Shown here: positions 1-37,376 of the stretch, one piece after another
How positions within the stretch are numbered: the first letter of the stretch is position 1
Layout: each line of letters opens with the position of its first letter
Assembly: GCA_040905475.1 (NCBI GenBank)
Contig: JBBDRM010000064.1
Coordinates: 1-37,376, forward strand
Length of the DNA: 37,376 nt
Source: Actinomycetota bacterium
Lineage (GTDB): Bacteria; Actinomycetota; AC-67
Direction of reading: 5' to 3'
Notes under the pieces: generated by a model
The model's input: only the letters and a program-made list of their open reading frames with translations
What the model was told of the DNA's origin: nothing
Database searches by the model: none
Translations under genes and position numbers: made by a program

Positions 1-475
1 CTCCCCGTGCGGGATCAGCGGCTAGCGCGGACCTGATTGGTGAGGGAACTTCGGATTAGACAACGCTGTTCGAGGCTAGACGCGAGGTGGCAGCTGGAGC
101 GGCCACCCGTTCTCGTACGCCGGCCAGTGTGTCGACGCTCACGCGAGCGCGCGCAAAACGCCGGCTCGAGTCGGACTCGTAGGCGAGCTCCTTGACGCTG
201 GCCGCGACGATGACCCCTCCTGAAACCGCCGACGCACAGGGTGACACCGGCGTCGAGAGCACAACCTCCGTAGTGATGGAACCCGGCGGCCCTGCACAAA
301 TCAGGCCCTGGGATGGGATTAAAAGTCTTGACCCCACAGCTGCAGCGCGAAGCAAGAGGCTGAAAGTGCCTGCGGCTGATTGATTGATTGATGCCAGCAG
401 CTAGCTGCAACGACGTGCACCTCGCGGAGACAAGCCGGTACTCCAGACGGTACTCCGCACTGGTACTTGGGCTAC
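1..475. other. Intergenic / no supportable gene
   Basis: No reading frame here has a recognisable family signature; the short open frames on both strands are not supported by ribosome binding sites or conserved motifs. A 99-codon minus-strand frame (about 56-355) has valine- and alanine-rich stretches but nothing I can name. A short GATT tandem repeat lies at about 378-391. The stretch lies downstream of the leftward operon ending at 476. Confidence 0.5.
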
Positions 476-904
476 CTAGTTCCGGGGCGAACCGCCCGAC
501 ACGATCGTCGCTCGGCCAGTGAGTACACAGACCTCGGCACCTCGCTGCATCTGGAGCTCGATCGTCACCTGGCAGTCTCGGCCAGCAACTTCCTCGACCG
601 AGGACACCCTCCCGCCGCAGGTCACCATGTCCCCGGGCGCGATCGTGTCTTTGAAGCGGACCAGAAGCTCGCGAACGCTCTCCGGGCCGAAGAGATCGAC
701 GCAGTATGTTCCGACGTACCCGGCTTGGAGCATGCCGACGCTGATGACGCTCTCATACCCGGCTTCGCGGGCGAAGGGCTCGTCGTGGTGGATCGGGTTG
801 AAGTCGCCGCTCGCACCCTGGTAACGGACGATGTCGGTTCTCGTGATCGGACCGAACTCCCTCGACGGGAGCTCCTGGCCCTCCGCCAGCTCACTCAGCC
901 TCAT
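476..904 (-). CDS. MaoC-family hot-dog enoyl-CoA hydratase (catalytic subunit)
   Basis: A 142-aa single hot-dog protein of the R-specific enoyl-CoA hydratase (MaoC) family, expected to hydrate a trans-2-enoyl-CoA in the cytoplasm. The hydratase-2 motif is clear at residues 28-42 (YQGASGDFNPIHHDE), with catalytic Asp34 and His39 at the family spacing. The start at 904 is chosen because its ATG overlaps the stop of the upstream hot-dog gene in an ATGA; an upstream in-frame ATG at 937 would lie inside that gene. The neighbour (901-1392) is a FAS1-type hot-dog without this motif, so the two probably form a heterodimer with one active site, as in mycobacterial HadAB or steroid ChsH1/ChsH2. It is the last gene of the leftward operon that starts at 5817. 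Confidence 0.9.
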   Translation of the reverse strand: MRLSELAEGQELPSREFGPITRTDIVRYQGASGDFNPIHHDEPFAREAGYESVISVGMLQAGYVGTYCVDLFGPESVRELLVRFKDTIAPGDMVTCGGRVSSVEEVAGRDCQVTIELQMQRGAEVCVLTGRATIVSGGSPRN

Positions 905-1392
905 GCGGAAGCACCCGTCTCGATCGTCGTCGACCATGCCTGGGCTACGAGTCGTCCGGTCTCGTCGGTGAAGTCGCTGACGATACGAGCCAGTCGCATG
1001 GTGCCTCCGCGGCGACCATCCTTCTCGTTGACCGACTCGACGCGGATCTCGACTACGAGCCTGTCGCCGGCGCGAGGCATGGACCCGTAGAAGCGGTACT
1101 CCTGTTCCCCGTGGAGCACGCGACGGAGGTCCATTCCGAGCGCCTGGTACGGCCGCGGAACATCAGGAGGCTGCCAGAGAGCGGCCGACGCGAGGAACGT
1201 CGGAGGGATCGGCGGGCGCTCGTCGTTGAAGTACGCGGAATGCGTCGCGCCGGTTGCTCGTGCGAACTCGCGAATCTTGCCTCGCTCGATCATCATCTCG
1301 AACCGCCCGAGGACGCGATTGGTGGTGCCGTCTTCGTTCCCAGGCGTCGCCACCGGGCTAGCGTCGCGGGTCGAATCGTCGGGCGCCGTCAC
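901..1392 (-). CDS. MaoC N-terminal (FAS1-like) dehydratase subunit
   Basis: A 163-aa protein of the MaoC_dehydrat_N / FAS1-like hot-dog family, the usual non-catalytic or substrate-binding partner of a MaoC hydratase. The core runs from about residue 27 (FEMMIERGKIREFARATG) through the family's PPTFLAS segment and a HGEQEY motif near the end of the central helix. The start is the GTG at 1392: a GAGGAGG ribosome binding site precedes it by about 9 nt, immediately after the SDR stop, whereas longer frames would overlap the SDR. The gene overlaps the catalytic hot-dog gene downstream by 4 nt. No Asp/His hydratase-2 motif is present, consistent with heterodimer function. Confidence 0.85.
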   Translation of the reverse strand: MTAPDDSTRDASPVATPGNEDGTTNRVLGRFEMMIERGKIREFARATGATHSAYFNDERPPIPPTFLASAALWQPPDVPRPYQALGMDLRRVLHGEQEYRFYGSMPRAGDRLVVEIRVESVNEKDGRRGGTMRLARIVSDFTDETGRLVAQAWSTTIETGASA

Positions 1393-1405
1393 GCGGCTGT
1401 CCTCC

Positions 1406-2161
1406 TCACGGAGCGCCGCGGACGTGGAGTGTCTGGCCTGTGACGTAGCCCGAGTCGTCTCCGCAGAAGAACGCGATGACCGATGCAATCTCGTCCGCCT
1501 GGCCCACGCGTCCGAGCGGGAGGCGTTCCGCATAGGCGCGCGTGATCTCCCCGTAGTCCTGTCCGGTTCGCTCGGCGATCGCTCGCGTCATACGAGTGTC
1601 AATGAAGCCCGGAGCGACAACGTTGACGCGGATGTCGAAGCGCCCGAGCTCGATCGCGAGCGTTCGGGCGAGTCCCTCGATGCCGGACTTCGCCGCCGAG
1701 TAGTTCGCCTGACCGCGATTACCTCGTGCCGACCCCGAGGAGAGAAAGACCATCGCCCCGCGCTTACGGGCGACCATCTCCCGTTGCGCCGCCTGGGCGC
1801 AGAGGAAGGTGCCCGTGAGGTGCGTCCGGATCACGGAGTCCCAGTCCTCGTCGCTCAGCTTGTGGATCAGATTGTCGCGCGTGATCCCGGCGCAGGTGAC
1901 GAGGATGTCGAGGGAGCCGAAATCGCCGACGGCTCGGCTGACTGCGGCCTCGACGTCTTCCCTACTGGTCACGTCGCATGAGACTGCGAGCGCGCGTCCG
2001 CCAGTGGCGACGATCTCGTCGCGGACCTCCCCCCCGGGTGCACTCTCGAGGGCGGCGAGGACGAGGGCTGCGCCTTCTCGCCCAAAGCGCCGCGACGTGG
2101 CCGCGCCGATGCCGCGGCCGCCACCCGTCACGAGCGCCACTCGACCGCCAAGATCAGCCAT
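1406..2161 (-). CDS. SDR-family 3-hydroxyacyl-CoA / 3-oxoacyl reductase (FabG-like)
   Basis: A 251-aa classical short-chain dehydrogenase/reductase. Seen: the nucleotide-binding TGGGRGIG at 12-19, the CAG structural motif around 90-92 (variant of NNAG), active-site Ser142, Tyr154 and Lys158 (YSAAK), and the PGFIDTRMT loop after beta-6. Length is normal for FabG/FadB2-like enzymes. In this operon, next to two hydratase subunits and a thiolase-fold protein, it most likely oxidises the 3-hydroxyacyl-CoA made by the MaoC pair; a biosynthetic FabG role is less likely given the catabolic neighbours. The start overlaps the end of the DUF35 gene by 8 nt. Confidence 0.88.
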   Translation of the reverse strand: MADLGGRVALVTGGGRGIGAATSRRFGREGAALVLAALESAPGGEVRDEIVATGGRALAVSCDVTSREDVEAAVSRAVGDFGSLDILVTCAGITRDNLIHKLSDEDWDSVIRTHLTGTFLCAQAAQREMVARKRGAMVFLSSGSARGNRGQANYSAAKSGIEGLARTLAIELGRFDIRVNVVAPGFIDTRMTRAIAERTGQDYGEITRAYAERLPLGRVGQADEIASVIAFFCGDDSGYVTGQTLHVRGAP

Positions 2162-2579
2162 CTGCGACGGTCTCCACGGGGGTGAAGCGGACGAGCGCCG
2201 TGCCAGTCCCAGTATCGGCGAAGCGAACTTCCACGAGCTGGCCGATCCGGAGCTTCTCAGAGTCGCAGTCGACGATGTTGGTCAGCATGCGTGGCCCCTC
2301 CTCGAGCTCGACGTAGGCAAGGATGTACGGGCCGATGCCTTCGTACGGGCCCGTTCCACGGTGGTTGATCGTGAAGCTGTAAACGAGTCCACGTCCGCTT
2401 GCCTCGAACCAGTCGAGGTTCGAGCTTGAGCAGTCGGGACAGATGCCGCGCGGATACCAGACGACAGCCGCGCACTCGGAGCAACGCTGGAGCCGCAGGC
2501 GTTGCTCGCCCGTCGCCTCCCAGAACCGACGGGCTTCGGGGCTGACGACTGGCTCGGGCCTCGGCAGCTCGCCCGTCAT
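2154..2579 (-). CDS. Zn-ribbon / OB-fold DUF35 protein, partner of the thiolase-fold gene
   Basis: A 141-aa protein with the rubredoxin-like zinc ribbon plus OB-fold layout of DUF35 (ChsH2 C-terminal domain, BbsA, archaeal HMG-CoA synthase partner). Four zinc-ligand cysteines are visible: C33xxC36 and C47xxC50, followed by the OB-fold (YSFTINHRG, GPYILAYVELEEGPRM). DUF35 proteins bind the CoA substrate and bridge thiolase-fold dimers. The start at 2579 is set by a 4-nt ATGA overlap with the stop of the thiolase-fold gene, and the pair is therefore likely co-translated and forms one complex. Alternative starts further upstream would lie within the thiolase-fold gene. Confidence 0.9.
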   Translation of the reverse strand: MTGELPRPEPVVSPEARRFWEATGEQRLRLQRCSECAAVVWYPRGICPDCSSSNLDWFEASGRGLVYSFTINHRGTGPYEGIGPYILAYVELEEGPRMLTNIVDCDSEKLRIGQLVEVRFADTGTGTALVRFTPVETVADG

Positions 2580-3745
2580 GCGTCCTCCCGACCGAGGATC
2601 AGCGTCGCGCTCCCCATACGCGTGCCCAAGGATCCGCCCGTGCCGTGGGCGAGCGCGAGCTGGCAATCCCCCACCTGCACGGCGGGATTGGCCTCATCCC
2701 GAAGCTGGCGGACCGCTTCGATGATCTTCGTCATGCCACCCCGATTGCTCGGGTGGTTGTTGCAGAGCCCACCCCCGTCCGTGTTTAACGGGAGCTCGCC
2801 GTCCGGGGCACGCAGCGCCCCGCTCTCCACGTAGGGGCCACCTGCGCCCTTCTCGCAGAAGCCGAGGTCCTCGATCGTTTCGAGGACGGTGATGGTGAAC
2901 GAGTCGTAGATAGAGGCGTAGTCGATGTCCTTCGGAGTGGTGCCGGCTTCCTCGAATGCCAACGGGCCGGACCAGACGGCGCCGGTGTACGTCAGGTCGA
3001 CCCGGCCGTTGTCTGTGTGCTTCGGCGACTCTCCGTGGCCGAGGATCTTGATGCAGTCGCGTTCGAGGGCCTGTGCGATCTCGGGCGCGACGACAACGAC
3101 TGCGCCGCCGCCATCGGTGACCACGCAGCAGTCCAGGCGGTGGAGGGGGTCGCTGACCATCGGCGACTCGAGCACTTCCTCGACCGTCACCTCCTTCTGG
3201 AGGAGCGCGTTCGGGTTGTGCTTGGCGTGGCGCGACGCGGTGACCTTGATCTCTGCGAGCTGCGCTGAGGTTGTGCCGAACTCGTGCATGTGGCGCTTAG
3301 CTGCGAGCGCGTAGAGCGAGGGAGTCGTGGGGCCGTACGCCACTTCGAATGATGTCTCCGGCGCCTGCGGGTCGCCCATGCTCCCTCCCGGCGGCGACCC
3401 ACCGGTCCGCGGCTTCCCTGCCAAGGTAACCAGGGCGACCCGGCACTTCCCTACGGCGATCGCTGCGGCGGCGTGACCTACGTGTGCGACGTAGGACGAG
3501 CCGCCGCTCTCCGTCGTGTCGACGTACCGGGGACGCATGCCCATGTACTCGGCCATCGATATCCCCCCGAAGCCGGGTGCGTCGGCTGCGCAGAAGTAGC
3601 CGTCGACGTCGTCCAAGGAAAGCCCGGCGTCAGCGAGCGCTCCGAGCGCGACGTCCGCGTGGATCTGCGCGAGCGACGCATCCGGGATCTCCCGGAGCGG
3701 ATGTTCGAAGGCGCCCGCGATGAACGCCTTGCCGCGAATGCTCAC
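2576..3745 (-). CDS. Thiolase-fold lipid-transfer-type protein lacking both thiolase cysteines (possible Ltp2-like aldolase)
   Basis: A 389-aa thiolase-superfamily protein. The fold signature is clear (DVDGYFCAADAPGFG near 47-60, YASIYDSFTI, NTDGGGLCNNHPSNRGG). The position of the nucleophilic Cys (about residue 82-84) reads GGSS, and the C-terminal segment where thiolases have the second active-site Cys reads AHGTGGSLG, so both catalytic cysteines are missing while the HP histidine remains. This pattern, with an adjacent DUF35 gene, is that of the Ltp2-ChsH2 type retro-aldolases of steroid side-chain degradation rather than of true thiolases. I infer C-C cleavage of a 3-hydroxyacyl-CoA-like intermediate; ordinary thiolysis is unlikely. 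The GTG start at 3745 overlaps the CoA-transferase stop (GTGA). Confidence 0.85.
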   Translation of the reverse strand: MSIRGKAFIAGAFEHPLREIPDASLAQIHADVALGALADAGLSLDDVDGYFCAADAPGFGGISMAEYMGMRPRYVDTTESGGSSYVAHVGHAAAAIAVGKCRVALVTLAGKPRTGGSPPGGSMGDPQAPETSFEVAYGPTTPSLYALAAKRHMHEFGTTSAQLAEIKVTASRHAKHNPNALLQKEVTVEEVLESPMVSDPLHRLDCCVVTDGGGAVVVVAPEIAQALERDCIKILGHGESPKHTDNGRVDLTYTGAVWSGPLAFEEAGTTPKDIDYASIYDSFTITVLETIEDLGFCEKGAGGPYVESGALRAPDGELPLNTDGGGLCNNHPSNRGGMTKIIEAVRQLRDEANPAVQVGDCQLALAHGTGGSLGTRMGSATLILGREDA

Positions 3746-4974
3746 GGCGATCCACCATCCTGTCGAACGACGCCCGACGCGAGTAGCGCCCCGATCTCGT
3801 CGTCCTCCAGCCCGACCCAAGAGCGAAGAACCTCTCGCGTGTGCTCGCCGGGGGCGGGTGCGGCGCCTGCCGCCGGACGTTGCTCGTCGTCGAAGCGCAT
3901 CGGGTTCCCGACGACGGTGGCGACCACGCCTCTCGGCGCAGGGTACTGGATGATCATGTCCCTGGTCCGAGCCTGTTCGGAGGCTGCGATCTCGGCCGGT
4001 CGAGCGACCTCAGCGGCGGGCACTCCGGCGTCGGTCAGCGTGCGAACCGCGCCGGCTCGATCCTGATCCGCCAACCAATCTTCGATGCCCGGAAGGATGA
4101 TCGAGTCGAAGTGCTCCGCCCGAAGCGGCCCCGAGGCGAGCCGCTCGTCCTCGAGCCAGTCCTCGCGCCCGATTGCGTGGCAGAAGCGCCGCCAGATCCG
4201 CTCGCCGACGACGGAGATGCTCATGAAGCCGTCGCGGGCGCGGAAGACGCCCGAGGGAGCCGAGCCGAGATCAGCTGCGATGCCGGGAAGGATGTCGTCA
4301 CCAAGCATGGCCGACATGCCGATCGCACGCTCGTTCATCGAGATCATCGCGTCGTACATGGCCATATCGATGCGCGCGCCGAGACCGTCGGCCTCGCGCC
4401 GGTAAAGGGCCATCGCGATCGCGGCGCTCGCGAGCGCGGCCGGATAGATGTCCCCGACGGGATAACCGGCAATTGTCGGACGCTCATCGCGCGAGCGGTA
4501 GATCAAGGTTCCGGCCGTCGCCTCCACGATCGGCGTGAAGGCGGCATAGTCGCGAAACGGGGACTCCGAGTGTCCGAAGCCGGTGATTGAGCAGTAGACG
4601 AGACGCTCGTTGAGGGCCCTGAGCCTGGACCAGCCAAACCCAAGCCTCTCGAGTACGCCCGGACGGAAGTTCTCGATGAGCACGTCGGCTTCATGCACGA
4701 GCCGCTCGAACAGCCGTTGTCCTTCCTCGCTCTTCAGTTCGAGGCAAATGGACTTCTTGCTGCGGTTGAAGCGGAGGAAGTAGACGGCGACCTGCGCGTT
4801 CCCGTCCCCCAGCATCGGCTCGAGCGCCCTCGTCTCTTCCCCTGACAGCGGCTCCACCTTGACGACCTCGGCTCCCTGATCAGCCAGGAGCATGGTGCAG
4901 TAGGGCCCGGCGATGAACCGCGTAAGATCGAGGACGCGGACGCCGTCGAGCGGTGGCTTACGCTCGCTGTTCAC
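3742..4974 (-). CDS. Class III (CaiB/BaiF, formyl-CoA-type) CoA-transferase 1
   Basis: A 410-aa family III CoA-transferase. Signature elements are seen in order: GVRVLDLTRFIAGPYCTMLLADQGAEVVKVEP at 11-42, RFNRSKKSI at 68-76, ENFRPGVLERLG at 101-112, and the catalytic Asp175 in PVGDIY. The enzyme should move CoA between an acyl-CoA donor and a free carboxylate, making it the likely activation step of this operon. It is roughly the standard 400-aa length. The gap to the upstream crotonase is 78 bp, and the stop overlaps the thiolase-fold start by 4 nt. It is a paralogue of the gene at 12807-14081; the two share motif positions throughout. Substrate cannot be told from sequence. Confidence 0.93.
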   Translation of the reverse strand: MNSERKPPLDGVRVLDLTRFIAGPYCTMLLADQGAEVVKVEPLSGEETRALEPMLGDGNAQVAVYFLRFNRSKKSICLELKSEEGQRLFERLVHEADVLIENFRPGVLERLGFGWSRLRALNERLVYCSITGFGHSESPFRDYAAFTPIVEATAGTLIYRSRDERPTIAGYPVGDIYPAALASAAIAMALYRREADGLGARIDMAMYDAMISMNERAIGMSAMLGDDILPGIAADLGSAPSGVFRARDGFMSISVVGERIWRRFCHAIGREDWLEDERLASGPLRAEHFDSIILPGIEDWLADQDRAGAVRTLTDAGVPAAEVARPAEIAASEQARTRDMIIQYPAPRGVVATVVGNPMRFDDEQRPAAGAAPAPGEHTREVLRSWVGLEDDEIGALLASGVVRQDGGSP

Positions 4975-5052
4975 GCCTCCGCCTGCCGTGTCTCAAGCGA
5001 CCGCCGCCGCTGCCTCCGATCATGGCAGGGAGAGCCCTTCACTCGGAGCTCG

Positions 5053-5817
5053 CTATCTCCCCTCGAACTGCGGCTCGCGGCGCTCGAGGCGGGCTTGCAT
5101 GCCCTCGACGGCATCACGGCTGTCGAGCGCTGCCCGGACGAGCGCGTCTTCGCCCTCGCGGGGGGTGCCGATGCCGGCCTCTCCGATGCTGGCGAGCGCT
5201 GCCTTGACCGCGCGCAGGGAAAGCGGCGCGTTGCGCACGAGGCGGTTCACGACTCGGTCGACCTCGCCGGCGAAGCGCTCGTGGGGGACGACGGCGTTCA
5301 CGACGTTGTGCTCCGCGAGCCTCTCGGCCGAGATCGGGTAGCCGAGAAGCACGAGCTCCCGGCCGAGCGCGGGTCCTGCGCGGTCGATCGTGCGACTCGT
5401 CAGGATCCAGGGAGGCGCGATTCCGAGCTGGGAGAGCGGCATGCCGAGTCGCGCCCCTTCGGCCGCCACGATCAGGTCGCAATGGAGGGTCATCATGGCG
5501 CCGCCCGCGATGGCGTCTCCCTGCATCGCCGCCACGATCGGGAGCGGATAGACACGCATCGCCTCGCAGAGACGAACGAGCGGGCTCTCCTGCGGCCAGC
5601 CCTTCTGGATCCGCTCGGAGAGATCAACGCCGGCGCAGAAGACGCGTCCCTCGCCTCGGATCAGCACGACACGCTCGTCGGGCTCCGGCTCGGTCTCGAA
5701 GGCTGCGACCAGCGCGTCGAACATCGGAGGCGACAAGGCATTGCGCTTCTCCGGGCGATCGAGAACGATCGTCTTGACCGCCCCGCCTCGTTCGAACTCA
5801 ACTCTGACGTGTTCCAA
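5053..5817 (-). CDS. Crotonase-superfamily protein 1, non-canonical active site
   Basis: A 254-aa enoyl-CoA hydratase/isomerase-fold protein, first gene of the leftward operon. Typical features: RPEKRNALS at 21-29, the oxyanion-hole segments FCAGVDLSE at 60-68 and QGDAIAGGAMM at 99-109. The two catalytic glutamates of rat hydratase (E144, E164) align with Met108 and Leu128, and the usual GxPE motif reads GMPLSQLGIAPPW. Classic hydratase chemistry is therefore doubtful; hydrolase, decarboxylase or C-C hydrolase activity is possible in this superfamily. The start is the TTG at 5817, preceded by GGAAGGGG at good distance; longer frames upstream run through the promoter. The tail PQFEGR is usual for the family. 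Confidence 0.88.
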   Translation of the reverse strand: MEHVRVEFERGGAVKTIVLDRPEKRNALSPPMFDALVAAFETEPEPDERVVLIRGEGRVFCAGVDLSERIQKGWPQESPLVRLCEAMRVYPLPIVAAMQGDAIAGGAMMTLHCDLIVAAEGARLGMPLSQLGIAPPWILTSRTIDRAGPALGRELVLLGYPISAERLAEHNVVNAVVPHERFAGEVDRVVNRLVRNAPLSLRAVKAALASIGEAGIGTPREGEDALVRAALDSRDAVEGMQARLERREPQFEGR

Positions 5818-5874
5818 CAGTGATCCCCTTCCGCTCGACGATTCGCCTGTGCCAGCACCCGGCGCGCGAGCAAT

Positions 5875-5890
5875 GTATACCACGGTATGC
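5875..5890. promoter_or_regulatory. Predicted GntR operator, divergent promoter 1
   Basis: Palindrome GTATACC-AC-GGTATGC, 57 bp from the crotonase start at 5817 and 47 bp before the dehydrogenase start at 5938. It has the shared 7-2-7 architecture with half-site GYRYRC seen at the other promoters of this cluster. The binding protein is inferred to be the FCD-type GntR regulator at 21215-21889. Confidence 0.65.
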
Positions 5891-5937
5891 GATGACCATG
5901 TGCACGAGCCTGCGCGTCTTGTGATGGACCGGAAACC

Positions 5938-7149
5938 GTGAGGATCGCCATCATCGGGCTGGGCGCTATGGGTCAGCCGATCGCTCGTCGCCTCGCGGCG
6001 GCCGACGCGCTCGAGCTCACCCTCTACGACGTCGATCCCGCTCGCGCGGACGCGCTCGCCGGGCTGGGCCGCAGGGCGACTTCGGTTGCCGACGCGATCT
6101 CGGACGCAGATGTCATCCTGACGATCCTGCCCGCCGACGAGCACGTCCGGTTGGTCGCGGACGAGCTAGCCCCTTCCGCCCGGCCGGGGCAGGTATACGC
6201 AGACCTGAGCACCATCGCACCCGGCACCATCGAAACGGTCGCTTCCACGCTCGCAGATGTCGGAGTAGCGGCGGTCAGTGTCTCGATCACGCGCGGCACG
6301 CAGGCCGCGGCGGCAGGAGAGCTTGCGCTCTTCGTCAGCCGCGACGAGCCGGCGCTCCGGCCGGCCCTCCAGGCGATCGCCTCCGAGCTGCGGTTCGTCG
6401 AGGGACTCGGCGCCGTCAAGGCGCTGAAGATCGCGAACAACATTGTCGTCGCCTGCAGCAACATCGCGATCTGCGAAGCGCTCGTCCTCGGCAAGCTACT
6501 CGGCCTCACTCCGCAGGCGATCGCGACGCACCTCGGCGAGCACGGAGCCGAGAGCTGGGTGCTCAGCAACCACATCGTCGCCTTCGTTCTCCCCGGAGAT
6601 CTTGGGCCTGGCCACTTCAGCACGCTGAACATGGCGAAGGACGTTCGCCTCTTCCTCGAGCTCGCGGATGAGCGCGGAGTCGTGTCACCGATGGCCGGCG
6701 TCGCTGCGTCCTGTTATCGCGGGACGATCGCGGCTGGATTCGGCGAGAATTACCACCCGATCGTGATCCGCTGGCTCGAGCGGATCGCGAGCGCAGCCAC
6801 GAGACTTCGGCCTTTGGCACGATCCGAGGCGGAGGTGCTGGCTCGGATCGCACGGGGTGTTACCGCCGCTCAGGCGATGGCCAGTCTCGACGCGCTCGTC
6901 CTGCTTGATCGGTTTGGCATCGATTCGCATTCCGCGGCGGGCCACCTCGCGAAGGGCTCTGCAGGCAACGCCACGCTCGCGTCCGTCGCGCGACACGCTG
7001 GCCGCGACCATGGAGCGTACGACCCTGGTGCCTCCTCCGAGGCGCTCCAGGCCATCCTCGAGCTCGCCGAGGAGGCCAGCGCTCCCCTCTTCATGCACGA
7101 GGCAGCCCGGACCGCCGCGCTCCTCGCAAGCTCGCTCGATCGCACGTGA
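5938..7149 (+). CDS. Beta-hydroxyacid dehydrogenase (HIBADH-like) with extra C-terminal helical domain
   Basis: A 403-aa NAD(P)-dependent beta-hydroxyacid dehydrogenase. The Rossmann motif GLGAMG is at 7-12, DLSTIAPG at 89-96, and the catalytic Lys is Lys164 in KIANN (164-168). The canonical protein of about 290 aa would end near residue 285; here a further 115 residues follow. This extension (about 300-400) resembles the preceding helical domain: an EAL/DAL-LG pattern, an HLxxxxA segment, then an LELAxE-P stretch, suggesting internal duplication of the all-helical dimerisation domain. It presumably oxidises a hydroxyacid to an aldehyde or ketoacid. The GTG start lies downstream of the divergent operator; the stop overlaps the next gene in GTGA. 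Confidence 0.85.
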   Translation: MRIAIIGLGAMGQPIARRLAAADALELTLYDVDPARADALAGLGRRATSVADAISDADVILTILPADEHVRLVADELAPSARPGQVYADLSTIAPGTIETVASTLADVGVAAVSVSITRGTQAAAAGELALFVSRDEPALRPALQAIASELRFVEGLGAVKALKIANNIVVACSNIAICEALVLGKLLGLTPQAIATHLGEHGAESWVLSNHIVAFVLPGDLGPGHFSTLNMAKDVRLFLELADERGVVSPMAGVAASCYRGTIAAGFGENYHPIVIRWLERIASAATRLRPLARSEAEVLARIARGVTAAQAMASLDALVLLDRFGIDSHSAAGHLAKGSAGNATLASVARHAGRDHGAYDPGASSEALQAILELAEEASAPLFMHEAARTAALLASSLDRT

Positions 7150-7820
7150 GTTCCACGGCGGTGACCTTCGGGCTTGTCCACGGAGGCGCGCACGGCGCGT
7201 GGTGTTGGGAACGACTCATCCCCGAGCTCGAGCGTCGCGGTCACCGCGCGATCGCGATGGACCTGCCGTGCGAGGACGAGGGGGCCGGCGCCGCCGAGTA
7301 CGCGACCGTTGTGGTCGATGCGTTACGCGAATTCGAGGAGCCGGTCGCGCTCGTGGGCCACTCGCTGGCAGGGTTGACGATTCCCCTCGTGGCACACGCT
7401 CGCCCCGTGCGTCGCATGATCTTCGTCTGTGGCCTCCTTCCAGAGCCGGGGCTCAGCTTCCGAGACCAGCAAGCGGCAGAGCCGGACATCCTGTTCCCGT
7501 ACAAGGGCGGGCGAGCCGGCCTGCGCGACCGCTTCTATCACCACTGTGCCCCTGAAGATGCGGACCGGGCGATGGAGCGCATCCGGGACCAGGCTCTCAA
7601 GCCCTACGTCGAAGTCACTCCACTAAAGGAGTGGCCGGGCGTTCCAGCCGGCTACGTGCTCTGCACGGAGGATCGCGCCTCCAACCCGGCCTGGAGTCGT
7701 CGCGTGGTGCCCGAGCGGCTCGGGATCCGACCAATCGAGCTTGTGGGCTCCGACCATTCTCCGTTCCTGAGCCGGACGAAGGAGCTCGCATGCGTGCTCG
7801 AGGACCTGGCGACGAGCTGA
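7146..7820 (+). CDS. Alpha/beta hydrolase (hydroxynitrile-lyase/esterase type)
   Basis: A 224-aa alpha/beta hydrolase of the compact EstC/plant methyl-esterase/hydroxynitrile-lyase-like group. Seen: the oxyanion region HGGAHGAWCW at 12-21, nucleophile elbow GHSLAG with Ser73, an acid candidate in CTEDRAS near residue 178, and the catalytic His in GSDHSPF near the C-terminus. Expected role is hydrolysis of an ester, lactone or CoA thioester in the cytoplasm; no signal peptide is present. The GTG start overlaps the stop of the dehydrogenase gene by 4 nt, so the two are co-translated. Confidence 0.85.
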   Translation: MSSTAVTFGLVHGGAHGAWCWERLIPELERRGHRAIAMDLPCEDEGAGAAEYATVVVDALREFEEPVALVGHSLAGLTIPLVAHARPVRRMIFVCGLLPEPGLSFRDQQAAEPDILFPYKGGRAGLRDRFYHHCAPEDADRAMERIRDQALKPYVEVTPLKEWPGVPAGYVLCTEDRASNPAWSRRVVPERLGIRPIELVGSDHSPFLSRTKELACVLEDLATS

Positions 7821-7821
7821 T

Positions 7822-7847
7822 GTACGCATCTGCGTGCAACCGTATAC
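7822..7847. promoter_or_regulatory. Two overlapping predicted GntR operators before the ThDP gene
   Basis: Two 16-bp palindromes overlap here: GTACGCA-TC-TGCGTGC (7822-7837) and GCGTGCA-AC-CGTATAC (7832-7847), with centres 10 bp apart, one helical turn. Both fit the cluster's GYRYRC half-site rule. They sit 2 bp after the hydrolase stop and 46 bp before the ThDP enzyme start, so this gene may have its own regulated promoter inside the rightward group. Confidence 0.6.
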
Positions 7848-7893
7848 TCGCACGGCGCGTGGCTCTCCCTGCGAACGTAAGACTGGTCGCTCG

Positions 7894-9537
7894 ATGAAGG
7901 TCTTCCACGCCCTCGCCGAGGCGTTTGTGGCCGAAGGAACCTCGATGGTCTTCACCATGATGGGCGACGCCAACATGCACTGGCTGAACGCCGTCTACGA
8001 GCTCGGCGTGCGGATCGTGGACGTCCGGCACGAAGGGGCGGGGTTGGCGATGGCCGACGGCTGGGCCCGTGTGAGGGGCGAGCCCGGGGTGTGTTCGACG
8101 ACGAGCGGACCGGGGTACGCGCAGCTCGCGACGACGATGGTCGTGGCCAGCCGCGCTCGCTCCCCGCTCGTGGCCTTCTGCGGCGACGTTGCCGTCAGCG
8201 ACGACGAGAACGCCCAGGTCTTCGACCAGCGGCGCTTCGCCGAGGCGACCGAAGCGAGGTTTGTTCGCCTGTCCTCTGCCGACGACGCGCAGAAGGTAGT
8301 CCGGACCGCCTTCTATCGCGCCCGCCTCGAGTCCCGGCCGATCGTGCTCAGCGCGCCCGAGGACATCCAGCAGGAGGAGTTCGACGAGCAGGAGTACGTG
8401 GCGTCGTCCTCGTTCTTCCCGCAAGCTCCTCCTGCGCCGAATCCCGAGCGCCTGCGAGCCGCAGCGGAGATCATACGGGCGAGCGAGCGCCCCGTCCTGA
8501 TTCTGGGAAGAGGCGCCATGCAGGCGGGAGCCGGCGAGGTCGCCCGCCGCCTAGCCGATCGGATCGGTGCCCTTGTGACGACCACACTCGTCGCCAAGAA
8601 CTGGCTCAACGACGACGACTACCACGCCGGCATCTCCGGCGCGTACGCGACGAGGACCGCGCTCGAGCTCTTGCAGGAGACCGACTGCGTCATCGCGGTC
8701 GGGGCGAGCCTGAACCAGTATACGACGGGGCTCGGCTTCGCCTATCCGCTCGCGCGCTATATCCACATCGACTCCCGCCCGCACGTCGTCATGGGTGGAG
8801 GCCGTGCGGCGGAGTGCTACATCCAGGCGGATGCCAAGCTCGGGCTCGAGGCGCTCGACGAGCTCTTGTCGGCGGAGTCCGTCCGCTCCACGGGCTACCG
8901 GACGCGCGAGGTCAAGGAGCGGCTGGCAAGTGCTCTCTATGACGAGTCAGTCGTCGAGCTCGAACCGGGGACGGTGGATCCGCGCGCCGTTTGCCACCTC
9001 CTCGACAACCTGATCCCGCCCGAGATGGGGCTCGTGCTCGGCAGCGGACAGCAGGTGCGATTCGGGACGATGCTCCTGCAACGGCAGCGGCCTTTCATCG
9101 TCGCGCAGCATCACTTCGGCTGCATCGGGCAAGGATTGACGACGGCCATAGGCGCGGTTCTCGCCACCGGGACGCCTGCGTTCCTGATGGAGGGGGACGT
9201 GGGGCTGATGATGCATCTCGCCGAGTTCGAGACCGCGGTCCGCTACAAGGTCCCCCTCCTCGTCGTCGTCATGAACGACGAGGCAGTGGGGGCGGAGCTC
9301 CACAAGTCGGCGGCGATCGGCCTCGACAGCTCCCTGGCCGAGATTCCCACTCCCGACCTCGGGCAGGTGGGTGTCAGCCTCGGCGGACGCGGCGCGCTCG
9401 TCCGGTCGATCGACGCTCTGCGAGAGGCCGCCGCCGCGTTCGTCGAGGACCCTGGTCCGATGCTGATCGACGTCCGGATCTCGCGAGAGGTGCTGAGCAT
9501 CCCCTATCAGCGCATGTACCGCGACGCAGACGTCTGA
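7894..9537 (+). CDS. Thiamine-diphosphate-dependent enzyme (acetolactate synthase/2-oxoacid decarboxylase family)
   Basis: A 547-aa three-domain ThDP enzyme. The N-terminal PYR domain carries the catalytic Glu47 in VRHEGAG, the central domain begins near residue 170, and the C-terminal PP domain has the metal/ThDP motif starting EGDVGLMMH and ending in VVVMND, a variation on the GDG...NN consensus. The family decarboxylates 2-oxoacids or makes/breaks C-C bonds next to a carbonyl. I chose ATG 7894 over an upstream in-frame GTG at 7834 because the longer frame would overlap the operator and the extra residues do not look like protein. It belongs to the rightward group behind two dehydrogenase/hydrolase genes. 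The substrate is not evident. Confidence 0.87.
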   Translation: MKVFHALAEAFVAEGTSMVFTMMGDANMHWLNAVYELGVRIVDVRHEGAGLAMADGWARVRGEPGVCSTTSGPGYAQLATTMVVASRARSPLVAFCGDVAVSDDENAQVFDQRRFAEATEARFVRLSSADDAQKVVRTAFYRARLESRPIVLSAPEDIQQEEFDEQEYVASSSFFPQAPPAPNPERLRAAAEIIRASERPVLILGRGAMQAGAGEVARRLADRIGALVTTTLVAKNWLNDDDYHAGISGAYATRTALELLQETDCVIAVGASLNQYTTGLGFAYPLARYIHIDSRPHVVMGGGRAAECYIQADAKLGLEALDELLSAESVRSTGYRTREVKERLASALYDESVVELEPGTVDPRAVCHLLDNLIPPEMGLVLGSGQQVRFGTMLLQRQRPFIVAQHHFGCIGQGLTTAIGAVLATGTPAFLMEGDVGLMMHLAEFETAVRYKVPLLVVVMNDEAVGAELHKSAAIGLDSSLAEIPTPDLGQVGVSLGGRGALVRSIDALREAAAAFVEDPGPMLIDVRISREVLSIPYQRMYRDADV

Positions 9538-9557
9538 AGACGGCGGCGGGGCCAGGC

Positions 9558-10334
9558 TCAGCGACCGAGGAAACGCGGCTCGCGACGCTCGCGACGCGCG
9601 AGAACGCCTTCCTTGCTGTCGTCGCTCTCCTGCGCGCGATGGATGAGCGCGACGACCTCGCGGTGCGAGGCAGGGACGTACAGCTCCGCGTTCAGCGTCG
9701 CCTTGATCGCGCGCATCGAGAGCGGAGCGTTCTGCGTCAGGCGTTTGAGGAGTCGGTCGAGCTCGCCCTCGACGACCTCGGCGGGAACAGCCGCGGTAAT
9801 CATCACCGCGCCGAGCCGAGTTGCTGGCTCGAGGTCTCCCATCAGAAGCAGCCGGCGAGCAAGCGCAGAACGCGCCGCAGTTTCCACCTGCCGCGAGAGC
9901 GGCCATGGGGGTACGAGCCCGAGTTGGACGGCTGAGTTCCCCACCTTGGCGTCTTCCACGGCGACCACGAAGTCGCAGTGGGCGACGAGCATGAAGCCGC
10001 CTCCGATCGCCGCGCCACTCAACACAGCCACGACGGGGAGTGGGTAGCGCCACACGGCAGAACAGAGGAGCTCGAGAGGGCTCCGGCTCTCCTCGAGCGA
10101 GCCTTCCGAGCGCTGCCGGAGATCGACGCCGGAGCAGAACACCGGACCTTCCGCCCGTAGCACCGTGACGCGCTCCTGAGATTTCGGCTCTCGAGTGAAC
10201 GCGTCGGTTAGCGTGGAAAACATCTCGTGCGTCAGGGCGTTTCGCTTCTCCGGACGGCACAGAGTGATCGTTCGAACCGCTCCACCGTCTCCGACCGCGA
10301 TACGAACGTCGCCGGCTCTCTCGCCCACGCTCAT
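9558..10334 (-). CDS. Crotonase-superfamily protein 2, non-canonical active site
   Basis: A 258-aa crotonase-fold protein closest in style to the two others in this window. Visible: CRPEKRNALT, the oxyanion segment FCSGVDLRQR, and AAIGGGFML. The positions of the two hydratase glutamates are a Met and an Ala (the GxPE motif becomes GNSAVQLGLVPPW), so it shares the altered active site and the QLG-x-x-PPW signature. It ends with the family tail PRFLGR. The ATG start overlaps the carboxylesterase stop by 4 nt (ATGA at 10331-10334). It is the last gene of the operon starting at 14827 and converges on the ThDP gene with a 20-bp gap; I see no clear terminator there. Confidence 0.88.
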   Translation of the reverse strand: MSVGERAGDVRIAVGDGGAVRTITLCRPEKRNALTHEMFSTLTDAFTREPKSQERVTVLRAEGPVFCSGVDLRQRSEGSLEESRSPLELLCSAVWRYPLPVVAVLSGAAIGGGFMLVAHCDFVVAVEDAKVGNSAVQLGLVPPWPLSRQVETAARSALARRLLLMGDLEPATRLGAVMITAAVPAEVVEGELDRLLKRLTQNAPLSMRAIKATLNAELYVPASHREVVALIHRAQESDDSKEGVLARRERREPRFLGR

Positions 10335-11905
10335 GGGTGACCAGTGGCGAGCGCAAGGGGATTCGAGCGCAGGTCTCGGAGATGACGACGCTCCGCGCCG
10401 TGAGGGTCGTTCTCGACATGCGGGGCGACGTCAAAGGTCATCTGCGATCTCCGCTGGGGGTCGTAGCGGGGCCACTCCGGCACGCCTGAGGCGCTCGGCG
10501 CTCCATGGCGCATGAACGCCACCCAGCAGGAGCTCATGCGACGGGCGAGGTCGAGGCGCTCCGGACGGCGACCGGCGAGTGGCGTTCGCCGAGCGATGTC
10601 GAAGACGAACGGCAGCTCAACCGCGTGCGGAGACATGAGCTGACCAGGAAACGCGGTCTCGGGCGGCATGGGGACGTCGAACGTAAACTCGTATGTGAAG
10701 ACGGGCGAGTTGCTGAGCGCAAGCTTCCGCTCGGACAACAGCACCGCGCGCTCCCGCGCGGTAGCGGTCGCGACGTCGACGAGCAGCCGGGCGCAGGAGG
10801 CCTCCGGATTGCGCTCCGAGAAGAACGCGATCACGTCGTCGGCACCCTCTCCGAAGCCCGCTGCGGGATGGGTCGCGACACGGCGACGAAGGCCGTCCTG
10901 GTCGAGTGACGCAAATTCCGGATCGGAGTCGAACTTGAACGTCGCCGCGTCGTCCTTCGTCGTCCCAATCAGCAGCGGGATGCCTGTGGTGGTCGGTGCT
11001 GCGACGGGATCGAACGGATGAGCGGGCATCGTCACCTCGTCGCACACCGGCCGGAAGCGGAACGAGCCGCCGAGCTTGGTCAGCGCGCCTGTGTCCAACT
11101 CCTGAAGTCTGCGCGCCTCCCCAGCTGCGAGGCCGCAGCGAGCGAGAACCTCCGTCGCGGTCACCCTCGCCTCCTCAGGCTCGATCGCCCGGAGCGAGAC
11201 CACGCCGCTTTGGATCACAGCGCGGTGGAAGAGCCCTCGCGCGCTCGGCATCGCGAGGAGGGTGGAGACCTTCGCTCCGCCACCTGAGTGGCCGACAATC
11301 GTGACGTTCGTCGGGTCTCCGCCGAAGGCCTCGATGTTGTCGCGCACCCATTCGAGCGCAAGGCGGAGGTCGAGGACGCCTGCGACCCCCGAACCTGCCC
11401 ACTCGTCTCCGGCAACCGCGTCGAGGTCCAGGTACCCGAGGATCCCGAGCCGATGGTTGAGGGTCACGACGACCACGCCGTGCCCGCGAGCGAGCCCGTC
11501 TCCCGCGTTCAGCGGGCTCGACCCGGAGCCCCAGGAGAAACCGCCTCCGTGCAGCCAGAACAAGACAGGCCGCCTCTCGCCATCGGCGAGCCCTCCCGTC
11601 CAGACGTTCAGCCGCAGGCAGTCCTCGGAGAACTCGGTGGACTCGTCGATGCCCGCGTAGGCGAGCCAGAGCGGCGATGCTGGGAAGTAGGCTCGGTCGG
11701 CAGGCGTGAGCGTCGGCGGGCACGAAGGGCCGAACGCCGTCGCGTCCGCAGGCCTCGTCCAGGGTTCGGGCGGCACTGGCGGGCGGAACCTTCGCGGTCC
11801 CCACGTGGGTGCGCCGTAGCGAACTCCCTTGAAGCAGAGGACGCCGTCGTCGACGAGCCCCTCCGTACGGCCCGAAGTCGTTTCCGCGATCGCGGAGCGG
11901 CTCAT
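10331..11905 (-). CDS. Type-B carboxylesterase
   Basis: A 524-aa carboxylesterase/lipase of the type-B (cholinesterase-like) family. Seen in order: FKGVRYGAP at 25-33, SEDCLRLNVW at 93-102, the oxyanion HGGGFSWGS around 119-127, and the nucleophile Ser207 in GHSGGGAK, a GHSGG variant of the usual GESAGG elbow. A catalytic acid and His further on are expected but not assigned. No signal peptide is seen, suggesting intracellular hydrolysis of an ester substrate or intermediate. The start at 11905 is set by the 4-nt ATGA overlap with the upstream dehydrogenase gene; a longer frame to 11956 would lie inside that gene. Confidence 0.9.
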   Translation of the reverse strand: MSRSAIAETTSGRTEGLVDDGVLCFKGVRYGAPTWGPRRFRPPVPPEPWTRPADATAFGPSCPPTLTPADRAYFPASPLWLAYAGIDESTEFSEDCLRLNVWTGGLADGERRPVLFWLHGGGFSWGSGSSPLNAGDGLARGHGVVVVTLNHRLGILGYLDLDAVAGDEWAGSGVAGVLDLRLALEWVRDNIEAFGGDPTNVTIVGHSGGGAKVSTLLAMPSARGLFHRAVIQSGVVSLRAIEPEEARVTATEVLARCGLAAGEARRLQELDTGALTKLGGSFRFRPVCDEVTMPAHPFDPVAAPTTTGIPLLIGTTKDDAATFKFDSDPEFASLDQDGLRRRVATHPAAGFGEGADDVIAFFSERNPEASCARLLVDVATATARERAVLLSERKLALSNSPVFTYEFTFDVPMPPETAFPGQLMSPHAVELPFVFDIARRTPLAGRRPERLDLARRMSSCWVAFMRHGAPSASGVPEWPRYDPQRRSQMTFDVAPHVENDPHGAERRHLRDLRSNPLALATGHP

Positions 11906-12810
11906 CTGCTCTGCTCGTCGGATCGAGTGCCCGCTCGAAGAGACCTGCCTGTCCACTCCTCCCAGAGGAGGGCGATCGCCGCGTAGTCGAGGCGTCCGTG
12001 GCCCGCGGCGACGGCGAGCTTGTACGGAGCATGAGCCCCGCGCAGAGCGTGGAGCGGGACGCCGGCATCCTCAGCCATCCGCAGCGCGAGCTCCGAGTCC
12101 TTGAGCGCCGCCTCGGTCGGCATTCCTCCCTCAAAGTCGCCTTCCAGCACTCGTTCGCGAAAGCGATGCTCGAGCGGCCGTAGAAGGCCGCCGTCAGGGC
12201 TCGAGAGGAGGTCGGCGAGGACGTGCGGCGGCACTCCCGACGCCTCGGCGATCGCCGCCGCCTCGAGCAAGACCACCATCACGGCGTGCGAGACGGCGTT
12301 GTTGGCCACCTTGGCCGCCATCCCGCTCCCGAGCCCGCCGAGCCGCACCTGCCGCGGGGCGAGCGCATCGAGGACCGGCGCCGCGGTGTTCACCGCTTCG
12401 TCACTTCCGCCGACCAGGAGGATCGAGCGGCCTTCGCGCATCTGCGCGACTCCGGAGAGTATCGCTGCCTCGACGAGAAAGAGACCTGCTTCGCGGCAGA
12501 GGGGCTCGAGAGCCAACATGTCCCGAGGCGAGACCGTGCTCGTCTCCACGACGACGCCCCCGCGAGCCACGTGCGCCGCGACCTCCTCGACGATCTCTCG
12601 CGACGCTGCAGGCGATGGGAGCGAGAGGACGACGGCCTGTGCATCCCTGGCGAGCTCGACAGGCGACGCGGCGGCCGCGACGCCGAGCTCGGCCTCGAGC
12701 GCTCGTGCACGCTCGTACTCGAGGTCGTAGACGACGAGCTTCATCGCCTTTACGAGGCGCGCCGCGATTGCCGATCCCATGTTCCCGCACCCGCAGAGCC
12801 CGACCTTCAC
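11902..12810 (-). CDS. 3-hydroxyisobutyrate-dehydrogenase-like NAD(P)-binding protein
   Basis: A 302-aa beta-hydroxyacid dehydrogenase of normal family length. The nucleotide-binding motif GCGNMG is at 7-12, ETSTVSP at 89-95, the substrate-binding segment is ILSGVAQMREG (in place of the usual xVSGGxxGA), and the catalytic Lys167 lies in GSGMAAKVANN. It probably oxidises a beta-hydroxy acid or reduces a semialdehyde. The GTG start at 12810 overlaps the CoA-transferase stop in GTGA; the much longer open frame upstream is the shadow of that CoA-transferase. It is a single-domain-set counterpart of the 403-aa enzyme at 5938-7149. Confidence 0.9.
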   Translation of the reverse strand: MKVGLCGCGNMGSAIAARLVKAMKLVVYDLEYERARALEAELGVAAAASPVELARDAQAVVLSLPSPAASREIVEEVAAHVARGGVVVETSTVSPRDMLALEPLCREAGLFLVEAAILSGVAQMREGRSILLVGGSDEAVNTAAPVLDALAPRQVRLGGLGSGMAAKVANNAVSHAVMVVLLEAAAIAEASGVPPHVLADLLSSPDGGLLRPLEHRFRERVLEGDFEGGMPTEAALKDSELALRMAEDAGVPLHALRGAHAPYKLAVAAGHGRLDYAAIALLWEEWTGRSLRAGTRSDEQSR

Positions 12811-14081
12811 GGCTTCGACGGCCTCCAGTCCGCGACGACTCCTTGCGCGATGAGCTCGTCGACTTCGTCGGCGCGATAGCCGCCGATTGTCGTCAGTACG
12901 TCGACCGTATGCTCGCCTGGAGCCGGGACGGGTCCCGGAGCTGCGAACCTCAGGGGCGAGATCCGTATCGGGCTTGCGACCGTGCGGATCTGTGCACCGG
13001 TGTAGGAGGACACCTCCCAGAGAAGGTTCCTCGCCTCGGTCTGGGCGGAGCCGATGACGTCGAAGGGAGTCGCCACAATGCCGGCCGGCACGCCGTGGGA
13101 GACGAGGCGCTCGACGGCCTCGGCGCGCGTGAGCGGTGAGAGCCACTTCTCGAGGGCTTCCCCGAGCTCGGCTTTCATGGCTTCCGCTCGAGCCGAACCG
13201 GACGCGAGGTCGGTACGGCTCGCGAGATCCGGTCGTCCGATAGCCTCGCAGAACCGCCTCCACATCTTCTCGCCGAGCACAGCAATGCAGATGTGGCCGT
13301 TCGCCGCACGGAAGATCCCGAATGGGGCGGCATAAGTGAGCGCTCCAGTGGACAGCATCTCGACGCCCGTCGCCGCCGACATCGTTATCGCATTCTCGTT
13401 CAGCGACACGAGCGCGTCGTACATCGCCATGTCGACGTGCGCCCCCGTGCCCGTGCGCTCGCGCTGGAGAAGCGCCATGCAGATCCCCGAGACGGCGAGC
13501 GCCGCCGGGTAGAGATCACCGAGCGGCGCCGACAGGCGAACGGGCGGATCCTCCGACCGAACTCCCCGGCCGACGACCCCCGCGCTGACCTCGGCGAGGA
13601 TCGCGAAAGCGGGATCGTCACGACGCGGACCGGGCGTGTGACCGTACCCGGAGATGCTGCAGTAGACGATGCCCGGTGCGCGCTCCGAGAGAACGGAGTA
13701 CCCGATTCCCATGCTCTCGAGCACACCGGGCCGGAAGTTCTCGACGACGACGTCGAAGGCGGGCGCAAGCTCGAGCACGATCTGCCGACCGCGCTCCGAC
13801 TGCAGGTCGACACACACGCTCCGCTTCGACCGATTGAAGCGGTGGAAGTAGCCCGACGCCTCTCCGGAAGGCGTGTCGATCTTCGGATCGAGCTGACGCG
13901 TCTCTTCCCCCCCGATCGGCTCGATCTTGACGACCTCGGCGCCGGAATCCGCCAGGAGCATCGTCACGTACGGGCCGGCGACGAAGCGGGTGAAGTCCAG
14001 CACACGGATCCCCGTGAGAGGGGGTTGGTCCGACTCCAAGTCGCCCGCGTGCGACGTGGAGCTCGGCGACCCGTCGGTCAT
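12807..14081 (-). CDS. Class III (CaiB/BaiF) CoA-transferase 2
   Basis: A 424-aa family III CoA-transferase, paralogue of the gene at 3742-4974. Seen: TGIRVLDFTRFVAGPYV near 23-39, RFNRSKRSV at 81-89, ENFRPGVLESMG at 114-125, and the catalytic Asp189 in PLGDLY. It has about 20 extra N-terminal residues of low complexity before the conserved start of the fold. The presence of two such enzymes in separate operons of one regulon suggests either two substrates or activation of successive intermediates. Its ATG overlaps the upstream crotonase stop (ATGA at 14078-14081). Confidence 0.93.
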   Translation of the reverse strand: MTDGSPSSTSHAGDLESDQPPLTGIRVLDFTRFVAGPYVTMLLADSGAEVVKIEPIGGEETRQLDPKIDTPSGEASGYFHRFNRSKRSVCVDLQSERGRQIVLELAPAFDVVVENFRPGVLESMGIGYSVLSERAPGIVYCSISGYGHTPGPRRDDPAFAILAEVSAGVVGRGVRSEDPPVRLSAPLGDLYPAALAVSGICMALLQRERTGTGAHVDMAMYDALVSLNENAITMSAATGVEMLSTGALTYAAPFGIFRAANGHICIAVLGEKMWRRFCEAIGRPDLASRTDLASGSARAEAMKAELGEALEKWLSPLTRAEAVERLVSHGVPAGIVATPFDVIGSAQTEARNLLWEVSSYTGAQIRTVASPIRISPLRFAAPGPVPAPGEHTVDVLTTIGGYRADEVDELIAQGVVADWRPSKP

Positions 14082-14827
14082 CGCCCGGCGTACTGCGGCA
14101 TGCGGCGCTCGAGTCTCGCCTGGACACCCTCCCTTCCATCCTCGCTGTCGCGGGCGGCCGCGATCAGCTCGAGCACATGTTCGTGCGGGGCTTCGACGTA
14201 GCCCTTCGCCGAGAGCGTCGCCTTGATCGCCCGCAACGAGAGGGGCGCGTTCGTGGCCAGGCGCTCGACCACCCTCTCGACCTCCGCGTCGAGTTCCTCG
14301 GGCGCGACGGCGGCGGCGATGGCGTCCGCCTCGGCGAGGGCAGAAGCAGGCATTGGGTCGCCGAGAAGCACGAGCCGCTTGGCCAGCGCCAGCGGCGCGA
14401 GCTCGACCAGCTTGCGCGTCAGGGGCCAGGGAGGAGCGAGGCCGATCTGCACTAGTGAGACCCAGAAGCGAGCCTCCTTCGCCGCCACGACGAAGTCGCA
14501 GAAGAGCGCGAGGAAGGCGCCGCCGGCGATCGCATCGCCCTGCATTCGAGCGACGACGGGCAGGGAATACTCCTCGATGGCGATGCAGAGCTCGTCGAGC
14601 GGGGGCGCCCCGTATACGAGACGCTCGTTAAGGTCGATACCGGAGCAGAACACATGCCCTTCGGATCGGAGAAGCGTGACGCGTTCCTCTCGCGGAGGCT
14701 CGACACGGAAGGCTTCGATCAGCTGCTGGAACATCTCGCCAGAGAGAGCGTTTCGCTTGTCCGGGCGGTCGATCGTGATCACCCGGACGGCTCCGTCGCG
14801 TTCGTTCTCGATCCGAATGTGGTCCAT
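14078..14827 (-). CDS. Crotonase-superfamily protein 3, non-canonical active site
   Basis: A 249-aa crotonase-fold protein and first gene of the second leftward operon. Seen: IDRPDKRNALS, FCSGIDLNER and QGDAIAGGAFLAL. At the two hydratase glutamate positions it has Phe and Leu, and the GxPE motif is replaced by the segment ending VQIGLAPPW. The unusual signature is thus shared by all three crotonases of the window. The start at 14827 follows AGAGGGAG; an alternative GTG lies one codon upstream. The predicted operator at 14899-14914 is 71 bp upstream. The terminal PQYAGR matches the family end. Confidence 0.87.
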   Translation of the reverse strand: MDHIRIENERDGAVRVITIDRPDKRNALSGEMFQQLIEAFRVEPPREERVTLLRSEGHVFCSGIDLNERLVYGAPPLDELCIAIEEYSLPVVARMQGDAIAGGAFLALFCDFVVAAKEARFWVSLVQIGLAPPWPLTRKLVELAPLALAKRLVLLGDPMPASALAEADAIAAAVAPEELDAEVERVVERLATNAPLSLRAIKATLSAKGYVEAPHEHVLELIAAARDSEDGREGVQARLERRMPQYAGR

Positions 14828-14898
14828 CACACTCCCTCTGCTGGTCGTCGGCTTGACACGGACGGGCTGTGTCCGAGAACGCAGCCGCACGGCCGATA

Positions 14899-14914
14899 GT
14901 ACACCGTTGTATAC
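14899..14914. promoter_or_regulatory. Predicted GntR operator, promoter of the second operon
   Basis: Palindrome GTACACC-GT-TGTATAC, 71 bp upstream of the crotonase start at 14827 and just beyond the end of the permease gene. It also contains a perfect 10-bp palindrome TTGTATACAA (14907-14916), a form typical of FadR/FCD-type GntR sites (GT-N-AC cores). Confidence 0.65.
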
Positions 14915-14934
14915 AAGAGCTGCAGTTGCATCGT

Positions 14935-16683
14935 TCAGCGCCGTCGGCCGGGTCCCCGGCCGCTCAGTAGCAGCATGAACCCGGCGATCGCGGCCAGGTT
15001 CACGAGGGTGATGAGCAACGCGAAGCTCGCCACCTTCGGATACGACGCGAAGTTGTAGAGGTCGAGCATCACGAAGCCAACGACGGGCTGGTCCGTACTT
15101 GCGAGGATGAGAGAGCCGTTCGTCTCGCCGCTGACCAGCACGAACATGAGCAAGAAGGCGCCGATCAGCGCGGGACGCGTGAGCGGAGTGACAACGCTGA
15201 GGAGCGTCCTGCTGTCAGATGCCCGCGACAGCTTGGCCGCCTCAACTACGTCGCGTCCGATCTCGTGCTGGGCGCCGGTCGTCATCACCGTCGCGAAGGG
15301 CACGAAGAAGATGAAGTAGGCAAGGAAGAGAAGCCAGACCGAGCCTCCGAGGCGGAACGGGGGCCCGCCGAGCGCGACGAGGAGCGCCGTCGCGAGGAGG
15401 ACGTGCGCGATCACAGCGGGGGTCTTCGTCAGCCCGTCGACCAGATGCCCGAGCCCCGGAAACACGCGCTGCCCGTAGCTCAAGATCTGCGAGACGACGA
15501 CGAGGGCCACCGCAGTGACGATTCCGAGCAGGATGCTCGTCCTCATCGCGCCGCGAATCACCTCGTCCTCGAGCGCTTCGCGGACGTTGCCGACCGGGCT
15601 CCAGCTCTCGGGCCAGGTGTTCGACCAGAACTCGACCCCGGCGACGTAGGCGAGTCCGAGGACGGGCAGAACCACCGCCACGAAGGCGTAAACGAGGAAG
15701 ATCGCGCGCCCAACGGCCCTCCTCCAAGGGCCGAGCCGCACGTGAGCGCCCATCGAGGCGCGTCCACCGATCACGGCGAAGCGACCCCGTGCCGCACTAC
15801 GGCGCTGCAGAGCCCAGGCGAGGAGGACCGGGACAAGCATGAGGATTCCGAGGAGGAACGCTTGCCCGTAGGCAGGAGGGGTGCGATTCGCGACAAGGTC
15901 GACGATGATCACCGAAAGGATGTGGATGTTCGCGCCGGTCCCGATGGTGATCGGGACGGAGACCATCGCCACGGCGACGATCAGACACATGAGGAAGGCG
16001 GTGATTAGCGCCGGTCGGAGCGCGGGCAGGACGATGAAGAAGAGGATTCGGAGCGGTCCTGCTCCCGAGAGGGTCGCGGCCTCCTCCAGCCCGCTGTCCA
16101 AGTTCCGCATCGAGCTCGAGATCACGAGGTAGCCGAATCCGCATAGGAACACGGTGTAGAGGAAGATCAGGCCCTGCCAGCTGTACACGTCGAGCGGCCC
16201 GCTCTCGAGGCTGATACCTACGCCGTCGAGCGCGCCGCGAATGAGAACGTTCAACGCACCGGCGTTCGGGCTCGCCAGGAAGAGCCAGCCAAGCGGTAGG
16301 GCGATCGCTGGCATGAGGAACGGGATGAGCGGGATCACGCGTCCTGCCGCTCCGATCGAGGCGTCGGTCCGCTCGTTCAGCCACGCCAGGATGGCGGCAA
16401 CCAAGGTCGCGAGGAAGGACGAGACGGTGACGAGAATCGCGGTGTCCACGATGATCGGCTGCATGACCGGATCGGTGAAAACATCCGACCAGTAGTACGA
16501 CGGTATGCCTGTCCCGTACTCGTCCCAACTCCAGAGGGCAAGGCGGACCATCGGGATGACGACTGCGGCAGCGACCGCGAGACCGACCAGCACCAGAACG
16601 ACCTGAAAGCCGCTCGGCACGTGAAGCCGAGGGCGACGCCTCGGCCGGGAACGCTCGAGTGAAGAGTGGTCGGCGACGGCCAT
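14935..16683 (-). CDS. ABC transporter permease, fused two-domain Fe3+/phosphonate type
   Basis: A 582-aa membrane protein made of two binding-protein-dependent permease domains in tandem, the FbpB/PhnU-like arrangement. Each half has an EAA loop: EEAATLSGAGPLRILFF in the first and VEAAKLSRASDSRTLLS in the second. There are about a dozen predicted hydrophobic segments, the first at about residue 25-50 after a basic N-terminus. The start at 16683 has GAGAGG six bases upstream and follows the ATPase stop by 8 bp; the longer open frame runs back into the ATPase gene. With the ATPase and binding protein upstream it completes an importer. Confidence 0.92.
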   Translation of the reverse strand: MAVADHSSLERSRPRRRPRLHVPSGFQVVLVLVGLAVAAAVVIPMVRLALWSWDEYGTGIPSYYWSDVFTDPVMQPIIVDTAILVTVSSFLATLVAAILAWLNERTDASIGAAGRVIPLIPFLMPAIALPLGWLFLASPNAGALNVLIRGALDGVGISLESGPLDVYSWQGLIFLYTVFLCGFGYLVISSSMRNLDSGLEEAATLSGAGPLRILFFIVLPALRPALITAFLMCLIVAVAMVSVPITIGTGANIHILSVIIVDLVANRTPPAYGQAFLLGILMLVPVLLAWALQRRSAARGRFAVIGGRASMGAHVRLGPWRRAVGRAIFLVYAFVAVVLPVLGLAYVAGVEFWSNTWPESWSPVGNVREALEDEVIRGAMRTSILLGIVTAVALVVVSQILSYGQRVFPGLGHLVDGLTKTPAVIAHVLLATALLVALGGPPFRLGGSVWLLFLAYFIFFVPFATVMTTGAQHEIGRDVVEAAKLSRASDSRTLLSVVTPLTRPALIGAFLLMFVLVSGETNGSLILASTDQPVVGFVMLDLYNFASYPKVASFALLITLVNLAAIAGFMLLLSGRGPGRRR

Positions 16684-16691
16684 GTCGCCTC

Positions 16692-17912
16692 TCAGCGCTC
16701 GCGCATCGCCTGCAGCTTCTCGGCAGCGATGGACACCGAGACGGAGTCGTCCTCGCGGAAGACCTCCTGACCCTCCGAGCCCAACCAGCAAAGCAGGCGA
16801 ATCTCGCCGATCTTCACGACGCACTCCGTGTGGGAGCCGACAAAGCGCATCGCTTCGATGCTCCCTTGCCAGGTGTTCGAGCCAATTCCTGCACCCTCCG
16901 TCTCGGAGTCGGCTGCCGATGCGCGCAGGACGGCGAAGTCGCCGGGGCGTCCGAAGGCGACAAGCTCTTCGCCCGGCCGTGGCGCAGCGTCACCTCGTTG
17001 CAGCCAGATCGCCTGAACCGTCCCCATCTCCCCGGATCCGAGGAGCCGACTCGCAGCCGCGTCGTAGGCCCCGACCGTGAGCGGAATCTCGTTGCTCTGG
17101 CCGAGGAAGCGGGCGACGTCGATGTCGCGCGGATTCCTGTAGAGCTCACGTGGCTGATCGAGCTGGGCGACTCGCCCGTGCGACATGACGGCGATTCGGT
17201 CGGCGAGCTCCATCGCCTCGGACTGATCGTGGGTGACATAGATCGCCGTGAACCCGAGGCTCCTCTGCATGCGGATGAGCTCGAGCCTGAGCTTCTCTCG
17301 AACCTGCGCGTCGACGTTCGAGAGTGGCTCGTCGAAGAGCACGATGCGCTCGCCGACGACGAGCGCGCGGGCGAGCGCCAAGCGTTGCTGCTGCCCGCCG
17401 CTCATCTGGCTCGGATAGCGACGTGCCAGATGGCCGATCCCGACGGTTGTGAGGATCTTGTCGACTCTTGGGGAGATCTCCGACCGCTTCGCGCCCCGGC
17501 ACCGAAGTGGGAAGGCCACGTTCCGGTACGCCGTCATGTGCGGCCAGAGCGCGTAAGACTGGAAGATCATGTTCACGGGGCGTCGCCCCGCTGCTACCTC
17601 GACCCGGCGCTCCGCGTCGAACGCGACTTCGTCATGGATCCGGATGGAGCCGGTGTCCGGGCGCTCGAGGCCGGCGATGGTTCGCAACAGCGTTGTCTTT
17701 CCACAACCGCTCGGGCCGAGGAGGACGAGAAACTCGCCCTCGAAGATGTCGATATCGACGCTGGCGAGTGCTTGCTCACCCTCTCCTCGGCGCTTGCCGA
17801 AGCGCTTGGAGAGGCCGCGGATCGAGATCGCGTAGTGCTCTTCGCCTCCGGGCGGCGCGGGGCGCGCTTCTCGAGGTCCGGGCGGGGCCTCGAGCACACT
17901 GCCCGACGTCAT
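16692..17912 (-). CDS. ABC transporter ATPase (FbpC/PotA/spermidine-iron type)
   Basis: A 406-aa importer ATPase. Walker A GPSGCGKT is at 66-73, the Q-loop is in FQSYALWPH, the signature MSGGQQQR precedes Walker B IVLFDEPLSNVD, and the H-loop is THDQSEAM. The C-terminal third is a TOBE-type regulatory domain (PGEELVAFGRP onward). The N-terminal 25 residues are low complexity and Pro-rich; the start at 17912 is chosen as the first ATG after the intergenic hairpin. The upstream ATG-less extension toward 17984 would enter the hairpin. It powers the permease at 14935-16683. Confidence 0.92.
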   Translation of the reverse strand: MTSGSVLEAPPGPREARPAPPGGEEHYAISIRGLSKRFGKRRGEGEQALASVDIDIFEGEFLVLLGPSGCGKTTLLRTIAGLERPDTGSIRIHDEVAFDAERRVEVAAGRRPVNMIFQSYALWPHMTAYRNVAFPLRCRGAKRSEISPRVDKILTTVGIGHLARRYPSQMSGGQQQRLALARALVVGERIVLFDEPLSNVDAQVREKLRLELIRMQRSLGFTAIYVTHDQSEAMELADRIAVMSHGRVAQLDQPRELYRNPRDIDVARFLGQSNEIPLTVGAYDAAASRLLGSGEMGTVQAIWLQRGDAAPRPGEELVAFGRPGDFAVLRASAADSETEGAGIGSNTWQGSIEAMRFVGSHTECVVKIGEIRLLCWLGSEGQEVFREDDSVSVSIAAEKLQAMRER

Positions 17913-17940
17913 CGCCCACCGCCTCGGCGGCGCACGGAAA

Positions 17941-18000
17941 GGCCCTTGAAGGGGCTCGCGTGGGAAGGGTGGGGGGGAGGCCACGCGAGCCCCTTGGGCC
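17941..18000 (-). terminator. Strong hairpin between binding-protein and ATPase genes
   Basis: A 13-bp perfect inverted repeat, GGGGCTCGCGTGG (17951-17963) with its complement at 17981-17993, around a 17-nt loop; GGCCC/GGGCC can pair outside it. It begins 35 nt after the binding-protein stop. No T-tract follows on the minus strand, so it is more likely an attenuator or mRNA-stabilising structure giving more binding protein than ATPase and permease. Confidence 0.6.
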
Positions 18001-18034
18001 TACGCTCGCCCACAGTCCTCCTGGAGATCGAGCG

Positions 18035-19123
18035 TCACCTCGACAGGCCGAGGAGGGAGAGAATCTGCGCCTGGTTCGCCGGCGAGACGTTGGAGCTGAC
18101 CGTGTTGTAGCGGTCGCCGATGGGCTCCGACCCCGCAATCGTCACGTTGGGGAGTACGGACACCCCGCCCTGCTCGTTGAAGATTCGCTGGCCCTGCGGG
18201 GTGAGTAGCCAGTTCACGAACAGCTTGCCGCCTGCGGGATTCGGTGACCGGGCGCTCACGCCGACGTTCCACGTGAACCCGAAGTCGGGGCCCTGGGGCG
18301 TAATGAGTCGCACTGGAGCGTTCGGGGCGCTCGAGAGCAGTGGGGTCATGTGCAGGATGTTCGCGCCCACCGCGACGTCGGCCTCTCCGGCGGCGACGCT
18401 CTGCACTCCCCCGACCATACTCGCCACGACGCGGGGCCGCTGGGCGGCGATGCTGCGCAAGAAGTTGTCTCCGTACGTCTTGCGAAGTAGCTGCCATATG
18501 CCCATGTTGACCGGAACGGTGCGCGGGTCGCCGATGATCATCCGCCCCTCGAAGCGCGAGTTCGTGAGCGCCTGCCAGGTGTTCGGAACACTGCTGCCGG
18601 TCAAGCGGTTGGTGTTGATCACGACCCCGTTGACGCGTGAAATCCCGACACCGACGCTTCCGTAGAACTTGAACTTCTTGGCCAGCGTGTAGAGGCTCGG
18701 CGCGTCCTGCCAGGTCCGCATCCGCACGGTCCAACCTCGCTGGAAAGCGTCAGCGAAGAACGGCGGGTTGGAGATGATGACGGCGTCGGCGACGAAGTTG
18801 CCGGCCTGCGCTTCTGCGTTGTAGCGAGCCGCTAGTGGGCCGGACACAGCCCTTGTGAAAGTCGCGTGGATCTTGTAGTTCTTCTCGAACGCATCGGCGA
18901 GCTTCTGTGCGGTTACGGGGTCGGTCGATGTGTAGAAGTGGATATCCCCCGCTCGGCGGGCATCGGCCACCAGCTTTGCACCGACCGCCTTCAGCTGTTT
19001 CTTCGTCGGCTTCTTCTGAGCTGTCGCCGCCTCACCAGCGCTTCCGGCCGACGCCGAGGACACACATACGACGGCAAGGGCGAGTACGGATACGAGGACG
19101 TGGCGCATTGTCGTTCTATGCAT
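18035..19123 (-). CDS. ABC extracellular solute-binding protein (family 1, Fe3+/AEP type)
   Basis: A 362-aa periplasmic-type binding protein. An N-terminal Sec signal is visible (MHRTTMRH then the hydrophobic stretch LVSVLALAVVCVSSASA), followed by a Lys-rich linker and the mature fold starting DIHFYTSTDPVTAQKLADAFEKNY, as in FbpA/AfuA/PhnS-type proteins. There is no good lipobox, although one Cys lies in the signal. The start at 19123 has TAGGAGGG seven bases upstream. The predicted operator 19212-19227 is 88 bp upstream. Iron-type binding proteins with this sequence style also carry small anions, so in a carboxylate-degrading regulon I infer uptake of an organic anion; iron cannot be excluded. 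Confidence 0.88.
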   Translation of the reverse strand: MHRTTMRHVLVSVLALAVVCVSSASAGSAGEAATAQKKPTKKQLKAVGAKLVADARRAGDIHFYTSTDPVTAQKLADAFEKNYKIHATFTRAVSGPLAARYNAEAQAGNFVADAVIISNPPFFADAFQRGWTVRMRTWQDAPSLYTLAKKFKFYGSVGVGISRVNGVVINTNRLTGSSVPNTWQALTNSRFEGRMIIGDPRTVPVNMGIWQLLRKTYGDNFLRSIAAQRPRVVASMVGGVQSVAAGEADVAVGANILHMTPLLSSAPNAPVRLITPQGPDFGFTWNVGVSARSPNPAGGKLFVNWLLTPQGQRIFNEQGGVSVLPNVTIAGSEPIGDRYNTVSSNVSPANQAQILSLLGLSR

Positions 19124-19190
19124 GTAACCCTCCTAAGTCGTCACCGGCGCCTTCCTCAACACCGGCCTTCCAACGGTCCAGCCGCCATGC

Positions 19191-19227
19191 TGCACACGCT
19201 TGTGCAAGTCTGCATACCTTTGTGTAC
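19191..19227. promoter_or_regulatory. Predicted GntR operator region before the ABC importer
   Basis: The 16-bp site GCATACC-TT-TGTGTAC at 19212-19227 fits the cluster's half-site rule and lies 88 bp upstream of the binding-protein start. A second, different palindrome TGCACA-CGCT-TGTGCA (19191-19206) has its centre 21 bp away, about two helical turns, but with shorter internal spacing. Confidence 0.55.
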
Positions 19228-19279
19228 CGCAAAGAGGTGCCAGCCACTTTACGACTGCGGATGACGGATGTCAATGATG

Positions 19280-20980
19280 TCAATGAGGTGTGTCCTGGTC
19301 TGATGGCTGCCCGCGATGCGGGAAGGAGTCGCGACGGAAGCTCGTCATCGTGTCGGGATCCACTGGGACCTCGATGACGGTCGGGGTCGCAGCCGCGAGC
19401 CCCTCGGCCACCGCCGAGCTGATCTCCTCGGGGTTCTCGGCTTTGACTCCTCGGGCGCCGTACGCGCGAGCGATGTCGTCAAACGCTGGATTGACGATGT
19501 CGGCGCCGATGTACCGCCCCTCGAAGAAGTCGCGCTGGTAGGCCTTCTCGGCACCCCAGCAGCCGTTGTTGAGGACGACCGTTACGGTCGCGAGGTCGGC
19601 GGCCAACGCTGTGCCGATCTCCACCATCGACATACCGAACCCCCCGTCGCCCATGATGCTGACGACCGGGCGATCCGGAGCCGCCGCCCTCGCCCCGAGG
19701 CCGGCTGCGTAAGAGAAGCCCACGAGACCGAAGTCGAGCGGCGTCAGGAGCGCAGGTGGCTCGAAGGTCTGCATGACGTCCGTTGCCTGCAACGAGATTG
19801 TCCCCGTGTCGACAGTGACGATCGCGTTTCGCGGGAGCACCTCCTGCACAGCCGTGAAGACGGTCACCGGATGGAGTGGGTTAGTCCTCTCTTGAGCGAG
19901 CTCGGCACGGCTCTCGAGGAGCGCCCGGCGTGCTTCGGTTGCCCGAGAGACCCACGCGGAGCGTGTGCCGGCTTCGGTGATCGCTGGCAAGAGCGCCCGC
20001 AACATCTCGCCGGCGTCGGCGACGATTCCGAGCGCTATCGGAAAGTAACGACCGACAGCCGTCGGCTCGATGTCCACCTGGATGATCCGGGCCTCGGCCG
20101 ACAGGTTGTCGTGCTTGAAGAGTGTTGTGTTGTAGCCGAGGCGTGTGCCGATCGCCAGGATCACGTCAGCCGTTCGTGAGAGTTCCGTCGCGACCTCGTT
20201 GCCGCGCGGTCCCACCTGTCCGACGTACAGGGGATGGTCGTTGGGAACGACGTCGCCGTTCCCGGCCGACGCCGTGATCGGAGCGCTCAGCTTCTCGGCA
20301 AGGCGGGCCAGCTCGGGTGACGCTCTCGACCACTTCACGCCCGCTCCGGCGATGATCAGTGGACGCTCGGCCTCGTTGAGCAGGTGCGCCGCTCGCTCGA
20401 GCGCGACGCTCCCCGGCGCGACGGTGCTGTCGCGCAGCTCATCCTGCACCGGTCGATACGCGAACTCGATCGGCTCGGCGAGCAGATCGCCTGGGAGGTT
20501 GACGAGGACCGGTCCCTTGCGGCCCGCCTGGCTCGTCAAGAACGCCTCGCGAAGGTACTCGGGGATGCGCGCCGCCGAGTGAACAGTGAGCGTGCGCTTC
20601 GTGATCGGGGTGAAGAGCGCCTGCTGGTCGACTTCCTGGAAGGTGTGGCGGTCGAGTTGGGCCGACACTGTATGCCCGGCCAGCACGACGACAGGTGAGA
20701 AGGCAAGCCGTGCCTCGGCCACCCCCGTGACGACGTTGGTGGCGCCAGGTCCCGGCTGGCCCGCGAGAACGACGCCAGCGCGGCCTCGGATGCGCGCATA
20801 CCCGTCTGCCATGTGTACGGCGTTCTGTTCGTGCCGTACGCCGACGTAGACGATGTCCGGGGAGTCGTAGAGCGCGTCGAAGATTTCGAGCGTTGCGGTT
20901 CCGATGACGCCGAATACGTGGCTGACGCCTTCCTGGCGGAGAGCCTCGACGACCGCCGCACCCCCGGATAGCTTGGACAT
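19280..20980 (-). CDS. ThDP-dependent enzyme resembling sulfoacetaldehyde acetyltransferase / acetolactate synthase
   Basis: A 566-aa ThDP enzyme. Catalytic Glu51 is in VRHEQNA; the PP domain has MGDGGFGMS leading to VLNNGCWGAEK, the GDG...NN cofactor motif. The segment after it (GCWGAEK-x-x-Q-x-DFF-x-x-RYIGADI) resembles sulfoacetaldehyde acetyltransferase (Xsc) more than acetolactate synthase, but no phosphate acetyltransferase or sulfonate gene is nearby, so the substrate may be another 2-oxo or aldehyde acid. The start at 20980 follows GGGGAGG; the longer open frame upstream is the shadow of the divergent gntR gene. An operator lies 36 bp upstream. Confidence 0.85.
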   Translation of the reverse strand: MSKLSGGAAVVEALRQEGVSHVFGVIGTATLEIFDALYDSPDIVYVGVRHEQNAVHMADGYARIRGRAGVVLAGQPGPGATNVVTGVAEARLAFSPVVVLAGHTVSAQLDRHTFQEVDQQALFTPITKRTLTVHSAARIPEYLREAFLTSQAGRKGPVLVNLPGDLLAEPIEFAYRPVQDELRDSTVAPGSVALERAAHLLNEAERPLIIAGAGVKWSRASPELARLAEKLSAPITASAGNGDVVPNDHPLYVGQVGPRGNEVATELSRTADVILAIGTRLGYNTTLFKHDNLSAEARIIQVDIEPTAVGRYFPIALGIVADAGEMLRALLPAITEAGTRSAWVSRATEARRALLESRAELAQERTNPLHPVTVFTAVQEVLPRNAIVTVDTGTISLQATDVMQTFEPPALLTPLDFGLVGFSYAAGLGARAAAPDRPVVSIMGDGGFGMSMVEIGTALAADLATVTVVLNNGCWGAEKAYQRDFFEGRYIGADIVNPAFDDIARAYGARGVKAENPEEISSAVAEGLAAATPTVIEVPVDPDTMTSFRRDSFPHRGQPSDQDTPH

Positions 20981-21016
20981 GTACGCCTCCCCAGAGTTTC
21001 CCGGACGAGCGGTACT

Positions 21017-21032
21017 GTATACCGTCGCGTAC
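21017..21032. promoter_or_regulatory. Predicted GntR operator, ThDP side of the divergent promoter
   Basis: GTATACC-GT-CGCGTAC, flanked by CT and AG so that the outer palindrome reads CTGTA...TACAG. It is 36 bp upstream of the ThDP gene at 20980, a position suited to repression. Confidence 0.62.
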
Positions 21033-21093
21033 AGAGCCGATGGAGGAAGGCTAGAGCGTGGGCGTGATCCTCGTCCGACGATTGCAGATGCCT

Positions 21094-21109
21094 GTGTACA
21101 GCTGTACGC
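21094..21109. promoter_or_regulatory. Predicted GntR operator, autoregulatory side
   Basis: GTGTACA-GC-TGTACGC, containing the perfect palindrome GTACAGCTGTAC (21096-21107). It is 105 bp upstream of the preferred gntR start, and its centre is 77 bp from that of the other divergent-promoter site. It suggests autoregulation. Confidence 0.62.
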
Positions 21110-21214
21110 TGAACGCTCATGGCACGTGACCCGTCCAGCGTTCGTAGCGCGAAGAATGGTGCGCCCACCGCCGAGGAGGAGGCGCTCGTCGCACGCTGGA
21201 AGGAGGTCTCCGCC

Positions 21215-21889
21215 ATGCTCGACGGGGCTCGCTCGCGCGCAGAAGTAATCATGACGACGCTGTCGGGTGCCATCATCGACCGCGAGCTTCCGCCCGAGTG
21301 GCGATTGCGGGAGGAGCGTCTGGCCACGCTCTTCGGAGTCAGCAGGACGCCGATCCGCGAAGCGCTCGCTGGGCTCGCGAACTCCGGGCTTGCCCGGCGC
21401 GACGACCGCGGCTCGCTCCGAGTCGGCTCGATCACGCCAGAGCAGATCCTCGACGTGTACGCGGTCCGCAAGAGCCTCGAGGGCCTGTCGGCGGCGCTCG
21501 CTGCGGAATCGGCGTCGCCGAGGGCCGCGGCCCATCTCCGGCAGATCCAGCGTGCCTGCGAGCGCGCGGTCGAGCTCGGCGACTACGAGGCGTTCGCCAC
21601 TGCGAACAGCGAGTTCCATCTCGCTCTCGCTCAGGCGACGGGGAACGAGCTACTTACTCGTTTCATCGGTGATGTGGAAAATTGGGTGAAGCGCTTCCCG
21701 ACGACGACTCTCTCGTTTCCCGGTCGGCCGGACTCTGCGCTTGCCGAGCACGAGGCCATCCTCGAGGCGATCGAGGGCCGCGATCCCGAGCGTGCCGAGC
21801 AGCTGGCGCGCAAGCACATGAGCGTCGCCGAGGAGATCCGCATGCAGATGCTCTTCGGCGACTCGTCACCCGGAGCGAGCGACCGCTAG
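21215..21889 (+). CDS. GntR-family transcriptional regulator, FCD (FadR) subfamily
   Basis: A 224-aa regulator. The N-terminal winged helix contains LREERLATLFGVSRTPIREA with the following wing, and the C-terminal FCD domain has the expected ligand/metal pattern: an early Asp in DVYAVRKSLE, NSEFHLALAQATGN, EHEAILEAI and HMSVAEE. I place the start at ATG 21215, which has a near-perfect AAGGAGGT eight bases upstream; the longer frame from 21119 lacks a ribosome binding site and adds 32 residues without family resemblance. The gene is divergent from the ThDP gene and followed after 2 bp by the tcuA-like gene, so they are co-transcribed. FCD regulators bind acidic ligands, fitting control of the surrounding catabolic operons. 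Confidence 0.9.
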   Translation: MLDGARSRAEVIMTTLSGAIIDRELPPEWRLREERLATLFGVSRTPIREALAGLANSGLARRDDRGSLRVGSITPEQILDVYAVRKSLEGLSAALAAESASPRAAAHLRQIQRACERAVELGDYEAFATANSEFHLALAQATGNELLTRFIGDVENWVKRFPTTTLSFPGRPDSALAEHEAILEAIEGRDPERAEQLARKHMSVAEEIRMQMLFGDSSPGASDR

Positions 21890-21891
21890 TC

Positions 21892-23277
21892 GTGGCGGCG
21901 TACGACGTCGTCGTCGCCGGTGGAGGCAACGCTGCCCTGTGCGCTGCGATCGCAGCGCGCTCGCGAGGCGCGTCCGTGCTCGTGCTCGAGTGCGCTCCGA
22001 AGGCGTGGCGGGGCGGGAACAGCAAGTACACGCGCAACATCCGGGTTGCACACCTCGACGGAGACGCCGTGATGCCCGGTGCGTACTCACCGCAGGAGTT
22101 CCTCTCCGACCTTGTCCGCGTCACCGGCAAGGATCTCGACCAGGATCTCGCCTCCTACGTGGTCGAGCGCTCACTCGACCTCCCGGCGTGGATGAGCGAC
22201 CAGGGCATTCGCTGGCAACCTCCGCTCCGCGGCACGCTGCAGCTTGCCCGGACAAACCGCTTCTTCCTCGGTGGTGGCAAGGCGCTCATGAACGCGTACT
22301 ACCGGCGGGCGGAGTCGCTCGGCATCGCTGTGCGCTACGAGGCACCGGTCGTCGAGCTCGCGTTCGAGGGCGAGCGCTGCACCGGCGTCGTGGTGGCGGC
22401 GAACGGATCGTCGGAGCGAGTTCGTGCCGGAGCGGTCGTCGTCGCGACGGGCGGCTTCGAGGCCAACATCGAGTGGCTCCGCGAGTACTGGGGAGACCGA
22501 GTCGAGAACTACGCCGTTCGCGGCACTGCCTATAACGATGGCGCGCTGCTTCGCGTGCTTCTCGACCTCGGTGCCGAAGCGCGCGGGAACCCACGCGGCC
22601 ACCACGCGATCGCCGTGGACGCCCGCTCACCGAAGTTCGAAGGGGGCATCGTCACGCGCGTCGACTCCGTGCCGTTCTCGATCGTCGTCAACATCCATGG
22701 CGATCGGTTCGCCGACGAAGGCGAGGACCTCTGGCCCATGCGCTACGCGACGTGGGGTGGCCTCATCGGCGCACAACCCGAGCAGATGGCGTACTCGATC
22801 TTCGACTCGAAAGTGGCCGGGAACTTCATCGGGGGGGCCTATCCGCCACTCATCGCCAACACTGTCGGGGAGCTGGCGCAGAAGGCCGGCCTCCCGGTGC
22901 TGCGCGTGGAGGAGACGGTCGGCGAATTCAATCGCTCGATCGTGCCTGGCGAGTACGACCCCACACGCCTCGACGGGTGCCGGACGATCGACCTCTCCCC
23001 TCCGAAGAGCAACTGGGCACTGCCGATCGACACGCCGCCCTACTACTGCTATCCGCTGATCCCCGGCATCACGTTCACCTACCTCGCAGTCGCGGTCGAT
23101 CGGGCCGCGCGCGTTCTTCGGGAGTCGGGGCGGCCGCTCGAGAACGTGTACGCCGCGGGCGAGATCATGGCGGGGAACATCCTGCTTCGCGGCTACCTCG
23201 CCGGAATCGGCATGACGATCGGCACGGTCTTCGGTGTGGTCGCAGGCGAGCACGCGGCCGGGGTCCGTCGTGGCTGA
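21892..23277 (+). CDS. tcuA: FAD-dependent tricarballylate-dehydrogenase-like flavoprotein
   Basis: A 461-aa flavoprotein of the fumarate reductase/succinate dehydrogenase/3-ketosteroid dehydrogenase superfamily, closest in look and length to TcuA, which oxidises tricarballylate to cis-aconitate. Seen: the dinucleotide motif VVVAGGGNAALCAAI near 6-20, the second-strand acid in VLVLE, RGGNSKYTRN near 41-50, VVATGGFEAN, and the C-terminal FAD-binding AGEIMAGN. The GTG start at 21892 is 2 bp after the gntR stop. The following gene encodes the matching electron-transfer partner, which supports the TcuAB assignment. The true substrate could be another polycarboxylate. Confidence 0.85.
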   Translation: MAAYDVVVAGGGNAALCAAIAARSRGASVLVLECAPKAWRGGNSKYTRNIRVAHLDGDAVMPGAYSPQEFLSDLVRVTGKDLDQDLASYVVERSLDLPAWMSDQGIRWQPPLRGTLQLARTNRFFLGGGKALMNAYYRRAESLGIAVRYEAPVVELAFEGERCTGVVVAANGSSERVRAGAVVVATGGFEANIEWLREYWGDRVENYAVRGTAYNDGALLRVLLDLGAEARGNPRGHHAIAVDARSPKFEGGIVTRVDSVPFSIVVNIHGDRFADEGEDLWPMRYATWGGLIGAQPEQMAYSIFDSKVAGNFIGGAYPPLIANTVGELAQKAGLPVLRVEETVGEFNRSIVPGEYDPTRLDGCRTIDLSPPKSNWALPIDTPPYYCYPLIPGITFTYLAVAVDRAARVLRESGRPLENVYAAGEIMAGNILLRGYLAGIGMTIGTVFGVVAGEHAAGVRRG

Positions 23278-24442
23278 GCCCACCTCCATCGACGGGCTCC
23301 TGGCGGAAGGCCAGCGGCAGATCGCGATCTGCAACGGCTGTCGCTACTGCGAGGGCTACTGCGCTGTCTTTCCTGCGATGGAGCGTCTTCCCGTCGTCGG
23401 CGCGGGCGACCTCACGTACTTGGCGAACCTGTGTCACGACTGTCGCGCTTGTTACCAGGCATGCATGTACGCGCCACCCCACCCCTTTGGGGTCGAGATC
23501 CCGAAGCTCATGAGCGAGGCACGCGAGCGGTCCTACTCCGAGTTCGCCCGGCCTCGTTGGTTCGCACGCTGGTTCACGGCCGGCCCCCGAGCAGTGGCGG
23601 CCCTCACCCTCGCCGGCGCGCTGGTCTTCGCGTTTCTGGCATGGGCCGCCGGACGTGCGCGCGGAATCTTTGCTCCCACGGAGTCGACGCGGACGTTCTT
23701 CGACGTCATCCCCTACGGCCTGATGCTCGTGCCCTCGCTCCTGCTCACCGCCTTTCTGCTCGCGGTGATCGTCTGGGGCTTCATCGACTTCCAGCGGGCA
23801 TCGCGTGGTGCCTCGCACCTCGGCGCACGTGTTTGGCTCTCCGGACTCGCGGAGGTCGCCACCCTTCGCTGGATGCGAGGGGGCGGAGACGACTGCTACT
23901 ACCCCGCAATCGAGCGTTCCTCGCCGCTGCGTCGGAGGTTCCACCACCTGACCGCATACGGGTTTCTCGCGGCACTTGTCTCGACGTCGCTTGCGTCCTT
24001 CTATCACAACGTTCTTGATCTGCCGGCGCCGTATCCGGTCCTGCATCCCGTGGTGCTCTTCGGACTCGTCGGCGGGATCGGGATGACCGTCGGGACGACC
24101 GGACTCCTCTGGCTCAAGGCTCGCGCGGCGCCTCTTCAAGCTCGTCGCGAAGCGCTTCTGAACTCCTCCTTCCTCGTGTCGCTCAACCTCGCCTCGACGA
24201 GCGGATTGTTCCTGCTCGCGCTCCGCGACACGCCTGCGATGGGCGCGCTCCTCGTCCTCCACCTGGGGACGATCGTGGCGCTCTACGTGACGGCCCCCTA
24301 CGGGAAGTTCGTTCATATCGTCTACCGGACGGCTGCCGTGCTCCGTAGCGCCGCCGAGCGTGCGGCAGACGAAGCGGCAGGAGGGCGCTCAGCCCGCGAG
24401 CCAGCTGCCCTAGGCAGGCCCGCCTCGACGAGGCTACCTTGA
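23270..24442 (+). CDS. tcuB: TcuB-like membrane iron-sulfur electron-transfer protein
   Basis: A 390-aa protein with two [4Fe-4S] CxxCxxCxxxC clusters, C21-C31 and C55-C65 (the latter followed by MYAPPHPFG, typical of TcuB/CobZ-type proteins), and then about six membrane segments from residue 100 on. TcuB reoxidises the FAD of TcuA and passes electrons to the respiratory chain. The GTG start at 23270 overlaps the tcuA stop by 8 nt. The C-terminal 30 residues are low complexity. Its stop at 24440-24442 also forms TTGA, a potential coupled start for the next gene. Confidence 0.88.
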   Translation: MAEPTSIDGLLAEGQRQIAICNGCRYCEGYCAVFPAMERLPVVGAGDLTYLANLCHDCRACYQACMYAPPHPFGVEIPKLMSEARERSYSEFARPRWFARWFTAGPRAVAALTLAGALVFAFLAWAAGRARGIFAPTESTRTFFDVIPYGLMLVPSLLLTAFLLAVIVWGFIDFQRASRGASHLGARVWLSGLAEVATLRWMRGGGDDCYYPAIERSSPLRRRFHHLTAYGFLAALVSTSLASFYHNVLDLPAPYPVLHPVVLFGLVGGIGMTVGTTGLLWLKARAAPLQARREALLNSSFLVSLNLASTSGLFLLALRDTPAMGALLVLHLGTIVALYVTAPYGKFVHIVYRTAAVLRSAAERAADEAAGGRSAREPAALGRPASTRLP

Positions 24443-24481
24443 CGGACGAGGCAGCGCAGGTCGAGACGAGTACGGGTTGAG

Positions 24482-25609
24482 CTGAGCAAACGAGGCGCCA
24501 CGACGAATTGCTGGCTCCTAGTCGTCGCGGCGACGGCGACCACGTTCTTTGCGTTCGATCGGGCGAGCGTTCCGACCGCCGCACTCTTCGCCGCGCTCTT
24601 CGTCGGTATCGGCTACGCGCTCGTCGCCAAGAACCGTGCGCTTCGCGTGCCCGGTCCCGGCTTGACGGTAGGTCAGGCCCTCATCGGCGTCGCACTCGGT
24701 GCCGAGATGCAACCGTCGACGCTTCGAGCCGTTGCGGCCGACTGGTTAGGAGTGTCGGTCGTCACGCTCGGAACCCTCTTGGTCTCGCTCGCCGTTGGCC
24801 TGCTCGTTGCCAGACGCGGACGCGTAAACCGTGCTACGGGCGCCCTGGGACTCGTCGCTGGAGGTGCCAGCGGGATCGTCGCTATGGCAGATGAGCTCGG
24901 CGCGGACGGACGACTTGTCGCATTCATGCAGTACCTGCGCGTTCTCGTTGTCGTCATCGTGGCGCCGGTCGTCGCCTTCGCCCTCCTCGAAGGTGATCGG
25001 TCTTCGGCGAGTCAGCTCGACTCGTCCGGGGCGGGCGTAGTCGGCGACCTCGCGTTCACTGCCGGCTGCGCGCTCGCGGGTGTGTTGATCGCCCGACGGC
25101 TCAAGATGACGGCCGGCTCACTTCTCTTCCCCCTCGTGCTCACCGCGGTCTTCGCAGGATCGGGCCTTCTCGGAGAGCCGGCCGTTCCCACGGCCGTTCA
25201 GAACGTCGCCTTTGTTCTCATCGGCTGGCAGGTTGGCCTTCGCTTCACAGCTGCCACAATCCGAGAGGCACAGGCACTGCTGCCGTGGGTCTTGACGGCG
25301 ATCGTCACCTTGATCCTGGCCTGTGCCGGCCTAGCTCTGCTCCTGGTGCCGCTTGCCCATGTCACCTTCGCCGACGCCTACCTCGCGACGAGCCCCGGCG
25401 GGCTCTACGCCGTTCTTGCCGCGTCGGTTGCCATCAACGCAAACACCACGTTCGTGGTGTCTGTTCAGGTTTTTCGGATCTTCGTGATGATGCTCGTCGC
25501 CCCGCCACTCATCCGCATCATCGTGCGCTCCGAGCGCGCTCGGCGCCCGAGCGCGTCTCCCCCACCGGGCGGTCCGTCAGCGGTAGCTGATCTCGTCGAA
25601 GAAGCGTGA
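24482..25609 (+). CDS. AbrB/ammonia-monooxygenase-like membrane transporter; 5' end uncertain
   Basis: A roughly 375-aa polytopic membrane protein of the AbrB family, recognised by the duplicated GQALIGVALGAEM and VLIGWQVGLRFT segments, each followed by hydrophobic helices. The family is thought to move small organic or amino-acid-like solutes, but is poorly characterised. The frame is homologous well upstream of the first GTG (24647): the helices LLVVAATATTFFAF and FAALFVGIGYALV are in frame. The only in-frame start candidate is CTG 24482. A TTG at 24439 overlapping the tcuB stop would be the expected coupled start, but its frame ends after 13 codons and needs a +1 shift near 24478 to join. 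The 3' end overlaps the convergent hydrolase gene by 33 bp. Confidence 0.75.
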   Translation: MSKRGATTNCWLLVVAATATTFFAFDRASVPTAALFAALFVGIGYALVAKNRALRVPGPGLTVGQALIGVALGAEMQPSTLRAVAADWLGVSVVTLGTLLVSLAVGLLVARRGRVNRATGALGLVAGGASGIVAMADELGADGRLVAFMQYLRVLVVVIVAPVVAFALLEGDRSSASQLDSSGAGVVGDLAFTAGCALAGVLIARRLKMTAGSLLFPLVLTAVFAGSGLLGEPAVPTAVQNVAFVLIGWQVGLRFTAATIREAQALLPWVLTAIVTLILACAGLALLLVPLAHVTFADAYLATSPGGLYAVLAASVAINANTTFVVSVQVFRIFVMMLVAPPLIRIIVRSERARRPSASPPPGGPSAVADLVEEA

Positions 25610-26494
25610 GACGACCTCGGCGAGACGGCGTGGGTTGTCGCCCTGCACATTATGACCCGCGTCCTCGATCTCCATCAGGCGGCCGTTCGGAAGCGCTCGG
25701 GCGAAGTCGTCTGCAGGGCCGGCCTCGACCACTTCGCTCCTGATGCCACGCACGACGAGAGTGGGCGAGGTCACGTCGGGAAGGAGCGCGATCAGCTTCC
25801 GATTGCGCTCGCCGCGGTCCTCGGGACGCAGCATCTCCTGCCGTTGGTCGTATCGCCATGTCCATTCTCCGTCGGGGAGCTGGCGCAGGTTGAAGAGCAG
25901 GTTCTGGCGTAGAACCTGCGGCTCGCGGCCGGGGTTCGCACGCCTTACGAGCTCGAACGCTTCGTCGACCGACTCGAACGTCCGCTCACGAAACCGCGCG
26001 CCTGTGCTCCTCGACACAGAAGAGAACGGGCTTGCATCGACCATAACCAGAGCGGCGACACGCCGTCGCAGCCGCGCGGCCAGACTCAATCCCACGAGCG
26101 CTCCCATGGAGTGCCCGACGAGCGCGACCTCGTCGAGTCCGACTACGTCGAGCATCGTGTCGGCCGCCAGCGCTCGAGCCTCGACCGTGTAGTCGCTGCG
26201 CGAGCCCCAGTCTGAGCGCCCGTGGCCCCGCTGATCGAGCGCGAGGCAGCGGTAGTCGCGAGAGAGTCCGAGTGCGACCGCATCCCAGGTATGCGCATTG
26301 AGGCCGTACCCATGCAAGAAGAGGACGGGGAGGGCCGGAGTCTCCCAGTCCAGGTAGTGGTACCGCACGTCGCCGACTCGAACGAACCTCGATCTAGGAG
26401 CGGCAATCTCATCGATGGCCAGGCCGACGACGTCGGCCGTGCGTCGGAGGTGCGCTCTGACCGAGGCGTCGTCTAAGGCTTCGTCGAGCGACAC
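25577..26494 (-). CDS. Alpha/beta hydrolase with N-terminal extension
   Basis: A 305-aa alpha/beta hydrolase. Residues 1-38 are a helical N-terminal extension; then VRYHYLDW, the oxyanion loop FLHGYGLNAHTW at 59-70, DQRGHGRSDW, nucleophile Ser129 in VGHSMGA, acid candidate in VRGIRSEVV, and catalytic His in EDAGHNVQGDNP. The organisation is that of haloalkane dehalogenase/C-C hydrolase/lactonase-like enzymes, without residues that fix the substrate. GTG start at 26494, 27 bp after the citrate-synthase-like gene in the same direction, so the two probably form an operon. It overlaps the convergent AbrB gene at the 3' end. Confidence 0.85.
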   Translation of the reverse strand: MSLDEALDDASVRAHLRRTADVVGLAIDEIAAPRSRFVRVGDVRYHYLDWETPALPVLFLHGYGLNAHTWDAVALGLSRDYRCLALDQRGHGRSDWGSRSDYTVEARALAADTMLDVVGLDEVALVGHSMGALVGLSLAARLRRRVAALVMVDASPFSSVSRSTGARFRERTFESVDEAFELVRRANPGREPQVLRQNLLFNLRQLPDGEWTWRYDQRQEMLRPEDRGERNRKLIALLPDVTSPTLVVRGIRSEVVEAGPADDFARALPNGRLMEIEDAGHNVQGDNPRRLAEVVSRFFDEISYR

Positions 26495-26521
26495 GCGGAG
26501 CCTGACCCTGCCCGCTGCCGA

Positions 26522-27304
26522 TCAGGCCGCCGGCTCGTAGCTGATGGACTCTTCGGCCTTGCCGGCCATGTAGAAGCCGATCGGCTGGCGACGCTCCTCG
26601 GCGAGATGCCCGAGCAGGCCAGCGGTTCGCGCGAGGATGGGCACAGCCTTCACCACGTCTGACGTGAATCCGAGATCGAGCATGACCGCCGCGATGGGCA
26701 TGGCGACGTTCATCGGCAGGGGCTTACCCCACACCTGAGCAACGCCGTCGCGAAGCTGGCGTGCGATCTCGACGTGGGAGCCGCTCACGCCGCGGGCATC
26801 GGCTAGCTCGAGAATCCGCTCGGCCCGCGGGTCCACAGGTCGATGAACCGGGTGGCCGAAGCCAGGCACACGCCCGCCTGATGCACGGATCTCCGTCGCG
26901 AGATGTCTGGCGACGTCCGCGGGATCACCGCCCTCCGCGACACGGGATGCGCCCTCCTCGAGCAAGCGCGCGCACTCCTCGGAGGCGCCGAGGATGACGG
27001 GGCCGCATCCTAGTATCCCGGCGGCGACTGCTCCCTGCAGCGATCCAGGATCCGCCGCCAGCGTCATTCGGGCAGCGACGTTCGTCGGCATCATCCCGTG
27101 CTCTGCGATCGAGAGCAGGAGCACGTCGAGGAAAAACTGCTGGTCCTCGTTCGGCTCCTCGCCCGTGAGCAGGAGGAAGAAGTACTCCGTGAAGCTCAGT
27201 CGGCCCATGAGGTCCTGACAGAGGTCGCGGCCGCGCACCTCCACTCGGTCCGGATGAGCGTGGCTCATCTCGGTCACAGGCGTGCTTGTACTGCCGATCT
27301 GCAT
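26522..27304 (-). CDS. Citrate-synthase-fold protein, citryl-CoA-lyase-like
   Basis: A 260-aa protein corresponding to the citrate synthase catalytic fold but shorter than the about 370-430 aa of true citrate synthases; the size suits citryl-CoA lyase-type proteins. Seen: AEHGMMPTN with His69 where synthases have the first catalytic His, GPVILGAS where the second His would be (absent), and VPGFGHPVHRPVDPRAERI with His151. It would make or cleave citryl-CoA or a related CoA adduct, which links to the polycarboxylate-handling tcuAB genes. ATG 27304 has GGAAGGA six bases upstream. A longer frame to 27352 has no ribosome binding site. Confidence 0.83.
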   Translation of the reverse strand: MQIGSTSTPVTEMSHAHPDRVEVRGRDLCQDLMGRLSFTEYFFLLLTGEEPNEDQQFFLDVLLLSIAEHGMMPTNVAARMTLAADPGSLQGAVAAGILGCGPVILGASEECARLLEEGASRVAEGGDPADVARHLATEIRASGGRVPGFGHPVHRPVDPRAERILELADARGVSGSHVEIARQLRDGVAQVWGKPLPMNVAMPIAAVMLDLGFTSDVVKAVPILARTAGLLGHLAEERRQPIGFYMAGKAEESISYEPAA

Positions 27305-27719
27305 AGGTGTCCTTCCTTCGCTTGAGCACACGGGACAGTACTCAGGTGACACTCAGGCGGCCGAATCGGTCGCAGTGCTCCATGGAGGTGCGCAGGCGAC
27401 AGCACGGACGGGTCTCTTCCTGGCGCCATCGTGCTCGACAGGTGCAACCCGAACGAGGCATCCCTGGGGCATCGCCACTGAGCTCGTTACTCGCGATCCT
27501 CGACGCCCTCATCGTCGGTCAGCAGCACAGCAGCGTTCACTCCTCGAGCCGTGACGAGCGTGGCGTGGGAACGACGCGCGGACAATGGCTGTCTGTTGCT
27601 TGCTGAGGAAGTTGCCTTTACGAGGGCGTATGGGATGAGATTGTCACTCCTGCGACGTGCGGAAGCCAGCGGTTAGGTCCCTTGAGTGCGCCGAGGTCGG
27701 CGGCAGCAGGCGGCCTGAC
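27305..27719. other. Intergenic region, no gene seen
   Basis: No frame has recognisable protein character on either strand. The stretch must hold the promoter of the leftward citrate-synthase-like operon, but I cannot place -35/-10 elements with confidence, and I see no copy of the cluster operator here. It forms the boundary between the catabolic region and the mobile-element-like zone. Confidence 0.5.
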
Positions 27720-28079
27720 TCACCCTCGGTAGGCCCGACGGGCGATCCCGCGTTGAGATCCCTGCTCGCCGGCCAATCGAGCGCGCGGGCCTGCTGGACT
27801 TGCTCCCGCGACAGGAGAACGACGGAGGTACATGCTCGTGGCGATCGGACGTACGAGCCGCTCGCTACCGCCGACGTCGACTATTTCAAGCTCCGCACCG
27901 TCCTCCCAAGCCTGCAACTCGTCTTCGCGGAACAGGCATCTGCGTGAACCCGGCAGGCGGCGGTGCGGGATCAGCCCCAATCGCGTCAGCTCGTGCACCG
28001 TCCGTACTGAACATCGAAGCCGCGCTGCGACCTCGGGCGTGATGAGGAAGTGGGTCGTGCCCTCCAGTGAGACCTCCAG
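27720..28079 (-). CDS. Excisionase/MerR-type helix-turn-helix protein
   Basis: About 119 aa. The HTH_17 excisionase core is clear: TPEVAARLRCSVRTVHELTR is followed by GLIPHRRLPGSRRCLFREDELQAW, the pattern of Xis-like DNA-binding proteins in actinobacterial integrative elements. After it comes an acidic stretch and a Pro/Arg-rich tail without features. The start is problematic: the first GTG (27998) would cut the HTH in half, and the only upstream codon able to start in frame is CTG 28079, close to a stop. The gene may be intact with a rare start or decayed. No integrase is seen beside it. Confidence 0.6.
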   Translation of the reverse strand: MEVSLEGTTHFLITPEVAARLRCSVRTVHELTRLGLIPHRRLPGSRRCLFREDELQAWEDGAELEIVDVGGSERLVRPIATSMYLRRSPVAGASPAGPRARLAGEQGSQRGIARRAYRG

Positions 28080-28205
28080 ATCGGTGACCCCTTCACTAAC
28101 GAGAGGGGGTCAGGCTCTCGCCTTCTTGGGCGACGTCAATCGGCTGCTCACACCGATGCGCTCGGTACCGTCTCCTACGTAGCCGGCCCGCAAGACTGAG
28201 CGCGC

Positions 28206-28224
28206 GCGGGATGTGCGCGGGATG
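28206..28224. repeat. Direct repeat copy 1 (flanks tRNA fragment)
   Basis: GCGGGATGTGCGCGGGATG, itself two GCGGGATG units separated by TGC. A near copy (18 of 19 bases) is at 28589-28607. The pair lies on either side of the tRNA-Ala fragment. They could be integrase arm-type sites or matching remnants of two element ends. Confidence 0.5.
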
Positions 28225-28434
28225 GAGGCCAGCGACCAGGTTCCTACGTAGGAAAATCCCTGCAATCAGGCCCGGTAACGCGGTGAACTCCGGCTTGATC
28301 GGCCGGCAGGCCAGCAAGCGGGTATTTGCGGCTGGGAGCGGCTTTCACCGGCTCAGCGCAGAGCATAGATCTGCGACCGCAAAGTCCCTGCGTCTGCATA
28401 GACAACAGAAAAGTGCTTTTTTGCAGGTATTTTG

Positions 28435-28481
28435 TGGAGCGTGCCGGGATCGAACCGGCGACCTCCGGCTTGCAAAGCCAG
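28435..28481 (-). pseudogene. 3' fragment of tRNA-Ala(UGC), probable attachment site
   Basis: On the minus strand, 47 nt form a complete anticodon arm (CTGGC, loop TTTGCAA with anticodon TGC, GCCGG), a variable loop, a T arm (GCCGG-TTCGATC-CCGGC) and the acceptor 3' strand ACGCTCC plus discriminator A. U at position 70 fits the alanine G3-U70 identity pair. No D arm and no 5' acceptor strand GGGGCGT precede it; the adjacent sequence only weakly resembles a 5' end. Such 3' halves are typical of att sites left by tRNA-targeting integrative elements. The element would lie on the high-coordinate side if this is the chromosomal copy. Confidence 0.7.
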
Positions 28482-28760
28482 ATACACGCTTCCCGGGCCG
28501 ACCCCGTCTGGCCGGGGATTCCCGCCACGAGCAGGTCTTTTCACCCGTCGTCTTGCGGGGATCGGCGGGTGCGGCCGGGGCATTCCGGCGATCTCGTGCG
28601 GGATGTGTGCGGGATGAAGTCGTTCTCTGGGCTGTGAACACTTCTCTGCCTTAATCCGTCAGCAGGGGCGCCAACTCCTGAGGCTCAGGAGAAGTGTTAC
28701 GCCGCCAGTGAAGGCCGCGTTGAGAAGAAGGCCGCGTTTGGCCCAGCCCCGTGCCCGTCT
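28482..28760. other. Intergenic region beside the tRNA fragment
   Basis: No gene is supportable. The plus-strand frame over the tRNA fragment reads like the familiar spurious antisense-tRNA peptide. The second direct repeat (28589-28607) lies here. Together with 28080-28434, which also lacks a convincing frame apart from the first repeat, this makes about 680 bp of element-boundary sequence. Confidence 0.45.
28589..28607. repeat. Direct repeat copy 2 (flanks tRNA fragment)
   Basis: GCGGGATGTGTGCGGGATG, one mismatch from the copy at 28206-28224. It lies 108 bp beyond the 5' side of the tRNA-Ala fragment. Confidence 0.5.
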
Positions 28761-28937
28761 TCAAGCAGCTCGCTTGAGCAGCTTCTCCGTGAGTTCTTGT
28801 TCGAGCCTGCCGTACTCCTCGTCAGGTAGTACGACTCCACCGCGCTGCTCCAGCTTTCGGTTGCTCTTCCGTAGCTTCTTGACCAAGACGCGCGCCTCAG
28901 CTTGTGCTTGAAGAGAGCGTGGTGTCGTTGACGTCAT
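28761..28937 (-). CDS. Small helical protein, unknown
   Basis: A 58-aa, strongly charged, probably all-helical or coiled-coil protein (Arg/Lys/Glu-rich from residue 8 on, ending in KLLKRAA). I do not recognise the family. The start is fixed by the ATGA overlap with the upstream 116-aa gene (28934-28937), so it is very likely translated as the third gene of a small operon (29607 to 28761). A role as a DNA- or protein-binding accessory factor is possible but not shown. Confidence 0.6.
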   Translation of the reverse strand: MTSTTPRSLQAQAEARVLVKKLRKSNRKLEQRGGVVLPDEEYGRLEQELTEKLLKRAA

Positions 28938-29284
28938 GCTGCGCCTCCTTCGTCTTGTTCGAGTTTGGCCATGAACATCTCCACGACGTAATGCGTGAAC
29001 CACGAGTACCACTGTGGGCCAAGACGCCCGTGGGGTTCCGGGAGCTTCCTGTCCTTCATCCCGGTGAGCGTCACAGAGTCGCGATCGATGATGGGCTGCA
29101 AAGCGTCCGTCAGATCGTCTGCTTTGAGATAGGACGCGTCGGCACTGATGCTTCGAAGACTCTGCCAAACCCCCTTTGCCAGGCCAATGTAATGCGTTTT
29201 GTTCGCCTCGAAGTGCTTGTCGAGCTCCTGCGCCTCGATCGCGGTCGCAGCCTCGGCGTCCCAGACGTAGTCCTTGCGTGCCAT
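28934..29284 (-). CDS. Conserved-looking hypothetical protein, 116 aa
   Basis: A 116-aa soluble protein, unrecognised. It begins with an acidic helical segment (WDAEAATAIEAQELDKHFEA), has a Trp/Tyr-rich C-terminal half (GPQWYSWFTHYVVEMFMAK) and ends in acidic/Gly residues. It overlaps the upstream membrane-protein stop by one base (TGATG) and the downstream small gene by 4 nt. The three genes are therefore translationally coupled. Base composition appears lower in GC than in the catabolic operons, consistent with the mobile-element-like surroundings. Confidence 0.65.
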   Translation of the reverse strand: MARKDYVWDAEAATAIEAQELDKHFEANKTHYIGLAKGVWQSLRSISADASYLKADDLTDALQPIIDRDSVTLTGMKDRKLPEPHGRLGPQWYSWFTHYVVEMFMAKLEQDEGGAA

Positions 29285-29607
29285 CAGCGGAGGCCCGTCT
29301 TAACCGTCCATACCGATAGAGCAACCACGTGCCACACAAGCACTAACAGCAGCCAGCCTGCGATCGATCCGACGTCGAGCTTGTCCCATAGCGTCACGAG
29401 CCCCAGAGTCGCGTCGAGCGCTGCCACTCCAATCAACACTGGGACCGCCCAGGCTTGACGCGTCCGTGCCCGACGCTGTTCGGCCGACTCGTGTCCGCCT
29501 CCTGCACGCGCCGCGGCTTGGACGAACAGGGGCAAGAACACCAGAAGCAGGCCGAGGATCCCAATTGCGGTGCCGATCTCGACGCCAAGAGTGTCGCGCT
29601 CACTCAT
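29284..29607 (-). CDS. Small membrane protein, three predicted TM segments
   Basis: A 107-aa membrane protein with hydrophobic segments at about 10-33, 50-70 and 82-103, separated by a basic loop (HESAEQRRARTRQ). I do not recognise it. It is the first gene of a coupled three-gene operon with the 116-aa and 58-aa proteins. The layout (small membrane protein plus two small soluble partners) is seen in accessory modules of many kinds, including defence and toxin systems, but nothing in the sequence decides this. Confidence 0.65.
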   Translation of the reverse strand: MSERDTLGVEIGTAIGILGLLLVFLPLFVQAAARAGGGHESAEQRRARTRQAWAVPVLIGVAALDATLGLVTLWDKLDVGSIAGWLLLVLVWHVVALSVWTVKTGLR

Positions 29608-29694
29608 CAGAATGAGACTAGGCAGACGTCCGGACGACTAACGGTTTGCAGTCCGTAAGTTGACCCCGCCTGACTACAGCGCGACGATGGCGCT

Positions 29695-30396
29695 GTGCGG
29701 AGGCCTCAGCTGATCCTCGCTCTTCTGCGAAGTGGTCTCGCAAAGGTGTTTGCGGTCAGCCTGGCCATCACTGCTCTGGCCGCAATACCGGCTTTCGCTC
29801 CAGTGGGATCATCGCGTAGCACCTCCGGAGCGTCGACCGCCTCGTGGGTGGCAACGGCAAAGGAGAGGTTGTCAGACCTCGACACGAAGTCTGCCGGATC
29901 CATGACCGGGTACTCACGGGATAGGTTCGGACGCGAGTGGTTCGATGTGGATCTGAATGGCTGCAACACGCGCAACGACATACTCGCTCGCGACTTGAGA
30001 CAGGTCGTCTTCAAGCCCGGTTCCGATTGCGTCGTGGCCAAGGGAACGCTGCGCGACAGATACACCAACACGACGATCGACTTCGTCCAGGGGGCCGCGT
30101 CCTCCAAGGTCGACATCGACCATGTGGTCGCTCTTGCGGCTGCGTGGAGGACCGGCGCCAAGCAATGGACCGCTAACCAGCGGCTCTTCTATGCGAACGA
30201 CAGCTTAGTACTCCTTGCGGTTGATGGTCCCGCGAATCGGCAGAAGAGCGATGGCGACGCGGCCGACTGGTTGCCGCGAAATCGTGGTTATCGGTGCCGG
30301 TACGTGGCAAGGCAAATCGCCATTAAGACGAAGTACGACCTGTGGGTCACGCAGCCGGAGCGGATGACGATGTCCGACGTTGTAAGTGACTGCTGA
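29695..30396 (+). CDS. Secreted HNH-type nuclease, DUF1524 family
   Basis: A 233-aa exported protein: signal segment at about 12-36 (KVFAVSLAITALAAIPAFA), Ser/Thr-rich linker, then the DUF1524/HNH domain. The beta-beta-alpha-metal core is visible: IDHVVAL with catalytic His143, WTANQRLFYANDSLVLLAVDG with Asn168, and NRQKSDGDAADWLP with Asn181/Lys184, followed by CRYVARQIAIKTKY. These proteins are common secreted actinobacterial nucleases. Cysteines at 90 and 112, and a C-terminal pair, may form disulfides. GTG start at 29695. It could supply nutrients from DNA, modify biofilm or serve in competition; no immunity gene is obvious next to it. Confidence 0.88.
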   Translation: MRRPQLILALLRSGLAKVFAVSLAITALAAIPAFAPVGSSRSTSGASTASWVATAKERLSDLDTKSAGSMTGYSRDRFGREWFDVDLNGCNTRNDILARDLRQVVFKPGSDCVVAKGTLRDRYTNTTIDFVQGAASSKVDIDHVVALAAAWRTGAKQWTANQRLFYANDSLVLLAVDGPANRQKSDGDAADWLPRNRGYRCRYVARQIAIKTKYDLWVTQPERMTMSDVVSDC

Positions 30397-31196
30397 GCAT
30401 GTGCGGTCAGGAGACCATCGCCGAGCACCAACCGGGTGATTTCTTTCTTCATGGGCCTTCTTTGGAGGGAAGGACGTCCCTCCAGTCCCTCAATCCCTCA
30501 AGACTCGGGTCGGATGCGGCTTGTGTGCAGGGAAAGCGCCGGCTCGGCCGTCCCTCCGTCGAATCCCTCCATGGCCAGGAGGAGGGCCTCCGCGAAGGGG
30601 CTTCGGAGGCGAGCGGGGAAGCGGAGTGAGCGTGGCTTCGCACTGAAGCGCAACAGGGCGCGGCGCCGGTGGCGCTCGTCCCGGCGGTGGTGTTGCGCTT
30701 CAGCAGTTCTCGTGGCGGAGGCAGCCCGTCGCCTCCCCCCGGCGGTGCGATGGACGCGAGCGAGCCGTTCGAGCACCGCAGTCAGCCCGACCGCGGTGAG
30801 CTGAGCGAGCGTTCGACCGCCTTCGAATCGGTGGCCGGTTGCCCATCTGTCGGATGCTCGTGTCGGACTCCGAACGGTGAGCAAGGGCCCATCGTCACTG
30901 CGCTCCCGCGCAGCAATGTCGGAGATGTTGGAGTGTCAGACGTCCGACCGAGGATGGAAGGGCACGCCCGAACGGCGTCACGAGAAGGACGCGCAAGAAT
31001 CTCGATGATGGGTTTCCGAGGCGCAGCTATGGGACGACGGCGCCGGACTCTCCGGTGTCAGTGGCGTCACGGCGTCACATGTATAGCGCGATGCTGCGGC
31101 GCACTTTCGACGGGTGCGGAAAGGCTCGAAGTCTCCTTCGAGAGCAGAGCGATTCGAAAGCGGTTAGGCTTCAACCGCCGCAGGGCATGACCGTCG
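30397..31196. other. 800-bp region without a supportable gene
   Basis: Open frames here have low-complexity, Arg/Ser-rich translations and no family motifs. What can be seen: a GGAGGGA/TCCCTCC hairpin (30464-30483), runs of TCCCTC, a large inverted repeat (30643-30703, listed separately), and a tandem GGCGTCAC near 31074. It separates the nuclease gene from the peroxidase-associated cluster and must contain the promoter for the gene at 31197. Confidence 0.5.
30643..30703. repeat. Inverted repeat, 13-bp perfect arms
   Basis: CTGAAGCGCAACA at 30643-30655 and its exact complement at 30691-30703, around a 35-nt GC-rich spacer that can fold further. There is no T-tract on either strand and no gene ends close by. 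It may be a recombination or protein-binding site, or the root of a structured RNA. Confidence 0.7.
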
Positions 31197-32765
31197 ATGT
31201 CTGATACCACGTGCGCGGTCTTTGCGAGGGATGTCACGCTCGATCGGGAGCGCATCCACCGCTTCGTCGTCGGTGAGGACGCTGCGCCTACGCCGATGAC
31301 GACCGCCGAGGCAGCACAAGAACTCGGCGACCGGTTCGCGACAGACGTTCTGCTTCAGGGCGTCTTCCCGGTCACGGCGGAGGCCACGGTCGACGCGATC
31401 AAGGCCGCCGTTCCGGACGGCGACCCGCTTCGCGACCAGATGACTTTCATTCTTGGCGAGGGAAGCCAGATCCCGTTCAGCCAGGCTCCAGCCCTCGGTC
31501 GCAGCCTCCGCTTCGTCGTGACCCTTGGCGCGACGTCGAATGGACCACCGGAGGGGCCGGACATCCTGATCAGCGTTCCGCATCCCGAAAGCACCGGCAT
31601 CGAGCTCATGGCGTGGGACCTCGAGGCGAAGGGCTTCAACTACTACCGCTCCATGGGAGATCCACCCGCGTGGGTCTTCGCCGGCAATTCGCGGCATGCG
31701 CTCGTCGACCCGACACAGGGCAAGGGCCCATTTGAGAGCCACAAGAGCGGGGCGCTGCTGATGAAGGAGCTAAAACGTCCTTGGCTCCACTGGGATTCCT
31801 CAGACGTGCACATCGAGGCGACGGCGTTCGCAGCCGGGGACGATCGGCGAACGCATGCGTGGTTCACCGGCAAGCAGATCGGAGGTGCATACGCCTTCGA
31901 GTTCGAGGTTGCGAAGCCCGCAATGCAGCGCTGGGCGAAGGCTCGGTTCGAGGCGCTCCTCGCGAACGGGGGCGCGATCGAGCGACCGGCGCGGATCATG
32001 GAGCAGCTCCTCGACACGCCCGCGGTCAACCTCATCACAAGCAGGCGCGAGAGCGCGAGCGCCAGCGCGTCACCCGAGCCGCTGGCCTTGCCCGGGACGT
32101 TCTTCATCGACGCCGACGGCCTCGCAATCGTGCAACTGGAGGGACCGCCTCAGTTCACGGTGCGCGCCGAGGTGTACGCAAGGAGCCTCGAGACCTTCGA
32201 CGTGAAGCTTGCAGACGGGCCGGGCTTCGTCCAAGACGGAGACACGCACTTCGCCTTCGCGGTCCCAGAACGCGCCTTCGAGGATCTGGTGGTGCTTCAG
32301 AAGGCATTGGAGATCGGCCTGGTGAGCAGACGGCTCGCGGCCTGCCTGCTCATGACGGACTTCCCGAACCCGATCTTCTCCGATCGACGCCCCGCGTTGC
32401 TCGCGCGCGTCCCGCCGACGGCTCAGGTGACGGACGGCGGCAGCTCGTTCTCCGAGGAGATGGCCAATGCCATCCTCGCGGAGGCGCCAGACGCTGGAGC
32501 TGGAAGTCCGGAGCAAGAGTTCGCCGAGCTTTGGAACGTTGGCGAGGACTTCGAGGATCAGTTCAACGCTCTTCTGCGCGACTACTACGAAGCGGTGAAC
32601 GCTCGGCTCGCGAGCCAAGCGGGATTCGATGACTACTTTCGGCTCGCGGAGTCGCGACGCCAGCGCGTGAAGCAGACGCCGATCTTCGAGAGCCCGCTGC
32701 TCTTCGCGAACACGAACATCCCGCCGGTCTCGCTCTCGATGCAGCGCGACGGGACGGTGGTCTAA
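31197..32765 (+). CDS. Unknown 522-aa protein of the peroxidase-associated cluster
   Basis: A 522-aa, apparently cytosolic protein with no signal peptide or membrane segment; I do not recognise the family. The most conserved-looking part is residues 121-210: PDILISVPHPESTG, then FNYYRSMG (147-154), WVFAGNSRHAL (159-169) and a GPFESHKSG...PWLHW segment (177-199) rich in His, Trp and acidic residues, which might bind metal or haem. A Ser/Ala-rich linker lies near residue 285. The C-terminal region is acidic and helical. It is followed after 2 bp by the 328-aa gene, so the two form an operon. A weak GCAGGG precedes the start. Confidence 0.8.
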   Translation: MSDTTCAVFARDVTLDRERIHRFVVGEDAAPTPMTTAEAAQELGDRFATDVLLQGVFPVTAEATVDAIKAAVPDGDPLRDQMTFILGEGSQIPFSQAPALGRSLRFVVTLGATSNGPPEGPDILISVPHPESTGIELMAWDLEAKGFNYYRSMGDPPAWVFAGNSRHALVDPTQGKGPFESHKSGALLMKELKRPWLHWDSSDVHIEATAFAAGDDRRTHAWFTGKQIGGAYAFEFEVAKPAMQRWAKARFEALLANGGAIERPARIMEQLLDTPAVNLITSRRESASASASPEPLALPGTFFIDADGLAIVQLEGPPQFTVRAEVYARSLETFDVKLADGPGFVQDGDTHFAFAVPERAFEDLVVLQKALEIGLVSRRLAACLLMTDFPNPIFSDRRPALLARVPPTAQVTDGGSSFSEEMANAILAEAPDAGAGSPEQEFAELWNVGEDFEDQFNALLRDYYEAVNARLASQAGFDDYFRLAESRRQRVKQTPIFESPLLFANTNIPPVSLSMQRDGTVV

Positions 32766-32767
32766 CG

Positions 32768-33754
32768 ATGTCGACGTTGACGATGTTCTCCACGCCGGGG
32801 AACGTGCCGGACAACCACCCGGCTGCTTGGAGCGACACGGTCGCCGGCTTCCTCGAGAACGTCGCGGCGGCGGGTGACTTTCCGCAGTTCTACAACCCGA
32901 CGGTTGTCGACACACCCGACGACGCCGTCGTCGCGCGTGTCGTGTGGCCCGCCTTCCCGGCGAGCTTGGCCGGCCCACCCAGCCAGCGCCTGGCGATTGC
33001 CGACAAAGACCGCAGCACGCAGGACGAATATTGCGAGTGGGCGGTCGAAAAGAACGAAGCGGAGAAGATTACGCGGGTGACGTTCACAACGGAGGTGCCG
33101 GAGTACTTCGACCACCTGTTCCGGTCGGACCCCGATGCTCTCCTCACCCTCTACCGAGAGCTGGTCGGCCCGCAGGTGGAGCCCGGTGACCTCACACAAG
33201 ATGGCTTCTATCTGCGCGAGAACATCTGGAATCAGTTGCTCGACAGCACGCGGCCCGTCCATCTCATCCAGGACAGCAACAAGCTCATCGCGGCACTCGT
33301 GCTCGCGGCCGAGGCCACGATTCTCCGCGAGCGTGACGGAGTGCCAGTTACGCATCCGCAAGCGCTCGTCGACTGCGCGGGGCTGGGGAATCCCTTGCGT
33401 GGAAGCGACCCCCAGATCGCAGCGGCGGTGAACAATGCCGCGGCGACCGGCGCCGAGATCACGCTGAACGATCCGGTCGGCCTGTACATCGACGGCTTGA
33501 TCACCGGTGGCATGGAGACACCGGACGAGGTGGACCCGGCGACCTTCTGGACCGTCGACCGCGGCGACGCCGACCGCGCCGTCAGAGCCTCGTTCGAGGT
33601 TCCGGAGGGCCGTGGGTACGTCGTGGGTGAGGTCAAGATCGACGGTCAGCCGATCGCCTTCGGCGGCCAGCTTGCCGTCCGGGTTCGCGTCAGGATCGAA
33701 GCGCTCGTCAAGCCGGGGCAGCACCAGCCGGACCGACAACCCTGCTCGAACTAG
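32768..33754 (+). CDS. Unknown 328-aa protein, homologue of the 398-aa gene at 34964-36160
   Basis: A 328-aa soluble protein. Against the 398-aa protein on the other strand, conserved blocks occur in the same order: QDEYCEW (85-91) with TRVTFTTEVPEY (102-113); QDSNKLIAALVLAAEA (168-183); CAGLGNPLRG (203-212); NDPVGLYI (234-241); FEVPEGRGYVVGEV (276-289); IAFGGQLAV (296-304). I know no function for this family. Its stop shares a CTAG with the stop of the convergent peroxidase gene. Shared neighbourhood with a DyP peroxidase suggests a redox or haem-linked role, which is inference only. Confidence 0.85.
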   Translation: MSTLTMFSTPGNVPDNHPAAWSDTVAGFLENVAAAGDFPQFYNPTVVDTPDDAVVARVVWPAFPASLAGPPSQRLAIADKDRSTQDEYCEWAVEKNEAEKITRVTFTTEVPEYFDHLFRSDPDALLTLYRELVGPQVEPGDLTQDGFYLRENIWNQLLDSTRPVHLIQDSNKLIAALVLAAEATILRERDGVPVTHPQALVDCAGLGNPLRGSDPQIAAAVNNAAATGAEITLNDPVGLYIDGLITGGMETPDEVDPATFWTVDRGDADRAVRASFEVPEGRGYVVGEVKIDGQPIAFGGQLAVRVRVRIEALVKPGQHQPDRQPCSN

Positions 33755-34956
33755 CGCTCGGCCTCGAAGAGGCGCGCGCCGGGGAACGGTCTGGCTCGCG
33801 AAGGAACGGCGTAGAGCCCACCTGCCTGCACGCGGACGAGGGTCGGGCCCGCGCCGCCCGGTTGCGACGGTCCGCCGAAGTTCACGTCGCCGAGCCATCC
33901 CGGGAGGTGGAGAACGTGATGGAGCGCGGCGAGGTCGCGCTGAAAGCTGACGAAGTTGAGCCCCAAGGCTGGACGCCCGTGCTCGAATCCGTCAAGAAAG
34001 TCGTAGCCCTGCCGTAGCATCCGATGTGCTCCGGCGGCAGCCGACGAGGCTCGATTCTGGTTCGCGCGGTGAATGTGGGAGGCCTCGAGAATCGGATCCA
34101 CGGTCTGCGGAGGGTCGCGCCAGGCGGCCAGGTGCTCGGTTGAGTCCCCCGCTGGAGCCGGTCCGGCCACGGGGACCGGTCGCCCCTTCTCGTCTTTCTC
34201 GACCGCGACGAGAGCGGCCCCCGACAGCTTGTCGCGGCCGACGAGCAGCTCCTGATCGCCCCGCTCGAGCGCTCGCCAGGCGCCGAGGTCGATCGCGAGC
34301 CGCAGGAAGGCCATGAACGTGCCGTCGGCCATCCACGCGGGATCGGGTCGGGCTTGGAGCGCGTCGAGCCTCTGGCTCGACTCCATGTTGCTGACCCCGT
34401 CGTGGAACTCGAGCCAACCGCGACCGTCGTGTCGCCCGAATCCGCCGAACGAGGAGACAATGTCGAGGGGCAGACGCCTGTCCTCGATCAGCTTCCAGAC
34501 CTCGACGACTGCGCAGTTCACCCCCGCCTCGCGAGCGCTCGTCAGCTGGAGGGCCACGTCCGCCTCGCCGCGGTTCGGCGCCGCGTTCTCTGCCCAGCGA
34601 AGGCTCGGGAAGGGCCCGGGATTGCTTGGCAGGTTGGAGAGATAGTCCGGGCGCTGCGCCCGGGTCAAAGGCGGATTGTGCACGTCTAAGTCGAAGAAGC
34701 GCCGTCCATAACCGATCAGCGCGCGCAAGCTTGAGAATTGAGCTGCGCTCGCTCTGGCGTGCTTCTCCGGTTGACCAGCCAGCTCCCGCACCTGTCCGCG
34801 TCTCAGCTCCTGCAGCATGCGCAGGATCTCCGCGAGGGCGTCGCGGGCGGTGATCGAAGCTGTCTCGGGCGCGACGTTCAGAAGGACGAGCCGGAAGCAT
34901 GGCTGCGGTCGCCTGCGTGGCTGGAACGCAATGCCTTGCTGAAGTCGACGCGGCAT
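33751..34956 (-). CDS. DyP-type (dye-decolorizing) haem peroxidase
   Basis: A 401-aa DyP-type peroxidase. The distal GxxDG motif appears as EFHDG (183-187, Asp186, first Gly replaced by Glu) in LEFHDGVSN; the proximal haem-ligand His is His294 in EASHIHRAN; the typical GTFMAFLRLAIDL...W...GRDKLSG block (212-246) and the closing GLNFVSFQRDL (332-342) are present. DyPs use H2O2 to oxidise phenolics, dyes or small acids, or act in deferrochelatase-like roles. No Tat or Sec signal and no encapsulin-type tail are seen, so it is probably cytosolic. Start 34956, 7 bp after the stop of the 398-aa gene. Confidence 0.9.
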   Translation of the reverse strand: MPRRLQQGIAFQPRRRPQPCFRLVLLNVAPETASITARDALAEILRMLQELRRGQVRELAGQPEKHARASAAQFSSLRALIGYGRRFFDLDVHNPPLTRAQRPDYLSNLPSNPGPFPSLRWAENAAPNRGEADVALQLTSAREAGVNCAVVEVWKLIEDRRLPLDIVSSFGGFGRHDGRGWLEFHDGVSNMESSQRLDALQARPDPAWMADGTFMAFLRLAIDLGAWRALERGDQELLVGRDKLSGAALVAVEKDEKGRPVPVAGPAPAGDSTEHLAAWRDPPQTVDPILEASHIHRANQNRASSAAAGAHRMLRQGYDFLDGFEHGRPALGLNFVSFQRDLAALHHVLHLPGWLGDVNFGGPSQPGGAGPTLVRVQAGGLYAVPSRARPFPGARLFEAER

Positions 34957-34963
34957 TAGACTC

Positions 34964-36160
34964 TTACGCCTCTTCCTCGAACTCAGTGAACCGCTGTTCG
35001 TGGTTGCGAATCCGGGCGCACCCTTCGGCGTCCTCCACGGCCGCTTCGACTGCGGCGGGCTTCGCGCGATCGACGGCGGCTGTTCCGGACTCCCCGACGC
35101 GAAGAAAGACGGCGAGCTGTACGAGGTCCGCCACCTGGCCGCCGTGGCGGATCGGCTGCTCAGTCGCAACGTCGACCAGATCGCCGACCGAGAATCCCTC
35201 CTCCGGTGGCACTTCGAACGTCAGCCGCTGGTAGCGGGGCCGTGCGTCCGGCGACATCTCGGCCGAGATGCCGCGACCGAAGGTGAACCAGTCTGGCGGG
35301 ACCACGGCGCCGGTCGGCGTTCGCAGGCGTGTGTGCTCGACGCTCTGTATATAGACTCCGACCGGGTCGTCGAGTGCGACCAAGCGCCGCTCGAACGCGA
35401 GCCTGGCCAGACGCTCGACGAGGATCGAGTCGCTCGCCCGGCCGAGCTGCGCGGCTCCCCTGAGCAGCGGAATCGCTTCCCAACACGTCAGACACCGCGC
35501 GCCGCCGTTCGCAATATGAACGAGGCGCGCGTCGAGAGCCGCGGCGGCCAGCATCACGAGCGCGCCGAGCGAGTTCGTGGACTGCGTCATGAAGCAGAGA
35601 GCCCTCTCTCCGTTGTTGTAGGCGCTGCGGCCGTCGGGTGGGAGCATCGTCCCAGCGAACGATCGCTCGCGCTCGTTGGGCGTGATCCCGTCCGCGTACG
35701 GATCGCAGGCCCCATAGACTGCCTCCGTCGGTACCGCGGACTCGCGCGCGAAGTCCGCTACGGTCTCGACGAGCGTCTCGGGCTCGTAGGCCGCGAGTAC
35801 TCGCCAGTACTCCGAGAGTTCCGTCGTGAGCTCGACGCGGGACATCTGCGTGCCGGTGCGAACGACGCGCCACTCGATGTACTCCTCCTGCAGTTGGCGT
35901 CCGCCCCCGCCGACGTCCTCGCTCCGCCAGTCGAGGAGCTGAAGTGCCCTCTGCCTGTCCAAGCACGATGCGACTCTCGCTGGAAGACCTGTCCAATCGG
36001 GGCCCGTGATCGAGCGCGTCCTTTTGTCAGGCGTCGGCAGTAGGAACGGCGCGGCTGCCGGTGACCCGTCGAGAGCATGGCCGATGGCGCCGGCGACGCG
36101 CTCGTTCCACTCGCGGCGGGCGGCTCTCCCCAGAGCGTTGAGCGCGCCCGGCTCCTGCAT
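34964..36160 (-). CDS. Unknown 398-aa protein, homologue of the 328-aa gene at 32768-33754
   Basis: A 398-aa soluble protein. Blocks shared with the 328-aa protein are QEEYIEW (91-97) with SRVELTTELSEY (107-118), MTQSTNSLGALVMLAAAA (191-208), CWEAIPLLRG (226-235), DDPVGVYI (264-271), FEVPPEEGFSVGDL (315-328) and IRHGGQVADL (337-346). Unlike its homologue it has several cysteines (CLTCW around 223-227) and an insertion DPYADGITPNERERSFAG (153-170). ATG 36160 overlaps the preceding stop by one base. It lies directly upstream of the DyP gene, so the pair is almost certainly co-expressed. Confidence 0.85.
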   Translation of the reverse strand: MQEPGALNALGRAARREWNERVAGAIGHALDGSPAAAPFLLPTPDKRTRSITGPDWTGLPARVASCLDRQRALQLLDWRSEDVGGGGRQLQEEYIEWRVVRTGTQMSRVELTTELSEYWRVLAAYEPETLVETVADFARESAVPTEAVYGACDPYADGITPNERERSFAGTMLPPDGRSAYNNGERALCFMTQSTNSLGALVMLAAAALDARLVHIANGGARCLTCWEAIPLLRGAAQLGRASDSILVERLARLAFERRLVALDDPVGVYIQSVEHTRLRTPTGAVVPPDWFTFGRGISAEMSPDARPRYQRLTFEVPPEEGFSVGDLVDVATEQPIRHGGQVADLVQLAVFLRVGESGTAAVDRAKPAAVEAAVEDAEGCARIRNHEQRFTEFEEEA

Positions 36161-36446
36161 CAAGTCCGCGCCAGCCGTGAGCGGGCGAACTGCTCCGCCG
36201 CGGCGTCGGTCGTGACGCCGTCCGTGCGGGCGCGCTCGTAGATGGCGGTCAGGGTGTCTCCAATCCTCGCCAGCCGCGTCTCGACCCTCTCGCGTTTCCA
36301 GCCGAGCGATTCGACGTCCACGCATCGATGACGCCGCCGGCGTTGATCACACTCGGAACGGGATCGGGAGCTGCCACCTGCCTCAGCTCCTCGAGCAGCA
36401 TTTCTGCGAGGGGCGCGGCCTCCTCGGCGTCGAGAGTCGGGGTCAC
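36160..36446 (-). pseudogene. Frameshifted C-terminal fragment of a Leu/Glu/Phe/Val dehydrogenase
   Basis: Two adjacent frames together look like the last 80-90 residues of a leucine/valine dehydrogenase: frame one (from GTG 36446) carries VPSVINAGGVID, and after a shift near 36326 the other frame carries ESLGWKRERVE, RIGDTLTAIYERARTDGV and AAAEQFARSRLA, all in the family order. The N-terminal catalytic and most of the NAD domain are absent. Yet the fragment is coupled at both ends: GTGA with the upstream gene, TGATG with the downstream one. Either it is a remnant, a sequencing indel hides a small real gene, or it acts as a leader. Confidence 0.6.
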
Positions 36447-36910
36447 GGCGCATAGAAGGCGACCTTCGCGGCATCGTGGGCATCGGCCGTGACGTCGTAC
36501 ACCGGCGGCTCGATCCAGCTCTCGGGCGCGAAGAAAGGCTCGAGTCGCTGCTGTTCGTCGAGCTCATCGAGGATCTCCTCTAGCGCTTCGGGCCGAACCT
36601 GTACCGTAGAAACATCGCCGATCCGAAGCGGTCGCTCGCGGAGATTCTCGGGCAGCCGATGCTTGCCGAGGAACGTCTCCAGCTCTTCCCTTGGCGACCC
36701 GACCAGGTACGCGTCAGTCGCGCCGAAGAGAAGCCTGCCCTGCGCGTCCAACTCGGGCCACGCGGAGAGAGCAAGACCCACGGAGGAGCCAACGATCTCA
36801 TCGACGACGACGTAGTGAAAGCCTCCCATTCCCGGGGAGGCGCCCTCAGGTGTCCACGTCGTCGTTCGGTCGGACACGTCTTCTGAGGGCGGAAGGAGGC
36901 GCCGGTTCAT
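36443..36910 (-). CDS. Unknown 155-aa protein
   Basis: A 155-aa soluble protein I do not recognise. It starts MNRRLLPPSEDV, has a Gly-rich beta segment (GFHYVVVDEIVGSSVGLALSAW), a stretch of acidic helices (PEALEEILDELDEQQRLEPFF) and ends DAAKVAFYAP. The ATG at 36910 comes directly after the stop of the upstream gene and the stop overlaps the GTG of the next frame, so it belongs to the leftward peroxidase operon. No membrane segment or signal is seen. Confidence 0.7.
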   Translation of the reverse strand: MNRRLLPPSEDVSDRTTTWTPEGASPGMGGFHYVVVDEIVGSSVGLALSAWPELDAQGRLLFGATDAYLVGSPREELETFLGKHRLPENLRERPLRIGDVSTVQVRPEALEEILDELDEQQRLEPFFAPESWIEPPVYDVTADAHDAAKVAFYAP

Positions 36911-37376
36911 CTAGGGGCTCTCCGGCGGCGGGCCAAGCAAGGCGGTGAAACGCTCACTCGGCGGGAGCTCGACCCGCGGATAGGCGAGAAGGACGTGCAG
37001 GTTGGCCATCGCGAGCACATATCCGTGCTCGACAAGGTCGGCGGCGTCAGCAACCCCGATACGGCTAAGCGTGGTCTTGACTCCCCGAGTACGTCCCACC
37101 CGCTCATCCCACGCGTCTCGCGTATCCCCGAGCAGCTCGAGGATCGCGCGGGCGCGGGCGCCCTGCTCGTCGTCTCCGCCTGCGTAGCTCGTCGTGATGC
37201 GGAAGGGGCTTTGCGAGATCTGGACGATCGCGCCCCTCAGGGCTCCACCGCTTCGGAAGATGTCGAAGAGCCAGCGGCGGCGCGTGCTCGTCGTCGTGTC
37301 GTAGAGGATGTCGATGTCCCGCTTAAGCTGGACTGTCTCCGAGTTCTCCCGACAACCGGGGGGCCGATAGAGCTTT
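36911..37376 (-). CDS. Partial CDS running off the window, possible patatin-like lipase C-terminus
   Basis: The frame is open from the window edge to the stop at 36911, 155 codons, so the start lies outside. The C-terminal pattern ARAILELLGDT, then TTLSRIGVADAADLVEHGYVLAMANL, resembles the end of patatin-like phospholipases (…LINWGYAxxDAAL), preceded by a Trp/Phe-rich DIxILYDTTTS-RRRWLFDIFRSGG segment. The catalytic Ser/Asp dyad would be in the missing part, so the call is tentative. It is upstream of and adjacent to the 155-aa gene in the same operon. Confidence 0.5.
   Translation of the reverse strand, partial: KLYRPPGCRENSETVQLKRDIDILYDTTTSTRRRWLFDIFRSGGALRGAIVQISQSPFRITTSYAGGDDEQGARARAILELLGDTRDAWDERVGRTRGVKTTLSRIGVADAADLVEHGYVLAMANLHVLLAYPRVELPPSERFTALLGPPPESP

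What the first reader, a model, noticed from the sequence alone, without database searches (positions are those of the whole stretch)
31197..37376. Uncharacterised DyP-peroxidase gene neighbourhood with two homologous unknown proteins
A DyP-type peroxidase sits in a compact cluster with two members of an unknown protein family (32768-33754 and 34964-36160, sharing at least six ordered motif blocks), a 522-aa unknown with a His/Trp-rich core, a 155-aa unknown and a probable patatin-like lipase. None carries an export signal. That two divergent members of one family flank the peroxidase, each in its own operon, argues for a multi-subunit or substrate-relay system, perhaps peroxidative modification of a lipid or aromatic product. 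The DyP assignment rests on known motifs; the idea of a system is inference.
Basis: partly seen in the sequence, partly recalled or inferred. Interest (0 to 1): 0.78.

Follow-up and report, generated by a model that had tools for sequence, protein, structure and literature searches.

The report
Peroxidase with a co-evolving unknown partner
A soil bacterium carries a heme peroxidase of the DyP type beside a protein of unknown function, and the same two-gene pair has been inherited and transferred together across several bacterial phyla; this is strong evidence that the two work together and gives a handle on what such peroxidases do.

Summary
The genes are real. The two unknowns (U328, U398) are homologous, and the DyP has its catalytic residues. 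"Patatin" and the 155-aa protein are unsupported and not conserved with the cluster. U522 and U328/U398 match no Pfam, NCBIfam, PHROG or PDB family; PADLOC gives only one negligible hit.

The conserved units are two 2-gene modules: U522-U328 and U398-DyP. Of 30 U328/U398-family genes examined, 11 adjoin U522 (fused in two), 16 lie directly before a DyP gene on the same strand, and 3 have neither. Four of five members found after the rule was formed obeyed it. Partner and DyP trees mirror each other (Mantel r=0.89, p=0.0001) across Actinomycetota, Rhizobiales, Burkholderiales and cyanobacteria. The partnered DyPs are the top 7 of 73 related plasmid DyP records; the window's DyP subtype was never seen without the partner. 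The full four-gene, tail-to-tail set occurs in only three actinobacterial genomes.

U328 domains also occur fused to a subtilase and to PLD domains. Relatives lie near H2O2-producing oxidase genes on plasmids. Best reading: U328/U398 is a dedicated partner subunit or adaptor of intracellular enzymes, DyP foremost. Pairing is well supported; mechanism is inference. Structure prediction failed.

The parts
31197..32765 (+). U522: 522-aa protein of an undescribed family, large partner of U328
   Evidence: no Pfam/NCBIfam/PDB/PHROG/PADLOC match; homologues on plasmids always directly upstream of, or fused to, a U328 gene
32768..33754 (+). U328: member of an undescribed family (U328/U398), second gene of the U522-U328 pair
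   Evidence: same pair in L003, L006 and in 13 plasmid records
33751..34956 (-). DyP-type peroxidase, 401 aa, short EfeB-like subtype, catalytic Asp/His/Arg present; second gene of the U398-DyP pair. Stop codon overlaps that of U328 in a CTAG palindrome
   Evidence: PF20628 E=7.7e-17; conserved D257, H365, R386 (numbering of the 472-aa open frame); nearest solved structures EfeB/DyP E=3e-8; junction
34964..36160 (-). U398: divergent member of the U328/U398 family, directly upstream of the DyP gene
   Evidence: same pair in L003, L006, L023, L028, L052
36443..36910 (-). 155-aa orphan gene; not conserved with the cluster, probably not part of it
   Evidence: no match in Pfam, plasmids or related loci
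36911..37375 (-). C-terminal 154 aa of a gene cut by the contig end; the patatin assignment is not supported

Best explanation
Two co-inherited two-gene modules, convergent and end to end. Module 1 is U398-DyP: an intracellular heme peroxidase with a dedicated partner protein. Module 2 is U522-U328: the same partner family paired with a second, undescribed large protein. SHOWN by computation: homology of U328 and U398, intact DyP catalytic residues, near-exclusive adjacency of the family to U522 or DyP across phyla, and co-divergence of partner and DyP. INFERRED: the U328-type protein binds its neighbour physically and acts as a partner subunit or adaptor that holds, positions or brings substrate to the enzyme. 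It sits upstream of DyP and is N-terminal in fusions to a subtilase and to phospholipase-D domains. In many relatives the H2O2 for the DyP could come from nearby oxidases (LodA/GoxA, GMC, SolA-type). The product would be an oxidised or cross-linked peptide, protein or aromatic compound used in competition or defence by soil bacteria. My estimate is about 0.9 for functional pairing, 0.45 for a physical partner/adaptor role, and 0.2 for any particular product.
For: Adjacency: 11 U522-linked, 16 DyP-linked and 3 unlinked of 30 family members; all 13 U522 plasmid records have U328 immediately downstream. Out-of-sample: 4 of 5 new members have DyP immediately downstream. U522-U328 gene fusions in Azospirillum L008 and Microvirga L030. 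Mirror trees: Mantel r=0.887 p=0.0001 for 15 pairs; within the short-DyP set r=0.94 p=0.0014, within the long-DyP set r=0.61 p=0.0005; clades mix hosts (Streptomyces + Rhizobium + G460; Acaryochloris + actinobacteria). Specificity: the window DyP subtype has 2 plasmid relatives and both adjoin a U398 gene; of 73 plasmid records matching the long DyP, the 7 with a U328-family neighbour are the 7 best. U328 fused to a subtilase (L022) and to PLD domains (L014, L015). Redox neighbours LodA/ferritin-like/radical SAM/Trp-halogenase 18 of about 208 genes versus 1 of 266 in control stretches of the same plasmids, p=3e-6 (hand counts). LodA-like enzymes make H2O2 (PMC4699246).
Against: No structure: AlphaFold models had pLDDT 37 and 34, so the adaptor idea has no structural support. 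Three family members have neither U522 nor DyP (Paracoccus L013 beside a tyrosinase, S. sojae L031, actinobacterium G458 L051). The window's own genome has no LodA and no other DyP C-terminal-domain hit, so the H2O2 source there is unknown. The neighbourhood enrichment was counted by hand from product names on partly related plasmids. Co-inheritance shows selection for linkage, not physical contact.
Confidence: 0.5

Rival explanations
1. U328/U398 is a maturation or chaperone factor (heme insertion, or installation of another cofactor) rather than a subunit of the working enzyme.
For: Neighbouring loci are rich in enzymes that need post-translational cofactors and in their maturases: LodA with LodB-like FAD proteins, radical SAM, ferritin-like, tyrosinase. 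LodB has an important role in maturing LodA (PMC4699246). A dedicated chaperone would also co-diverge with its client.
Against: Other DyPs fold and load heme without such a factor (general knowledge). U328 is also fused to a subtilase and to PLD domains, which need no such cofactor.
Confidence: 0.2
2. U328/U398 is the substrate: a protein that the DyP (or U522) oxidises, cross-links or otherwise modifies, with the pair forming a modified structural or toxic protein.
For: Strict one-to-one adjacency and co-divergence; invariant Tyr and Trp residues (Y88, W91, Y113, W60, Y240) that a peroxidase could oxidise.
Against: The conserved residues are mixed acids, Asn, Arg, Gly and Pro like those of a folded domain. 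Fusion to hydrolases and pairing with a non-peroxidase protein U522 fit a substrate poorly.
Confidence: 0.12
3. The arrangement is only hitch-hiking: genes collected on plasmids and genomic islands of soil bacteria without functional coupling.
For: Most members lie on plasmids and transposases are frequent neighbours; the full four-gene set is sporadic (3 of 397 sampled Actinomycetota hold the family at all).
Against: Immediate adjacency in the same order in 27 of 30 cases over several phyla, mirrored trees, fusions and the top-7-of-73 specificity are not expected from hitch-hiking.
Confidence: 0.08

Closest known systems
DyP-type peroxidase superfamily (class I/EfeB-like for the window DyP; class V-like for the long subtype)
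   Same: Dyp_perox_C domain, catalytic Asp, proximal His and distal Arg
   Different: No Tat signal, no efeUO genes in the cluster, and a dedicated upstream partner of unknown family. The DyP review consulted (PMC8197335) names EfeUOB, encapsulin and CslA contexts in the passages read, none of them this one.
Encapsulin-DyP nanocompartment
   Same: A DyP with one dedicated partner gene beside it
   Different: Partner is not an HK97-fold shell by sequence; no Linocin_M18/encapsulin gene found in the genome; U328/U398 match no Pfam family.
LodA/GoxA-LodB quinoprotein oxidase loci
   Same: Related loci hold LodA, LodB-like flavoprotein, ferritin-like PF12902 and radical SAM genes; fungal lodA genes are also near ferritin-like genes (PMC4417212)
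   Different: The window's genome has no LodA_N match; U522/U328 are not described in the lodA survey passages read.

Membership tests
DyP-type peroxidase | Dyp_perox_C / TIGR01413 domain | tested here: met
   PF20628 62 bits against cut-off 20; TIGR01413 88.7 bits against cut-off 100.5, i.e. below that one curated cut-off
DyP-type peroxidase | Catalytic Asp in the GxxDG-type motif, proximal His, distal Arg | tested here: met
   D257, H365 and R386 (472-aa frame numbering) invariant in 11 of 11 aligned sequences
DyP-type peroxidase | Peroxidase activity with bound heme | not testable with these tools
   needs purified protein
EfeB / EfeUOB iron system | Tat signal and efeU/efeO neighbours | tested here: not met
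   N-terminus MPRRLQQGIAFQPRRRPQ has no hydrophobic segment; TIGR01412 59.5 bits against cut-off 428; no such genes among the ORFs beside it
Encapsulin-DyP system | Encapsulin shell gene (Linocin_M18) in the genome | tested here: not met
   no PF04454 match in G000 while controls ring; the genome is a 97% complete draft
LodA/LodB system | LodA_N domain protein | tested here: not met
   no PF17990 match in G000, G056 or G167; met only in other relatives' neighbourhoods (L030)
Known anti-phage defence system | PADLOC model match | tested here: not met
   no credible match for any window protein (best: Cas5 13 bits, E=0.013, for U398)

The most novel reading that the evidence does not exclude
U328/U398 is a general adaptor domain that recruits interchangeable enzymes (two DyP classes, a subtilase, phospholipase D, perhaps U522 as a new enzyme class) to one common target, forming an undescribed, mobile intracellular effector or modification system in soil bacteria.
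Probability: 0.15. Interest if true: 0.85.

Novelty: new variant of a known kind. Interest (0 to 1): 0.58.

Why it matters
The physiological role of most DyP peroxidases is an acknowledged open question (PMC8197335). A partner protein that co-diverges with two distinct DyP classes, and that alternates with a second unknown protein, gives a concrete test: co-express, pull down and delete. It also names two protein families absent from the domain databases searched and gives a genomic rule that predicted 4 of 5 new loci.

Tried and rejected
Structure prediction of U328 and U522 gave unusable models (pLDDT 37.5 and 34.4), so no fold search was run. Only window and the search for related loci sequences were allowed in those alignments, which made them too shallow. 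Profile searches against PDB gave only chance hits. hhalign found no relation between U522, U328 and DyP, so U522 as a divergent DyP is not supported at sequence level. Viral-contig scans found no relatives, nor did phage records. The encapsulin idea was rejected, and LodA as H2O2 source in this genome was rejected. Patatin and the 155-aa gene as members were rejected for lack of any conservation. A tRNA-attached island was considered: the fragment at 28435-28492 has no intact copy within 3 mismatches in the genome, so it stays a note. Literature searches found no description of the gene pairs.

Full report
What is there. The window is the whole of contig C64 of an actinobacterial draft genome, and the cluster lies at its 3' end. 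Four genes form the cluster: U522 (31197-32765, +), U328 (32768-33754, +), and on the other strand U398 (34964-36160) followed by a DyP peroxidase (33751-34956). The two pairs are convergent and their last genes share overlapping stop codons in the palindrome CTAG; the same CTAG junction is present in L003. The DyP carries Dyp_perox_C and the catalytic Asp, His and Arg, with no Sec/Tat-like N-terminus. U522, U328 and U398 match nothing in Pfam, NCBIfam, PHROGs or the PDB beyond chance, and nothing in PADLOC beyond a negligible hit for U398. U328 and U398 are homologous. The 155-aa gene and the truncated 154-aa gene beyond 36443 have no detectable relatives and are absent from the related loci; the patatin assignment could not be supported.

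Related loci. The same four-gene, tail-to-tail set occurs in an Actinomycetota MAG (L003; its U522 is cut by the contig end) and in G056 (L006), with U328, U522 and DyP 49-62% identical to the window's. In a sample of 397 genomes of the phylum only three hold the family. Outside Actinomycetota the genes are found on plasmids, mostly of rhizobia and their relatives, plus Azospirillum, Mycetohabitans, Paracoccus, Nostoc and Acaryochloris.

Two modules, not one. All 13 plasmid records with U522 have a U328 gene immediately downstream, fused to it in L008 and L030. Family members without U522 nearly always have a DyP gene immediately downstream on the same strand. Together with the five members found afterwards in the order of G056, the count is 11 with U522, 16 with DyP and 3 with neither, of 30. 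The five were an out-of-sample test: four have DyP next door (L048, L049, L050, L052) and one (L051) has not. In the window both modules lie together.

Co-divergence. In the family tree U398 belongs to a clade in which every member adjoins a short DyP subtype (window, L003, L006, Streptomyces L023, Rhizobium L028; also L052). The other DyP-linked members adjoin a long, class V-like subtype. For 15 partner-DyP pairs the two trees are strongly correlated (Mantel r=0.887, p=0.0001), also within each subtype (r=0.94 and 0.61), although the hosts are mixed: Streptomyces groups with Rhizobium, Acaryochloris with actinobacteria. From the DyP side, the window's subtype has only two relatives at E below 1e-5 in 72,556 plasmids, both beside a U398 gene. 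Of 73 plasmid records matching the long subtype, the seven with a U328-family neighbour are exactly the seven best. This is what a dedicated pair that moves as a unit would give.

Wider neighbourhood. U328 domains are fused to a subtilase in G167 (L022; part of that frame is masked in the record) and to phospholipase-D domains in L014 and L015. Genes for LodA/GoxA, ferritin-like PF12902 proteins, radical SAM and Trp-halogenase-like flavoproteins, and separately peptidases/lipases/PLD, are over-represented near the family compared with six control stretches on the same plasmids (18 of about 208 versus 1 of 266, p=3e-6; 21 versus 5, p=9e-5, counted by hand). The loci are not all independent, so these p-values are optimistic. 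LodA-type enzymes make H2O2 and are antimicrobial or act in biofilm differentiation (PMC4699246), and fungal lodA genes lie near ferritin-like genes (PMC4417212). The window's genome has no LodA and no other hit to the DyP C-terminal domain.

How it most likely works. Shown: pairing, co-inheritance, intact peroxidase active site, lack of export signals. Inferred: U398 binds the DyP and positions or delivers its substrate, and U328 does the same for U522. The N-terminal position of U328 in fusions suits an adaptor or substrate-binding role, and no His is invariant in the family, so it is unlikely itself to be a His-ligated heme protein. U522 has one invariant His and many invariant acidic residues and could be a metalloenzyme, but this is a guess. 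A maturation-factor role is the main rival; a substrate role and hitch-hiking are weaker ones.

What it is not. By the tests made it is not an EfeUOB system, not an encapsulin-DyP system, not a known defence system, and not viral as far as tested.

Limits. AlphaFold gave no usable model. Only Actinomycetota genomes and plasmid/phage/viral records could be searched systematically; one sequence-pattern scan of all GTDB species found only L003 and is insensitive to distant relatives. Absence from the literature rests on a handful of full-text searches in an open-access library.

Noticed in passing
window 28435-28492, - strand: tRNA-like fragment lacking the D arm (RF00005 26 bits, below cut-off; anticodon stem-loop and T arm intact, looks like tRNA-Ala UGC), with no intact copy within 3 mismatches in the genome. 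Together with lower GC at 28-30 kb it may mark the edge of a genomic island that carries the cluster.
   Followed up: partly
L022:10493-12784: U328 domain fused to an S8 subtilase in actinobacterial genome G167, beside U522, a lipase-like hydrolase, an animal-type heme peroxidase and a LodB/Trp-halogenase-like flavoprotein.
   Followed up: partly
L014:10001-12481, L015:9992-12481: U328 domain fused to a C-terminal region annotated as phospholipase D-like in Mesorhizobium and Microvirga plasmids; in L014 the PLD part hits PADLOC DrmC models.
   Followed up: partly
L024:9121-12645: Sinorhizobium meliloti SM11 plasmid DyP fused to a long leucine-rich-repeat region, directly after a U328-family gene.
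   Followed up: no
L012:6413-8305, L030:4915-6648: Proteins combining a weak LodA_C match with a Ferritin-like PF12902 domain, next to a radical SAM gene; possibly an undescribed oxidase architecture.
   Followed up: no
L013:9509-12809 and L031:5688-10906: U328-family proteins in Paracoccus denitrificans and S. sojae have neither U522 nor DyP; in Paracoccus the gene lies between a tyrosinase gene and a secreted-looking protein with a CxxCH motif.
   Followed up: partly
L051:8945-10192: U398-type gene in actinobacterium G458 without a DyP next to it, although G460 of the same genus has one: candidate natural loss of the peroxidase.
   Followed up: partly
L003:3802-5724 and 6531-8135: Downstream of U398 in L003 lie an M36 fungalysin and a protein with an HELVH zinc-site motif that resembles DUF4157 (resemblance from memory, not tested).
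   Followed up: no
window 29695-30396, + strand: Secreted-looking protein with a GmrSD_C nuclease-type domain (PF07510 E=5e-17) just upstream of the cluster.
   Followed up: no
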